Below are positions 1-64,000 of a stretch of 64,000 nucleotides of DNA, piece after piece (position 1 is the stretch's first letter; the number at the start of each line of letters is the position of its first letter). Both the position numbers and the translations under genes were made by a program. Location of the stretch: contig CALLJL010000008.1 of the NCBI GenBank assembly GCA_938092135.1, forward strand, positions 320,361-384,360, written 5' to 3'. The notes beneath the pieces were generated by a model. That model searched no databases. It saw only the letters and a list, made by a program, of their open reading frames with translations, and was not told the DNA's origin. The stretch is from an uncultured bacterium (lineage in GTDB: Bacteria > Acidobacteriota > Aminicenantia > Aminicenantales > CALLJL01).

Positions 1-182
1 GTCATTTTAGACCGGTATTTTTCGGAATTTCTTTGAATCTCAACCGAATCCATCTTTGAGCTTAAAGGGCAGGTGTTAACCAGAACAAAGCCTCTTTCCA
101 CCAAGTACTTTTCCATCAAAAAAATAAATTTTTCCTCACTGTTAACAACAGCATAAATTTTCTCATGACGACAACGATTCAT
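1..182 (-). CDS. hypothetical protein, truncated at left window edge (MNRCRHEKIYAVVNSEEKFIFLMEKYLVERGFVLVNTCPLSSKMDSVEIQ...)
   Basis: Own translation of the minus strand from ATG at 182-180; open to the window edge; not in the ORF track because it is truncated. Confidence 0.5.
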   Translation of the reverse strand, partial: MNRCRHEKIYAVVNSEEKFIFLMEKYLVERGFVLVNTCPLSSKMDSVEIQRNSEKYRSKM

Positions 183-365
183 TTATCTACTCGGTATTCT
201 TTTTAGTCGCCAAAAAAGTAAGAATCAGAAAAAAACCTGAATTTAGAGGCAGAGAGCGGCCAAGATTCCAATTATGAGGCAGTGGTCCAGGCCAGATTTT
301 TAGTCTAAACACTTAGATAAACAAGATTTTTCTTGAGCTAACAAAGCTTTGATGTTTATAATAGA

Positions 366-926
366 ATGAAAATGTCTAAAAAGTTCTCTCCTCAAGATCT
401 AGAGGATATCGTTCGCCATTATCGACCTGTAATTGCCTTTACAGTCAGAAAAGCCCTTGGATCTCAATATCCAGAATGGGAGGATGTTGTTCAAGATATT
501 CTTACCCAGGTTATAAGCAAATTACAGAAAGGAGAATTCAGGGGAGAATGCAGCGTGGGTACTTTTATTTATACTATAACCAAAAGAAGGATTATCGATT
601 GCATAAGGCAAAAATCGAAGGTTGTCATTGAAAAAAAGGAGGAGATAGCTACCTTCTCCGGACCCGAAGATGATTTTATGAGGAAGGAGACGTCTGAATT
701 TATTTCCCGAGCTCTCTTCAGACTCAAACCAAAATTTAGGGAAATTCTTTATCTTTATTACTTTAAAGAGCTAAGCCGTGAGGAAATAGCTGCCAGGGTG
801 GGTCTTTCTGTCCGCCAAGTAAGCGAACGTCTCTATTATGCCCAGAAAGTTTTGGGGAAAGCCCTGAATAGATTTTTTCCCCAGAAAAATTCCAATTTTT
901 CGTTTTCCCGACGACTAAAAGAATGA
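366..926 (+). CDS. RNA polymerase sigma factor, sigma-70/ECF family (alternative ATG at 372)
   Basis: Region 2-like (WEDVVQDILTQVISKL, FIYTITKRRIID) and region 4-like HTH (LSREEIAARVGLSVRQVSERLYYAQKVL). Confidence 0.85.
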   Translation: MKMSKKFSPQDLEDIVRHYRPVIAFTVRKALGSQYPEWEDVVQDILTQVISKLQKGEFRGECSVGTFIYTITKRRIIDCIRQKSKVVIEKKEEIATFSGPEDDFMRKETSEFISRALFRLKPKFREILYLYYFKELSREEIAARVGLSVRQVSERLYYAQKVLGKALNRFFPQKNSNFSFSRRLKE

Positions 927-1606
927 AAAAAGGGCAAGGGAGAAAAATCATGAGCCGATGTCGTTACGAAGATTTAATTGATGGCTATCTTTTAAACAAG
1001 CTTGACGCTGAAGAAGCTGAGCGCTTCGAAGAGCACTTTTTTAATTGTCCCCGATGTTTTGCCCGGTTGCAAGAAAGAGAGGCAATTATTAGAGCAATAA
1101 AAGCTCATGGGCCTGCCTTAGTTGAAAAGTTAGGCGTAGAACAACCTCGTTTGGCCCGCTGGGCTGATGACTTGTGGCTTCTTGTAGCCAATAGGCAATG
1201 GGTGCTCGCTCCGGCTTTGGCTGCGTTATTGATTGTTGTTTTTTTGATTTTTTCACCTTTTTCCAAAGACCAACCCCCTTCGTTTGTCCTTAACGGTGAA
1301 AATGTAATCAGAGGCCAGGCTATTAATCTCATCTCGCCAATTATTGATATCACTCAGCCGCCCCATTTCTTTGAATGGAAAAAACAGGGTGAAAATCTTG
1401 ATTATAAAATTTCTCTTTATGATAGCCACAATAAACTTCTTTGGACTTCCATTACTAGGGAAACCCATATTACTTTGCCTGAAGATATCAGAAGGCAGAT
1501 GAAGCCCGGTGAAAAATATTCCTGGCAAGTAAAGGCTTTGAGTCCCACAGGCATCTTAGTGGCTGTTTCGAGTCGCGTCCAATTTATGATTAAAAACAAC
1601 AATTAA
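923..1606 (+). CDS. anti-sigma factor with zinc-finger (zf-HC2/ZAS) motif and one TM segment; start may be ATG 950
   Basis: HFFNCPRC (H-x3-C-x2-C) motif near N-terminus, TM segment VLAPALAALLIVVFLIF; ATGA overlap with upstream sigma gene. Confidence 0.75.
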   Translation: MKKGQGRKIMSRCRYEDLIDGYLLNKLDAEEAERFEEHFFNCPRCFARLQEREAIIRAIKAHGPALVEKLGVEQPRLARWADDLWLLVANRQWVLAPALAALLIVVFLIFSPFSKDQPPSFVLNGENVIRGQAINLISPIIDITQPPHFFEWKKQGENLDYKISLYDSHNKLLWTSITRETHITLPEDIRRQMKPGEKYSWQVKALSPTGILVAVSSRVQFMIKNNN

Positions 1607-2286
1607 TCTTCAATTAAATACTCTTCTTCTTCACTATATAACCGACCGGCTGATTCTTCCTCAAAGGCCAAACAGCACATCAGCCGACCGCAAAGACCAG
1701 ATATTTTGGTGGGGTTGATTACAATTTGCTGTCGTCGGGCCTTTTGAATGGTAACTGGCTCAAAGGTTTTCATGAAATCAAAACAACAGATAATTCGACC
1801 ACATACGCCCAATCCACCCACGAGCTTGGCTTCATCGCGAACCCCAATCTGACGCATTTCAATCCTTATTTTCAGCTCCCGAGCCAGGTCCTTTACCAGC
1901 TGCCGGAAATCTATCCGGCCATCGGCCGTATAATAAAAAATAGCTTTTTTTTCCTCGAAAAAATAGCGAACAGCCACAAGCTTCATGGGCAGGCCATGGG
2001 CTTTTATTCTTTCAAGACAAAATTCAAAAGCGTACTTTTCCTTTTCCTTCAGCCAGGCTAACCTTTTTTTATCTTCCTCAGTGGCTATGCGGATAATTTT
2101 GACGGCGCCGCTGCTAAAACGCTGATGCTGACACGCCTCGCTTCCAATGTCAATTACTTCAGCCAAGTCACCGCCAAGATCTGATTCGATGAGACAGATG
2201 TCTCCTTTCGAAACATTAAGATCATTCTTCACAGCTCGGACAACTTTGCCTGTCGTTAGAGAAATCAACCGAACTATTTCGGCCAT
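1603..2286 (-). CDS. ricT: PSP1 domain protein, RicT/YaaT-like
   Basis: Cys-rich GLGVCGRIICCFDFM and CGRLMCCLAFEE typical of PSP1/RicT; adjacent to holB as in many bacteria. Confidence 0.8.
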   Translation of the reverse strand: MAEIVRLISLTTGKVVRAVKNDLNVSKGDICLIESDLGGDLAEVIDIGSEACQHQRFSSGAVKIIRIATEEDKKRLAWLKEKEKYAFEFCLERIKAHGLPMKLVAVRYFFEEKKAIFYYTADGRIDFRQLVKDLARELKIRIEMRQIGVRDEAKLVGGLGVCGRIICCFDFMKTFEPVTIQKARRQQIVINPTKISGLCGRLMCCLAFEEESAGRLYSEEEEYLIED

Positions 2287-3281
2287 TATTTTTTTCTCCT
2301 CATTTGAACATAAAAATATAACCCAAGCAATTTGGCATTTAGATTTCGTTCGAGGCCAGAAAGAATTTCTTGGCTGAGCTCAATCCCTTTTAGACAAAAT
2401 TCCGGGGTCACTTGAAGTTTCAAGCCTTTCATCTCGTCGGTTAGGTCGGGATTGAGAAGCAAATTCTCATCTCCATTTTCTTCAAGCAACAGAAGATCGC
2501 GAAAAAAGGTGAGGAAATGGCGCATTATCATCTCTAGATCGCGCTTGAAATCAAGGCTTTTGGAAGAGGTGAGGGGGTCAATCAAAAAGAAATTGTCTTC
2601 AGTTATCATAGACTGGAAAAATTGCCAGGCTTTCTGGCGTTGAGTAATTATCCTTTCCCAGTCCATGGTCAAAGCTCTCTCCAAACTTCCCTGGGCCAGC
2701 AGGGCCATCAATCTGGCTTTTCCGGGTTCATAGCCTTTGGAAATGAGCTCGCCGACAATAATTTCTGGATTAATGGCCTTAAAAATGAAGGGGCGACAGC
2801 GAGAACGAATTGTAGCCGGAATAAGGTCGGGATTAGTGGTTATCAGAATGAAATAGGTGTAAAAGGGTGGTTCTTCAAGTATTTTAAGAAGAGCATTGGC
2901 CGCTTCTATAGACATTCTCTCAGCCTCTTCGAAAATAAAAACCCGATTTTTTCCGACCATGGGCTTCATGAGAGCCAAAGGTCTTACTTCCCGAACAAAA
3001 TCAATGCCCAGAGTCTTCCTATCATCATCCTCCTTTAAACCTAAAATAATAACGTCAGGAAAATTATTTTTAATAATTGCTCGACAGGAAGAACATTCTC
3101 CACAAGCGTCATTTTCCATCCTTTCACAGTTTAAAGCCTGGGATAAAACTAATGCCGTCTTTTTCATGCCCAATTCATCTTGGCCAAAAAAAAGCAGGGA
3201 ATTAGCTAGCTTGCCCATGGCCAGAGAGGCAAGCAAAGCCTTTTTTACCTCTCCATGGATGTAAATCTCAGATAGGGGCAT
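2286..3281 (-). CDS. holB: DNA polymerase III delta' subunit
   Basis: C-x8-C-x2-C zinc module (CGECSSC), EEAERMSIEAANALLKILEEPP, TTNPDLIPATIRSRC. Confidence 0.85.
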   Translation of the reverse strand: MPLSEIYIHGEVKKALLASLAMGKLANSLLFFGQDELGMKKTALVLSQALNCERMENDACGECSSCRAIIKNNFPDVIILGLKEDDDRKTLGIDFVREVRPLALMKPMVGKNRVFIFEEAERMSIEAANALLKILEEPPFYTYFILITTNPDLIPATIRSRCRPFIFKAINPEIIVGELISKGYEPGKARLMALLAQGSLERALTMDWERIITQRQKAWQFFQSMITEDNFFLIDPLTSSKSLDFKRDLEMIMRHFLTFFRDLLLLEENGDENLLLNPDLTDEMKGLKLQVTPEFCLKGIELSQEILSGLERNLNAKLLGLYFYVQMRRKK

Positions 3282-5802
3282 CGAATTTCCTTTCAGCTGG
3301 CTTGACCTGCAAAATTTTTCTAAGAAATTGACCTGTATAAGAACGGGGGTTTTCAGCTACTTCCTCTGGTGTGCCCATAGCTACCACCCACCCCCCCTCC
3401 TTGCCACCTTCAGGGCCAAGATCAACGATATAATCGCAGGATTTAATAACATCAAGGTTATGCTCAATTATAATAACAGTATTGCCTAAATCGACAAGTC
3501 CATGAAGCACTTCAATGAGCTTACGCACATCCTCAAAATGTAAACCTGTCGTAGGTTCATCCAGAATATAAAGGGTTTTGCCTGTCGACTTGCGTGAAAG
3601 CTCTTTCGTTAGCTTAATGCGCTGAGCCTCCCCCCCTGAAAGCGTGGGGGCTGGCTGTCCAAGCCGAAGATATCCAAGCCCAACGCGCTGTAATGTGGCC
3701 AGCTTTTTTTTGAGCAAAGGATGGGCTTTAAGCTCTTCATAAGCCTCATCCACTGTCATATTTAAAAAATCAGCAATATTCTTACCATGGTAAAGAACAG
3801 CCAGGGTTTCCTTGTTATAGCGGAGGCCACCGCACCGATCACAAGTAACAAGAACATCGGGTAAAAAGTGCATTTCGATTTTTTTTACTCCGGCTCCCTG
3901 GCATTCTTCGCAGCGACCCCCAGGCAAATTAAAGCTAAAGCGACTGGCTGTATAGCCTCTCATTCTCGCCTCGGGAGTCCGGGCAAAAAGTTGTCTCAGG
4001 GGAGTAAACAAACCAGTGTAAGTCGCTGGATTGGAACGAGGGGTTCGGCCAATCGGTTTCTGATCAACAGCTACCACTTTATCAATTTGGTCGATGCCTT
4101 CAATCTTTTCATGCTTACCAGGCTTATCTGTTGAGCGATAAAGCTTTTTCATCAGAGCTTTCCAGAGGATATCACTAACCAAGGTGCTTTTTCCCGAGCC
4201 AGAAACTCCGGTAACCGCGACCATTACTCCCAGGGGAAGATAAACATCAATTCCTTTAAGATTATGCTCACTGGCCTTGCGGATAACAAGCCATCCCTTA
4301 GGCTGGCGCCTTAATTGGGGAATAGGAATTTCCCTTTCCCCCCTAAGATACTGGGCAGTCAGGGACTCAGAACATTTAAGGATAGAAGTTAAGGGACCTT
4401 CTGCAACCTTATAGCCTCCCTTTTCGCCAGCTCCAGGCCCCAGATCAAGGATATAATCAGCTGAGCGAATCGTTTGTTCGTCATGCTCGACCACCACAAC
4501 AGTATTACCTTCATTCCTTAAGGCCCGGAGCAGGTTGATTAGCCGATGATTGTCCCTCTGATGAAGGCCAATTGTGGGTTCATCAAGAACGTAAAGAACT
4601 CCTTTAAGTCGAGCGCCAATTTGGGCCGTCAAACGAATTCTCTGAGCTTCACCACCTGATAAAGTTGATGTTGGCCGGCCAAGATGCAAATAGCCAAGGC
4701 CGAGTTCCTCCATCACTTGAAGCCGGGAGAGGATTTCCTTGATTATCCGAGAAGCAATCACTTCTTGGGAAGGCGGAAAAGAAAGGGAAGAAAGGGTTTG
4801 AATAAGCTGGCTTACGGGAAGCAAACTTAGGTCGTGGATGCTTTTGCCGCCCACAAGAACAGCCAGCGATTCTTTTTTTAATCGGCTACCATGACAAAGG
4901 GGGCAAACCTCTTCAGTCAGCTCAATTTCACCCCATTCATCAAGTCTTGTTTTATAACCAAGACCATTACACTCGGGGCAGGCTCCATAGGGACTATTGA
5001 AAGAGAAGAATCGTGGCTCAAGCCGGGGCAGACTGATTTCACAGAAGGGACAAAGAAGCTTGATGGAAAAGAGCATTTTTTGGCCATTTTCCTGAATAAT
5101 CAATAAATCGCCCCCAGCAAGTTCAAGGGCCTTATCCACAGCTTCCTTGAGTCTTTTCTCCCGATCAGGCTTGATGATAACCTCATCGACGAGGACCTCA
5201 ATATCATGTTTTTTTGTCTTTTCCAGCCAGATTTCCTCATCAAGATCTCGCCAGCGGCCATCAACCCTAACTTTAAGATAGCCCTTACGTCTTAAACGCT
5301 CAAAAAGCTTGGTATATTCTCCCTTTCTACCCCGGATAAGGGGAGCCAGAATTTTAAGCTTTTCCCCATCGAAAAGCTCTTTAAGCCTTACAATCATGCT
5401 TTCACGGCTTTGAGCCTGGACCGGTCGTCCACAACGAGGACAATGGGGAATACCAACTCGGGCAAAAAGCAATCTTAAAAAATCGTGAATTTCGGTTACT
5501 GTTCCAACCGTGGATCGCGGGTTGGTGGTAATCGTTTTCTGATCAATTGAAATTGAAGGAGATATACCTTCAATTGATTCCATTTCAGGTTTAGGCATAA
5601 TTTCAATAAATTGCCGGGCATAAGCGGAAAGGCATTCAAGATAACGTCGTTGCCCTTCAGCAAAAAGCGTATCAAAGGCCAGGGAGCTTTTGCCTGAACC
5701 ACTCGGTCCGGTAATTACTATTAATCGGTTGCGAGGCAGAGAAACATCGATGTTTTTGAGGTTGTGCTGGGCGGCTTTCTTTATTCTAATTTCATTAAGC
5801 AT
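3268..5802 (-). CDS. uvrA: excinuclease ABC subunit A (844 aa, shorter than canonical)
   Basis: Two ABC ATPase modules (GPSGSGKSSLAFDTLFAEGQRRYLE; GVSGSGKSTLV), LSGGEAQRI twice, zinc modules CPFC...CPEC and CEEC...CDRC. Confidence 0.95.
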   Translation of the reverse strand: MLNEIRIKKAAQHNLKNIDVSLPRNRLIVITGPSGSGKSSLAFDTLFAEGQRRYLECLSAYARQFIEIMPKPEMESIEGISPSISIDQKTITTNPRSTVGTVTEIHDFLRLLFARVGIPHCPRCGRPVQAQSRESMIVRLKELFDGEKLKILAPLIRGRKGEYTKLFERLRRKGYLKVRVDGRWRDLDEEIWLEKTKKHDIEVLVDEVIIKPDREKRLKEAVDKALELAGGDLLIIQENGQKMLFSIKLLCPFCEISLPRLEPRFFSFNSPYGACPECNGLGYKTRLDEWGEIELTEEVCPLCHGSRLKKESLAVLVGGKSIHDLSLLPVSQLIQTLSSLSFPPSQEVIASRIIKEILSRLQVMEELGLGYLHLGRPTSTLSGGEAQRIRLTAQIGARLKGVLYVLDEPTIGLHQRDNHRLINLLRALRNEGNTVVVVEHDEQTIRSADYILDLGPGAGEKGGYKVAEGPLTSILKCSESLTAQYLRGEREIPIPQLRRQPKGWLVIRKASEHNLKGIDVYLPLGVMVAVTGVSGSGKSTLVSDILWKALMKKLYRSTDKPGKHEKIEGIDQIDKVVAVDQKPIGRTPRSNPATYTGLFTPLRQLFARTPEARMRGYTASRFSFNLPGGRCEECQGAGVKKIEMHFLPDVLVTCDRCGGLRYNKETLAVLYHGKNIADFLNMTVDEAYEELKAHPLLKKKLATLQRVGLGYLRLGQPAPTLSGGEAQRIKLTKELSRKSTGKTLYILDEPTTGLHFEDVRKLIEVLHGLVDLGNTVIIIEHNLDVIKSCDYIVDLGPEGGKEGGWVVAMGTPEEVAENPRSYTGQFLRKILQVKPAERKFDAPI

Positions 5803-5925
5803 ATATTCATTTTAGCTTTAGGCGGACGAGCTGACAAATCTATCCTCGACTCTATTCTTCGATAATCAAGTTAATGGCCCCTTAAAATTCCGGTTTTTAT
5901 AAAATAACTTTTTAGATTTGATTTT

Positions 5926-7263
5926 TTAGTTAGAAATTCTTTTTTTATAAAATTTCCATAAAAAATAAATGGGAAGTCCCGAGACCATGAAAACGAGATC
6001 TATAAGGGTCCGCCGCCATTCAAAAATTGACCTAAAAATAATAAAGACCAAAAGACCAGACAAATAAAGAACAGGAAAAAAAGGGAAAAGAGGAACGCGA
6101 TATCCCCCCTTTTCTCCAACTCCGGTAATCCGAAATTTAATGAGGGCAATAGTGCTCATGGCTAAGAAGACAAGAATACCAAAGACCATTCCCGCAGCAA
6201 TTACTTCAAACCGGCTTCGAAGGAAAAGAATAGCCAAAGCCCATAGACAGTGAGCCATCACTGCTCGGGAGGGAGTACGAAAACGGGGGTGAACATAATT
6301 GAGCCAATCAAGAAATAGACCGTCTCTGGCCATGGCATAGTACACTCGAGTAGCGGTCATCATGGTTCCATTAATGCTCCCTGTGGCCGAAAGAATTACT
6401 AAAAGGGCCACAAAGGAGGCACCAACAGGTCCGGCTAGCCGAACAGCAACTGCAGAGGCCACAATAGTATTTCCTCTAACCCCTTCCATCCCTAAGGTAA
6501 GGTGGTAAATATAATTGATTAAACAATAGATGGCCACTATAAGGCTAATCCCGAAAAAAAGGCTCAAAGGAATTGTTCGTCGCGGATTGCGCATCTCACC
6601 AGCTGAATAGCCAAGCCTTTCAAAGCCTGTATGGGCAAAAAAGACCATCATTAAAGCCGCTATTATTCGGGTTTTCATATTAAGAGGAATCACTGGCTCC
6701 ATTTTCTGAGTCAAGCCGCTTTCAAGGCCACGACTAAGAACAAGACCGCCTATAACAAAAATTAAAAGCCCCGATACTTTAAAAAAGGTCGTCAATTTCT
6801 GAAAAGCACTTGCCCACTTGAGGCCAATGATATTCAAAAGCCCAAGAATTAAAATCACACTGACCGCCACTGTTCGGTGGGCAATAGGGCTTAAAGGAAT
6901 AAAATAGCCAAGATAATCGGCGGTCACTATGGCCAGCCCAGCGGCCGGACTTGTCCGGATAATAAAAAGCTGGGCCCAACCAAAAAGGAAGCCTACCAAT
7001 GGCCCGAAGGCCTTATAGAGATAAACATATTCGCCTCCGGTGTGGGGAAATCTTGTTCCTAGCTCAGCATAAATTAAGCCCCCGAGAAAAACGAAAAAAC
7101 CAACGGCTACCCAAAGAATTATTATCTGGTTAAAAGAAGAAAGATAGCCGGCAATTATCTGAGGAGTTGAATAGATGCCAGCTCCAATGGTAATACCAAT
7201 TAAAATGGCCAGACCGTCAACTAAACTCAAGGAACGAGGAAGAGTAACCTGCGACCGACTCAT
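5926..7263 (-). CDS. APC family amino acid permease
   Basis: GITIGAGIYSTPQIIAGYL, multiple TM segments, GFERLGYSAGEMRNPRRTIPLSL. Confidence 0.85.
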   Translation of the reverse strand: MSRSQVTLPRSLSLVDGLAILIGITIGAGIYSTPQIIAGYLSSFNQIIILWVAVGFFVFLGGLIYAELGTRFPHTGGEYVYLYKAFGPLVGFLFGWAQLFIIRTSPAAGLAIVTADYLGYFIPLSPIAHRTVAVSVILILGLLNIIGLKWASAFQKLTTFFKVSGLLIFVIGGLVLSRGLESGLTQKMEPVIPLNMKTRIIAALMMVFFAHTGFERLGYSAGEMRNPRRTIPLSLFFGISLIVAIYCLINYIYHLTLGMEGVRGNTIVASAVAVRLAGPVGASFVALLVILSATGSINGTMMTATRVYYAMARDGLFLDWLNYVHPRFRTPSRAVMAHCLWALAILFLRSRFEVIAAGMVFGILVFLAMSTIALIKFRITGVGEKGGYRVPLFPFFPVLYLSGLLVFIIFRSIFEWRRTLIDLVFMVSGLPIYFLWKFYKKRISN

Positions 7264-7615
7264 GTTTTTTTTAACCCCAACTATTTTGCTTCCTTTTCTA
7301 TTTAATGTTTACTTTCTTTAAAATCTAATTTTTAAATCTTCTCTAAACCTTTTAATTAAACAATTTATTGCCTTTTTTTAATTCAAGTTTAAGGAATTTT
7401 ACCCAGATTTATCCTGAATTCAGACGCAAGTCAAGGCTGCCAATAAAAAGGGAGAGCCTTTCGGAAATTTCCCGAGTTATTCCTGTTTTTAATTTAAAAA
7501 AGGCCAATAGAAATAATTAATTCAAATCAATTATATTTTAAATAGGATTTTAAAGAAAAATTTTACTATAGTTTTGAATTTGCCTTAATAATGCGATAGG
7601 ATTTTTATATGAACC

Positions 7616-9964
7616 ATGGCGAAAACCAATATTCTTCTTGAAGCTATTGAAGCCCTCAAAGAAATGGGATTAAAGACTCAAAGTATTAAGGCCATACACT
7701 ATATCCCTCCCCGACCCGGTCGATACCGCGACTATCCCGCTGATGTTCACCCCCTTCTACTTACAGCCCTTCAGCAAAAAGGCTATCATCAGCTCTTTCT
7801 CCATCAATACCTGAGCTGGGAAGCGATCCGGCAAGGAAAAAATGTAGTCATTGTTACCCCCACAGCTTCGGGAAAAACTCTCTGTTATAATCTACCTGTT
7901 CTTCAGTCTATACTTGAAAATAGGTCAAACCGGGCCATCTATCTTTTCCCCACTAAGGCCCTGTCTCAGGATCAGCGAGCTGAGCTCGATGAAATTATTT
8001 CTTTTCTTCCTGAAGAAGTCAGAGTTTTTACCTATGATGGTGATACTCCCCAGGATCCCCGAAGAGCCATACGAGCGCAGGGACATATTGTTATTACCAA
8101 TCCAGACATGCTTCATTCCGGGATATTACCTCACCATACTAAATGGATAAAACTATTTAAAAATTTGAAATATGTAGTCATCGATGAACTCCACAATTAT
8201 CGAGGTATCTTTGGTAGCCATTTGACCAATGTGCTCCGCCGTCTTAAAAGAATTGCCCGATTTTATGGATCAGAACCTCGCTTCATCCTTTGCTCGGCGA
8301 CCATAGCCAATCCCAAGGAAATGGCAGAAAGGCTAATTGAAGAACCTGTTGAACTTATTAATGAGAACGGGGCTCCCCAAGGAGAAAAATATTTTATATT
8401 TTACAATCCGCCAGTTATCAATCCTTATCTAGGAATAAGACGTTCTTATGTTAATGAAACGAGACGAATCGCCACCATTTTTCTCGAGAAAAAACTGCAA
8501 ACCATAATTTTTGCGCCAAGTCGCTTGATAACTGAGGTTTTGTTGACCTACGTCAAGGAAGATATTGAAAAGGGAGTTAAAGATGAGGGCCTAATTAGAG
8601 GATATCGGGGTGGCTATCTTCCCCTGAAGCGGAGAGAAATAGAAAAGGGTTTGCGAGAAGGCAAGATTCTTGGAGTAGTTTCCACTAATGCTTTGGAACT
8701 TGGCATTGATATTGGCTCGCTCGATGTGGCTATTTTAGCTTCATATCCAGGGACAATTGCCTCCACCTGGCAAAGAGCCGGACGGGCCGGCCGGAAGATG
8801 GGCACCTCAGCCGCTGTTCTTGTAGCCTCGAGTTCGCCTCTTGATCAATTCATCATCAACCATCCTGATTATTTCTTTTCTCAATCACCTGAACGGGCTC
8901 TAATTAATCCTGACAATCCCTCGATTCTTATTAGCCACGTAGGCTGTGCTGCCTTTGAGCTTCCCTTCGTCGATGGCGAAAAATTCGGCCAAGCTGAAAT
9001 TACCCCGATTCTTGAATTTCTCGAAAAAGAAAAAATCCTTCATCATTCCCGGGATAAATGGTTCTGGACATCAGAGGCTTACCCAGCTGACCAAATTAGC
9101 CTGAGGAGTGTGAGTTCTGACAATTTCGTTGTCGTGGACACAACGGAAAAAACCAGAGTCATTGCTGAAGTTGATTTTACTTCAGCTCTGACGACGCTCC
9201 ATCCGAAAGCTATTTATATGTGCGAGGGGGAACAATACTATGTGGAAAGCCTCGATTTTGATCAGCGCAAAGCCTATGTCCGAAAAACCGAAGTTGATTA
9301 TTTTACTGATGCCATTGATTACACCAAAATTAAAATTCTTGATGTTTTTAACCAAAAAAACTTGGGACATGCCAAAATTGCCCATGGCGAGGTTCATGTA
9401 GCAACTCAGGTAGTTGGTTTTAAGAAAATAAAATTCCATACGATGGAAAATGTGGGTGCTGGCGATCTAACCTTACCCCAGAATGAAATGCACACCACCG
9501 CCTACTGGCTAACCATTCCGGCTGAAGTATTTTCTTCTTTACCCTTTGAGTCTGAAGCGAAGATTAATGGTCTTTTTGGCCTGGCCTATCTTCTCCATCA
9601 TGTTTCCCCCCTTTTTATGATGTGTGATCTCCATGATATTGGGGTTTCCATAGGCGACGATGTGACTGGCGAATCTGTACCGCCCAGAGATATTCCGCAA
9701 AAAATAACCCCAGATCAAGCAATTCCTGCTTTTTTTGCCTCTACTTTTTCTCCCAATATTTTTATTTATGATAATTATCCAGGAGGCATTGGCCTCAGTC
9801 CTTCTCTCTTTGATCTCGAAAAAAATTTATTGCAAGCCTGTTTGGAAACGCTTCAGGCTTGTCCCTGCCATGAAGGTTGTCCCTCCTGTGTGGGTCCGGT
9901 GAAAGAGAGCGGACAAAGGTCTAAGGAAGTAACAGAATTTATTCTCAAACGTCTTCTAGAATAA
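7616..9964 (+). CDS. DEAD/DEAH-box helicase with DUF1998-type C-terminus, MrfA/YprA-like
   Basis: TPTASGKTLCYNLP, DELHNYRG, STNALELGIDIGSLD, QRAGRAGRK, C-terminal four-Cys CPCHEGCPSC. Confidence 0.85.
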   Translation: MAKTNILLEAIEALKEMGLKTQSIKAIHYIPPRPGRYRDYPADVHPLLLTALQQKGYHQLFLHQYLSWEAIRQGKNVVIVTPTASGKTLCYNLPVLQSILENRSNRAIYLFPTKALSQDQRAELDEIISFLPEEVRVFTYDGDTPQDPRRAIRAQGHIVITNPDMLHSGILPHHTKWIKLFKNLKYVVIDELHNYRGIFGSHLTNVLRRLKRIARFYGSEPRFILCSATIANPKEMAERLIEEPVELINENGAPQGEKYFIFYNPPVINPYLGIRRSYVNETRRIATIFLEKKLQTIIFAPSRLITEVLLTYVKEDIEKGVKDEGLIRGYRGGYLPLKRREIEKGLREGKILGVVSTNALELGIDIGSLDVAILASYPGTIASTWQRAGRAGRKMGTSAAVLVASSSPLDQFIINHPDYFFSQSPERALINPDNPSILISHVGCAAFELPFVDGEKFGQAEITPILEFLEKEKILHHSRDKWFWTSEAYPADQISLRSVSSDNFVVVDTTEKTRVIAEVDFTSALTTLHPKAIYMCEGEQYYVESLDFDQRKAYVRKTEVDYFTDAIDYTKIKILDVFNQKNLGHAKIAHGEVHVATQVVGFKKIKFHTMENVGAGDLTLPQNEMHTTAYWLTIPAEVFSSLPFESEAKINGLFGLAYLLHHVSPLFMMCDLHDIGVSIGDDVTGESVPPRDIPQKITPDQAIPAFFASTFSPNIFIYDNYPGGIGLSPSLFDLEKNLLQACLETLQACPCHEGCPSCVGPVKESGQRSKEVTEFILKRLLE

Positions 9965-9979
9965 AAAACAAATTTTAAA

Positions 9980-10000
9980 CCAAAGATTTTTTCTCTTTGG
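9980..10000. terminator. candidate bidirectional hairpin between convergent genes
   Basis: Perfect 7-bp inverted repeat ccaaaga-N7-tctttgg between stops of the helicase (+) and trkA (-). Confidence 0.4.
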
Positions 10001-10011
10001 CCAATTGATTT

Positions 10012-10662
10012 TCAGAGTTTGAGTAATTTTTCCAGCTTGTCCTCTTCGCCCATCACCACAAGAATATCACTATCTTTGATGACGAAATCGGCAGGGGGAA
10101 TATAGATTGTTCTTTCGGGTACAAGTTCTCTTATGGCAATCACCTGAATTCCATATCTATTTCTTAAATCAAGCTGCCTTAAGGTCTGGCCAATAAATTT
10201 TTCCGGAGGCGCAATTTCCTGAATGCTAACATTAGAGCCAAGAGGCAAACATTCGAGGATATTGGGACTGGTCAACTTAAGAGCCGTTCTAATAGCCATA
10301 TCTTTTTCAGGGTAAATCACTTCGCTGGCCCCAACGGCTTCAAGAATCTTCGCATGGTCCTCATTGAGGGCTTTAGCAACAATTCTTTTAACCCCAAGCT
10401 CGTGAAGATAAAGAACTGTGAGGATTGAGGCCTCCATTTCTGGTCCTAGACTTACAATAACTACATCCATATCTTGGATACCTAGAGCTTCAAGATTTTC
10501 TTTATCGGCTGAATTCATGTGGACAGCATGGGAGGTATAGTCCTTGGCCGCCTCAACCTTATTTTTATCCCGGTCAACGGCCAAGACCTCATGACCACGC
10601 TCATAGAGAGTTTTGGCTACGTTTGAGCCAAAACTGCCGAGGCCAATAACCGCAAATTTCAT
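10012..10662 (-). CDS. potassium uptake regulatory protein TrkA/KtrA (RCK_N + RCK_C)
   Basis: IGLGSFGSNVAKTLYERGHEVLAVD NAD-binding fold plus C-terminal TrkA_C; adjacent to TrkH/KtrB. Confidence 0.9.
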   Translation of the reverse strand: MKFAVIGLGSFGSNVAKTLYERGHEVLAVDRDKNKVEAAKDYTSHAVHMNSADKENLEALGIQDMDVVIVSLGPEMEASILTVLYLHELGVKRIVAKALNEDHAKILEAVGASEVIYPEKDMAIRTALKLTSPNILECLPLGSNVSIQEIAPPEKFIGQTLRQLDLRNRYGIQVIAIRELVPERTIYIPPADFVIKDSDILVVMGEEDKLEKLLKL

Positions 10663-10688
10663 TTTGTTTAAATCCTTTTAAATAGATT

Positions 10689-12032
10689 TTAGCCAATCAT
10701 GACTGATTCCTCAACATATTCAAATTGACCTACTGGTTTAGTTCGACTCAAGATGGCTAGAATGGTTAAAGGCCCAATCCGACCAACGTACATGGTCAAA
10801 ATGATAATTATCTTACTAAGAGTTGTGAGCTCAGAAGTTATTCCAAGCGAAAGACCCACTGTCCCAAAGGCCGAAAAAACCTCAAAGAAAACTTCTTTCA
10901 TCTGGGCTTCGGGCTGGATTAAAAAGATGAGGAAGGAAGCCAGGGCAATCCAGGCGAGAGCGAGAAAGAAAAGGGAAAAGGAACGCATTAAACACTCATC
11001 AGGAAGAGTCCGATAAAAGAGGTTAACCCTTTCCCTGGCCATTAATTTTGATCGAAGGAATGCCCCGATCACTCCCAAAGTCGCTGTTTTAATTCCCCCA
11101 CCAGTTGATCCAGGCGAAGCTCCGACAAACATTAAGCAGATGAGAAGAAAAATTGAGCCAATCTGCAAACCCGCAAGATTAATGGTATTGAAACCGGCTG
11201 TCCGCGGCGTAACCGCTTGAAAAAGAGAAGCTAAAATCTTTTCTTTCCAGCTGAGAGAATTAAATGCATGGGTTCTTTCTAAAAGAAATAAAATAAGAAA
11301 AGCAAACCCAATTAGAACAGCTGTAACAGAAAGGACTATTTGACTATGGAGACTGAAACGAAACTTCCTTTTATTTCTGGCTAGAACAAAAAAGTAAAAA
11401 CATTCCTGAACAACCAAAAAACCAAGGCCGCCGAGAATAATAAGAAAGATAATCGTCAAATTGATAAGAACATCTCCGGTGTAACTTTGAAGGCTGTTGC
11501 TAAATGTGGAAAAACCGGCATTGCAAAAAGCTGAAATTGCATGGAAAAGGGAAGGGAAGATTGCCTCAGACCAGCCCAATTTCGGCCCGAAGCAAAGATA
11601 AAGCAGAGCCGCTCCAGTCAGCTCAATAATTACTGTCATTAAAAAAATATTCCTGATCACTTCCCGAAAATCCTTGGAGGCAGAAGGCATAAAGGTTTGT
11701 TGAACTACAATCCTATCTTTAATAGAAATTCGTCGCCCAGCAGCCAGTAAAATCAGAGTCGAAAAAGTCATTATGCCCAGCCCCCCAAGCTGGATTAGGA
11801 TAAGAATGAAGGTCTGACCAAAACGGGTAAAATAGGTAGCGGTATCGACCACAATTAATCCTGTAACACAAACTGATGAGGTGGCGGTAAAAAGAGCATC
11901 AATAAAAGGAATTCTCCCCGAGACTGTGCAAACGGGTAAGAGAAGAACGACGGTTCCTAAGGCAATAGCAACCAGAAAACTCGCCGCTAAAACACTGGCA
12001 GGCTGAAATCTCTTATGATGAAAAATAATCAT
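10689..12032 (-). CDS. potassium uptake membrane subunit TrkH/KtrB family
   Basis: Repeated pore-loop motifs TATSSVCVTGL, AISAFCNAGFS, VTPRTAGFNT, FSAFGTVGLSLG, GASPGSTGGGIKT. Confidence 0.92.
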   Translation of the reverse strand: MIIFHHKRFQPASVLAASFLVAIALGTVVLLLPVCTVSGRIPFIDALFTATSSVCVTGLIVVDTATYFTRFGQTFILILIQLGGLGIMTFSTLILLAAGRRISIKDRIVVQQTFMPSASKDFREVIRNIFLMTVIIELTGAALLYLCFGPKLGWSEAIFPSLFHAISAFCNAGFSTFSNSLQSYTGDVLINLTIIFLIILGGLGFLVVQECFYFFVLARNKRKFRFSLHSQIVLSVTAVLIGFAFLILFLLERTHAFNSLSWKEKILASLFQAVTPRTAGFNTINLAGLQIGSIFLLICLMFVGASPGSTGGGIKTATLGVIGAFLRSKLMARERVNLFYRTLPDECLMRSFSLFFLALAWIALASFLIFLIQPEAQMKEVFFEVFSAFGTVGLSLGITSELTTLSKIIIILTMYVGRIGPLTILAILSRTKPVGQFEYVEESVMIG

Positions 12033-12155
12033 TTTCCGAATATTATTAATATCTAATTGCCAATTTAAACCTTTGTCAACCGAAATCAGCAGGAGACAGT
12101 TTAATTGACATCCAGAAGGAGGCTATGATACCTTGAAAAAGTAATTGGGTGAAGA

Positions 12156-12824
12156 ATGAGTTTGTTCAAACTAATTATTGAAGCCAATATAATTGTGCAG
12201 TTGGTTTTGATTATTCTCCTCCTTTTTTCTGTTTTCTCTTGGGCTATAATTATTTTCAAAAGAAATACCTTTCGCGCTGCCGCCAAACATACCGAACGTT
12301 TTCTTAATGCTTTCCGACGAAGCCGCAGCCTATCAGAAGTCAATGAAGCTGCCCGCCATTGTCGACTCAGTCCCCTAGCGTCTGTTTTTCAGGCCGGCTA
12401 TCGAGAGCTCGCATCTTTAGCCACCAGGCACAATCCCGAATCAGTCTCAGGCCAAAAACTTAATCTTGAAAATTTCCAACGGGCTCTGCTTCGGGCTTCC
12501 ACTGTTGAAATTTCTAAAATGGAAAAAATGATGAGCTTTCTGGCCACAACCGGAAGCGTCACTCCTTTTATTGGCCTCTTCGGCACAGTGATCGGAATCA
12601 TGGATGCCTTTCATAAAATTGGTATTGTTCGCTCCGCTAGCCTCGCCACTGTAGCTCCGGGCATAGCTGAAGCCTTAGTGGCGACTGCAGCTGGCCTCTT
12701 TGCGGCCATTCCAGCGGTTATCGCCTATAACCATTTCCTCCATAAAATTAAAGATACGATAACTGAAATAGAAGATTTTTCTCTGGAATTCATCAATATT
12801 GTGGAAAAACTCTATGGCTCTTAA
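12156..12824 (+). CDS. tolQ: TolQ/ExbB proton channel
   Basis: TTGSVTPFIGLFGTVIGIMDAF and APGIAEALVATAAGLFAAIPAVIAYN. Confidence 0.9.
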   Translation: MSLFKLIIEANIIVQLVLIILLLFSVFSWAIIIFKRNTFRAAAKHTERFLNAFRRSRSLSEVNEAARHCRLSPLASVFQAGYRELASLATRHNPESVSGQKLNLENFQRALLRASTVEISKMEKMMSFLATTGSVTPFIGLFGTVIGIMDAFHKIGIVRSASLATVAPGIAEALVATAAGLFAAIPAVIAYNHFLHKIKDTITEIEDFSLEFINIVEKLYGS

Positions 12825-13254
12825 AATTCAGCTTTCAGGTAATTTCCGATCGCGCTTGGGTACAAGCCTTTCTGAAATCAATGTTACTCCTCTCGTTGAT
12901 GTTATGCTTGTTCTGCTTATCATCTTTATGGTCACGGCTCCGATGATGCAATCGGGAATTGGCGTTAACCTCCCCCAGGCAGAAACAGCCTCGGCTCCAG
13001 CCGAATCAGGTTTAATTCTAACTATAACTAAGGATAAACTCATTTACCTAGGCGACACAGTTATTAACATCAATCTTCTCGAAGCCAAACTCCAGGAATT
13101 CTTTTATGGCCGAGATAAAAAAATTGTTTTCATTAAAGCCGATCAGGAAATTGCCTATGGATTCTTCATTGAAGCCCTTGATATAATAAAAAAAGCCGGG
13201 ATTGAAACTGTTGGCTTGATTACCGAACCTATAGAAACGCCCAGAAAAAGATAG
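12814..13254 (+). CDS. tolR: TolR/ExbD biopolymer transport protein (ORF track start 12799 is a GTG; ATG at 12814)
   Basis: INVTPLVDVMLVLLIIFMVTAPMMQSGIGVNLP. Confidence 0.9.
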   Translation: MALKIQLSGNFRSRLGTSLSEINVTPLVDVMLVLLIIFMVTAPMMQSGIGVNLPQAETASAPAESGLILTITKDKLIYLGDTVININLLEAKLQEFFYGRDKKIVFIKADQEIAYGFFIEALDIIKKAGIETVGLITEPIETPRKR

Positions 13255-13270
13255 CTTTAATTAAAAAAGA

Positions 13271-14047
13271 ATGAAAAATAACCGCGAATTTAAATGGGCT
13301 GTTATAATTTCTGTTATTCTTCATGGGATTGTTCTCGTTTTGCTAATTACTTCGCCTTCTTTGCCCCGACCGACGAGAAAAGGCATGATTTACTACTTAC
13401 CCCTGAATCTTGTAGGCCCACCTGGAGGCGGAGGTGGTGGCGGCGGGGGTGCTCCTGGAGCTAAAGCTTCCTCGCCCAGTCGTCCTTCCCTCAGGGATTT
13501 GACCGCCGTTCAGAAAAAAACTGCGGAAACTCCTTCTTCTTCCCTTCGCTACCCCGTGGATAAAAAACCTGCCAGCAAAAAAACAACGGAAAAGAAAACC
13601 GTTATTTCCAAACCTCAGGCCGAAAGCGAAATTACCAAACAAGAGACAGAAGGATCTGGATTAGGACCAGCTGGGATGGGTCTTCGAATCGGAGTTGGAC
13701 CAGGTCCATTAGGCCCAGGAACAGGTGGCTGGGGAAGTGGCCACTTTGACTTTTCGACTTTCCCCTTCATCTATTACCTTCAAATTATTCAAGACAAAAT
13801 CTCTAACAACTGGTTTACCTCCCTTATTGATCCTGGAGCCTCAGGTCAGTTCCAATGTATGATTTTTTTCAAAATTCTCCGGGACGGCCGAATTACAGAT
13901 TTACAAATTGAAATCTCCAGTGGCTCTCGCTCTTTTGATTTGTCAGCCCTGAGGGCTGTCCAAAACGCCTCTCCTTTTCCCCCTTTACCTAGGGAATTTG
14001 AAGGTGAATACTTAGGAGTTCATTTAATTTTCGAACATTTCAAATGA
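13271..14047 (+). CDS. TolA/TonB-like energy transducer with poly-Gly linker
   Basis: Single N-terminal TM, Gly/Pro/Lys-rich linker, C-terminal TonB-like domain; position in tol operon. Confidence 0.75.
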
Positions 14048-15339
14048 AAAATAAGATTTTAATTACAGCTCTTTTGATTGGTTTTATTTCGTTCGCCGTA
14101 GGTCTTTTTTCCCAGCAGGAGGTAGTATTAAAAATAACGGAGGGTATTCCGGCCATTTCTTTGGCTCTTCCCAAATTTATTGTTAACTCCGCCAGTGGTG
14201 AAGCCCTTCGAGCCTCTGAAGAGATTTACCAAGTCCTATCTGATGATCTTAAATACAGCCGAGTTTTTCAGCTTCTACCCCAGAGCTATTATAATTATAT
14301 TCGGCCTCTCGATCCTAAAAATATCTTTTTCAAGGACTGGGAATCAATTCAAGCTCGGGTTCTCGTAGTCGGAGAAATCAGCGGAGGCGATGACAATATA
14401 ACCTTTGAGGCCAAGCTCTATGATGTGCGAAGTGCCAAATTCATTATTGGCCGAAAATATCAGGGAAATCAGCTAGCCTGGCGAGAAATGGCCCATCGCT
14501 TTGCCAATGAGATTATGAAGGCCTTTGGCGAAAAACCTATCTTTACTTCTAAAATAGTTTTTGTTTCCGACCGAGATGGCAACGATGAACTTTATTTAAT
14601 GGATTATGATGGGGCCAATCAAACCCGCCTAACCTTTAACAAGTACCGAGATTATATGCCGGCCATTTCTCCTGACGGTAAAAGAATCGCTTTTACCTCT
14701 TATAGAGAAACAATCGCCGGACTTTATCTTATGGATCTCGAAAAAAAGAAAATAATTCCTATATCTAATAGGGGAACTAATTTTGCCGCTTCTTTTTCTC
14801 CTGATGGCAAAAAAATAGCCTTTTGCTCCACTATGGATGGTAACTCAGAAATTTATGTGGCCACCCTCGATTCTGACGGTATTCAAAATATTAAAAGATT
14901 AACGTTTAATGAAGCCATAGATACCGCCCCCTGTTTTTCTCCCACAGGAAGGGAAATTGCCTTTGTTTCCGATCGAGGTGGCACTCCCCAAATTTACATT
15001 ATGGATGCTGAAGGTTCTAATGTCCGTCGTGTTAGCTTCGGTGGTACCTATCATGATGCCCCAGCCTGGTCACCCGATGGCGAAAGAATTGTTTATGTTT
15101 CGAGACTCGATAATATTTTTGACCTCTATGTACTTAATCTTCGAACTAACCAGATTATAAAATTGACGGAAAGCAACGCCCGGAATGAATCACCCTGCTG
15201 GTCGCCCGATGGCCGTCACATTGTCTTTTCTTCCAATTTAAGCGGACAAATTCAGATTTATAGCATTGATTATGATGGCGCTAATCTGAGACGGCTTACC
15301 TCTCAAGGTAATAACAAGCTTCCTGATTGGTCGAATTGA
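14044..15339 (+). CDS. tolB: Tol-Pal system beta-propeller TolB
   Basis: Repeated PD40 motifs ([36 protein letters not shown]). Confidence 0.92.
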
Positions 15340-15370
15340 ATTAAATTTTAAAAAGGATGTTGTTTATTGA

Positions 15371-15400
15371 TTGACAGCCTTCGTTAGCTTCCTTTAGAAT
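15371..15400 (+). promoter_or_regulatory. sigma70-type promoter for pal
   Basis: TTGACA (15371-15376) - 18 nt - TAGAAT (15395-15400); Shine-Dalgarno AAGGAGG just before ATG 15467. Confidence 0.65.
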
Positions 15401-15466
15401 TAAAGAGAAAAGAATAAATTCTGAGAGATTGGCTATAAAAATTCGTTAAATAAAGAAGGAGGTTTG

Positions 15467-16021
15467 ATGAAGAAAGGATTGGAACTTATTTTGATCTTTT
15501 TAGTCGGAGTGGCTTTATTTTCTTCTTGCAAGCCCAAGGTTAAACAGGCGCCAGCGCCGCCTCCACCTCAAGTTCAAGAACAACCCAAGGTAGAAAAAGT
15601 TGAGACCCCTAAAGAACCCGTAAAACCAGCCTTAACGGAAGAAGAAATCTTTATGGCTCAATCCCTTGAAGAAGCCAACAAAGCCGGCTATCTCAAAATG
15701 ATTCATTTCGATTTCGACAAATACAACATTCGCGATGATATGAAACCTATTCTAGCCCAAAATGCAGCCTGGTTAAAAAAATTTCCCTCAGTCAAAATCC
15801 TCATTGAAGGCCACTGCGATGAAAGAGGAACAGAAGAATATAACCTGGCTTTGGGTGAAAGAAGGGCGAAATCAACTTTTGATTACCTTGTTTCTTTGGG
15901 TATTTCTCCGGACAGGATGAAAATAATTTCCTATGGCAAAAGCCAGCCGCTTGACCCTGGCCACAATGAAGAAGCCTGGGCTAAGAATAGGCGGGCTCAA
16001 TTTACAATTATTGAAAAATAA
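15467..16021 (+). CDS. pal: peptidoglycan-associated lipoprotein, OmpA domain
   Basis: Lipobox-like [40 protein letters not shown]. Confidence 0.92.
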
Positions 16022-16055
16022 ACGCTAAAATCTTTATCAGAATAAAAAGAGGTAA

Positions 16056-16928
16056 ATGAATTTGCTCAAAAGAGGGTTTATCCCCATTCCTATTATCATA
16101 GCCGCTTCTCTTTGTTTACTCTCGCCCTTATTGCCAGCTGATCAGACGCAGAAAATTTATGAGCTCCTCTATGAGGATGTTCAAATTTTAAAAAAGCAGC
16201 TTCTTTCTCTTCAGGAAAAAATGCAGAATTTGACTACGGAACTTCAACTTCTAAAAACCCAGCTTCAAGACATTCAATCGACCCTAAGGACATGGCAAAA
16301 GGAGATGGCCGAAACTAAAACCAGCCTTAAAGATATTCCAGTTCAGTACCAAATATTAAATGATCGCCTCGATCAGTTAAGCCTGCGCCTTGATCGGATT
16401 GCCGAAGATTTGGTGGCTTTAAAGCCCGGTCTTCCACCCTCTCAACCTTTATCTGAAGCCAAGCCGATCGTCCCGACAGTTGAAAGCAAGAAGACTCTTC
16501 AGGAAGAAAAGACAGTGAAGGAAGGACCTCCAGCTGCGCCCGTCGGTCCTTCCCCTCAGGAACTTTATAACAGCGCTTACAGTGATTATCTTAAAGGAAA
16601 TTATGATTTAGCCATTGAAGGCTTTAGACTTTACCTGGAACAATTCGGCGATAGTCCTTTAGCTGATAATGCTCTTTACTGGATTGGTGAATGCTATTTT
16701 AGTCAGAAAAACTTTGAAGCCGCGATATCTACTTTCAACGAGGTCATTTTATTTTATCCGAAGGGCGATCGAGTCCCAGCGGCCTATTTAAAAAAAGCGC
16801 TTAGCTATCTCGAATTGGGGCAGAAGGAAGAAGCCTTAGCTGTTCTAAAACTTCTTGTCAGCAAGTTTCCCCTTGACGAAGAAGCTAAAATTGCTCAGCA
16901 AAAAATAAAAGAAATTATTGAAAAATGA
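16056..16928 (+). CDS. cpoB: Tol-Pal associated coiled-coil/TPR protein CpoB (YbgF)
   Basis: N-terminal coiled coil, C-terminal TPRs (ELYNSAYSDYLKGNYDLAIEGFRLYLEQF); follows pal. Confidence 0.85.
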   Translation: MNLLKRGFIPIPIIIAASLCLLSPLLPADQTQKIYELLYEDVQILKKQLLSLQEKMQNLTTELQLLKTQLQDIQSTLRTWQKEMAETKTSLKDIPVQYQILNDRLDQLSLRLDRIAEDLVALKPGLPPSQPLSEAKPIVPTVESKKTLQEEKTVKEGPPAAPVGPSPQELYNSAYSDYLKGNYDLAIEGFRLYLEQFGDSPLADNALYWIGECYFSQKNFEAAISTFNEVILFYPKGDRVPAAYLKKALSYLELGQKEEALAVLKLLVSKFPLDEEAKIAQQKIKEIIEK

Positions 16929-17419
16929 GAGACGTGAATAGTTTAAATCGGGTCATTCTTGTCGGTCGACTCAGGGATAAACCTGTCCTTCGTTACCTCG
17001 CTAAGAGCGAAAGACCTGTGGCCCATTTTGATCTAGCCACCAATGAGCTCATCTATGATCCCAGCAAAAATGAAAGCCGCCGTCGCGCTGAGTGGCATCG
17101 GATCATAGCCTGGGGAAAGCTGGCCGAATTTTGCAGCAAATATCTCCATAAAGGCCGACAGATTCTAATTGAGGGTAAACTTAGAAGTCGCACCTGGGAA
17201 GGGCGAGATGGCGTAAAAAGAAGGACAACGGAAATAGAAGCTCGGACAATTATTCTTCTCGGAAAAAGAGAAGAAGAAGTAGAGGCAGCGGAAATAGCTG
17301 AGCCTGAGGCCCTTTCTTATTATGATTACGGAACCGCGGAATTTCCTGACCAGGAACTTCCAGAAGGAGAAACTGATTTTCCCCCTGAGACTGAATCTGA
17401 TGAGGAAATTCCTTTTTAA
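16925..17419 (+). CDS. ssb: single-stranded DNA-binding protein
   Basis: NRVILVGRLRDKPVLRYL, EWHRIIAWGKLAEFCSKYLHKGRQILIEGKLR; acidic tail ending EEIPF. Confidence 0.92.
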   Translation: MRDVNSLNRVILVGRLRDKPVLRYLAKSERPVAHFDLATNELIYDPSKNESRRRAEWHRIIAWGKLAEFCSKYLHKGRQILIEGKLRSRTWEGRDGVKRRTTEIEARTIILLGKREEEVEAAEIAEPEALSYYDYGTAEFPDQELPEGETDFPPETESDEEIPF

Positions 17420-17425
17420 ATCTCC

Positions 17426-19195
17426 TTAGGTTATTTGAGTAGTTAAAAAGGCCTGGGGATGGCGGGAAAGAATTTTTTCGATAAAATATTCTTCTATATC
17501 CTGAGAAGTTCTTAAATTTAAAATTCCCTTACAGGCTTCTTCGACCGTTTTGAGCTCGACTGAACGAAGGGTTTTTTTGATCCGGGGGATGAAGATAGGA
17601 TTCATGCTAAAAATTCTCAATCCTAAGCCAAGGAGAATCAGAGCGGAAAGAGGTTCGGCGGCCATTTCCCCACAGACAGCAACTTCTTTACCCGCTTCAT
17701 TAGATTTCTCGATCACATGCTTCAGGAGCCTAATAACTGAAGGGTGCAACGGCTTATAAAGATAAGAAACATATTCATTGGAGCGATCGACAGCCAGAAA
17801 ATATTGAATAAGATCATTGGTCCCTATGCTAATAAAATCAACTTCTCTTACTAAAAATTCAATCATAGCTGCGGCTGCCGGGACTTCAATCATTACCCCA
17901 ATGGGAATATTCTCATCAAAGCGAACTTTTCGGCGACGTAATTCAATTTTTACCTCACTCAGTAATTCTTTAATCATTAAAATTTCCTCAAGTTCAGTAA
18001 TCATGGGAAAAAGAAGCCGAACATTACCCTGACTGCTGGCCCTCAGAATGGCTCTAAGCTGAAGTTTAAAGAGGTCTTGATTTTTAAGAGAAAAGCGAAT
18101 GGCCCTCAAGCCTAAGGCTGGATTGCGTTCAGCTTCAAGATTAAATTGAGAATAGGATTTTTCACCACCAATATCCAAAGTTCTAATATAGGCGGGCCGG
18201 GGATAACATTTTCGGGCCAATTTAGAATAAATTTCAAAATGCTCCTCTTCCGAGGGAAGAGTTTTGCTCTGAAGATAGATATATTCCGTGCGGAAAAGGC
18301 CAACCCCTTCAGCTCCAAGGCTTAAGGCTGCGGGCACTTCCTCCGGCAATTCAATATTGGCTAGGGGGGTAAACACGACTCCATCGAGCGTTACTGAAGG
18401 AAGCCGGGCTATTTTCCTCAGTTCCAGCCGGTATTTATCATATTTTTCCTTTTTGCTCTGAAATTCTTTTTTGATAGCCAGAGGGGGATTGATAAGAACC
18501 TCTCCATCAGTCCCATCAACAATAATAAAATCTCCATTCTTAGCATAAGCAGTTATATTATGTAGACCCACAACGGCTGGAATATCAAGGGAACGGGCCA
18601 AAATGGCTGTGTGGGAAGTCGGTCCACCCATATCAAGGGCAACCCCGATTATATTTCCACGACCAAAGCGGCTAGCCGCTTCAGAAGGTAGAAGATCATG
18701 GGCCACAAGAATAACTTTTCGGTCACCTAGCTGCTCTTTTCGCTTACTTCTTTCTGGCTTGAGATTGCGCTGAATCCTAATTAAAACATCAAAAATGTCA
18801 GCACGTCGCTGACGGAAATATTCATCATTGATACTTTCGAAGGTTTCTCTATATTTTCTATTTACTTCCTCAAGAGCCCATTCAGCTGTGACCTTTTCCT
18901 GGCGAATCACTCTTTCCAGAGTGGCAAAGAGAGATTTGTCTCTCAGAATAAGAAGGTGAGCATCAAGAAGAATGGCCTGCTCCTCACCAGCAATCTTTTT
19001 AATTTTTTCCTTAATTTCGAGCAACTCTCGTTCAGTTTTTTCAATCGATGACTTAAGCCTTTCAATTTCCTTTTCAACCTGAGAAGCAGGGATATTTTCC
19101 CGACGAACGGCGAGGCCCGCAGTTTCAGTTACAAAAATTTCACCCATAGCGATGCCGGGCGAAACTCCAATTCCTCGTAAACGAATAAAATCCAT
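17426..19195 (-). CDS. ptsI: phosphoenolpyruvate-protein phosphotransferase (PTS enzyme I)
   Basis: GGPTSHTAILARSLDIPAVVG, GLFRTEYIYL, FISIGTNDLIQYFLAVDR. Confidence 0.95.
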   Translation of the reverse strand: MDFIRLRGIGVSPGIAMGEIFVTETAGLAVRRENIPASQVEKEIERLKSSIEKTERELLEIKEKIKKIAGEEQAILLDAHLLILRDKSLFATLERVIRQEKVTAEWALEEVNRKYRETFESINDEYFRQRRADIFDVLIRIQRNLKPERSKRKEQLGDRKVILVAHDLLPSEAASRFGRGNIIGVALDMGGPTSHTAILARSLDIPAVVGLHNITAYAKNGDFIIVDGTDGEVLINPPLAIKKEFQSKKEKYDKYRLELRKIARLPSVTLDGVVFTPLANIELPEEVPAALSLGAEGVGLFRTEYIYLQSKTLPSEEEHFEIYSKLARKCYPRPAYIRTLDIGGEKSYSQFNLEAERNPALGLRAIRFSLKNQDLFKLQLRAILRASSQGNVRLLFPMITELEEILMIKELLSEVKIELRRRKVRFDENIPIGVMIEVPAAAAMIEFLVREVDFISIGTNDLIQYFLAVDRSNEYVSYLYKPLHPSVIRLLKHVIEKSNEAGKEVAVCGEMAAEPLSALILLGLGLRIFSMNPIFIPRIKKTLRSVELKTVEEACKGILNLRTSQDIEEYFIEKILSRHPQAFLTTQIT

Positions 19196-19201
19196 CCTTA
19201 A

Positions 19202-19471
19202 CTATTCATTTTCATCAAATTTGTTATTGATCAAATTGACTAATGCCCTAAGGGCTTCCCGCTCATCTTCACCGGAAACCCGGATAATAATTTTTGTTCC
19301 CTGACTGGCTGCCAGAGTCAAAAGACCAAGTATACTTTTGCCATCGATTTCCATAGCATCTTTAATAATTTTGACACTCGAACTGAACCTATTGGCTAAA
19401 TTAACAAGTTTAACCGCCGCCCGGGCATGAAGCCCAAGCTTATTTTTTATAACTACCTCCTTCTCGACCAT
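19202..19471 (-). CDS. ptsH: HPr family phosphocarrier
   Basis: GLHARAAVKLV (His15 site) and GKSILGLLTLAA (Ser46 site). Confidence 0.93.
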   Translation of the reverse strand: MVEKEVVIKNKLGLHARAAVKLVNLANRFSSSVKIIKDAMEIDGKSILGLLTLAASQGTKIIIRVSGEDEREALRALVNLINNKFDENE

Positions 19472-19479
19472 TTTTAAAC

Positions 19480-19884
19480 CTATTTTTTTGTTTTGAGTAA
19501 GGCACTGGCTAAATGAATATTTCTTTTTCCCTGTTCAACTACTTTTCTGGCTACCTCTTTTAAACTTTTGGACCTTTGGAGAGAAACAAACTTAATCAAC
19601 ATAGGCAAATTGACACCGGTGATAATTTCTACTTCATTACTGCGGAGAAAGCTAAAACTTAAATTGGATGGAGTACCGCCGAACATGTCGGTAAAAATTA
19701 TGACTCCATTTTTTTGGTCAACCCGTTTCAGAGACTGGTTAATTTTCTTTTTTGATTCCTCAACATCGTCATACCAGCCAATAGAGATTGCCTCAATATT
19801 AGGTGCCTCTCCCAGAATCATAGTTAATACATTCAAAAGTTCCTCAGCCAATTTTCCGTGGGAAACAATTATTCCGCCAATCAT
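19480..19884 (-). CDS. PTS EIIA component, mannose/fructose/sorbose (EIIA-Man) type
   Basis: IIVSHGKLAEELLN, IIFTDMFGGTPSNLS. Confidence 0.88.
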   Translation of the reverse strand: MIGGIIVSHGKLAEELLNVLTMILGEAPNIEAISIGWYDDVEESKKKINQSLKRVDQKNGVIIFTDMFGGTPSNLSFSFLRSNEVEIITGVNLPMLIKFVSLQRSKSLKEVARKVVEQGKRNIHLASALLKTKK

Positions 19885-19934
19885 ATTTTTCTTTCCAATG
19901 TTTCCAATGAAAATCTCTGATTCACTTCCTTAAT

Positions 19935-20819
19935 TCACCGCCTCAGGTCGCGGTGAATAATTTTTATATCATAATTTCGCTTTTTCAGAAAATTCCTGAG
20001 CTCTTCGCCAATAACCACCGAGCGATGTTTACCACCGGTACAGCCTATGCCAATTGTCAGATAACTCTTGCCTTCCTGAATAAACTTCGGCAAAAGAAAA
20101 AGAATAAACCTGCTCATTTCTTCGAAAAAATCCTGAGTTTCCGGAGAATTAAGAACATATTTTTTGACCTCCGGGCTCTTACCCGTTTTGTTCCGAAAGC
20201 GGTCAATGTAAAAAGGATTGGCTAAAAAGCGGGTGTCGAAAATCAGATCAGCTTCCAGGGGAAGGCCATATTTATAGCCAAAGGTAATGATGGTTATTTG
20301 AATTTTTTTTCTTGGCCGTGGCCAAAGCTTTTTCAATAAAAGGTCCCGAAGCTGATTAATCGTCATTCCGGAAGTATCAATAACATCATCAGCCATGGCT
20401 TTAATAGTCTCCAACCTTTTCCTCTCTAGGCGAATAGCCTCGAGAACTGATTTGCGGGGGAAAAGAGGGTGGGGACGACGACTCTCACTGAATCTTTTGA
20501 CCAGAGTTTCATCGGAGGCATCAAGAAAAATTAATTTAACCGGAATTTTAGTTCTTATGTCCGTGAACACGCGTGGAAAATCATGAAGAAAACCAGGTTC
20601 TCTCATATCTACCACTAAGGCAACTTTTTCAATCTCAACCTCTCTCTTAACCCAGAGATCTATAAAATTAGGAATGAGTTTAGCGGGTAGATTATCAACA
20701 CAATAATAGCCAAGATCTTCGAGAAAATGGCTGACCACAGTCTTGCCTGAGCCTGAAAGGCCAGTGATGATCAAAAAACGATTATCTCCAGCTATGCCCT
20801 TTTTTTTTACTACTGTCAT
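19935..20819 (-). CDS. rapZ: RNase adapter RapZ (YvcJ family P-loop protein)
   Basis: ITGLSGSGKTVVSHFLEDLGYYCVDNLP; SFGYKYG-like TFGYKYGLP; GIGCTGGKHRSV. Confidence 0.93.
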   Translation of the reverse strand: MTVVKKKGIAGDNRFLIITGLSGSGKTVVSHFLEDLGYYCVDNLPAKLIPNFIDLWVKREVEIEKVALVVDMREPGFLHDFPRVFTDIRTKIPVKLIFLDASDETLVKRFSESRRPHPLFPRKSVLEAIRLERKRLETIKAMADDVIDTSGMTINQLRDLLLKKLWPRPRKKIQITIITFGYKYGLPLEADLIFDTRFLANPFYIDRFRNKTGKSPEVKKYVLNSPETQDFFEEMSRFILFLLPKFIQEGKSYLTIGIGCTGGKHRSVVIGEELRNFLKKRNYDIKIIHRDLRR

Positions 20820-21364
20820 CTCATTCTTTTTTCCAACCGCTTAACAATTTCATGAGAGGCAAGATACCCCCTTTGACGCAGCCGATGGACTCGGCAGGCA
20901 ATTTCAATTAGGGTAGCCATATTTCTGCCTGGAGCGACTGGAATTATGAGCTGGGGAATTTTTACTCCCAGAATTTCATAATCTTCAGGAAAATCAAGAC
21001 CAATGCGATCAAACTCATCACCTCGATGCCATCTTTTTAAATTGATGGCCAGATCAATTTGAACCGAAGGACAGATAGCCTTTTTCCCAAAAATTTCTTT
21101 AATATTGATTAGACCAAGACCTCTTAGTTCCATAAAATAACGAATAACGTCAGGCGGTTTACCCCTTAGCTTTCCAGATCGAGTTTTTTCAACCAGAACC
21201 ACATCATCGGAGACAAACCGATGTCCCCGAGTAATTAATTCAAGAGCACTCTCACTTTTTCCTACACCGCTATCACCTAAAATCAAAACGCCCAAGCCAT
21301 AAATCTCAAGAAGACCCGCCGAAATGATCTTCGTCCGTTGGGAATTCAATTTTTTTGAGCTCAT
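20816..21364 (-). CDS. hprK: HPr kinase/phosphorylase (C-terminal domain-only form, 182 aa)
   Basis: GLGVLILGDSGVGKSESALELITRGHRFVSDDVV; IELRGLGLINIKEIFG-like MELRGLGLINIKEIFG. Confidence 0.92.
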   Translation of the reverse strand: MSSKKLNSQRTKIISAGLLEIYGLGVLILGDSGVGKSESALELITRGHRFVSDDVVLVEKTRSGKLRGKPPDVIRYFMELRGLGLINIKEIFGKKAICPSVQIDLAINLKRWHRGDEFDRIGLDFPEDYEILGVKIPQLIIPVAPGRNMATLIEIACRVHRLRQRGYLASHEIVKRLEKRMR

Positions 21365-21409
21365 TGAAATTATAGTTCTGGCAATTCTTCAGCCGGCAAC
21401 AGCCAGGCT

Positions 21410-21880
21410 TCACTCATAGATTTTTTCTTCTTCTTCGCGAATTATTTCCAAGATGCGCCGGGATGACTTAGCGGCCAATATTTTTTTGGGAAGAGATGCG
21501 GCTTTACGAATCAACTGAGCAATTGCCGCCAGAATTTGAAGGTTGAGGCTGGGATTATCTGAAGGAGAAATGAGGAGAAAAAAAATGGAAGTAGGCTTGC
21601 CATCGGCCGATCCAAAGGAAACCCCTTTTTTAGAAAGGGCGAGAACCAGGATTGGATTGTTGAGCCCCGCTATTTTACAATGGGGAATAGCCACACCCTC
21701 GCCTACAGCGGTACTGCCAAGATTTTCTCGCTGAATTAGTTTCTCCAGAAGTTCAGAGGCGTTATTTATTTTCTGCTTTTCTTGGAGGAAATTGACCATC
21801 TCGCGTAAAGCACCATCCCTATCCTTAGCTTTTAGCTCATTAATTATCATTTCTTCAGTTATTAAATTAGCTATTCTCAT
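21410..21880 (-). CDS. ptsN: PTS EIIA-Ntr (PtsN-like)
   Basis: STAVGEGVAIPHCKI with active-site His; position beside hpf/rpoN/hprK. Confidence 0.9.
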   Translation of the reverse strand: MRIANLITEEMIINELKAKDRDGALREMVNFLQEKQKINNASELLEKLIQRENLGSTAVGEGVAIPHCKIAGLNNPILVLALSKKGVSFGSADGKPTSIFFLLISPSDNPSLNLQILAAIAQLIRKAASLPKKILAAKSSRRILEIIREEEEKIYE

Positions 21881-21898
21881 CTTACAACTATGCCAAAA

Positions 21899-22435
21899 TT
21901 ATTCGGGTTCAATCAAGCCATAATGGCCGTCGCGACGCTTAAAAATAACCGCAAATTTCTCATTATCCTCCCGGCGAAAAACAAATACATCCCTTCTTTT
22001 TAGATCAAGCTGCATAATAGCCTCTTCCACAGTCATTGGTTTTAGGGAATAGTCATTCATCCGGATAATCCTTTTTTCCTCTGGGGAAGATCCCAATTGA
22101 GTCTCCCCCGTCAGGGACAACTGTCTTTGCTCCCGGGCAACCCTTCTCTTTTTTTCTCTTACCTTCTCCCTTTCTTTTTTAATCCTCTTTTCTAAGCTAT
22201 CAAAAACTTTACCTAGGGTAACCATCAAATCAGGAGATTCATCTTCAGCTACAACTCCTATTCCTTTAGCTTTAAGATTAATTTCAATTTTATAACGATA
22301 TTTTTCATGGGAAAGAACAATATCAACTTCAGCAGGAGGGCGAAGTAATTTATTTATCGATTTAAGCCTTTTTTCACAATAAGATCTGATATTTGGAGTT
22401 ATTTCCACTTGTTTAGTGGTAAAACGAATATTCAT
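21899..22435 (-). CDS. hpf: ribosome hibernation promoting factor (long form)
   Basis: N-terminal S30AE/YfiA fold sequence and C-terminal PMTVEEAIMQLDLKRRDVFVFRREDNEKFAVIFKRRDGHYGLIEP. Confidence 0.92.
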   Translation of the reverse strand: MNIRFTTKQVEITPNIRSYCEKRLKSINKLLRPPAEVDIVLSHEKYRYKIEINLKAKGIGVVAEDESPDLMVTLGKVFDSLEKRIKKEREKVREKKRRVAREQRQLSLTGETQLGSSPEEKRIIRMNDYSLKPMTVEEAIMQLDLKRRDVFVFRREDNEKFAVIFKRRDGHYGLIEPE

Positions 22436-23907
22436 TTTTTCCTCTCCATTAAAAACTTTCTTTTCCGAACGTGAGAGGGAGGAATCTGAAGTTTCTTCCT
22501 ATATTTGGCTACCGTTCGGCGGGCAATCTTTATATTTTCTCGAGCTAATATCGCACACAAGTCAATGTCGCTTAAGGGATTGTTTGGATCCTCACCCTCA
22601 ATCAATTTTTTTATTTTTTCTTTGATTCTGAGTGAAGAAATCTCCTCTCCGTTCTGACCTGACAATGATTTATGAAAAAAATATTTTAATGAAAAGACAC
22701 CACGGGGAGTTTGAATATATTTATTGGCCACAACTCGACCAACGGTGGATTCATGAACTCCCACTTCCTCAGCAATTTCTGAAAGGGTTAAAGGCCTCAA
22801 ATATTCAATCCCCCTTTCGAGAAAATCTTTCTGGCGCCGGATAATTGCCTTGGCCACACGATAGACAGTCCGTTCTCGCTGATTAAGACTCTTTAAAAAC
22901 CATAGGGCTCGCTTCATCTTCTCTTTGAGGTAAGCATAAGCCTCGGGGTTAAGCCGGGAACTGCTGGCCATGATCTGACGATAAGAATTGCTTATTCTAA
23001 GTTTAGGCAAACCTTCATTATTCAAAATAATTTGATAATCATCTCCTTCTTTCGTAACAATAATATCAGGAACTATATACATAACTTTTTCCTGGCTATA
23101 TTTTCTGCCTGGGGCCGGGTCAAGTTGTCTTAGAACCTCGAGATGTTTTTTTAGTTCAGCCAGGGATATCTTCAATTCCCGGGCTAACTCCTCATAGTTG
23201 GCCTTTTCTAAGAGGGGGAGGTAATCCTCAATGATTTTCCGCGTAATTTCATTATTAATCCCAAGATATTCCATCTGGGCTAGCATCATTTCTTTCAGAT
23301 TTAAGGAACCAGAGCCAATAGGATCAAAGCTTTTTATTTTCTGACGTAGGGCCTCAACTTTCTCGACCTCAACGCCGAGGTCGGCAGCGATTTCTTCAAC
23401 GGGGGTAAGCAGATATCCATCCTCATTTATATTGCCAATAATATGGGTAGCAATGGCTTTTTCCTCTTCCGAAAAGAAAGTTAAACTGGCTTGCCAATGG
23501 AGGTGATCCCATAAAGACGGTCCTTGAGACAAAACATTTTCCAAGGGAGGAATTTCTTTCGGCTCTTGATCCAACTGATCTGGGCTATCATCCAAATAAT
23601 GGGCGAGAACTTCTTCCCATAGGGTATCATCCTCAGAATCGAGTTTTTTAGCTTCAGCCTCAATTTCACCTATAATTGATTCTTCATCTTGATTTGGCTC
23701 GGCCACTGGCATCTCTATGGCAATTTCAGTTGACCCTGGAGGTTCTCCTGATGGCACCTCTTCAAGAAGGGGATTTTCAGCCAGTTCGGCATCAATGATT
23801 TCAATCAATTCTAAATTCGTCAAAGGCAATAATTTAATAGCCTGTTGTAAGGCAGGGGCTAATATCAGCTTTTGAACCTGCTTCTGATCCAGCTTTTGTT
23901 TCAGCAT
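22432..23907 (-). CDS. rpoN: RNA polymerase sigma-54 factor
   Basis: Q-rich region I (LDQKQVQKLILAPALQQAIKLL), RpoN box ARRTVAKYRKKLQIP. Confidence 0.95.
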   Translation of the reverse strand: MLKQKLDQKQVQKLILAPALQQAIKLLPLTNLELIEIIDAELAENPLLEEVPSGEPPGSTEIAIEMPVAEPNQDEESIIGEIEAEAKKLDSEDDTLWEEVLAHYLDDSPDQLDQEPKEIPPLENVLSQGPSLWDHLHWQASLTFFSEEEKAIATHIIGNINEDGYLLTPVEEIAADLGVEVEKVEALRQKIKSFDPIGSGSLNLKEMMLAQMEYLGINNEITRKIIEDYLPLLEKANYEELARELKISLAELKKHLEVLRQLDPAPGRKYSQEKVMYIVPDIIVTKEGDDYQIILNNEGLPKLRISNSYRQIMASSSRLNPEAYAYLKEKMKRALWFLKSLNQRERTVYRVAKAIIRRQKDFLERGIEYLRPLTLSEIAEEVGVHESTVGRVVANKYIQTPRGVFSLKYFFHKSLSGQNGEEISSLRIKEKIKKLIEGEDPNNPLSDIDLCAILARENIKIARRTVAKYRKKLQIPPSHVRKRKFLMERKK

Positions 23908-23924
23908 AGCTCAAACCGTTTCCT

Positions 23925-24650
23925 TCAAAAAAGACGGAACTCCTCCCCTAAATATCTCTTTCTGACTTCGGACGAATTAATAATTTCCTCGGGGGAACCA
24001 GTCTTAATAATCTCCCCCCCATCGATAATGGTGGCCTGATCAGTAATTTTCAAAGTTTCGCGAACATTATGATCAGTTACCAGAATTCCAATTCCATTCT
24101 TTTTGAGGTTTTGTAATAATTCCCGCAATTCCAAAGTAGCCAAAGGATCAATGCCGGTGAAGGGCTCATCAAGAAGGAGAAAATCGGGCTTTAGGGCCAT
24201 GGCTCGGGCTATTTCCAAACGCCTCTTCTCCCCACCAGATAAATAACAGGCCTTAACCCGACTGAGATTTTTTAGGCCGAATTGTTGGAGAAGTTCAGCA
24301 ATTTCAGCCCTTTCCTTCCTGTCATCTAAAACCATCTCTTGGATAGCCAGAATATTTTCCTCAACAGTTAGTCCAAGGAAAAGGGAAGGCTCCTGGGGTA
24401 AAAGTCCGATTCCCGCCCTGGCTCTCAAGTACATGGGCCAGTGGGAAATATCCTCTCCTTTTAAGAAAACCTTACCTTCATCGGGGGAAACTAAACCAGC
24501 CAGAATGGCAAAAGTAGTCGTTTTGCCAGCACCATTGGGTCCTAAAAGACCAACTATTTCCCCCTGCTTAACTTCAAGAGATACCCCTATGAGGACACGA
24601 CGGCGCCGATAACTCTTGACTAATTTTTCGGCTCTCAAATAACCCTTCAT
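23925..24650 (-). CDS. lptB: LPS export ABC transporter ATPase
   Basis: GLLGPNGAGKTTTF, YLSGGEKRRLEIARAMA, LLDEPFTGIDPLA; next to rpoN and LptC/LptA-like gene. Confidence 0.92.
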   Translation of the reverse strand: MKGYLRAEKLVKSYRRRRVLIGVSLEVKQGEIVGLLGPNGAGKTTTFAILAGLVSPDEGKVFLKGEDISHWPMYLRARAGIGLLPQEPSLFLGLTVEENILAIQEMVLDDRKERAEIAELLQQFGLKNLSRVKACYLSGGEKRRLEIARAMALKPDFLLLDEPFTGIDPLATLELRELLQNLKKNGIGILVTDHNVRETLKITDQATIIDGGEIIKTGSPEEIINSSEVRKRYLGEEFRLF

Positions 24651-24652
24651 AA

Positions 24653-26527
24653 TTATTTTTTAATAATAGAAATTGACCTTTCACGACCCTGATTTTCCAC
24701 CAGTATTCTACCTTCGGCCAGATTAAATGTCAATTTATCTCCCCTAATACTACCCTGTTCCGGATCTTCAAGAACCGGTTTGCCTATTAGAACAAAGATA
24801 TCCTTTTCCCATTCGTAAAATCCACTTTGCCCCAACGCTACGATTAAATCTTTAGCCACCCTAACGCCTCCCGTCGACTCAATTCTTTCTAACTCAGAGC
24901 TATCCCCTTTGAAATTAATCATCATTTTTTCAGCTCTCACATTATAATCAGCGAAGAACATTTCACAGGGCCCTTCAAAATTCAGCTGATTTTTATCAGG
25001 CCAATAATTCATTTGAGAAGAAATTATAATTACTTGCCGCGCTTGAGATAATTTTTTCTGATCCCGCCTGATGACAATCATTCTGACTTCTCCAGAAGCT
25101 TTTATTTCTCTTTGATCAAAGGCAAGAAAGATTCTGGCGGCCTCGATCGAAAAATCTTCCTGCCAAAGCCTGGCTTTTTCTTCGAGAATTAATCTATTTT
25201 CTCCGAAAGAATAATAAAGAACTTCGGCGAAGCCAAAAAGGGGTTTATCCGATGATAAAAACCCAGCCCTTTCTTTTTCCTCTTTTCTTTCCGGTTCAAG
25301 AATTAACTGGACTTCCTCTCTGGCTTCAAGATCCTGAGTTTCCACGTTTAAGGTCATTTCAGCCGCCATAATGGAAACGTTCTTCTCGCCGAGATAAGCT
25401 TTTTTGTTCTGGAAATTACTGATCAGAAGATGTTTTCTTTCTTCATAATATATAATAGTTTCAGCCCGAGCGACTTGTTCATGGCCCGAGTCAAGATTCC
25501 TTCGATTCCAGACGGCTTGCTCCTGAGTTATAATCTCCCTTAATCCTCCCCATCGGTTAAAAAGAATTTTTAATTTAGCCGCAGCGAAAGAAATTTTTTC
25601 ATTTGCACTTGTTATTTCAAGCTGACAATTACCTTCAGCTTCAAGGGCATGAATGCGGTTAGAATTCAAGAAAGGTCTAATTCTCAGAAAAGAGGCATTA
25701 AGCGATGAGTCATAGGCTCGCCCTTTGACTCGCCCTCTGACGATTCCACCGAGTTCAAGATAACGAAGGAATTGCTCATCTTCGGAAAGAAGAAGTTCTG
25801 CCCAATCAGCCTCACCGAAATTATTTCCTTGAAAAAGATGAACTTGACCTTCGAGGCGACCCCGTCGCTCTCGCCTATCAAAAACTAATGCTTGAGCTTC
25901 AATATTCAAGGGCAGTTGCCTTGTGTCTTCAGGCTCAAGTTTTATTTTAACCCCTTCTTGGAGATTAAGCTTTTCCTCCCGCAAACTGTAAGTAAGAACT
26001 CTTGCCTCGCCGCTTAATTTTTTAAATATAAATTTTACTAACCCATGAGCTTCCAAAAATTCATCTTCTCGGCGGTAAATTACCTTATCAGCTTCAAAAT
26101 CCAACCCTTGCCTCTTCACCCTGACCTGACCGGAGAATATAACCAGTCGCCAATCCTGATCATACTGAGCTTCATCGCAACTAATCCAGGTTTCAAGCCC
26201 CTGACGCCGACCAAAATCATGAATCGCCACCTTGCCTTCAAGGCGATAAACTCCTTCCTTAAGGGCAATATGGCGTTCTGCCTTTATCTCAATTCTACCT
26301 CGGTCACCTCTAAACTCGACGAATTTCAATCCTATTTGCTGTTCAACTAGAAAATTTTCGGGTTTGCTTGAAGAAGGCGGGGAGATGGGACCAGCCAACC
26401 TTTTTCTTGCTTCTGAAAACAAGAGGTAATAAATAACTGAGCCAAGAATGACCAGAAAAGCAACGATTGATACGTATCTAAGTAGAAAAAGCCAAATAAA
26501 TTCTTTTTTCCTTTTTATCGCAATCAT
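24653..26527 (-). CDS. LptC-like N-terminus joined to extended LptA/OstA-type repeats (single 624-aa protein)
   Basis: N-terminal TM anchor; repeated OstA-like strands (ISCDEAQYDQDWRLVIFSGQVRVKRQGLDFEADKVIY; QNQLNFEGPCEMFFADYNVRAEKMMINF; GDKLTFNLAEGRILVEN); adjacent to lptB. Confidence 0.75.
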   Translation of the reverse strand: MIAIKRKKEFIWLFLLRYVSIVAFLVILGSVIYYLLFSEARKRLAGPISPPSSSKPENFLVEQQIGLKFVEFRGDRGRIEIKAERHIALKEGVYRLEGKVAIHDFGRRQGLETWISCDEAQYDQDWRLVIFSGQVRVKRQGLDFEADKVIYRREDEFLEAHGLVKFIFKKLSGEARVLTYSLREEKLNLQEGVKIKLEPEDTRQLPLNIEAQALVFDRRERRGRLEGQVHLFQGNNFGEADWAELLLSEDEQFLRYLELGGIVRGRVKGRAYDSSLNASFLRIRPFLNSNRIHALEAEGNCQLEITSANEKISFAAAKLKILFNRWGGLREIITQEQAVWNRRNLDSGHEQVARAETIIYYEERKHLLISNFQNKKAYLGEKNVSIMAAEMTLNVETQDLEAREEVQLILEPERKEEKERAGFLSSDKPLFGFAEVLYYSFGENRLILEEKARLWQEDFSIEAARIFLAFDQREIKASGEVRMIVIRRDQKKLSQARQVIIISSQMNYWPDKNQLNFEGPCEMFFADYNVRAEKMMINFKGDSSELERIESTGGVRVAKDLIVALGQSGFYEWEKDIFVLIGKPVLEDPEQGSIRGDKLTFNLAEGRILVENQGRERSISIIKK

Positions 26528-28230
26528 TTTTTAGACTTTGCCCAATCTTCAATAGATAGAATAAAACTTTCTTCTCCGAAGGAACGGGTAAGCTGAAGGG
26601 AGGCCACAAGGTCAATTTGGGCTCCCTCGCTGAAAGAGGCTAAATCTTCAGAGACGAAAGAGCTGAAGGCTTCAAATACGCGACCATCTTGTTCAAGTTT
26701 CAGTTTATTAATATTATTGGGTAAATTCTTTGGTTTGGAAACAATTTTAACATTAGAAAGAAGGAAGAGAGGTCGCGGATTGCCTGGGCCAAAGGGAGGC
26801 AGAAGCAGGTAATTCTGGAGGAAGGAGCCAGAGATTTCACTGAATCTCAGAGGACCATCTATTAGGAGTTTCGGCCTTAAATCTTCTTCGGTTAGCCAGG
26901 AGGAAGCAATTAAATTCAATCGATTTTTAAGTTCCATAATTTTTTTCCTGGGAAGAACACATCCAGCGGCATGATGATGGCCGCCATAATCCACGAAAAG
27001 ATCCTTGCATTGTCTCAGTGCCTCAATTAAAGAAAAAGAGTTGATGCTGCGGCCAGAACCATAAGCCCATTCATTCTCATAGGCAAAAAGAATTACTGGC
27101 CGGTGGAATTTTTCCTTAAGCCGATTGGCCACAATCCCGATTATCCCCCTTGACCATTCATCACAGCCAGTAATAAATATTCGGTATTTATTGGGCCATT
27201 GGCGGCTATTTATGGTGGCTACAACTTGATTAAGAATTTTTTCTTCAGCCTCTTGCCTTAAAGAATTAAGTTGATTCAATTTTTGAGAAAGAGAAAGGGC
27301 CTCCTCTTCAGATTTGGTTAAAAAGAGCTTGACCGCCAGATCAGGGGAGGCCATTCGACCAGCAGCGTTAATCCGGGGACCAATTCGGAAACCCACATCC
27401 CCTTCAGTTAGTCTTTCCCCCTGAAGTCCACTGACCTCGAGCAGCTGTCTTAACCCATAATTACGAACTTCGCTTAAAGTCTTGAGTCCATGGCGAACGA
27501 GCAATCTATTTTCCCCAATTAACGGGGCAATGTCAGTTATCGTCCCGATAGCCACCAATTTCGTGTAATAGGGAATAAGGGATTCCTTGTTTCTTTTCTG
27601 TAGCAAGGCCTGAATCAATTTGAAGGCTATCCCGACAGCGGTTAAATGGGGAAAGGGATATCCGGAGTCGGGGAGATGGGGATTAAGAATAGCAATGGCC
27701 TCAGGCTTCTTATCCCCAGGCACATGATGGTCAGTGATAATAACATCAATCCTTTGGTCTTTGGCCAGCTGCACAAATTCATTAGCCTTTATTCCGCAAT
27801 CAACGGTAATTACCAACCTGGCTCCTTTTTGCTGAATAATTGACAGGTGATCAGGCTTGATCCCATAACCTTCTTTAAGCCTGTGGGGAACATAGTAATC
27901 CACGCTCGCCCCAAGGGAAACAAGGGCCTGATAAAGCATGACTAAAGCCAAGATGCCATCAGCATCGTAATCTCCAAATATAAGAATTTTTTCTCTGTTT
28001 TTTATTGCCTTTTCAATCCGATTAAGACAGATTTCCATATCTTTAAAAAGAAAAGGGGAAGGCCCATCAAGCCAAGAACCCCAAAGAAAAAGCTCGGCTT
28101 CGCGATTACTTTTAATCCCTCGGTTGGCCAGAATCCGAGCTATAGGCAAAGGAATCCCAAGATTTTGACTTAGCCTCTTCGGTATTTCTGGAATATCAGA
28201 AATGATCCAGCGGGCCTTTAGTCCGTTCAT
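26524..28230 (-). CDS. recJ: single-stranded-DNA-specific exonuclease RecJ (ORF track start 28245 is a TTG inside the promoter; ATG 28230)
   Basis: FGDYDADGILALVML, VTVDCGI, ITDHHVPG, DYGGHHHAAGC. Confidence 0.93.
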   Translation of the reverse strand: MNGLKARWIISDIPEIPKRLSQNLGIPLPIARILANRGIKSNREAELFLWGSWLDGPSPFLFKDMEICLNRIEKAIKNREKILIFGDYDADGILALVMLYQALVSLGASVDYYVPHRLKEGYGIKPDHLSIIQQKGARLVITVDCGIKANEFVQLAKDQRIDVIITDHHVPGDKKPEAIAILNPHLPDSGYPFPHLTAVGIAFKLIQALLQKRNKESLIPYYTKLVAIGTITDIAPLIGENRLLVRHGLKTLSEVRNYGLRQLLEVSGLQGERLTEGDVGFRIGPRINAAGRMASPDLAVKLFLTKSEEEALSLSQKLNQLNSLRQEAEEKILNQVVATINSRQWPNKYRIFITGCDEWSRGIIGIVANRLKEKFHRPVILFAYENEWAYGSGRSINSFSLIEALRQCKDLFVDYGGHHHAAGCVLPRKKIMELKNRLNLIASSWLTEEDLRPKLLIDGPLRFSEISGSFLQNYLLLPPFGPGNPRPLFLLSNVKIVSKPKNLPNNINKLKLEQDGRVFEAFSSFVSEDLASFSEGAQIDLVASLQLTRSFGEESFILSIEDWAKSKK

Positions 28231-28236
28231 GTTTTC

Positions 28237-28265
28237 ATGGTACAAAAAAAAGAAGAAAGGCTCAA
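28237..28265 (-). promoter_or_regulatory. sigma70-type promoter of recJ, leaderless geometry
   Basis: Minus strand: TTGAGC (28265-28260) - 17 nt - TACCAT (28242-28237) - 6 nt - ATG (28230). Confidence 0.65.
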
Positions 28266-28291
28266 TTAAAGTTTTGTTTCGGCCTGGCGCG

Positions 28292-28320
28292 TTGACTTAG
28301 CCTGGGGCCAAATCTATAAT
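28292..28320 (+). promoter_or_regulatory. sigma70-type promoter of ftsY, leaderless geometry
   Basis: TTGACT (28292-28297) - 17 nt - TATAAT (28315-28320) - 6 nt - ATG (28327). Confidence 0.8.
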
Positions 28321-28326
28321 GGAAAA

Positions 28327-29220
28327 ATGGTGTTTTCCCTGCTTAAAGCGAAACTAAATCGAACGCGTCAGATTTTTCAAGAGAAAATCCAAAATCTAAA
28401 GCGCGAACAAGTCTCTAAAGAAAGAGCTCTCGAGGAATTGGCCGAAGCTTTAATCCTTGCCGATGTAGGAGTTGTTACAACTGAAAAAATAATAACTAAT
28501 TTAAAAAAGAAATTAAAAGCTGATTCATCCCTTAATCTCGAAAAAGCCCTAAAAGATGAGTTATTAGCTCTTCTTGGCCATGAACCTGCTCCCCTTAGCT
28601 TAAATTATTATCCCTTTGTCGTCATGTTTGTTGGCGTAAATGGTGGGGGCAAAACCACTTCCTTAGCCAAACTAGCTTATTTTCTTAAAAAACAGGGGCG
28701 ACAGATAATCCTCGTGGCTGCTGACACCTTCAGGGCTGCGGCCCAGGAACAAATTCAGATTTGGAGCCGAAAACTTGATCTGCCCTTAATTCGGGGACAA
28801 TATGGAGCTGATCCAGCCGCTGTAGTCTTCGATGGTCTAAAAGCCTTAAAAGCAAGAGGGGCAGATGCCCTGCTAATAGACACGGCAGGCAGAATCCACA
28901 CTAATATTAACCTAATGGCGGAGCTTGAAAAAATAAAAAAAGTTATCAGCCGGGAAATTAGCGGCGCTCCCCATGAAGTTCTTCTTGTTCTTGATGCCAG
29001 TATTGGACAAAATGCTCTCTCCCAGGCCAGGGAATTTCTGAAATTTTCCGGCCTTACCGGTATTTTTCTTTCCAAGCTTGATGGTACGGCCAAGGGAGGG
29101 GCAGCTTTAGCTGTGGCCTCTGAACTTTCGTTACCTATCAAACTCATCGGTATTGGCGAAAAAGAAGAAGACATGCTTCCTTTTTCACCTCAAGAATTTA
29201 TTGATGCCCTTCTTTCATGA
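28327..29220 (+). CDS. ftsY: signal recognition particle receptor FtsY
   Basis: GVNGGGKTTSLAKLAYFLKKQGRQIILVAADTFRAAAQEQ, DTAGRIHTN, LSKLDGTAKGGA. Confidence 0.95.
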   Translation: MVFSLLKAKLNRTRQIFQEKIQNLKREQVSKERALEELAEALILADVGVVTTEKIITNLKKKLKADSSLNLEKALKDELLALLGHEPAPLSLNYYPFVVMFVGVNGGGKTTSLAKLAYFLKKQGRQIILVAADTFRAAAQEQIQIWSRKLDLPLIRGQYGADPAAVVFDGLKALKARGADALLIDTAGRIHTNINLMAELEKIKKVISREISGAPHEVLLVLDASIGQNALSQAREFLKFSGLTGIFLSKLDGTAKGGAALAVASELSLPIKLIGIGEKEEDMLPFSPQEFIDALLS

Positions 29221-30326
29221 CAAAAAAACAGGAAATTATTGACCAAGCCTTTATGGAAATGGCCTATTCTTTAGCCGCCAGAGCAAGAGGGTGGGCCAGC
29301 CCTAATCCTTATGTCGGTGCGGTCGTTGTTAAAAATAATAAAATTATAGGCTACGGTTATCACGAGCAACCTGGAAAGCCCCATGCCGAAGTAATCGCTT
29401 TACAAAGAGCTGGAGAAAAGGCTAAAGATAGCACTCTTTATGTCACCCTTGAACCCTGTGTTCACTGGGGAAGAACACCTCCTTGCGTCGAGACTATCCT
29501 TCGCTTTCGACCCAAAAGGGTAGTTATTTCAGCCCTTGATCCAAATCCAATTGTTTATAAAAAGGGAGTGCAAAAACTAAAAGAAGCCGGAATCGAAGTA
29601 AATGTTGGCTGTTTAAAGGAAAGGAATGACCGGTTAAATGAAGCTTATATTAAATTTATTACCCAGGGCCTTCCTTATATAATCTTAAAAGCGGCTTTAT
29701 CTCTCGATGCAAAAATAGCTGCAACCGACAGCTCCTCTCGCTGGATAACAGGGCCTCTGGCTAGGGATTACGCTCATCTTCTTAGAGGTGAAGTTGATGC
29801 CATTCTTGTGGGTATAAATACAGTTCTTCACGATAATCCCCGCCTAACAGTCAGGCATCCCCTTTGGGGGGAAAAAAGGATAATCAGGGTGGTCCTTGAT
29901 TCCCAGCTTAGACTTCCCCCTGATTCTCGCTTGCTAAAAACTCTTGACAAAGGGCCAGTTATTGTTTTTACCTCAATTGAAGCCTCAGAAAAAAGGAAGA
30001 AAATTCTAAGCGCAAAGGGTGTTAAAATAATAACCGTCAAGGGCGAGAAGCATTACCTAAATCTTCATCATGTTTTGCAAGAATTAGGTCAGCTTGGTGT
30101 AGCTAGTCTGCTCGTCGAAGGTGGAAGTCGAGTTCTTACGAGTTTTCTTGAGCATAATCTTGGGGATAAAATCTTTCTTTTCTTTGCCCCGCTTTTATTT
30201 GGAGGTCAGAAGGCACCTTCCCTTTTTGCCGGACAGGGCTTTCCGACCATTAAAAAGGGCCTTCGCCTGCGCTATTATCGAACTTTTTCCCTGGGAAATG
30301 ACATTATCTTAGAGGGATATTTTTAA
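29217..30326 (+). CDS. ribD: bifunctional diaminohydroxyphosphoribosylaminopyrimidine deaminase / 5-amino-6-(5-phosphoribosylamino)uracil reductase
   Basis: HAEVIAL...TLYVTLEPCVHWGRTPPC deaminase motif; C-terminal reductase domain KAALSLDAKIA. Confidence 0.95.
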   Translation: MTKKQEIIDQAFMEMAYSLAARARGWASPNPYVGAVVVKNNKIIGYGYHEQPGKPHAEVIALQRAGEKAKDSTLYVTLEPCVHWGRTPPCVETILRFRPKRVVISALDPNPIVYKKGVQKLKEAGIEVNVGCLKERNDRLNEAYIKFITQGLPYIILKAALSLDAKIAATDSSSRWITGPLARDYAHLLRGEVDAILVGINTVLHDNPRLTVRHPLWGEKRIIRVVLDSQLRLPPDSRLLKTLDKGPVIVFTSIEASEKRKKILSAKGVKIITVKGEKHYLNLHHVLQELGQLGVASLLVEGGSRVLTSFLEHNLGDKIFLFFAPLLFGGQKAPSLFAGQGFPTIKKGLRLRYYRTFSLGNDIILEGYF

Positions 30327-30916
30327 TGTTCACCGGAATAATCCATCACCTTGGTTTGGTCGCCAATTTTCGTCAAAATCGACAGATTCTGACTATTCGG
30401 GCGCCCGATCTTCCTGGTCCTCTTAAGAGGGGCGAAAGCCTGGCAGTTAATGGAGTCTGTCTTTCCGTTGAAAACCATGAAGGGGAAAATATTAGCTTCC
30501 GCCTCTCTGAAGAAACTCTTTCTTTGACCAATTTGGGTGAGCTTCGATTAGGAGAAATAGTAAATCTTGAGCTACCCTTGACCTTACAGACTCCTTTAAG
30601 CGGCCATCTTTTAACTGGCCATGTCGATGCCGTTGGCCAGGTCATCAGAATCCAAAAGAAAGGTCAAGGAAAAAGAATGGCCATTTCCTTTCCCAAAAAT
30701 CTTAGCCCCTATCTTGTCCCTAAAGGCTCGATTGCGGTTAACGGCGTTAGTCTGACTATTGCTCTATTAACTAAAGATTATTTCGAAGTTGAATTAATCC
30801 CTTTGACGCTGGAAAAAACCAATCTCGGTCACCTCCGTCCCGGAAGTAAAGTTAACCTCGAAGGTGACATCATCGGTAAATACGTGTATAATTATTTATC
30901 TCAGAGTAAAAAATAA
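30326..30916 (+). CDS. ribE: riboflavin synthase alpha chain
   Basis: MFTGIIHHLG, two internal repeats with SLAVNGVCLSV and SIAVNGVSLTI. Confidence 0.95.
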   Translation: MFTGIIHHLGLVANFRQNRQILTIRAPDLPGPLKRGESLAVNGVCLSVENHEGENISFRLSEETLSLTNLGELRLGEIVNLELPLTLQTPLSGHLLTGHVDAVGQVIRIQKKGQGKRMAISFPKNLSPYLVPKGSIAVNGVSLTIALLTKDYFEVELIPLTLEKTNLGHLRPGSKVNLEGDIIGKYVYNYLSQSKK

Positions 30917-30947
30917 GGAATTTTAGGTTTTCTAAGCGGGGTTACCA

Positions 30948-32165
30948 ATGGAAGGGAAGGTTGGCTTAATTTCAATTGAAGAAGCTATTGAATGTGTTCG
31001 CGCCGGCCAATTAATCATTATCGTTGATGATGAAGATCGAGAAAATGAAGGCGACTTAATGGTGGCCGCCGAAAAGGTCACCCCTGAAATAATCAATTTT
31101 ATGACTAAATACGGTCGCGGGCTTATCTGTTTGCCCCTAACGCGGGAGCGAGCCGAGCAGCTTGATCTTGATCTCATGGTTCATGAAAATACAGCTCCCT
31201 TTGGAACGGCCTTCACCGTTTCTATTGATGCTCGCGAAGGGGTAACTACAGGAATTTCCGCCTATGACCGGGCAAAAACAATCCTTACAGCCATTGATCC
31301 CAAAACCAGGCCTGAAGACCTTGTTCGACCTGGCCACATCTTTCCTCTCCAGGCAAGAGATGGCGGTGTCCTCATGCGAGCCGGACAAACTGAAGCGGCT
31401 GTAGACCTTGCCCGCCTTGCCGGACTTAAGCCTGCCGGTGTTATCTGCGAAATCTTAAATGAAGATGGGACAATGGCTCGCATGCCTCAGCTCGAGGAAT
31501 TCAGTCGCCGCCATAAAATACCAATCGTTACTATCGCCGATCTTATTAAATACCGTCTCCAGCACGAGTGCTTGGTTCGTAAAATAGATGAAGCCGATAT
31601 GCCCACTGAATTTGGACATTTTCGAATCTTTGTTTTCGAGGATATTATTCATCACGAGCATCATGTGGCTTTGGTTAAAGGAGAAATTAAGGAAGATGAA
31701 CCTATTCTGGTGAGGGCCCACTCGCAGTGCCTTACTGGCGATACCTTCGGTTCCATACGCTGTGATTGTGGCCGGCAGCTTCATCAAGCTATGTCTATAA
31801 TTGAAAAAGAGGGAAAAGGCGTTATTCTTTATATGCTTAATCATGAGGGTCGCGGTATTGGTTTAACTAATAAAATCAGGGCCTATGCTCTTCAAGATAA
31901 AGGCATGGATACAGTTGAGGCCAATCGATGTCTGGGATTTAAGCCTGACCACCGAGACTATGGAATTGGCGCTCAAATTCTCGTGGCCCTGGGAGTTCGG
32001 AAAATTCGTCTGCTGACAAATAACCCCAGGAAATTTATTGGCCTGGCTGGTTACGGCCTTGAAATTGTGGAGAGAGTCCCTATTGAAATCCCTCCGAATG
32101 AAATTAATCGCCGCTATCTTAAAACCAAGAAAGAAAAAATGGGCCATCTTTTGGAAATGGTTTGA
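30948..32165 (+). CDS. ribBA: bifunctional DHBP synthase / GTP cyclohydrolase II
   Basis: [69 protein letters not shown]. Confidence 0.95.
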
Positions 32166-32218
32166 TTTCAGACCCGGCGCCTAAAAAATAATTTAATTAC
32201 TTTCATTAAGGCCCTTTA

Positions 32219-32728
32219 ATGGCCAAAGAAAAAAATAAAACTCCGCCGCCTGAAATCATCTCCCGGATAATCGCTAAAATAAGATCTACCCAGGATAAAA
32301 AACTCAGAGCAAAAATGATAGTTGCTTTGGGAAGGCTAAGGCAACCTTGGATTGTCCCTCTTTTTCTTGAAATGCTTGCTGATCCCTCAGAACAGGTCCG
32401 TCAAAAAATTATCAGAGAGTTGAGTGAATGGGAAAATCTATCCTGTGAATGCCTTTTCCCGAAATTAAAAAATCAACCTTGGTATGTTAAGGTTAGCGTC
32501 CTCCAAATTCTGGCTTTGAGAAAAGAACCAAAAACCATCAAAGCTCTATTAACCATTATAGATGATCCCAATATAGAAGTCAGACGTCAAATAGCCGTCT
32601 GTCTTGGTCATATTGATTCCAAAGAAGGAATCCCTTTACTTGTTAAGTTGCTTAAAGATTCCAGCCCCCATGTCAGGTTGGCCGCTGAGGAATCCCTGCG
32701 CCGGATAAGTCGTCTCCGTTTTACCTAA
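32219..32728 (+). CDS. HEAT-repeat protein
   Basis: Repeated HEAT-like helices (ADPSEQVRQKIIRELSEW; DDPNIEVRRQIAVCLGHI; KDSSPHVRLAAEESLRRI). Confidence 0.75.
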   Translation: MAKEKNKTPPPEIISRIIAKIRSTQDKKLRAKMIVALGRLRQPWIVPLFLEMLADPSEQVRQKIIRELSEWENLSCECLFPKLKNQPWYVKVSVLQILALRKEPKTIKALLTIIDDPNIEVRRQIAVCLGHIDSKEGIPLLVKLLKDSSPHVRLAAEESLRRISRLRFT

Positions 32729-32878
32729 AATTCAACTTATTTTTCCTAAAAGGACTAAAAAATTCATCCGTTTTTCTCTTCTTAAAAAATAAAAAAGTAA
32801 AAATTAGAAAGCCTGGGCTCAATGAAATAAAAGTAGCATTTCTCTCAAAATGGCTCTTTTGTCCTATATTTCGCTATC

Positions 32879-33349
32879 TCAGCTAAACTTATCCCGCTCC
32901 TCTTTTTTGTGCTGGCTTTCCAGAATAAAGGTTACTGGCCCTTCGTTAATAAGATAAACATCCATGACAGCCCCAAAAACACCTGTTCTCGTAACAAAGC
33001 CTGCCTTTTTTAAACAATCAACGAAATAATTAAAGATATCTTGGGCGCGGGAAGGCTCCTCGGCTCCATCAAAACTTGGGCGACGACCTTTTCGGGTCGA
33101 GCCAGCTAAAGTAAATTGAGAAATGGCCATAATTTCTCCCCCCACCTGGCTCAAGGAAAGATTCATCTTACCTTCCTTATCGGGGAAAATGCGGAGCTCA
33201 ACCACTTTCCGGGCGAGCTCTTCAGCCTCCCTTTGGGTGTCTCCCCTTTCCACGCCAACGAGAAGACAGAGGCCACGGTTTATTCGACTTATTTCTTTCC
33301 CTTCCACCTCAACTTTGGCCATTTTTACCCTCTGAAGGACAATCTTCAA
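32879..33349 (-). CDS. dtd: D-aminoacyl-tRNA deacylase
   Basis: MKIVLQRVKMAKVEVEG, AISQFTLAGSTRKGRRPSF, GPVTFILE. Confidence 0.95.
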   Translation of the reverse strand: MKIVLQRVKMAKVEVEGKEISRINRGLCLLVGVERGDTQREAEELARKVVELRIFPDKEGKMNLSLSQVGGEIMAISQFTLAGSTRKGRRPSFDGAEEPSRAQDIFNYFVDCLKKAGFVTRTGVFGAVMDVYLINEGPVTFILESQHKKEERDKFS

Positions 33350-33376
33350 GTCTTGCCTCCTTTTTAGATCAAAAAT

Positions 33377-33405
33377 TTGACTTAGTCTGGAATTTTTCCT
33401 ATATT
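33377..33405 (+). promoter_or_regulatory. sigma70-type promoter of rpsT
   Basis: TTGACT (33377-33382) - 17 nt - TATATT (33400-33405), 24 nt before ATG 33430. Confidence 0.6.
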
Positions 33406-33429
33406 ATGAGCTTCAAGAGGTAAATACAG

Positions 33430-33705
33430 ATGGCCCGACATAAATCGGCAATAAAGCAATGGCGACGTAGTCTTAGGCGAAATGCCATCAACCGGCGCAA
33501 CAAATCGATTTTGAAGACTCAAATCAAAAAACTGCGTCAGGCAATCAAAGAAAAAAACCTTGAACTGGCCCGTCAGCTTCTTCCAAAAACCTTCTCCATT
33601 ATTGATAAATGCGTCAAAAAGGGAACCATTCACGAAAATAAAGGAGCTCGCTACAAATCTCGTCTGAGCAAGCAGGTGGCCGCACTTGCTTCCCAGGCTA
33701 GCTAA
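33430..33705 (+). CDS. rpsT: 30S ribosomal protein S20
   Basis: MARHKSAIKQWRRSLRRNAINRRNKS...ASQAS; short basic protein with typical S20 pattern. Confidence 0.92.
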   Translation: MARHKSAIKQWRRSLRRNAINRRNKSILKTQIKKLRQAIKEKNLELARQLLPKTFSIIDKCVKKGTIHENKGARYKSRLSKQVAALASQAS

Positions 33706-33719
33706 TTTAACCTGAATTT

Positions 33720-34757
33720 TTATTTTTTCCTCCGTTCAAAATACCAGCTTAAAAATTCCTCTATCAAAAGCTCGCATTGTTCTTTTCCCCCGCTTTTAAG
33801 GGCCTGATCAATCGAGTGGAGTTTAGCGATCGCCAGACTGAGGTCAGGCTCATTTAAGGAAAAAACAGCTCTGAAAAAATTATTTATTTTCATTTGAAAA
33901 AAATCTCCGTATGACTCTTTTATCCAAGGCCTAAGTTTATGGAAAATAGCCTCTTCAGTCTTGCCTTGTTCAAGCCATTCCCTGGCCAGAAACAGATCTT
34001 TAAAAAATTGAGCAATAGTTCCGACAATTATTTCCGGCTCGCTTGTTTCATCAAATAGCTTCTTTAGGACATGAAAGGCCCTGGAAGCCGAACCGGTTTC
34101 TAGGCTTTCGATTAATTCATATTCCCGAACACTGCGCACCGATGGACAAAGGGCAGCCACATCCTCTAGATTAATAACTTGGGTGTGATAGCAGTAAAGG
34201 CAGAGCTTCTCAATTTCCTTAGACAGGATTCTTAAATCATGTCCGACCGCATCAAGCAAGGCGCCCAAGGCTTCAGAGGAAATTCTCTTTCCCTGCTTCT
34301 GAAATCGGTTTTTGATCCAGTCCAGCAACTCGCGACCTTTTAATAATTTAAATTCCTCTATCTTTAAGTAGGGTGAACGCGCCGATTGAAATAATTGAAA
34401 AAGTCTGCTATTTTTATTTAAACTGCCCGCATAATAAATAATAAGAATTACTTCAGGTCTGGGCGAAGCCAGGTAATTGCGCCAAAGGCTCTCCTCATCT
34501 TTAGAAAGCAAATTCTCCCTTCCCTCAGGAACAGTAACTAGAACCAACTTACGACCTGGATGGAAGAGATCCCCCGTTCTCAATGACTCAATTATTTCAA
34601 CCCAGCCAGTCTCTTCAGAAGAGAAACGATGAAACGAGCCTTCCTTTTCTTCAAACAGAAAGGTGCTCCGGATAGCTTCAATTCTTTCCTCAGCTAGAAA
34701 GGATTCTTCTCCATAAAAAAAGTAAATAGGGGCTAAATTATTTTTTTTCTGGATCAT
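33720..34757 (-). CDS. holA: DNA polymerase III delta subunit (start likely ATG 34757, not 34808)
   Basis: IYFFYGEESFLAEERIEAIR, C-terminal HolA helical region; longer ORF-track start overlaps lptE. Confidence 0.85.
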   Translation of the reverse strand: MIQKKNNLAPIYFFYGEESFLAEERIEAIRSTFLFEEKEGSFHRFSSEETGWVEIIESLRTGDLFHPGRKLVLVTVPEGRENLLSKDEESLWRNYLASPRPEVILIIYYAGSLNKNSRLFQLFQSARSPYLKIEEFKLLKGRELLDWIKNRFQKQGKRISSEALGALLDAVGHDLRILSKEIEKLCLYCYHTQVINLEDVAALCPSVRSVREYELIESLETGSASRAFHVLKKLFDETSEPEIIVGTIAQFFKDLFLAREWLEQGKTEEAIFHKLRPWIKESYGDFFQMKINNFFRAVFSLNEPDLSLAIAKLHSIDQALKSGGKEQCELLIEEFLSWYFERRKK

Positions 34758-34767
34758 CCAAGCCGGT

Positions 34768-35319
34768 CTAAAATCCCTCCAGAATGGCCACGACCAGGCT
34801 CCGAGCAAATTTTTCAGCCACTCTCGTTAAGGCCTCAGCCTCCATGGATTCAAAATCTGATCCCTCTGGCACCTCATATTCTTCAACGTAAACAAAAGAG
34901 GGATGGGAAAAAAGAATCTGTTGATTGCTCAAATCGCGGAAAACAATCTTAGCCACTATAGTTATATTATACTTATCAGCTGTATCTTTTCCTGAAAAAG
35001 CCAGAGGAGAAACCTGAAAGGAAGTAATTTCTCCAAGGAGAATGGCATCGGCCTTGGCCGCATCATCCACAGGTTCGAGCTTTCCCCTAGTTGTCAGCTC
35101 ATTAATCACGGCCTGAGTAAGTTTCAAATCAATTTCATACCTAGTGGTCAAATTTTTGAATAGAGGCACATAAATTCTTTTAATTGAGGCTGGAAGAGAA
35201 CTTCCAGTACCGCGAAGATGATATCCACAATTAATCAAAGGAAGAACAGTTATAAAAGAGAAAGATATAATTGAAACAATTCTTTTAAATGTCTTTTTTC
35301 TCAACAGGTCTCTCCTCAA
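34768..35319 (-). CDS. lptE: LPS-assembly lipoprotein LptE-like
   Basis: Signal/lipobox LINCGYHLRGTGSSLPASIKRIYVPLFKNLT; position between leuS and holA as in many Gram-negatives. Confidence 0.82.
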   Translation of the reverse strand: MRRDLLRKKTFKRIVSIISFSFITVLPLINCGYHLRGTGSSLPASIKRIYVPLFKNLTTRYEIDLKLTQAVINELTTRGKLEPVDDAAKADAILLGEITSFQVSPLAFSGKDTADKYNITIVAKIVFRDLSNQQILFSHPSFVYVEEYEVPEGSDFESMEAEALTRVAEKFARSLVVAILEGF

Positions 35320-37808
35320 ATAACAATATTAACCAGTTTATTGTCAACAGTGATTACTTTTTTCACTGTTTTGCCGGCAATGATAGCCTTAATGCGCTCG
35401 GAGGAGAACGCTCTTTCTTTCATTTCTTCCGGCGAAATATCGGCCGGAGCCTCAAAGCGATCTCGCAATTTGCCATTAACCTGAACAACCACAGTAATTA
35501 ATTCTTCTTTGGCCATTTCAGGATCATAATCAGGCCAGGGTGTCCGAATGAGATATTCTCGGTGTCCTGACCTTTGCCAGAGTTCCTCGCAAAGATGGGG
35601 GGTAAAAGGCGAAAGGAGCTTCAGCAATGTCTCTAGGGACTGTCGAAGCACCCATCGACCTTCCTCGTGCTGGCGCAACTCATCTTTTAGCCGTCTTATC
35701 TCGTTGTGCATTTCCATGAGGGAGCTTATGGCTGTATTGAGATGGAACCTCTGTCCTATATCTTCAGTTACCCTTTTTATGGTTTTATGGGTAAGCCGGA
35801 GAAGCTTAAGGGAGGTTTTATCTTTTATTTGATGAAGATCAAGATTGTGGTTCGGCCCATGGAAAAGGTCCTGGCACTCTTCGAAAGTTATCCAAGTTCG
35901 ATTAAGAAAACGGAAGCAGCCCTCGATTCCTTCCTCTGACCAGGCAAACTCTTTTTCAGGAGGAGCGGCAAAAAGAATGAAAAGACGAAGCGAGTCAGCC
36001 CCGTAGCGAGCAATCATGTCGTCAGGATCGACAATATTCCCCCTCGATTTTGACATAGCTGCGCCATCCTTAGTAACCATTCCTTGGGCTAAGTAATGAG
36101 GGAAGGGTTCATTGAGATCTGTCAAACCAAGATCCCGTAAAACCTTAGTGAAAAAGCGGGAATAAATTAAGTGTAAAATGGCATGCTCAACGCCGCCAAT
36201 ATAAAGGTCAACGGGCATCCAGTAAGAGGCCTTTTTAGGGTCAAAGGGAAGTCTATCTTCCTCAGGCGAAGTATATCGGAAGAAATACCAGGAAGAATCA
36301 AAAAAAGTGTCCATCGTGTCGGTTTCCCTGCGGGCAGGCCCATGACAGCGGGGGCAGGAGGTGTTAACAAATTCAGGGATCTTCTCCAGAGGCGAACCTT
36401 CTTCCCCGGTAAAGGAAGCTTCAAAAGGAAGAACCACCGGAAGATCTTCATAAGGCACAGGAACAATGCCGCAGCGTTCACAATAAATAATCGGGATAGG
36501 CGTTCCCCAATAGCGCTGTCTTGAAATGCCCCAATCGCGTAGCCGATAAAGGATACTTTTGCCCCCAAGACCTTTTTCCTCGGCATAGCGAGCCATGGCT
36601 TCAATGGCTTCTTTCGAGGAAAGTCCAGAGAAGGGGCCCGAATCAACGAGATGTCCATAAATTTCAAGAGCCCGGGTGAGAGGATATTCAACTTCGGTTC
36701 CGTCATCGGGCACAATAACCAGTCTGATAGGTAAACCATATTGCTGGGCAAACTCAAAGTCTCTCTGGTCATGGGCGGGAACACCCATGATAGCTCCTGT
36801 GCCATAATCCATTAAAACATAATTGGCAATCCATATAGGAATGAGCTCGCCCGTAAAGGGATTAATCGCCTTTTTCTCGGTATCAATTCCTTCCTTCCTT
36901 GTCTCCCCACCCTGCCTTCGCTTCTGTCTCGATTCGATAATGACCCGGTTGAGCCAGGCTTCAATCTCAGCTCGCTGTGGCAGATCAGCAATTAAATCGA
37001 GACAAAGAGGATGCTCAGGGGAAAGAACAAGGAATGTGGCTCCATAAATTGTATCTAATCTGGTAGTGAAGACTTCTATCTTCCGGGAGCCATCTTCAAG
37101 GGGGAAACAAATGATGGCTCCCTCACTTTCGCCAATCCAGTTTCGCTGCATCAAAAGAACATGTTCAGGCCATTTCTTCAATTCGTTATGACCAGAAAGT
37201 AACTCCTTAGCATAGCTAGTTATCTTAAGGAACCAATGGTCCATCTGTTTCTGCTCCACCGGACTTGAACACCGCCAACACTGATCACCTGCAGCCTGTT
37301 CATTAGCCAAAACTGTCCGGCACTGGGGGCACCAATTGACCCAACTTTTACGCCGAAAGGCTAGGCCTTTTTCAAACATTTTGAGGAAAATCCACTGATT
37401 CCATTTATAATATTCGGGCAAACAGGTATTGACTTCGCGCGACCAATCATAACTTAAACCGAGCCTTTTGAGCTGGGCTTTCATTGTCGCGATATTGTCC
37501 ATCGTCCATTTCTGAGGGTGAATGCCATGTTTGATAGCTGCATTTTCCGCTGGAAGTCCGAGAGCATCCCAGCCCATGGGATGGAGGACATTGTACCCCT
37601 TCATTATCATAAACCTAGAAATGACATCTCCTATGGTGTAATTACGCACATGACCCATATGAATACGACCTGATGGATAAGGATACATTTCTAAGCAATA
37701 GAATTTTTTCTTGGTCGGGTCTTCCTTGACTTCAAAGATTCTTTCCTCCTCCCAGATTTTTTGCCACTTGCTTTCAATGGCTTCAAAATTATATCCTTCC
37801 TTTTTCAT
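35316..37808 (-). CDS. leuS: leucyl-tRNA synthetase (ATG 37808 preferred; ORF track start 37868 lies in the promoter)
   Basis: YPYPSGRIHMGHVRNYTIGDV, KMSKSRG-like AMSKSRGNIVDPDD, CPxC modules. Confidence 0.95.
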   Translation of the reverse strand: MKKEGYNFEAIESKWQKIWEEERIFEVKEDPTKKKFYCLEMYPYPSGRIHMGHVRNYTIGDVISRFMIMKGYNVLHPMGWDALGLPAENAAIKHGIHPQKWTMDNIATMKAQLKRLGLSYDWSREVNTCLPEYYKWNQWIFLKMFEKGLAFRRKSWVNWCPQCRTVLANEQAAGDQCWRCSSPVEQKQMDHWFLKITSYAKELLSGHNELKKWPEHVLLMQRNWIGESEGAIICFPLEDGSRKIEVFTTRLDTIYGATFLVLSPEHPLCLDLIADLPQRAEIEAWLNRVIIESRQKRRQGGETRKEGIDTEKKAINPFTGELIPIWIANYVLMDYGTGAIMGVPAHDQRDFEFAQQYGLPIRLVIVPDDGTEVEYPLTRALEIYGHLVDSGPFSGLSSKEAIEAMARYAEEKGLGGKSILYRLRDWGISRQRYWGTPIPIIYCERCGIVPVPYEDLPVVLPFEASFTGEEGSPLEKIPEFVNTSCPRCHGPARRETDTMDTFFDSSWYFFRYTSPEEDRLPFDPKKASYWMPVDLYIGGVEHAILHLIYSRFFTKVLRDLGLTDLNEPFPHYLAQGMVTKDGAAMSKSRGNIVDPDDMIARYGADSLRLFILFAAPPEKEFAWSEEGIEGCFRFLNRTWITFEECQDLFHGPNHNLDLHQIKDKTSLKLLRLTHKTIKRVTEDIGQRFHLNTAISSLMEMHNEIRRLKDELRQHEEGRWVLRQSLETLLKLLSPFTPHLCEELWQRSGHREYLIRTPWPDYDPEMAKEELITVVVQVNGKLRDRFEAPADISPEEMKERAFSSERIKAIIAGKTVKKVITVDNKLVNIVI

Positions 37809-37866
37809 CGAAGTGACCTCTTTTTTAGGAGCGAGATTGGCTCGCGTTTTTCTCAAATTTCTTTTC

Positions 37867-37896
37867 ATCTTAGCCGCATCCCCTCCTTTCTGTCAA
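37867..37896 (-). promoter_or_regulatory. sigma70-type promoter of leuS
   Basis: Minus strand TTGACA (37896-37891) - 18 nt - TAAGAT (37872-37867). Confidence 0.6.
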
Positions 37897-38066
37897 GAAA
37901 GGCTCCCTGAACTCAGTTCAGTAAGCATTTTTACCTCAATTATGAGGTTAAGGAGAGTCAAATTTCCTTGGCCAGCTATGATTTCAACATTTTTTCATTG
38001 AAATATTTATAATTATTGATAGCTAAAAATGGGACAAAAAAATTTAAATTAAAGTTTCAACCTTTA

Positions 38067-39002
38067 ATGGAAAGGAGGATTTATTTCGCTCTTTCACTTA
38101 TTTTTTATCCTATCATTATTTTTTCCATCATCATCCTTCAAGGCCAAGGCCATCTCACTTCATCAAGCCGGCAGACTATTCTTCGCGATGCCCTTGGCTT
38201 TAATTTTCAGCTCGGCCCGCCGCCTCAAAGGATTATTTCTTTAGCCCCTAATTTAACTGAAATTTTGTTTGAATTAGGTTTAGGAAATAAAATTGTGGGG
38301 GTTACTCGATTTTGCAATTATCCAGCTGACGTTAATAAAATTGAAAGAGTTGGTGGCTTAGTGGATCCAAGCCTGGAGAAAATTACAGCTTTACAACCTG
38401 ATTTAATCTTGGCCTTTCGGGGTACTCCCCTTGAAGTTTTAAATAAAATCAGAATTTCAGGGCTTCCTCTTTTCGTCTTCGACGAAGGTCAGAAATTGAA
38501 AGAACTTTTTTCTTTGATCAAAACCATTGGTCTCCTCACTGGAAGTGAAGACAAAGCCCTGGCCCTCACTAAAAGGCTTGAATGGCGTTTAGAAGTCATC
38601 GAAAAGAAAATTCGGTCTGTGACAAAGCGGCCTAAGGTTTTTGCCACTCTTTCGAGCTCCGGATTGTGGACCTGCGGCCAGCAGAGCTTCTTCCATGATC
38701 TTATCGAGCTAGCTGGGGGACAAAATATTGCTTCCCTGGAATCAAAGCGATGGTTTTCCCTAGGGATAGAAGATTTAATTCGGGCTTCGCCTGAAATCAT
38801 TATTATTCTGGCTCCAGATTTAAACTCCTATTTGGCTAAAAGAGAATTTTTTTTAAAGGAAAAAGCCCTAAAAAAAATAGAGGCAGTTCAAAGGGATCGC
38901 TTTGGCTGGGTCAATGAGGATTTAGCCAGCCGTTTCGGACCCAGATTGATCCAAGCCCTGGAGGATCTCGCCCGTCTTCTCCATCCCGATGTTTTCAATT
39001 AA
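38067..39002 (+). CDS. BtuF/FepB-like helical-backbone metal (cobalamin/iron chelate) binding protein; start ATG 38067 preferred over TTG 38016
   Basis: PPQRIISLAPNLTEILFELGLGNKIVGVTRFCNYP; PDLILAFRGTP; N-terminal TM/signal. Confidence 0.85.
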   Translation: MERRIYFALSLIFYPIIIFSIIILQGQGHLTSSSRQTILRDALGFNFQLGPPPQRIISLAPNLTEILFELGLGNKIVGVTRFCNYPADVNKIERVGGLVDPSLEKITALQPDLILAFRGTPLEVLNKIRISGLPLFVFDEGQKLKELFSLIKTIGLLTGSEDKALALTKRLEWRLEVIEKKIRSVTKRPKVFATLSSSGLWTCGQQSFFHDLIELAGGQNIASLESKRWFSLGIEDLIRASPEIIIILAPDLNSYLAKREFFLKEKALKKIEAVQRDRFGWVNEDLASRFGPRLIQALEDLARLLHPDVFN

Positions 39003-39158
39003 ATCTTGCACCGGCCGACTATCATTGACTGATTTTTAAGTTCCCTTATTTTTAAACCAAAAAACTCATTCACCCCGATTATAGAGATTAAAAATTATTT
39101 CTGCCCAAAGGGGTATTTGACATTTCCTCTATTTTCCTTTATTTTTCTGGCATAAAAT

Positions 39159-39527
39159 ATGCCGCTAACTTTAAATCAATTTTTGTGGTTGGTTATAACT
39201 TTGATTGCCGTAGTCGTGGCCACCTGGTTTATCCTTTTTCTGCATCAGCTCAGAAAAACAGTCGGGGAGGCAGAGAAGACTCTCGCTGAGTTACGTCACA
39301 ATCTTCAAGAATTTAATGACCTTCAAGCTATTGTTCGCGAAAAAGTTGAAACTCTAGGTGAAACCATTGAATCATCAAAAAAAGTTGCTTCGAGTTTAGC
39401 CGACATATTAAGCTTTTTGGCCATAAGGGTAGTTCGGCCAGCCAATCGTTACTGGCCCATAATTTTTCCTATCCTTCAATTTATCTGGCGGCAAAAAAAG
39501 AAAAGAAAGGAGAAATCCCATGGCTGA
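39159..39527 (+). CDS. DUF948-like membrane protein
   Basis: N-terminal TM then amphipathic helix; paired with YtxH-like gene. Confidence 0.6.
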   Translation: MPLTLNQFLWLVITLIAVVVATWFILFLHQLRKTVGEAEKTLAELRHNLQEFNDLQAIVREKVETLGETIESSKKVASSLADILSFLAIRVVRPANRYWPIIFPILQFIWRQKKKRKEKSHG

Positions 39528-39837
39528 AAACAAAGGTTCGAGTCCTCTCGGCCTGGCCGTTTCCTTCTTGATTGGGGCAGCTACCGGTTTTATTCTTGGA
39601 ATTCTCTTTGCCCCAGCCAGTGGCAAGGAGACAAGACAAAAAATAAAACAACAGGCCATCAAAACTGGTGAGGTGGCCCGGGAAGCTTATGAAAAACTGG
39701 CAGAAGAGGCTGAAAAGGGAGTAAAAATAGTCAAAGAAAAAACACAAGAGGGAATCGAAGCCATCCGAGAGTTTCTCGAAAGAAAAAAAGAGGAGTACGC
39801 CCGCAAAGGCCAGGAAAAGGGCTCTACGGCTGAGTAA
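39520..39837 (+). CDS. YtxH domain protein
   Basis: FLIGAATGFILGILFAPASGKETRQKIKQQA Gly-zipper TM plus basic/acidic helix. Confidence 0.75.
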   Translation: MAENKGSSPLGLAVSFLIGAATGFILGILFAPASGKETRQKIKQQAIKTGEVAREAYEKLAEEAEKGVKIVKEKTQEGIEAIREFLERKKEEYARKGQEKGSTAE

Positions 39838-39890
39838 GCTCAGCAAAGAAAAGTTAACATTTTAAATTCTCTTGGTTAGGAGGCAATAAT

Positions 39891-41183
39891 ATGTCTACCC
39901 GAATTTCCCATGTTAAGGCCATGGAAATCCTTGATTCCAGGGGAAATCCAACTATAAGATGTTGGGTTTGGCTTGAAAATGGCAGCTACGGTGTAGCCTC
40001 TGTACCCTCAGGCGCCTCCACCGGTACTCATGAAGCCCTTGAACTGCGTGATGGCGATCCCAAGCGCTATCTAGGAAAGGGAGTAAAAAAGGCCATTCGT
40101 CATATTGAAGAAATAATTGCTCCAGCTATTGTTGGCCTTGACGCGTTAGATCAAAAAGCCCTGGATCAACGTCTCCTGGAACTTGATGGTACTCCCAATA
40201 AAAGCCGTCTCGGAGCTAACGCCATCTTATCTGTTTCTTTAGCTTCAGCTGTAGCCGCTGCTCATGCTCAAAATAAACCTCTCTATGAAGCTCTCTTTTA
40301 TCGACCAAAATACAGGCTCCCTGTCCCTATGATCAACATTCTTAACGGAGGCTTTCACGCTGACAATAATCTTAATATTCAAGAATTCTTGATTGTACCA
40401 GCCGGCGCCACCTCCTTTGCTGAAGCTATTCGCCTGGCCGCCGAGGTCTTCCATCACCTAAAAAAAATTCTTAAAGCCAAGGGATACAGCACCGCCGTAG
40501 GCGACGAAGGAGGATTTGCTCCTAACCTGAAAGAAGACGAAGAAGCCTTAGCTTTAATTGCTGAAAGTATTGAAAAGGCTGGTTATCGTTTGGCCGAAGA
40601 TATTTACATTGCCCTCGATGTTGCTGCCTCAGAATTATATGAGAATGGTTATTATGTTTTCAAAAAATCAGATGGCTCTCGCCATAGTGTGGATGAAATG
40701 ATTTCTTTTTATAAGAAATTCAAAGAAAAATATAAATTAATTTCTCTTGAAGATGGTCTGGCTGAAGATGACTGGGAAGGCTGGAAAAAATTGACAAAAG
40801 AAATGGGCCAAAAACTTCAGCTTGTGGGTGATGATATTTTTGTCACCAATTTGGAAAGATTTCGACGGGGAATCAAGGAAGGAATAGCTAATTCCATTTT
40901 AATCAAACTCAATCAAATTGGCACCTTAACAGAAACCATTCTCACCATCGAGGAAGCCCAAAGAAATGGCTATGGTACTATTATCTCCCACCGGTCGGGA
41001 GAAACCGAGGACACTTTTATTGCCGATTTAAGCGTCGCCTTTGACTGTTTACAAATAAAGACAGGCTCCGTGAGCCGAAGTGAAAGAATTGCCAAGTATA
41101 ATCGACTACTTGAAATCGAGGCTGAACTCGGCGATCGCTCAAGTTATGGGGGTTTAACACCCTATAAAAATTTTCTCTCGTAA
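39891..41183 (+). CDS. eno: enolase
   Basis: [47 protein letters not shown]. Confidence 0.97.
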
Positions 41184-41223
41184 TTTTTACTCTCTTAATT
41201 TTTTTAGGGGGTAAGGAGGCAGG

Positions 41224-42834
41224 ATGGCTGGGGAAAAGGAGAGAAAATCCCTCTTCCTGACCCCTTCTGGGATTAAAATTGAAAGAGTTTATACTCCCGA
41301 GCACTTAAAGGGTTTTAATTTTGAAAGAGATCTTGGGGAGCCCGGTCGATTTCCTTTTACCCGGGGGATTTATGCGACCATGTACAGGGGACGACTCTGG
41401 ACGATGCGCCAATATGCTGGCTATGGCACCGCAAAAGAAACGAACCGACGTTTCCGCTATCTTCTTGCCCAGGGCCAGACAGGCCTTAGTGTGGCCTTTG
41501 ATTTGCCGACCCAAATCGGCCTTGATTCTGATCATCCCCAAGCTAGGGGAGAGGTAGGTCGGGTGGGAGTGGCCATCGATGGAATTTGGGACATGGAAGA
41601 ACTTTTTCAATCCATTCCTCTTGATAAAGTGAGTGTCTCCATGACCATCAATGCCACGGCCGCACCTATTTTGGCCATGTATCTTGTAGTGGCTGAAAAG
41701 AAAGGAATTCCCTGGAATTCTTTGGCCGGAACAACTCAGAATGATATTCTTAAAGAATATCTGGCCCGAGGCACTTATATATATCCGCCTCGTCCCTCTC
41801 TCCGTCTAGTAACTGACCTTATTGAATTCTGTCAGGCCAATTTACCTCGCTGGAATCCTATTTCTGTAAGCGGCTATCACATTCGAGAGGCTGGCGCCAA
41901 CGCCATACAAGAACTTGCTTTCACTTTGGCCAACGCTATAGTTTATGTTCGCTCTATGCAAGAAAGAGGCCATGAAGCTGATTCCTTTGCTCCTCGCTTT
42001 TCCTTTTTCCTTGCTGCCCATAACAATTTTTTTGAAGAAATAGCCAAATTTCGTGCCGCCCGCCGCCTCTGGGCGAAAATCATGAAAGAGATAATTAGAG
42101 CTCGCCGTCCTGAATCCTGGCTTTTTCGTTTTCATACCCAAACAAGCGGCTGCACTCTTACAGCTCATCAACCAGAAAATAATGTCGTTCGAGTAACCCT
42201 TCAGGCCTTGGCCGCTGTTCTTGGGGGAACTCAATCTCTTCATACCAATTCGAGGGATGAAGCCCTATCTTTACCAACGGAAGAATCAGCCAGAATCGCT
42301 CTGCGTACCCAGCAGATCATAGCCTATGAAAGCGGCGTACCTGATACCGTTGACCCTCTCGGCGGAAGCTACTTCTTGGAGTACCTTACAGCGGAAATTG
42401 AAGACAGGGTTTGGAAGCTTTTCCAGCAAATAGAGGAACAGGGGGGAATGCTAGCCGCAATTGAAAATGGTTTTGCTCAACGACAAATCGAAGAAAGCGC
42501 CTATGAACAGCAAAAGTTGATTGAGAGCCAACAGCAAATTGTGGTTGGAGTTAATGAATTTAAGCTTAAAGGAGAAAAGCTTCGCTTCAAATTGCTCTCT
42601 ATACCTCCCTCCGTCGAAAAAGAACAGATTGAAAAACTCAGAAAAAAGAAAAAAAACCGCGATTTAAAAAAGGTAATGGCTTCCCTTGAAAACCTGATGG
42701 CGACCGCTAACTCTAAGGACAATCTGATGCCCGCAATTATTCAGGCTGTCAAAGCTCATGCCACCCTGGGAGAGATTGCCGGTGCCCTCCAGGAAGTTTT
42801 CGGAATTTATAAAGAAAATATTTTTTCTCCCTAA
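41224..42834 (+). CDS. methylmalonyl-CoA mutase large (substrate-binding) subunit, no B12 domain
   Basis: [110 protein letters not shown]. Confidence 0.95.
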
Positions 42835-42866
42835 AAATCGTTTCTAATTAAATTATCGCTATATTA

Positions 42867-43028
42867 ATGATTTGTCCCTTTATAAAGACCAGCTTTATAT
42901 TAATTGCTCCGCCTTTTATAGAAACATTTGATGACGATTCCTTCAGTCGGCCTTGGAAAACTGAAAATGGTTATTATCAATGGCTAGATAACAGAGGATT
43001 TTTAAAAATGTTTGTGTCCCCATTTTAG
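42867..43028 (+). pseudogene. possible remnant of a secreted beta-sandwich protein (53 aa small ORF)
   Basis: Own translation MICPFIKTSFILIAPPFIETFDDDSFSRPWKTENGYYQWLDNRGFLKMFVSPF*; below ORF-track cutoff. Confidence 0.3.
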
Positions 43029-43032
43029 CCTG

Positions 43033-43061
43033 TTGACAATGATTTTTCCTCAATCTACTAT
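43033..43061 (+). promoter_or_regulatory. sigma70-type promoter of M20 amidohydrolase gene
   Basis: TTGACA (43033-43038) - 17 nt - TACTAT (43056-43061). Confidence 0.7.
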
Positions 43062-43083
43062 GTTTTCTTAAACGAAAAGACTA

Positions 43084-44379
43084 ATGTATAAAAAATTCTT
43101 TATTATCTTGAATCTTGTTCTTTTACCCGTATTTTCTTCCGCCCTAGATAAAAAGACCGCCATGGAAATCGAAAGCCTCATTGAGAAACATCGATCGGAG
43201 ATCATTCGCCTTCGCCGTTATTTCCATATGAATCCTGAACTCAGTAACCAGGAAATTGAGACCGCCCGGCTTATAAGCTCGCGCCTGATTTCTCTCGGTT
43301 TTGAAGTCAGAAGTAACGTAGCCGTAACTGGGGTCATCGGTTTACTACGTGGACAGGAATCTGGTCCAACGATTGCCATCAGGGCTGATATGGATGCTTT
43401 ACCTATTCAGGAGCTGGCCAACGTCCCCTTTAAATCTCTTAATTCGGGAGTCATGCATGCCTGTGGTCATGATGTTCATATGGCCATTGCCCTTGGCACA
43501 GCCTATGTACTCAACGAAATGCGGAGTCGCCTGCGGGGCAACATTAAGTTTATCTTTCAACCGGCTGAAGAGGGCTTGCCCCCCGGTGAAGAAGGTGGCG
43601 CCTCCCTCATGATTAAAGAAAGAGCCCTTGAAGATCCTCCTGTTAGGGCCATCTTTGGCCTTCATGTCTGGCCCGAAGCTAACGTCGGTCAAATTCTCTT
43701 TTCTCCTGGAATTATCATGGCCAGTTCTGATTGGTTTCAATTAACTATAAAAGGAAAGGGGGCTCATGGGGCCCGCCCTCAGGAAGGAGTTGATGCCATT
43801 GTTCTCGCTTCTCAAGTAATTATGGCTCTCCAGTCCATAGCTTCTCGCCATATTGATCCCACTGACCCCATTGTCCTGACCGTGGGCAAAATTTCAGGGG
43901 GAACGAGATCAAATATCGTAGCTGACCAAGTTGTCCTTGAAGGAACGGTGAGAACTTTAAGTCCGGAAAATCGTCAAAAAATTCCCCTTTTAATTAGTTC
44001 CATGGTCCGTGGCCTGGTACAACCTTTGGGTGGCGATTTCATCCTGGATTACCGACAGGTTGTTCCCTTTGTTTATAATCATCCTGAGCTAGCCAAATTG
44101 ATGCTTCCCACCTTGATAAATGCAGTGGGACAAGAAAATCTTCTCGAACTCAAACCTCAGTTTGTGGCTGAAGATTTTGCCTTCTTCGCTCAAAAAATTC
44201 CTAGCCTTTACTTTTTTCTAGGAGTAAAAAATCCTGCCGAGAAAAAAGCCGCTCCTCTGCACAGCCCCTATTTCAATCCAGACGAAAGAAGCATTCCCGT
44301 GGGCATAAGGATAATGTGTCATCTTCTCCTCGACTGCTTGGAGAAGTGGAGTTATTTTGAATCGACTCCTCGTTTTTAA
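43084..44379 (+). CDS. M20 family amidohydrolase (N-acyl-amino-acid amidohydrolase-like), exported
   Basis: RRYFHMNPELSNQEIET, RADMDALPIQE, MHACGHDVHMA, FIFQPAEEG, GGTRSNIVAD; N-terminal signal. Confidence 0.9.
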   Translation: MYKKFFIILNLVLLPVFSSALDKKTAMEIESLIEKHRSEIIRLRRYFHMNPELSNQEIETARLISSRLISLGFEVRSNVAVTGVIGLLRGQESGPTIAIRADMDALPIQELANVPFKSLNSGVMHACGHDVHMAIALGTAYVLNEMRSRLRGNIKFIFQPAEEGLPPGEEGGASLMIKERALEDPPVRAIFGLHVWPEANVGQILFSPGIIMASSDWFQLTIKGKGAHGARPQEGVDAIVLASQVIMALQSIASRHIDPTDPIVLTVGKISGGTRSNIVADQVVLEGTVRTLSPENRQKIPLLISSMVRGLVQPLGGDFILDYRQVVPFVYNHPELAKLMLPTLINAVGQENLLELKPQFVAEDFAFFAQKIPSLYFFLGVKNPAEKKAAPLHSPYFNPDERSIPVGIRIMCHLLLDCLEKWSYFESTPRF

Positions 44380-44385
44380 AAATTC

Positions 44386-46779
44386 ATGGCCTCACCTCTT
44401 TTCCCTCTTCTTCTCGCTTTTGTAGCTGGAATTATTTCGGCCAAGGTATTTAGCCTCTCCTTTGTTTTCCCCTTCATTCTTTTTCTTATTTGCCTTTCTC
44501 TGGCCTGGTTTTACTACCTAAGACATCAGCTTAAATTTTCACTGGCTTTGGCTATCTTGGCTTTTTTCTTTTTTGGCTCCTCTTATTATCTAATTAAAAA
44601 TAGCGCTTTTGAAACCAATCCCCTTCGTCTTATAAATTCTCAAGATTATATCGATATAGAAGGAAGAATTGAAAAAAGTCCTGACTTAAGCCGTGACCGT
44701 CTTCAGCTATGGATTAAAACCCAGAAGATAACTTATAAAGGCCAGGAAAAAATCATAAAAGGCCGTGTTCAAGTCAGTTTTCCTATCTCCAAAGACTCTC
44801 CTTATCCAGAAATTCTGGCCGGAGACAAACTCAGGCTTTCGGCCCGACTTCTCGCTGACGATAATTTTTGCAATTTTCAGGAATCTATCTCTTTGATCGT
44901 TATGAAAGCTCGAGGAATTCATCGCCGCGCCTATTCAAAAAGCTTGAAACTCCTTGAAAAAATCAGTGAGCCTAAATTTTCCCTTGCCCGGTTTTTCTCC
45001 TGTCTGAGCCGTAACATTCAGAATAAAATCGAAAATTTCTTCTGCGATGGCGAAAACCAAATCTCCCGAGAAGGTGCCTTTCTTGAAGCCCTGCTCCTTG
45101 GCGAAAGGGGCCAGCTTGATGAAAGAACTCTCCTTGGCCTCCAGAGCTCAGGTCTTTTTCATCTTATTGCTATTTCTGGAGCCCATATAGCCATAATCTC
45201 TTATTTTCTTTTCCATTTTTTTCGTCTCTTGAGGTTTTCCGATAGATCTCGATCTTTACTTATCATCATAGGTCTTATTTTTTATGCCTTTTTAGTGGAG
45301 AGCCGGCCATCTGTTTTCAGGGCAACCACGATGGCTATTCTTTACCTTATTGGCAGACTCCTGTGGAAAGAAACAGCCATTTTGAATACCCTTTCGGCTG
45401 CTGGATTCTTCCTTCTTCTCCTTAACCCTCTGCAGCTTTTTGAGGCTGGCTTTATCCTCACCTTTATGGCTACCCTGACTATAGTTCTTTTTTTCCCCAG
45501 AATTAGAAAACATGTTCCCGTTCTTCCCTTGCATCTCACCGATTTAGTCATCTTATCGGTGGCGGCCCAATTAGGAGTTATTCCCTTTATCGCACGGATT
45601 TTTAATAGGGTTACTCTGGGAAGCATTATTTTAAACATTCCCGCCATCCCTCTTATCGGCCTTATTATGGCCATTGGCTGGTTTTTTCTTCTAATTTCGT
45701 CCTTTAGCTTTAACCTAGCTTCAATCCTGGCCACTATTTTAAAAAAAATTATTTCTCTTTTCTTTTCCCTCGCCCATCTTTTTGATGGTTTCCGGCCTTT
45801 TTCTTATCGCGTTCCTACGCCTTCATATCTCATTATTGGCGGCTATTTTATCTTCCTATTTCTTTTAATTGCGCCCCGCCGTTTTCGTTATCAAAAACTT
45901 ATTGCCCTCTCGGGATTCAGTCTTTTCGCCTTTTTCCTTCTTTTTTATCCCTTTCCCTCATTTACTTCAAATCTTCGTCTTACTTTCCTTGACGTCAGCC
46001 AGGGGGAAGCTATGCTGATTGAGTTTCCTGGCCGAGAAAAGATGCTAATTGATGGAGGTGGTTTTCCCGATGATTCCTTTGATGTGGGTGAACTTGTCGT
46101 TTCTCCTTTTCTTTGGCGCCGGGGAATTAAAAAAATCCACTATTTGGTTCTTACCCATGCCCATCCAGACCATCTCAAGGGATTAAAAGCAGTGGTCCGC
46201 AATTTCGATGTCAAGGAATTTTGGGAATCGGCTCAACCCTCAGAATCCAAGGACTACAAAGAATTTGTTGCCTCCTTACATCCGAGAACAAAACGCTGCC
46301 GTCATTTTCGAGGTGATAAGAGGGAAATCGCTGGCTTCAAGATAGAATTTCTTCATCCGCCGGCTGAAAGACAAGGCCCGGCGCCTGTTTCCAATGAAAA
46401 TTCTATGGTTTTCAGGCTTAGCCAGGAGAAGGGACTGGTTCTTTTCACTGGCGATATAGGTAAATCCAGCGAAGAAGAATTGCTCCTTTCTCCTGGTGAT
46501 TTAACAGCTCTGATTTTAAAATCCCCCCACCATGGAAGTCTCACTTCAAGTTCTGAACCCTTCTTGGCAGCTGTAAATCCAAAAATAGTTATAATTAGCG
46601 TCGGCCGAAACAACATATACGGTGTTCCCCATCCCGAGGTTTTAAAAAAATATGAAAAAATCTCATCCCTTATCCTCCGCACTGACCTTGATGGGGCAAT
46701 TGAGGTTACTTTTATGAAAAAGTGGGTTAGAATTCGTACTTCCCGAACTCGCCTTGACTTTCTCCAATCACTGAATTAA
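44386..46779 (+). CDS. comEC: DNA internalization-related competence protein ComEC/Rec2
   Basis: Competence domain GLFHLIAISGAHIAIISYFL, C-terminal metallo-beta-lactamase fold FLDVSQGEAMLIEFPGREKMLIDGGG...LTHAHPDHLKGL. Confidence 0.92.
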   Translation: MASPLFPLLLAFVAGIISAKVFSLSFVFPFILFLICLSLAWFYYLRHQLKFSLALAILAFFFFGSSYYLIKNSAFETNPLRLINSQDYIDIEGRIEKSPDLSRDRLQLWIKTQKITYKGQEKIIKGRVQVSFPISKDSPYPEILAGDKLRLSARLLADDNFCNFQESISLIVMKARGIHRRAYSKSLKLLEKISEPKFSLARFFSCLSRNIQNKIENFFCDGENQISREGAFLEALLLGERGQLDERTLLGLQSSGLFHLIAISGAHIAIISYFLFHFFRLLRFSDRSRSLLIIIGLIFYAFLVESRPSVFRATTMAILYLIGRLLWKETAILNTLSAAGFFLLLLNPLQLFEAGFILTFMATLTIVLFFPRIRKHVPVLPLHLTDLVILSVAAQLGVIPFIARIFNRVTLGSIILNIPAIPLIGLIMAIGWFFLLISSFSFNLASILATILKKIISLFFSLAHLFDGFRPFSYRVPTPSYLIIGGYFIFLFLLIAPRRFRYQKLIALSGFSLFAFFLLFYPFPSFTSNLRLTFLDVSQGEAMLIEFPGREKMLIDGGGFPDDSFDVGELVVSPFLWRRGIKKIHYLVLTHAHPDHLKGLKAVVRNFDVKEFWESAQPSESKDYKEFVASLHPRTKRCRHFRGDKREIAGFKIEFLHPPAERQGPAPVSNENSMVFRLSQEKGLVLFTGDIGKSSEEELLLSPGDLTALILKSPHHGSLTSSSEPFLAAVNPKIVIISVGRNNIYGVPHPEVLKKYEKISSLILRTDLDGAIEVTFMKKWVRIRTSRTRLDFLQSLN

Positions 46780-46796
46780 ATTAAAAGTGGAATCCC

Positions 46797-47405
46797 ATGA
46801 AAAGAAAATTTAGCTGGTTAATCGCTCTATTTTTTTCTATGGCGAGCTTAATTTTCGCCCAAAGCCTCGCTGAACTGGCCAAGAAGGAGAAAGAAAGACG
46901 AGAAAGTCTTGGCGAGAAAAAAAGCCTGGTCGTAACCAATGAGGATTTAGCCAAGGTTAAACGAAGGCCTGCTCTCGAAACGAGCCAACCAGCCTCTCCT
47001 CGTTTGAATTCAACTATGAGTTCCTTCGAGAAGACGGCCATAGAAGAGGAATCAGAAACAGTCTCTTCTGGTCAAACAGTCCATAGAGTAATTATCGAAC
47101 CATCTTCCTCTATATCCCCCTCCATTGATATCGGAAGCCGAGCTGGTGAACAAAAGTATCTAGAGGAAGCTTATCAGAAAGCCAAGGAATATGTTGAGCT
47201 TTTAACCCTCAAGCTCAATGCCCTCTGGCAGGAATTTTACAGCCTCGATGACATGACTCCGAGGGACCTGATCCAACAGGCCATTGCTGAAACCTATCTC
47301 AAACTGCAAAAGGCTCAGGAGGAAGAGGAAAGACTTAGACAGCAATTAGAAAAATATTTATCGACCCTTAAAAAAGAAAATATCCCTTTTATCTGGATTC
47401 GCTAA
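46797..47405 (+). CDS. secreted/periplasmic coiled-coil hypothetical protein
   Basis: N-terminal signal peptide (LIALFFSMASLIFAQS), charged coiled-coil body. Confidence 0.6.
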   Translation: MKRKFSWLIALFFSMASLIFAQSLAELAKKEKERRESLGEKKSLVVTNEDLAKVKRRPALETSQPASPRLNSTMSSFEKTAIEEESETVSSGQTVHRVIIEPSSSISPSIDIGSRAGEQKYLEEAYQKAKEYVELLTLKLNALWQEFYSLDDMTPRDLIQQAIAETYLKLQKAQEEEERLRQQLEKYLSTLKKENIPFIWIR

Positions 47406-47421
47406 ATTTTTGTTTGCCGGC

Positions 47422-48291
47422 TTATCGGAAATAAATAAAAGAAATCTGGACACCAAGTTCTCTTTCATCCTTAGAGCCTGGAATTACCTTAGCCGGAATG
47501 AAGGTTCTGTCGGTGGTAACAATCAAACGAAACTCGTCCCGATCACCCAACATTTCTTTGGTTATTTTATAAGTCTTTTCAAAGGCACTCTCCTGGGGCA
47601 CGAATTCATCTAGGACAGCCTCATTGATTTTGAAAATAACTTTCTGACCAGGAACAGCATCCAGGTTGACACCGCCCCGAATTACCAGGGTAGCATCGCG
47701 ATGGGGGTTATCAATGACACAAACAGCTTCTTTGGCGGTCCAGCGCCATTGTTTTAAAAAGGCATTAGGGTCAATTTCAAGATCATACCAGCCATTTTCA
47801 TAGATAATTTCAGGAGTGTCAGGCGGAGGCGGGAGAACCTTGAGATTTTTAGCCAGAACCTCATTTTTACTTTTTCCCGTTCGGTCAAAGGGAGAATAAA
47901 GGCCGACCACAAGCTTCAGAGTTTCTTCGCCTTTAAATTCTGGATCGAATTCATCAATAAATTTAGGGATGTAAATACGTCGAACATAGGTATATTCTTT
48001 GCCTGGTTCCCATTTAGAGGTGGGAATTGTGGGCATATGATCATCCTGCAAAAGAAGATTATTTTTATGCCAAAAATGAACAAAAACATTTAAATCCTGG
48101 TCAAAACGAACAAAATCCTGGCCGGTTTTCCACCGGTACTGAATGTCCGTCATTAAATTATCTGTTAAAGTCTTCTCTGAAAAGCTCACGGTGAGTTCAA
48201 GTCCCTTAACCTGCATTTTTTTCTGGCATGAACCCAGGACAATAATGACCAATATAATCATAAAAAATGAAAGCCATCGTCTCACAGCCAA
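47422..48291 (-). CDS. hypothetical lipoprotein
   Basis: Signal with lipobox VLGSC, beta-rich body; no family recognised. Confidence 0.65.
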   Translation of the reverse strand: MAVRRWLSFFMIILVIIVLGSCQKKMQVKGLELTVSFSEKTLTDNLMTDIQYRWKTGQDFVRFDQDLNVFVHFWHKNNLLLQDDHMPTIPTSKWEPGKEYTYVRRIYIPKFIDEFDPEFKGEETLKLVVGLYSPFDRTGKSKNEVLAKNLKVLPPPPDTPEIIYENGWYDLEIDPNAFLKQWRWTAKEAVCVIDNPHRDATLVIRGGVNLDAVPGQKVIFKINEAVLDEFVPQESAFEKTYKITKEMLGDRDEFRLIVTTDRTFIPAKVIPGSKDERELGVQISFIYFR

Positions 48292-48336
48292 CCTCCTGCT
48301 TCTTTAATCTAAAACGGCAAAATTATAATCAAGCCC

Positions 48337-48356
48337 GCTATCTTTGTAAAGATAGC
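48337..48356. promoter_or_regulatory. operator-like inverted repeat in divergent intergenic region
   Basis: gctatcttt-gt-aaagatagc, perfect 9-bp arms; third similar half-site ttgttaaagatacc immediately downstream. Confidence 0.45.
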
Positions 48357-48383
48357 CTTGTTAAAGATACCTGAAAGCCTGAG

Positions 48384-48412
48384 TTGAACCAATTTTAAGA
48401 ATAATATATATT
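48384..48412 (+). promoter_or_regulatory. sigma70-type promoter of lpxK, near-leaderless geometry
   Basis: TTGAAC (48384-48389) - 17 nt - TATATT (48407-48412) - 9 nt - ATG (48422). Confidence 0.55.
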
Positions 48413-48421
48413 GCCCAATTA

Positions 48422-49444
48422 ATGGTTTTACCTGGTTTTTTAATAACCTTGGCCTCCTTAGCCGTTCGACTCATCTCTTGGGCCCGTAATAAACTCTACA
48501 ATTCAGGTTACAAAAAAAGCCTTGAGCCCCCTCTTTTAACCATTAGTATCGGTAATATCAGTTTTGGTGGAACTGGAAAAACACCTCTGGCCTTATTTCT
48601 CCTTTCTTTCTTAAGGGCCGAAGGCTGGAAACCATGCCTGATCAGCCGAGGATATAAAGGCAGATGGGAAAAAAGGGCGGGTCTTGTGGCCGACGGAAAA
48701 AAACTATTAGCCACGTGGAAGGAGGCTGGAGACGAGCCCATTATGATAGCCCGAAGGTTGCCCCAGATACCGGTTATTGTTGGCCGCAATCGCTATTATT
48801 CATGTCTTCTAGCCGCAGATCTGGGCTGCAACGCGATCATCCTTGATGATGCCTTCCAGCATCGCCAACTCAAACGTCACCTTGATATTGTCCTCTTGAA
48901 TCCTCAGGAAAAGGCGCAACGCGAGCCTTGGTCAGCTCTAAAAAGGGCTAACATGATTCTCGTCAAAGGTAAAAAAGAATGGCTGCCTTCACCTGCCCTT
49001 AAAGTATTAAAAGCAAAAAAAATTCAGCCTGCTGTCTTTGCCTTCGACCTCCAGCCCAGGTCTCTCCATATTCTCTCGATAGATAAAGAACTTAGACCTG
49101 AAGAATTGAAAGCAAAAAGGGTTGTCGCATTTTGCGGTCTTGCTCGGCCCGAAGGCTTCCATCTTACCCTCCAGAATCTTGGAGCTTTAATCGAAGTTTT
49201 TCTCCGCTTTCCTGATCACTATTCCTATCCAGAGAAGGCTCTGAGGAAAATCGCTCGCTATTATGAAAAGGCAAAACCAGATTTGGTCATAACCACAGAA
49301 AAAGATGTTGTAAAAATAATTGACCAGAGCTGGTTCTGGAGCCATGTGCCTCTGGCAGTATTAAAGATAGATTTTGTTCCTGAGCCGGAATTTATTTTGG
49401 CTTTAAAAGACTTCCTTGTAAAACAAAGCCTTATTAGACAATGA
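48422..49444 (+). CDS. lpxK: tetraacyldisaccharide 4'-kinase
   Basis: SIGNISFGGTGKTPLALFLL, ISRGYKGR, GDEPIMIARRLP, LDDAFQHRQLKRHLDIVLL. Confidence 0.93.
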   Translation: MVLPGFLITLASLAVRLISWARNKLYNSGYKKSLEPPLLTISIGNISFGGTGKTPLALFLLSFLRAEGWKPCLISRGYKGRWEKRAGLVADGKKLLATWKEAGDEPIMIARRLPQIPVIVGRNRYYSCLLAADLGCNAIILDDAFQHRQLKRHLDIVLLNPQEKAQREPWSALKRANMILVKGKKEWLPSPALKVLKAKKIQPAVFAFDLQPRSLHILSIDKELRPEELKAKRVVAFCGLARPEGFHLTLQNLGALIEVFLRFPDHYSYPEKALRKIARYYEKAKPDLVITTEKDVVKIIDQSWFWSHVPLAVLKIDFVPEPEFILALKDFLVKQSLIRQ

Positions 49445-50451
49445 TAAAATTAAATAGCTTAAGTGGGGTGGAATTATTATTTTTTTGCTTTATTCTATCA
49501 ATGATTAATTGCCTTAAAATAATTAATTATTCTTTTTATTTTTTTTATCGTTTGATCTGGTTGGTAATTCGATATCTTCCTCGCCGACTTGTTCTTTTTA
49601 AAGGAAGCCTAGTTGGTTTATTAATTTATTTCCTCTCCTCTCGTCATCGCCGCCTCTGTTTTCGTAATCTTGAAATTGCTTTCGGATCGATTCTTACTAA
49701 AAAAGAAAAGAAAAAAATCGCTCGTTCTGCCTTCGGCCATTTCGGCCGCATAATCTTCGATACGATTAAATTTATCCAGTTTGAAGAAAACAAGAGGATG
49801 CTCCTTTTCCGAATTGAAGGGATGGAGAATCTCCATAAAGCTCAAGCCGAAGGGAAAGGTATTCTCATTTTTTCCGCCCATTTAGGCAACTGGGAAATTG
49901 CTTCCTTCCCCGTGGCCTCTTTAATTCCCCTGCATGTTGTGGCTCGACCCCTAGATAACCCCGTTATGGATAAAGAATGGCAGCGAATAAGAGAAAATTT
50001 AGGGGTTAAGGTGATTTCCAAGTTTCAGGCCGCCCGGCCGATCATTGAGGCCCTTAAAGCCAAGGAGGCGGTGGCTATTCTGATGGATCAGAATGTACTG
50101 CGAAGTCAGGCGGTTTTTGTTGATTTCTTTGGTCGGTTGGCAGCCACAACCCCAGCTGTAGCTATCTTTCATCGACGAACAGGCGCGCCTATTCTGCCTG
50201 TATTTTGTCTAATGACCCCCGATAAAAAATATCGGCTGAAAATTTATCAGCCCCTTTCTTTCATCGCTAGCTCTCTGCCTGAACCTGAACTTCTATTGCA
50301 AATAACCCAAATTTTAACTAAGATTATTGAACAAGAAATAAGACAAACTCCCGACCAGTGGTTATGGTTTCACGACCGGTGGCGAACTCGACCTGAAAAG
50401 GAATATCCTTTCAGGACTGAAGTAAAGGAGGAGAGAGTAAAAAATAATTGA
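49441..50451 (+). CDS. lysophospholipid/lipid A acyltransferase, LpxL/HtrB family
   Basis: HLGNWEIASFP, AVAILMDQNVLRSQAVFVDFFGRLAATTPAVAIFHRRTGAPILP, PDQWLWFHDRWRTRP. Confidence 0.9.
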   Translation: MIKLNSLSGVELLFFCFILSMINCLKIINYSFYFFYRLIWLVIRYLPRRLVLFKGSLVGLLIYFLSSRHRRLCFRNLEIAFGSILTKKEKKKIARSAFGHFGRIIFDTIKFIQFEENKRMLLFRIEGMENLHKAQAEGKGILIFSAHLGNWEIASFPVASLIPLHVVARPLDNPVMDKEWQRIRENLGVKVISKFQAARPIIEALKAKEAVAILMDQNVLRSQAVFVDFFGRLAATTPAVAIFHRRTGAPILPVFCLMTPDKKYRLKIYQPLSFIASSLPEPELLLQITQILTKIIEQEIRQTPDQWLWFHDRWRTRPEKEYPFRTEVKEERVKNN

Positions 50452-50470
50452 GAAGAAAGATGCAAGAAAA

Positions 50471-50639
50471 ATGACAAAGAAAAGAATTCGCTGGACTTTT
50501 AAAAAAGCTGGATAAGCAGTCAAGATATCGAAAATTTATCTAGGAACTAGAGGATCTTAAAATAGTTGGGCTTGAAGAGCTGACGCTTGAAGAGCTGACG
50601 CCTAAAGAGGAGATTTTGAAAGAAAAAGAAAAAGAATAA
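50471..50639 (+). pseudogene. decayed short ORF (one frameshift, one in-frame TAG)
   Basis: Composite reading MTKK/EFAGLLKKLDKQSRYRKFI*ELEDLKIVGLEELTLEELTPKEEILKEKEKE*; in-frame TAG at 50541-50543. Confidence 0.35.
50571..50600 (+). repeat. perfect 15-bp tandem duplication
   Basis: cttgaagagctgacg x2 (50571-50585, 50586-50600). Confidence 0.95.
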
Positions 50640-50746
50640 AGAAAGGAAAAAAAGGAAGAGAAGAGAAAAGAAAAAAGGGAAAAGGAAAGGGTTAAAAAAA
50701 TCTAAAGCGAATAGAAAATAGCAGACAATTTTAAAGCCAAGAGAAA

Positions 50747-51550
50747 ATGAAAGATAAGGTTACAAAAAAAGAAAATGAAGACACTAAAATAAAGCGCTTT
50801 GATGGCCGCAAGGGCAATGAACTTCGTCCAGTCAAAATAATCACCGATTATCTGGAATTTGCGGCCGGTTCAGCTTTAATTGAGGTGGGGAAAACAAAGG
50901 TTTTGGTGGCTGCCACAATTGAAGAAAAGGTTCCTCCCTTCCTTAAAGGTACTGGAACTGGCTGGGTCACTGCCGAATATGCGATGCTTCCCTGTTCGAC
51001 CGAAACCAGAACTCCCCGAGAGAGAACCCAGGGAAGAATCTCTGGTCGCTCTCAAGAAATTCAGCGCCTCATTGGCCGGGCTTTAAGAGCCGCCGTTGAT
51101 CTGAAAGCTCTCGGCGAGCGCCAGATCCTTCTTGATTGTGATGTCATCCAGGCCGATGGCGGCACAAGAACCGCCTCCGTCACCGCTGGCTGTGTTGCCC
51201 TGGCTCTGGCCTTAAAAAAGCTCCTTGATGAAGGAAAGATCAATGAATTTCCCTTGATCAATCTTGTTGCTGGAGTCAGTGTCGGTCTAGTTAATGGCGA
51301 ATATTTGCTCGATTTGGACTACAGTGAGGATAGCCAGGCAGAGGTTGATATGAATATAGTCGAAACCGACACTGGTCAACTCGTGGAAATCCAGGCTGCA
51401 GGAGAAAAAAGGCCTTATACTCGAAAAGAGCTAGCCACCATGCTTCGCCTGGCTCATGAAGGATTACAATCAATCTTTGAGATTCAGCGTTCTATCTTAA
51501 AAAAGAAAATTCCTTTTTATATGGCCTCTAACAAAAGGGTTAGGAAATGA
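50747..51550 (+). CDS. rph: ribonuclease PH
   Basis: [66 protein letters not shown]. Confidence 0.95.
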
Positions 51551-52485
51551 AGAGAATTCTCGTGACTGGCGGGGCGGGTTTTTTGGGCAGCCATCTATGT
51601 GACCGCCTTCTTGAGGAAAAAGCTGATGTCCTCTGTGTTGATAATTTCTTCTCCGGTCATAAAGACAATATTCGACACCTCTTCTCTCATCCCTATTTTG
51701 AACTTATTCGCCACGACATTATTCATCCTCTCTTTGTTGAGGTTGACCAAATTTATCATCTCGCCTGTCCAGCCTCACCGATTCATTATCAAATTAATGC
51801 AATTAAGACCGTTAAAACCAATGTTATGGGAACAATTAATATGCTCGGCTTGGCTAAAAGAATAAAAGCTAGGATTTTGCTAGCTTCTTCATCGGAGGTT
51901 TATGGCGATGCTCAGGTTCATCCCCAGCCTGAAGGCTACTGGGGAAATGTCAATCCTATTGGTGTCCGCAGCTGTTATGATGAGGGAAAAAGAGTGGCTG
52001 AAACGCTGATGATGGATTACCACCGGCAAAACAAAGTTGATATTAGGATTGTTAGAATTTTTAACACCTATGGACCAAGAATGGCTATTAATGATGGTCG
52101 GGTGGTCAGCAATTTTATAGTTCAGGCTCTAAGAGGGGAAGACCTTACCATTTTTGGCGATGGTACTCAAACTCGCTCTTTCTGTTATGTCTCCGATATG
52201 ATTGAGGGCCTTATAAAAATGATGAATACTGAAGGTGTTACTGGCCCTATTAACCTTGGTAATCCAGTGGAGACGCCAATAATTGAACTCGCTGAGCTCA
52301 TTTTAAAATTAACTAAAAGCTCCTCCAAGCTTTGCTTCAAGCCTCTCCCTCCTGATGATCCAGGCCGTCGCTGCCCGGATATTTCCCTAGCCAAGAAAAT
52401 CCTTGGTTGGGAACCAAAGGTAGGACTAGAGGAAGGCCTGGCCTTAACTATTGACTATTTCAAAAAAAAGCTCAACCTTGTTTAA
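51547..52485 (+). CDS. NAD-dependent UDP-glucuronate decarboxylase-like (UXS) sugar epimerase/dehydratase
   Basis: [57 protein letters not shown]. Confidence 0.9.
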
Positions 52486-52776
52486 GCAACTATTCTTTAT
52501 CAGTTTTTAAAAAGTAAGGATAAATTCGGAAGCAATAGCTTGCTGGACCAAAAAGTAAATAAAAAAGGATTAAGTTTATTAAAGCGGAGAATATTAAAAT
52601 TGATTAAAGGATAGTTAAAGAGATAAGAAATAAAAGGCGATGAAAATTGGCAGCGAGGAATAAAAAGCTCATAGCAGTGAGGAAAGAGGAAAAAAGTAGG
52701 GACGAACCAAAAATCTAAAAAGTGCCTAAGTAAAGAAAAAGGAAGAAGCGTAAAAGAAAGCCAGAAAAATAAAAAA

Positions 52777-53478
52777 ATGGTTAAATCTTTTAAAAAAATT
52801 TCGATTGTCATTCCAGCTTATAATGAAGAGAAAACAATTGCTGAAATTATCCATCGAGTGAAAAAGACTGAGATTGGTCTTGAAAAAGAAATAATTGTAA
52901 TTGATGATGGTTCCAACGACGGCACCAGGGAAATTTTAAAAAATTTAGCCGACGAAAGTCTAAAAGTCATTTTTCACGAAAAAAATTTGGGCAAGGGAGT
53001 GGCTTTACGCACAGGTTTTTCCCAGGCAACCGGTGACATTATTTTGGTTCAAGATGTCGATCTTGAATATGACCCTCGAGATTATCCTCGGCTTCTTGAG
53101 CCCATCCTCGATGGTCGGGCTGATGTCGTTTATGGTAGTCGCTTCTTAGGAGGCCCTCATCGGGTCCTTCTTTTTTGGCATTATGTGGGCAACAAATTTT
53201 TAACAACTCTCTGTAATCTCTGTGCTAACCTTAATCTCACGGATATGGAAACAGGCTTTAAACTTTTCCGTCGGGAGGTGCTCGAAAAAATTCGCCTCAA
53301 ATCAAATCGCTTCGGCTTTGAACCTGAGATTACGGTCAAGGTTGGCCGACTTCGATTACGCGTCTATGAAGTCCCCATTTCTTATTCAGGCCGTGATTAT
53401 AGCGAAGGCAAGAAAATCACCTGGAAAGATGGCCTCGCAGCCATTTTCCATATTCTTCGCTTTCGTTTCTTCGATTAA
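52777..53478 (+). CDS. family 2 glycosyltransferase, dolichol-phosphate-mannose synthase-like
   Basis: SIVIPAYNEEKTIAEII, VIDDGSNDGTREIL, GKGVALRTGFSQATGDIILVQDVDLEYDP. Confidence 0.92.
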   Translation: MVKSFKKISIVIPAYNEEKTIAEIIHRVKKTEIGLEKEIIVIDDGSNDGTREILKNLADESLKVIFHEKNLGKGVALRTGFSQATGDIILVQDVDLEYDPRDYPRLLEPILDGRADVVYGSRFLGGPHRVLLFWHYVGNKFLTTLCNLCANLNLTDMETGFKLFRREVLEKIRLKSNRFGFEPEITVKVGRLRLRVYEVPISYSGRDYSEGKKITWKDGLAAIFHILRFRFFD

Positions 53479-53759
53479 AATATTTTGCCAAATTATATAT
53501 AATTTGATATGAAATTAATTACTTTTTTATTTCAAAAAAAAATATAGGCTTTGTGGTCAAGAGGAAGTAAATTTTAAAAAAAATTAATCAACCAAAGGAA
53601 ATGTCCAAAAGCTCAATTTTCCAATTTTCTAATGGCACAAAATTGAGGTCCCTGCCAAGGGAAGAAAGATTTAGGTGATGAGAAGAATTAAAGTGAGGAA
53701 AGCGATCAAGGTAAAGAAAAAGATTAAAGTAAAAAAGATTTGATTAGTTTTAAATAATC

Positions 53760-54428
53760 ATGTTTATCTTAATTGGGCTTCTCCTGGGTTTCTTGGCCTC
53801 AATCCCACCTGGCCCAATAAATATTTATTCCATTTCTCAGATCCTTCGCTTCGGTTTTTGGAAAAGCGTCTCAATTCGTCTCACAGTGGCTGGCCTAGAT
53901 GCCCTCTATTGTTATCTTTCGACGGTCTTCACTTCACTTCTTCTTTCTTTCCTTGATCGCTGGTCTTTTATTCTCCGTATTGCTGGAAGTCTCGCCATAG
54001 TAGCGGCCGGCTTTCACTTGATGCATCTTTCTCGCAGTCATCGTGTCCTTGGACTTGGTTTACCCGAAAACAATGGCAATTCCAACAAAAATAAAAGGAT
54101 GAGTCACCCCCTTCTCTTCACCTCTATCATGTTTGTTTCAAGTCCAACCCTGCCTATCTTTTGGTTAACCGTGGCCACAGTGGTAACCTCTCACGGCCTG
54201 GTCAGCCACCATGGAATCAAACCTCTTTTGTTCGCTCTTTCCTGCGGAGCTGGCAGCCTCCTTTATTTTACGATAATTGCCAAGATTGGGAATAAACTTC
54301 AGCAAGTCATGAGTCAGAGAACTTTTGAAATTATTTATAAAGTAATGGCCTGGGCTCTTTTCTTTCTTGCTGCCTTTACCCTGATCAGCTACTTCTTTTT
54401 TAATTTAGGAGTAAACGGCGGCTTTTAA
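53760..54428 (+). CDS. LysE-family amino acid exporter/translocator
   Basis: GFLASIPPGPINIYSISQILRFGFWKSV plus six-TM pattern. Confidence 0.8.
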   Translation: MFILIGLLLGFLASIPPGPINIYSISQILRFGFWKSVSIRLTVAGLDALYCYLSTVFTSLLLSFLDRWSFILRIAGSLAIVAAGFHLMHLSRSHRVLGLGLPENNGNSNKNKRMSHPLLFTSIMFVSSPTLPIFWLTVATVVTSHGLVSHHGIKPLLFALSCGAGSLLYFTIIAKIGNKLQQVMSQRTFEIIYKVMAWALFFLAAFTLISYFFFNLGVNGGF

Positions 54429-54529
54429 TTCCTAAATTGGCTAGGTTTCCCGTTGATGTTCTATAGATAAAATTAAGGAGAGAGAATAATTTTCTTTTAG
54501 GGGGTAAACTTCTTTCTGGCTTGATTTTC

Positions 54530-54558
54530 TTGACTTTATTCTCAGGGCAGAATAACAT
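54530..54558 (+). promoter_or_regulatory. candidate sigma70-type promoter of flotillin gene
   Basis: TTGACT (54530-54535) - 17 nt - TAACAT (54553-54558); SD GGAGGTCAAGG before ATG 54634. Confidence 0.5.
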
Positions 54559-54633
54559 TTTATAATTATCTTATTTTTCCGGGTAAATTTCCGGAGGCTT
54601 TACTGGCCTCAATAAGGCCACGGGAGGTCAAGG

Positions 54634-56055
54634 ATGTCTATCTTATCATTGATAATACCCATCGCCATAATAGTTGTTTTTTTGGCCTTAATCATTTTTT
54701 TACTTGCCAAGCAATATCGTAAGGTTGGTCCCAACGAAATCCTTATTGTCGCTGGTGGACGAAAAAGAACCGTGGTTCTCCCTGATGGTCGACGGATAAA
54801 AATCGGCTATCGCTATCGCCTTGGTGGTGGTGCCTTTGTTATTCCCTTTATTGAGACTGTCTATACTTTGCCCGTTGATGTCATTACTCTTAATATTAAA
54901 ACTCCTGAAGTTTTGACTTTTAATGGCGTGCCTATAATGGCTGAAGCTACAGCCCAGATAAGAATTGATACAACCGACGAGGCTATTCGTCTGGCTGCTG
55001 AGCAATTTCTAGGCCAAGGAAAAGAGGGGATTCGTGACGTAGCCGCCACCATTTTGGAAGGCAAGATGCGGGAAGTCATTGGCCGGATGACCGTTGAGGA
55101 AATCTATCGCGGCCGCCAGGAATTTGCTAATCGAGTTAAAGAGGCGGCAAAAGAGGATTTTAGCCAGATGGGGTTAGTCATGATTTCTTTTGCTTTGAAA
55201 GATATAAGCGATAGCCAAGGTTATTTGGAAGCCCTCAGTCGTCCCCAGATTGCCGCCGCAAGACGCGATGCGGCGATTGCTCAAGCAGAAACAGAAAAGG
55301 AAGCTATCATCAAATCTTCGGAAGCTCGAAAGGAAGCTGAGATTGCTCGCTTGGCCGCTGAGGCTCTAATCGCCAAGGCCCAATGGGAAAATGAAGCCAA
55401 AAAAGCCGAAAGTCAGGTGATGGTGAATCAGAAGAAAGCCCAGGCTGACTTTGCCTATGAGCTCGAACGCCATAAACTTTCTCAGGAGATAAAGAAAGAA
55501 GAAGCCAGGGTTAAACAAATTGAAAAGCAGGAAGCAATTAAAATTGAAGAACTTGAAATTACACGTCGTCAAAAGGAACTGGAAGCGAGCGTTATTAAGC
55601 CTGCTGATGCCCGGAAATACCAAATTATGGCCGAAGCCGAAGCCGAGGAATACAGAATCCAGGCCGAAGCCAAAGGCAAGGCCGAAGCCCTGCGCCTTGA
55701 GGGGCAGGTGGAAGCTGAAAGTATCAGACTCAAAGGAATGGCCGAAGCGGAGGCAATGCTTCAGCGGGCTAAAGCCTGGGAAAGACTCAATCAGGCAGCC
55801 CTTATTGAAATGTACTTTAAAATCTTACCAGAGCTGGCCAGGGCTGTTGCTGAACCCTTATCTAAAATCGACAAAATTATTATTGTTGGTGGCGATAGAG
55901 GTAGTGGAGCAACGCGCATAACAGCTCAAGTAGCCGAGGTGCTAGCGCAAATGCCTGAAGTCATCAAATCTCTTACAGGTATAGATCTGCAAAAATGGCT
56001 CAAGGAGCGACTGGCGCCTGAAGAAAAGTCTGAGACTGAGAAATCAGAAAGCTGA
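54634..56055 (+). CDS. flotillin / SPFH-band 7 family protein
   Basis: N-terminal TM, SPFH domain, long EA-rich coiled coil (AEAEAEEYRIQAEAKGKAEALRLEGQ). Confidence 0.9.
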   Translation: MSILSLIIPIAIIVVFLALIIFLLAKQYRKVGPNEILIVAGGRKRTVVLPDGRRIKIGYRYRLGGGAFVIPFIETVYTLPVDVITLNIKTPEVLTFNGVPIMAEATAQIRIDTTDEAIRLAAEQFLGQGKEGIRDVAATILEGKMREVIGRMTVEEIYRGRQEFANRVKEAAKEDFSQMGLVMISFALKDISDSQGYLEALSRPQIAAARRDAAIAQAETEKEAIIKSSEARKEAEIARLAAEALIAKAQWENEAKKAESQVMVNQKKAQADFAYELERHKLSQEIKKEEARVKQIEKQEAIKIEELEITRRQKELEASVIKPADARKYQIMAEAEAEEYRIQAEAKGKAEALRLEGQVEAESIRLKGMAEAEAMLQRAKAWERLNQAALIEMYFKILPELARAVAEPLSKIDKIIIVGGDRGSGATRITAQVAEVLAQMPEVIKSLTGIDLQKWLKERLAPEEKSETEKSES

Positions 56056-56077
56056 TTAAGAAAAGGGCGAACCAACC

Positions 56078-58417
56078 ATGATATCCGAAAAAGCAATCCA
56101 AATCGGTACTTCCCCTACCTTAAAGATTTCAGCTAAAGCCAAGGCGATGAAAGCCGCGGGGATCGATGTTATTGACCTCAGTGTGGGCGAACCTGATTTC
56201 CCTACTCCGGAGAATGTAAAGCAGGCAGGGATCCGGGCGATTCAGGATAACTTCACCAAGTATACAGAAAATGAGGGAATTCCAGCCCTCAAGAAGGCTA
56301 TTATCAAGCGAATGGAGGAAGATTATGGCCTCCATTATGAGCCTAATGAGGTAATTGTTTCCTGTGGCGCTAAGGCTTCTATTTTTCATCTGATCATGGC
56401 TTTAATCAATGAAGGCGAAGAGGTTATTATTCCTGCACCCTATTGGGTAACCTATCCCCAGGCTGTCCTGTTGGCCAAAGGAAAACCGGTCATTGTTCAG
56501 ACAAAAGAAGAGAATGGCTTTGTTCTTACTCCGGAGGAATTAAAAGCCGTTATTACTCCCTCAACTAAAGCTTTAATCTTGAATAATCCCAGCAATCCAA
56601 CCGGTGCCGCCTATAACCGCAAACAGCTTGAAGCTTTGGCGGAAATTATTCGCAATGAGGACATTTATGTGATTGCCGATGAGATTTATAGCAAACTAAT
56701 TTATGAAGATTTTCAATTTGTGAGTTTCGCTTCCTTAGGTGAAGATATTAAGAAAAAAACAATTATTGTTAGCGGGGTTTCTAAAACTTACTCAATGACT
56801 GGATGGCGCATTGGCTTTGCCTTAGGTCCGGCTGAAATTATCAATGGTATGGCTAAAATCCAGAGTCACACCACATCCAACCCCACTTCAATTTCTCAGA
56901 TGGCCAGTTTGGAAGCGCTGCGAGGGCCACAGTATGAAGTTCAGCGCATGGTCGCCGAATTCCAGCGACGCCGCAATTATTGCCTCATGCGGCTGAGAAC
57001 CATCCCCCATGTTTCCTGTTTTAAGCCTCAGGGTGCCTTTTATCTCTTCCCTAATTTTTCCTATTATTATGATAAAGAAGCCGAGGGGATGCAGATTCGG
57101 AATTCCTACGGACTGGCTTATTACTTACTTAAAGAGGCAAAGGTGGCTGTTGTCCCTGGTGATTCCTTTGGAGCTGATAATTATATTCGAATTTCCTATG
57201 CCACTTCCATGGAAAATCTTGAAAAGGGAATGGACCGAATAATCGAGGCCATCGCCAAATTAAAGCCATCACGGAAAGCCCGACGTATGCTTCTTAGCAA
57301 TATTCAGACCAGAGTGAGAAAGGCGCCGCCCGTAGAACCAGAAATAGATTTGAAATTGAGGGAAGCTCTCCAGGCTGAAGTCGAGAGCTATTTGAATAAA
57401 GAAAAATTCTATGAATGGAATGCCAATATAAATGGGGTTATTATTCAGTTAAAAACAAATGTTCCTCATTTGAATGAATTCTGGATTGAAAATTGGTTTC
57501 CAGCTCAACTTGAGGCAGAGATTGAACCCCATGGCGTTATTTATGCTATTGATGGCATTGCTGGCCGAGAACCAAGGGCCTTTTATAATCCTGAGACGAG
57601 AACTGCCTTCTTAATCAACACTGACTTTTATGGGCCGCTACGGAGTCTTGCTCTGGGCATGGTTATCGATATAACTGCAAGGCAACTCTCTTCCAATGCC
57701 TTAAGAGGGATGTCTATAGACTATAAAGGAAATGGCTTGATTCTTGTGGGTCCGCCTGGGACTAGGAAAACAGAACTCTTTTTTGAACTTCTTTTGGATT
57801 CTCGCTTTCGCCTTCAGGCCAATGATCTTATTTTTGTGCGACTGCAAGGAAAAAATGTTTTGGCTGAGTGTGTTGAAAGAAAGCTCTATATGCCCACCCC
57901 ATCGGTCGAACTCTATCCGAGTCTAGCTCCTCTGTTTGATATGAGCAAATGCGAAAATGTGGTAACTAAAAAAGAAGATTGCCAGGATGAAGAATGCCAG
58001 CGAGTCGACGATTGTCGCCTTGACCGAGGCGCACCTTTCTGTTATCGAGCCTCAGCTAATGGCCAGGCTATGTTCGATCCTAACTGGCTTTATGGGAAGG
58101 GAGGTTATCCGCGACGAAATAATCTCCGCTGGATTTTTGTTCTAAGATTCGATACTGTTTCCCCCGGTTTCGTGGAGCTGACCAAAGAGGAAGCGCTCCG
58201 GGTCTTTGAATCGGGCGAAACACCCGGTGCCCAACGAACGCTCTCAGCCGGAAAGCATCAACCCTTCTTCAATCCCCATCTTCTTGGCTCTTCACCTGAG
58301 AAGCTTGAATTGCAGCGCCTCTTCTTTCAGCGACTGTTGGATTCAGTCCAGGTTTATCTATTTAATAGCGGTGTGGCTGGCGCTGACAAAATTAAACAGC
58401 TCATCGCCCCCGACTAA
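56078..58417 (+). CDS. class I PLP aminotransferase (aspartate-type) fused to C-terminal PEPCK/HprK-like P-loop domain
   Basis: aa ~1-395: SVGEPDFPTPENVKQAG, NNPSNPTGAAY, VSGVSKTYSMTGWRIGF; aa ~396-779: GNGLILVGPPGTRKTELFFELLLDSRFRLQANDLIFVR, later FDTVSPGFVELTKEEALRVFESGETPGAQ. Single uninterrupted frame. Confidence 0.85.
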   Translation: MISEKAIQIGTSPTLKISAKAKAMKAAGIDVIDLSVGEPDFPTPENVKQAGIRAIQDNFTKYTENEGIPALKKAIIKRMEEDYGLHYEPNEVIVSCGAKASIFHLIMALINEGEEVIIPAPYWVTYPQAVLLAKGKPVIVQTKEENGFVLTPEELKAVITPSTKALILNNPSNPTGAAYNRKQLEALAEIIRNEDIYVIADEIYSKLIYEDFQFVSFASLGEDIKKKTIIVSGVSKTYSMTGWRIGFALGPAEIINGMAKIQSHTTSNPTSISQMASLEALRGPQYEVQRMVAEFQRRRNYCLMRLRTIPHVSCFKPQGAFYLFPNFSYYYDKEAEGMQIRNSYGLAYYLLKEAKVAVVPGDSFGADNYIRISYATSMENLEKGMDRIIEAIAKLKPSRKARRMLLSNIQTRVRKAPPVEPEIDLKLREALQAEVESYLNKEKFYEWNANINGVIIQLKTNVPHLNEFWIENWFPAQLEAEIEPHGVIYAIDGIAGREPRAFYNPETRTAFLINTDFYGPLRSLALGMVIDITARQLSSNALRGMSIDYKGNGLILVGPPGTRKTELFFELLLDSRFRLQANDLIFVRLQGKNVLAECVERKLYMPTPSVELYPSLAPLFDMSKCENVVTKKEDCQDEECQRVDDCRLDRGAPFCYRASANGQAMFDPNWLYGKGGYPRRNNLRWIFVLRFDTVSPGFVELTKEEALRVFESGETPGAQRTLSAGKHQPFFNPHLLGSSPEKLELQRLFFQRLLDSVQVYLFNSGVAGADKIKQLIAPD

Positions 58418-58437
58418 ACCCGCATTAACTAAACACA

Positions 58438-58554
58438 CTAAACAGGTACCGCCTTACTCATTTCACTATTTTCTTTACTAAACAGGTACCGCCTTACTCA
58501 TTTCACTATTTTCTTAGCTAAACAGGTACCTCTTTACTCATTTCACTATTTTCT
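58438..58554 (+). repeat. three near-identical 40-bp direct tandem repeats
   Basis: Cores aacaggtaccgccttactcatttcactattttct at 58441, 58481 and 58521 (third has tct for gcc-region change); exact 40-bp period. Confidence 0.95.
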
Positions 58555-58570
58555 GGCAACTATTAATCCT

Positions 58571-58645
58571 AAAAAGTAACGTCTAATCCATTTTACTATT
58601 TTTTAGTTCCATTTTAGTGCCATCTCACGCATTATACTGTTTTCT
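58571..58645 (+). repeat. two degenerate further copies of the 40-bp repeat core
   Basis: aaaaagtaacgtctaatccattttactatttttt (58571-58604) and ttttagtgccatctcacgcattatactgttttct (58612-58645) align to the core. Confidence 0.6.
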
Positions 58646-58740
58646 TAAAAGGATTTTAAAATATGACGAATATATGATTTGGGGAAAAATAATAGGGGAT
58701 TAAAAGAATTTTAAATAAAATTGTAATTAAGGCGATATCA

Positions 58741-58931
58741 AAAAAAACGATTCCCAAAAAATGGGTAAATAAGTAAGATGGAACCCAAAAGGGGAACCCA
58801 AGAGGAGAACCAAAAAAGAAAAAAATGCATGTTAATATGATTTTTGAATAGGATAAAGCGAAAAAAACAGACCATGAAAAATCGGTAAATAGGTAAGGTG
58901 GTACTAAAAAAGGCGGTACCAAAAAAGGTGT
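58741..58931 (-). repeat. diverged 120-bp-period duplication
   Basis: aaaaatgggtaaataagtaagatgg (58757 on) versus aaaaatcggtaaataggtaaggtgg (58877 on), exact 120-bp offset; minus-strand reading repeats VPPYLFTDF / VPSYLFTHF. Confidence 0.7.
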
Positions 58932-59510
58932 TTAAACCATTTTCTCGAGCGCTTCAGCCAGAAGGTGAAGGAGAAAAAGATGGACTTCCTGGATTCGAGG
59001 GGTAGAAATGCTCGGGACAGCAATCAAATGATCGGCGAGAGGCCTAAGAAGGCCCCCGCCTTCGCCCGTAATGGCCACAGTAATCAGCCCTTTTTGTCTA
59101 GCTATTCTTAAAGCCTCGGCGATATTAGGCGAACGACCGCTTGTTGATAAGCCCATAACTATATCATCAGGATCACCGAGCGCTTCAATCTGGCGGCTAA
59201 AGATATAATCAAAGGAAGTATCATTGCCGACAGAAGTGAGAATAGAAGTATCCGTCGTTAAGGCAATAGCCCGCAGGGGCGGCCTGATTTGGAGAAATTT
59301 ATTAACCAGCTCGGCGGCAAAATGCTGGGCTTGAGCCGCACTTCCCCCATTCCCAAAAATCAGAATCTTTTTGCCTTTTCTTAAAGCCTCAGCCAAAGTC
59401 TCAATAAGTCCAAGAATCTCGCCTTCATTCTCTCTAATAAATTTATCTAGAAGCTCCTTCAATTCACCAGCTGAATCAAAAAGCCCTTTTATTAATGATT
59501 TTTCATTCAT
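58932..59510 (-). CDS. gmhA: SIS-domain phosphoheptose isomerase-like protein (start ATG 59510 with upstream AGGAG)
   Basis: KKILIFGNGGSAAQAQHFAAELVNKF, GLSTSGRSPNIAEALRIAR. Confidence 0.85.
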   Translation of the reverse strand: MNEKSLIKGLFDSAGELKELLDKFIRENEGEILGLIETLAEALRKGKKILIFGNGGSAAQAQHFAAELVNKFLQIRPPLRAIALTTDTSILTSVGNDTSFDYIFSRQIEALGDPDDIVMGLSTSGRSPNIAEALRIARQKGLITVAITGEGGGLLRPLADHLIAVPSISTPRIQEVHLFLLHLLAEALEKMV

Positions 59511-59742
59511 TATCTTTCTCCTCTTGAAATTGTTGCTTATTTTATCCAAGCTCAATTTATTCTGCCTATCCTGAATTTTCAAGAAAATCAAATTTTATTT
59601 TTCAAGCTCCGAATTTTTCTATCTCCAAACTGCCACCTTTCAATCTTCTCTTTAAAGCCTATTCAAAAATCATTTTGTTCATGAGACAAAAATTTACCTC
59701 CCTTTTAAGCCTAAAAGATATTCTTGGGGAGAAACAATATTT

Positions 59743-60492
59743 CTATGGAGAAAAAGGCCTATATCTTTCGGGTAAAGCGGAGGCAATCTGGTCTCTGACG
59801 TTCTTGATTAATTGATCAAGGGAATCTTTATCATAGCCGGCCACAGGAAAAGGACAATGGAAAATGACTCTAACCTGGCCAGGTTTAACATATAATTGCC
59901 CCCTAGGCATTAGCTCAAAAGTACCAATGAGGGAAATGGGAATGATGGGTGCACCTGTCTCCAGGGCCAGAAAAAAGCCACCTCGCCGAAAATCCTGAAG
60001 CCGGCCATCGCGGCTTCGCGTTCCTTCAGGAAAAATTAAAAAAGAGTAACCTCTTTCCTTCATCAGCCGGACAGCTCGCTCAATACTTCGCCGGCCACCC
60101 TTCAACCTCTTTCGATCAACAGGAATGAAATGAACATGTTTCATTCCCAGGCCGACGACCGGCAGGCGAAAAACTTCTTTTTTTATAAATACTCTCACAA
60201 TTTGAGGAATGACATAAAAAAGAAGAGGCCCATCGATAAAGCTCAAATGATTAGCCATGAAAACATAGGAGCCAGCTGGATCAAAATTCTCAAGCCCCGA
60301 GACCTCAATTTCAATCCCCAATATTCTTTTGCCTACACCCATCGCCCATTTACCAAGATCGAGCAGCGGCCTTCTTATCCCAAAAATGAAAAAAATTAAA
60401 AGGATTGGAATAATTAATAAAACAATCAGACTATAAAGAAGAATAACAGTTCCTGTTCTTAAACAATAGAGCATTTTTCGGCTGTTATCCAT
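59743..60492 (-). CDS. plsC: 1-acyl-sn-glycerol-3-phosphate acyltransferase family protein
   Basis: ANHLSFIDGPLLF, FPEGTRSRDGRLQDFRRGGFFLALETGAPIIPISL. Confidence 0.92.
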   Translation of the reverse strand: MDNSRKMLYCLRTGTVILLYSLIVLLIIPILLIFFIFGIRRPLLDLGKWAMGVGKRILGIEIEVSGLENFDPAGSYVFMANHLSFIDGPLLFYVIPQIVRVFIKKEVFRLPVVGLGMKHVHFIPVDRKRLKGGRRSIERAVRLMKERGYSFLIFPEGTRSRDGRLQDFRRGGFFLALETGAPIIPISLIGTFELMPRGQLYVKPGQVRVIFHCPFPVAGYDKDSLDQLIKNVRDQIASALPERYRPFSP

Positions 60493-60939
60493 CAGCTTTT
60501 TAATTATATCACAGGAATAAGATTGAAAAATGGCAATTTTCCGAGGCCTGCTGATAAATAATAAATGCTTAAGTTTGCCGAACTCTAAGAGGCCAATTTG
60601 GAAATTAAATTACTGGATTTTGAAGAAAGGTCCTCGCAAAAAGATAAGATTGATGCTCTTTTTCTATCTAATCCAGATGGTCTTAGGGAGGACTCAAACC
60701 CCTGTGCCTAGTAATACTTCGCTGAATTACCTATTACTATAAATTGTTTTATCTTGCTTTGTTCCTTTTTTTGATTTCATCTAATTTTTAATATTTTTTT
60801 AACATCCGAATTAATCGAAAATATTTTCAATTAACCGAAAATTAGAATCAAATAAATAAAAGCAACTAACCAAAATGCCACAAAAAACCAAAGAGACAAT
60901 TCATTCGTTTTCCCTCCACCAAAATTTTTTAATTTCTGA

Positions 60940-63900
60940 CTATCTTAAATAGGGAAAATTCCTTGAGACTAAAAGGCGGTTGAGCTCAGGAATATCCTTT
61001 TCCTCGATTTCCTTCATTTTGACTAACAGGGGCTCGAGAAACTCTCTGAGGTCGATCATCAGATCAATTGTTGTTTGGGTCGGGGCCCCCATGTAATTGG
61101 CCATTTGCCCGGGCAGCCCAGCGATTAACTCAGCCGCTGTTCCTCCCCGATAAGCTATTTTGAGGGGCATGCGATATCGCGATTGCTCTTCAGGACTGCG
61201 ATAATAAACCTTTTTCAAACCATTAATTTTTTCTTTAACTTCTTTTAATTTATCCTTTACAGCTTGATCAACCTCTTTGACTGACGCCATCTTATTTTCC
61301 AGGTCACTTAACTGGCTGCTCCACTTATCGATCGCGCTCAGAAGACCATTCCCCTTGCGGGCCAGCTCTGCTGCTTCCCAATAATATTTTTGGTTAAGTT
61401 TTCTTTCCTCCACGGAGAAGCCTTGAAGGGGATCTTCCTTTACAAGAAGTTTTTTCTCCTGCTTTTCGCCATTAACTTCCAAAACAACGGTGTATTCACC
61501 GGGCAGAGTATAAGGACCTATGGCCGCACCAAAGCCCATAGCGCGAGCGAACTCACCACGGGGCGGCGCAGTTTGAAGAGCACTCATATCGCCTTCCCGT
61601 AAGTTCCAGTAAATGCGATTAATTCCAGGTTGTCGCGTCGGATTAAGAATAGCAATCTCCTTACCTTCTTTATTTACAACTTTTGCTTTAACCTCAGCCT
61701 TGCCTGCAATCGCTGGATTCAAATAATAGGTAATGGCTGCCCCAAAGGGCGAGTTTTCGCCGGCAAAGCCAGGGTCGCTATACATATCGGTAGTTCTGGT
61801 ATAAGAAAAGAGTAAAGTCGGCTTAGGCTCAAAAAGAATAAAGTTTTCTTTCACCCTTTCCTGGGTGAGTTTTTCCCAGGGTCTAATATCATCAATAATA
61901 TAAACTCCCCGGCCGTGAGTGCCAATGATTAAGTCTCTTTCCCGGGGATGAATCTGGATATCACGGACAGCGACTGTGGGAAAATCCCCTTTATAGGGAA
62001 TCCAGTTCTTACCGCCATCAAAGGTAATAAAAAAGCCAAATTCTGAACCCACAAAAAGAAGATTCCTGTTTTCTGGGTCTTCCCTTATTGTGTGAAGATA
62101 ACCAAATTCAGGCAGATTACCCCGCAGCGAAATCCAGGTTTTCCCAAAATCCTCGGTCTTAAAAACATAGGGTTTAAAATCATCCACCTGATGGCGGGTC
62201 ACGGTCAGATAGGCACCGCCCTCGTTAAAGTGGGAAGCTTCAATCCGGCTTACCCAATTATTATCAGGGCCAAGACCCTTGATGTTCTTAGTTACGTTTT
62301 CCCAGTTTTTACCGCCATCGCGGGTCACCCAGACCAGGCCATCATCTGTTCCCACCCAGATTATCCCTTCCTTCAAGGGCGATTCAGCTATAGTCAAGAT
62401 CGTGCAGTGATTTTCAGCTCCGGTATTATCAATAGTAATCGGCCCTCCCGAATCTTTCTGTTTTTCGGGATCATTGGTCGTAAGGTCCGTGCTAATCTTA
62501 ACCCAGGAGTTGCCGCGGTCAGTCGATTTAAAGAGAAAATTGCCACCAAAATAAAGAACATGACGATTATGGGGCGAAAGCAGAATAGGTGAATTCCAGT
62601 TAAAGCGATAGGGTTCTTCACTCAATTTAGCCTCGGGCCTTATTCTTATTGATTCCCCTGTCCGAAGATTATGTCTTTCAATTCCGCCCATCTGCAGGTT
62701 CCGATAAACGATATACCACTCCTCGGGATCAATCTGGGTGTAAAAACCATCACCGCCGCCGCAGGGATACCACATATGAAGGAGAATCCCGGCCCGGTCT
62801 CGAGAATTGCTTGGTCCACCCCAGTTGCCATTATCCTGCAAGCCAACATAGACATAATAGGGATCGCGCATATCATAGGCCACATTATAGACTTCAGCCC
62901 AGGCTGCGGCCTGAACTGCGTGGCTGCGACGGCCTCCATCCCAGGAAATATCAATTCCCCCGTCGTTGCCACTGATGAGGTGCTGCGAATTATGGGGATC
63001 AACCCAGACGACATGATGATCAGGATGGGCCCCGCGGAAAATAGTCTCAAAGGTTTTGCCCCCATCTTTACTCACATAGCAGGAACCAGAATAAACATAA
63101 ACTATAAGTTCATTATTAGGATCAACAGTTAACCGGCTGTAATAAAAGGGACGGAAATTAATTCGATCATAAGTTCGCTTATCACAAGTTCTCATCCAGG
63201 TTTCCCCTTTATCTTCTGATTTGAATAAACCGCCGTCCCTGGCTTCAACCAAAGCATACACAATGTTTGGGTTGCTGCGAGTCACACCGACGCCAATTCG
63301 GCCCAGAACGCCTGAAGGAAGGCCATTGGTGAGTTTCTTCCAGGTTTCGCCGCCATCGGTTGTTTTATAGAGACCGCTTCCCTCGCCCCCGCTTCGAAAA
63401 TAATAGGGGAGGCGGCGATGATCCCAAGCAGCGGCATAGAGAATTTGGCTATTGGAAAAATCCATAGCCAAATCAGCAATACCCGTATCGGCGTTAATAT
63501 AAAGAACCTTTTTCCAAGTTATGCCGCCATCGGCGGTTTTGTAAACACCCCGCTCCTCATTAGGTCCCCAGAGATGTCCTTGGGCTGCGACATAGACAAC
63601 ATTTGGATTGTAAGGATCAATGACAATGCGAGAAATGAATCGGGTTTCCTCAAGACCCATTTTTTTCCAGGTTCGGCCACCATCCTCGGACTTATATACC
63701 CCATCACCAGGCGCAACGGAATTACGGGCCGTATGCTCACCTGTCCCCACCCAGACAATATCTGGATGACTGGGCGATACAGCCACCGCTCCAACAGAAA
63801 CAGTCGGCTCTCGATGAAAAGAAGGCGTCCAGGTAATTCCCGAATCCTCAGATTTCCAGAGACCACTTGGCCCAACGGCCGCATAAATAATGGACGTATT

Positions 63901-64000
63901 TTTTTCAGGGACAGCAATATCAACAACTCGACCACCCATATTCGCCGGCCCGATGTTCCTCGCTCTGAGCTGCCCCACAATTAAACCGTAGTCAAATGGA
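60940..64000 (-). CDS. BNR/VPS10-sortilin-like beta-propeller protein, 5' end truncated by window
   Basis: Many Asp-box-like repeats (SEDGGRTWKKM, TADGGITWKKV, TTDGGETWKKL, TRDGGKNWENV); frame stays open past the GTG at 63978 to the window edge (...PFDYGLIVGQLRARNIGP). Confidence 0.88.
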   Translation of the reverse strand, partial: PFDYGLIVGQLRARNIGPANMGGRVVDIAVPEKNTSIIYAAVGPSGLWKSEDSGITWTPSFHREPTVSVGAVAVSPSHPDIVWVGTGEHTARNSVAPGDGVYKSEDGGRTWKKMGLEETRFISRIVIDPYNPNVVYVAAQGHLWGPNEERGVYKTADGGITWKKVLYINADTGIADLAMDFSNSQILYAAAWDHRRLPYYFRSGGEGSGLYKTTDGGETWKKLTNGLPSGVLGRIGVGVTRSNPNIVYALVEARDGGLFKSEDKGETWMRTCDKRTYDRINFRPFYYSRLTVDPNNELIVYVYSGSCYVSKDGGKTFETIFRGAHPDHHVVWVDPHNSQHLISGNDGGIDISWDGGRRSHAVQAAAWAEVYNVAYDMRDPYYVYVGLQDNGNWGGPSNSRDRAGILLHMWYPCGGGDGFYTQIDPEEWYIVYRNLQMGGIERHNLRTGESIRIRPEAKLSEEPYRFNWNSPILLSPHNRHVLYFGGNFLFKSTDRGNSWVKISTDLTTNDPEKQKDSGGPITIDNTGAENHCTILTIAESPLKEGIIWVGTDDGLVWVTRDGGKNWENVTKNIKGLGPDNNWVSRIEASHFNEGGAYLTVTRHQVDDFKPYVFKTEDFGKTWISLRGNLPEFGYLHTIREDPENRNLLFVGSEFGFFITFDGGKNWIPYKGDFPTVAVRDIQIHPRERDLIIGTHGRGVYIIDDIRPWEKLTQERVKENFILFEPKPTLLFSYTRTTDMYSDPGFAGENSPFGAAITYYLNPAIAGKAEVKAKVVNKEGKEIAILNPTRQPGINRIYWNLREGDMSALQTAPPRGEFARAMGFGAAIGPYTLPGEYTVVLEVNGEKQEKKLLVKEDPLQGFSVEERKLNQKYYWEAAELARKGNGLLSAIDKWSSQLSDLENKMASVKEVDQAVKDKLKEVKEKINGLKKVYYRSPEEQSRYRMPLKIAYRGGTAAELIAGLPGQMANYMGAPTQTTIDLMIDLREFLEPLLVKMKEIEEKDIPELNRLLVSRNFPYLR

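Follow-up and report, generated by a model that had tools for sequence, protein, structure and literature searches.

Aspartate aminotransferase (AspAT) and phosphoenolpyruvate carboxykinase (PEPCK) are both enzymes of the PEP-pyruvate-oxaloacetate node. In the literature we searched, no genetically fixed link between the two is described. We found no report there of an aminotransferase-PEPCK fusion, a PEPCK pseudoenzyme or a flotillin-aminotransferase operon (most subscription papers lay outside the scope of the search). A precedent at the same node is malic enzyme, which carries an inactive phosphotransacetylase (PTA) domain with an allosteric role (PMC8100219). There, as in the protein described here, an enzyme is joined to a degenerate domain of a central-carbon enzyme, but the families are unrelated, and it is by inference that we assign regulation to the AspAT-PEPCK fusion.

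The individual halves of our protein resemble well characterized enzymes. Class Ib AspATs (PDB 6f35, 1j32, 1bjw; PRK06107) match the N-terminal half over their full length and share all catalytic residues including Lys-99, but the fusion protein adds a 384-aa C-terminal extension and stays under the PRK06107 cut-off. ATP-PEPCKs (PF01293; Thermus thermophilus 2pc9, Escherichia coli 1ayl) share their whole-domain fold with the C-terminal half, in which the P-loop, ENV and NTG motifs can be recognized. This half is, however, shorter (~375 aa against 510-540), lacks metal-site and substrate residues, contains a Cys-rich insert and is joined to an aminotransferase. HPr kinase (HprK; PF07475, TIGR00679) and HprK-related kinase A (TIGR04352) belong to the same superfamily and align in the P-loop region, but the fused domain scores below their cut-offs, and the form studied here lacks the catalytic histidine and the first aspartate. 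The PRK09344.1-3 PEPCK subfamily is the target of a weak match of the fused domain, the type of an operon neighbor (c2) and the partner in an archaeal fusion; c2 keeps the full PEPCK motif set, whereas the fused domain does not. Our preferred reading, to which we assign a probability of roughly 0.55 from sequence comparisons and models, is that a degenerate PEPCK-fold module on an AspAT serves docking or regulation and couples aspartate transamination to PEPCK, with a flotillin as the likely scaffold.

Results

We analyzed a locus in a 64,000-nucleotide stretch of DNA from an uncultured bacterium (the whole stretch is called the window below). A first-pass annotation had described an uninterrupted frame of 779 codons, the first ~395 of which would encode a class I aminotransferase, and we confirmed both points. 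The locus contains the following features:

54634..56055, plus strand: flotillin/SPFH gene (c1), with a Band_7 match, 22 bp upstream of the fusion and likely in the same operon
56078..58417, plus strand: fusion gene, AspAT (aa 1-395) and PEPCK-like domain (aa ~406-779), a single open frame
56078..57262, plus strand: AspAT half (class Ib), by PF00155, PRK06107 and the closest PDB structure
57293..58414, plus strand: PEPCK-like domain (aa ~406-779), by AlphaFold model and Foldseek match to ATP-PEPCK

A search of the genomes of the phylum located the fusion gene in 43/396, namely the window's genome, 24 others of the same order and 18 elsewhere in the phylum, whose C-terminal halves are 34-52% identical. 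The count was taken after dropping three weak HprK-like matches, and two of the 43 genes are cut by contig ends. In the survey of relatives that the first-pass annotation had called for, the two halves are fused in nearly all 43 carriers, with frames of ~765-800 aa from independent assemblies. An assembly error or missing stop codon can be rejected, as the same fused frame is present in some 40 independent genome assemblies. A scan of GTDB genomes added Candidatus Aminicenantes SKW293 with the same fused protein (89% identical over all 779 aa), two further bacterial contigs with a fused protein at 59%, one of them labeled Ignavibacteriae, and a Bathyarchaeota contig encoding a stand-alone 375-aa relative. 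Another fusion, an 801-aa frame, occurs in a genome (G914) from the phylum of the Ignavibacteriae contig. The two halves have been inherited together: among the 43 proteins, pairwise distances in one half correlate with those in the other (r=0.96), and both trees show the same main groups. The fusion therefore arose once and is ancient.

Scanning the locus for promoters and terminators gave no signal above chance. Just 3' of the fusion gene are three tandem 40-bp repeats (58437-58554; 94% matches) with GGTACCGCC, followed by a SIS-domain gene in convergent orientation.

We compared the aminotransferase half to known families. The PF00155 match (aa 30-388, E=3.8e-80) spans model positions 2-361/361 and hence the whole domain, and the PLP motif SKTYSMTGWRIG is present. 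Its closest NCBIfam model is the aspartate transaminase PRK06107 (E=1.4e-134), although the equivalog cut-off is missed (449 bits vs 617), and its closest PDB structure is 6f35, aspartate aminotransferase B. We aligned 43 family proteins, 27 closer homologues (including that of the window) and 16 more distant ones. Lys-236, Arg-371 (the alpha-carboxylate arginine), Asn-173, Asp-201, Tyr-204, Arg-244, Tyr-62 and Lys-99 are kept in all 43, two of them at these positions:

56372..56374, plus strand: K99, place of the Ib-type lysine reading the distal carboxylate, conserved in 43/43
56783..56785, plus strand: K236, PLP lysine, conserved in 43/43

The Lys-99 position corresponds to Lys-109 of Thermus AspAT, by which Ib-type enzymes recognize the distal carboxylate, and its conservation suggests an acidic substrate. 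With its catalytic residues intact, this half would act as an aspartate aminotransferase. The window's genome has no second close AspAT besides the fused one, the next match being 32% identical.

No match above cut-off was found for aa 396-779 in Pfam or NCBIfam. Weak matches are to Hpr_kinase_C in the P-loop region (PF07475; E=0.08, 12.9 bits vs a cut-off of 33.3) and to PEPCK PRK09344.1-3 at aa ~686-771 (E=0.037), and the PF01293 family HMM matches neither the fusion protein nor anything else in its genome (G000). An AlphaFold2 model of this half, built with a 30-member alignment, has a pLDDT of 89 and a pTM of 0.89. Its best Foldseek match in the PDB is the ATP-PEPCK of Thermus thermophilus (2pc9/1j3b; E=2e-18 over ~410 columns; TM 0.68 when normalized to the query and 0.53 when normalized to the target), followed by other ATP-PEPCKs and GTP-PEPCKs. 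Comparisons with hhalign agree weakly with the fold match, the profile of this half aligning to canonical ATP-PEPCK with E=3e-4 over 314 columns and to c2 with E=8e-5. The first-pass annotation had correctly proposed a PEPCK/HprK-superfamily fold and had singled out a C-terminal stretch as PEPCK-like; the fold search reaches a full ATP-PEPCK and not merely an HprK core, and the PRK09344.1-3 match covers that very stretch, so that together with the profile comparison the likeness is real. HPr kinase is absent among the matches listed (best 50), and on its scores, its residues and its structural matches we reject HPr kinase proper as the identity of this half. A full-length model (pLDDT 84, pTM 0.52) contains two good domains with undefined mutual orientation and interface; with no fixed packing of the halves, it lends no support to a rigid intramolecular channel.

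We next mapped PEPCK active-site positions by motif and profile alignment to E. coli PEPCK numbering, not by superposed coordinates:

57704..57706, plus strand: R543, place of the PEPCK metal ligand H232; R in 27/27 closer homologues, H in 14/16 distant and 19/20 archaeal ones
57749..57772, plus strand: Walker-A-like loop GPPGTRKT, aa 558-565, where the first-pass annotation had placed it; K564 (PEPCK K254) kept in 27/27 closer homologues, R in 16/16 distant ones
57821..57826, plus strand: kinase-2 pair N582-D583 (PEPCK D268-D269), first acid lost, from the family alignment
57878..57883, plus strand: R601-K602 (PEPCK K288 region), conserved in 43/43
57950..58042, plus strand: Cys-rich insert C625-x9-C635-x4-C640-x5-C646-x8-C655, with PEPCK-like E626-N627 inside
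58064..58066, plus strand: Q663, place of PEPCK R333; Q/Y/H/F in 27/27 closer homologues, R in 16/16 distant and 19/20 archaeal ones
58364..58366, plus strand: N763, within the PEPCK NTG motif; kept in 41/43 bacterial homologues and 20/20 archaeal ones

At the places of PEPCK Lys-213, His-232, Lys-254, Asp-268, Asp-269 and Arg-333, the window protein has Ser, Arg, Lys, Asn, Asp and Gln. The Lys-213 equivalent is replaced in 21/27 closer homologues (Ser in 18) and is Lys in 6. Asp-268 is replaced in all 27 (by N/S/G/A/I/L), and the second kinase-2 position is Asp or Glu throughout. Common to the closer and the distant group are Gly-561, Thr-565 (42/43), an acid (D/E) at 583, Arg-601-Lys-602 and Glu-626-Asn-627. 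The catalytic histidine and Asp-Asp pair of HPr kinase are replaced in the window protein by Arg-543 and Asn-582-Asp-583. Because different catalytic residues are lost in different clades while the fold is under constraint, the pattern is that of a pseudoenzyme, and the PEPCK-like half probably has no activity as a PEPCK. Within the Cys-rich insert, which is missing from archaeal relatives, Cys-646 and Cys-655 are found in 43/43 proteins and Cys-635 and Cys-640 in 27/27 closer homologues; it is possibly a metal (Zn) or Fe-S site.

The C-terminal profile retrieved full-length homologues from 43/250 genomes of the phylum to which the Bathyarchaeota contig belongs, nearly all of them stand-alone proteins of ~312-380 aa. 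We compared 20 archaeal proteins, and all 19 that are unjoined to a PEPCK keep Lys-254, Asp-268, Asp-269, His-232 and Arg-333. The remaining one, L132 (archaeal genome G558, 5616-8270), is an 884-aa protein in which the homologue of our domain is joined to a PEPCK of the PRK09344.1-3 subfamily (436 bits, exceeding the cut-off of 369). Its residue losses (His-232 to Arg, Asp-268 to Asn, Arg-333 to His) are as in the window's clade, in a lone archaeal fusion sequence on a long branch. As a Rosetta-stone fusion, L132 is evidence for a PEPCK link of the decayed domain that does not depend on the aminotransferase. The stand-alone proteins of ~315 aa (L133-L147, L149, L150) form an uncharacterized archaeal family of HprK/PEPCK fold whose catalytic residues are intact, possibly a new metabolic kinase.

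The C-terminal half could be an active, HprK-like kinase coupled to transamination, with another target such as HPr or another protein, an amino acid or a sugar. This would be consistent with the full HprK/PEPCK kinase centers of the archaeal stand-alone proteins, with the genes near several of their loci (apgM, for phosphoglycerate mutase, near 4 and an alpha-glucan phosphorylase gene near 5 of 20) and with the partly intact P-loop of the window protein. We consider it unlikely, however: the window's clade has lost the histidine and first acid, the other clade has lost the Walker lysine, the HPr-kinase family cut-offs are missed, Foldseek prefers PEPCK, and HPr is already served by a separate HprK in the window. 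The latter, quoted in the first-pass annotation, is indeed present at 20816-21364 on the minus strand, in a regulatory PTS cluster (17426-21880). The annotation had also raised a PTS link; the cluster and its HprK exist, but they lie far away, and we found no specific tie to the fusion. With 182 aa this HprK is short, roughly a catalytic domain on its own, and by eye its neighbors resemble genes for RapZ, EIIA-Man, HPr, EI and EIIA-Ntr. Elsewhere in the window (39891-42834), an enolase gene immediately precedes a 536-aa frame resembling methylmalonyl-CoA mutase by eye.

We then investigated the genes next to the fusion. The upstream gene c1 matches Band_7 with E=1.2e-34 (120 bits vs a cut-off of 23.6), and its match to the flotillin C-terminal region (PF15975, Flot; E=5e-5) falls just under the cut-off (23.8 bits vs 27), which a distant homologue exceeds with 31.5. 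A flotillin gene is located directly upstream of the fusion, on the same strand and with a gap of 0-152 bp, in 33/33 genomes examined, including that of the window. Many relatives have a third gene, c2, for a protein of ~610-625 aa; at 9 loci it follows the fusion in the same orientation after 15-443 bp, and at 9 others it is nearby in opposite orientation. At one locus (L082 12005, G016:C218), a 140-aa frame is found between fusion and c2. The c2 protein is a divergent PEPCK, with PF01293 matches of E~1e-24 to 1e-28 and a PRK09344.1-3 match of E~1e-85 (285-292 bits, under the cut-off of 369). Its motif residues Tyr-187, Lys-192-Lys-193, His-212, Lys-242, Asp-265-Asp-266, Lys-286, Glu-309, Arg-331 and Asn-454-Thr-455-Gly-456 are invariant (n=17).

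The adjacency of flotillin is stricter than that of c2, as could be expected were the domain a purely structural or membrane-targeting partner of flotillin, unrelated to PEPCK chemistry. The frequent c2 neighbor and the archaeal fusion L132, near which no flotillin was recognized by eye among the neighboring ORFs, make this rather improbable.

A search of the window's own genome for c2, including a hidden copy, did not find one; this genome encodes a canonical GTP-PEPCK elsewhere. A strict dependence of the PEPCK-like domain on c2 is therefore excluded there. Among the 43 fusion genomes, c2 occurs in the absence of GTP-PEPCK in 22 (two of them with a canonical ATP-PEPCK as well), GTP-PEPCK in the absence of c2 in 17, both in 2 and neither in 2; c2 was called from PF01293 matches (E~1e-23 to 1e-28) or from the sequences themselves. 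The Fisher p value for this mutual exclusion (1e-7) is overstated, since the pattern tracks phylogeny and maybe reflects few independent events. The distribution fits c2 being the PEPCK of the c2-bearing fusion genomes. Four genomes (G045, G070, G091, G136) have c2-like matches without a detected fusion. We rejected the idea that c2-type PEPCK regularly accompanies the archaeal stand-alone kinases: a strong match (E<1e-100) occurs in only 2/80 genomes, and weaker ones (E 1e-15 to 1e-20) are found both with and without the kinase.

It is very unlikely that the protein is a true bifunctional enzyme whose C-terminal half is a working PEPCK turning aspartate into PEP, the channel envisaged by the first-pass annotation: the PEPCK fold and the P-loop lysine and threonine, second kinase-2 acid, Lys-602, Glu-626 and Asn-763 kept in the window's clade would allow for it, but the Lys-213, His-232, Asp-268 and Arg-333 equivalents are replaced in the window protein, the Walker lysine is Arg in 16/16 proteins of the other clade, the losses differ by clade, and a canonical GTP-PEPCK is already encoded in the window's genome. 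These replacements in both clades speak against the domain itself making PEP or being a new kinase. What survives of the proposal is the aspartate-oxaloacetate-PEP link, which the neighboring PEPCK-type gene and L132 support.

Discussion

We thus favor a regulatory or docking role for the PEPCK-like half. We picture the catalytically degenerate domain as a partner module dedicated to the PEPCK step: it may dock the aminotransferase on a PEPCK and/or sense a nucleotide, PEP or oxaloacetate. Aspartate/oxaloacetate flux would thereby be coupled to oxaloacetate/PEP flux. The adjacent flotillin, probably co-transcribed, would be the likely membrane scaffold or anchor of the assembly. In the ancestral arrangement, the active PEPCK would be the neighboring divergent c2. 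In the window's lineage, with c2 gone and a GTP-PEPCK encoded elsewhere, the domain may mainly represent a regulatory module, a role that is likelier there than docking to c2 because c2 is absent.

An elaboration of this reading, which we regard as tentative and on balance doubtful, is a membrane-organized aspartate-to-PEP metabolon composed of flotillin, the AspAT with its pseudo-PEPCK and a hetero-oligomerizing divergent PEPCK. The pseudo-PEPCK would here be a dedicated allosteric subunit of PEPCK, having arisen when a copy of an archaeal kinase of the HprK/PEPCK type decayed.

The fusion together with flotillin and often a second PEPCK-type gene suggests a built-in device linking amino-acid use to gluconeogenesis. 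If this is true, a phylum-conserved pseudo-PEPCK, tied to PEPCK by operon and by archaeal fusion, would represent a new flux control between amino acids and gluconeogenesis. It would also provide a functional lead for the uncharacterized archaeal HprK/PEPCK-like family, and it would open the function of bacterial flotillins to testing, by way of one that has a specific enzyme client.
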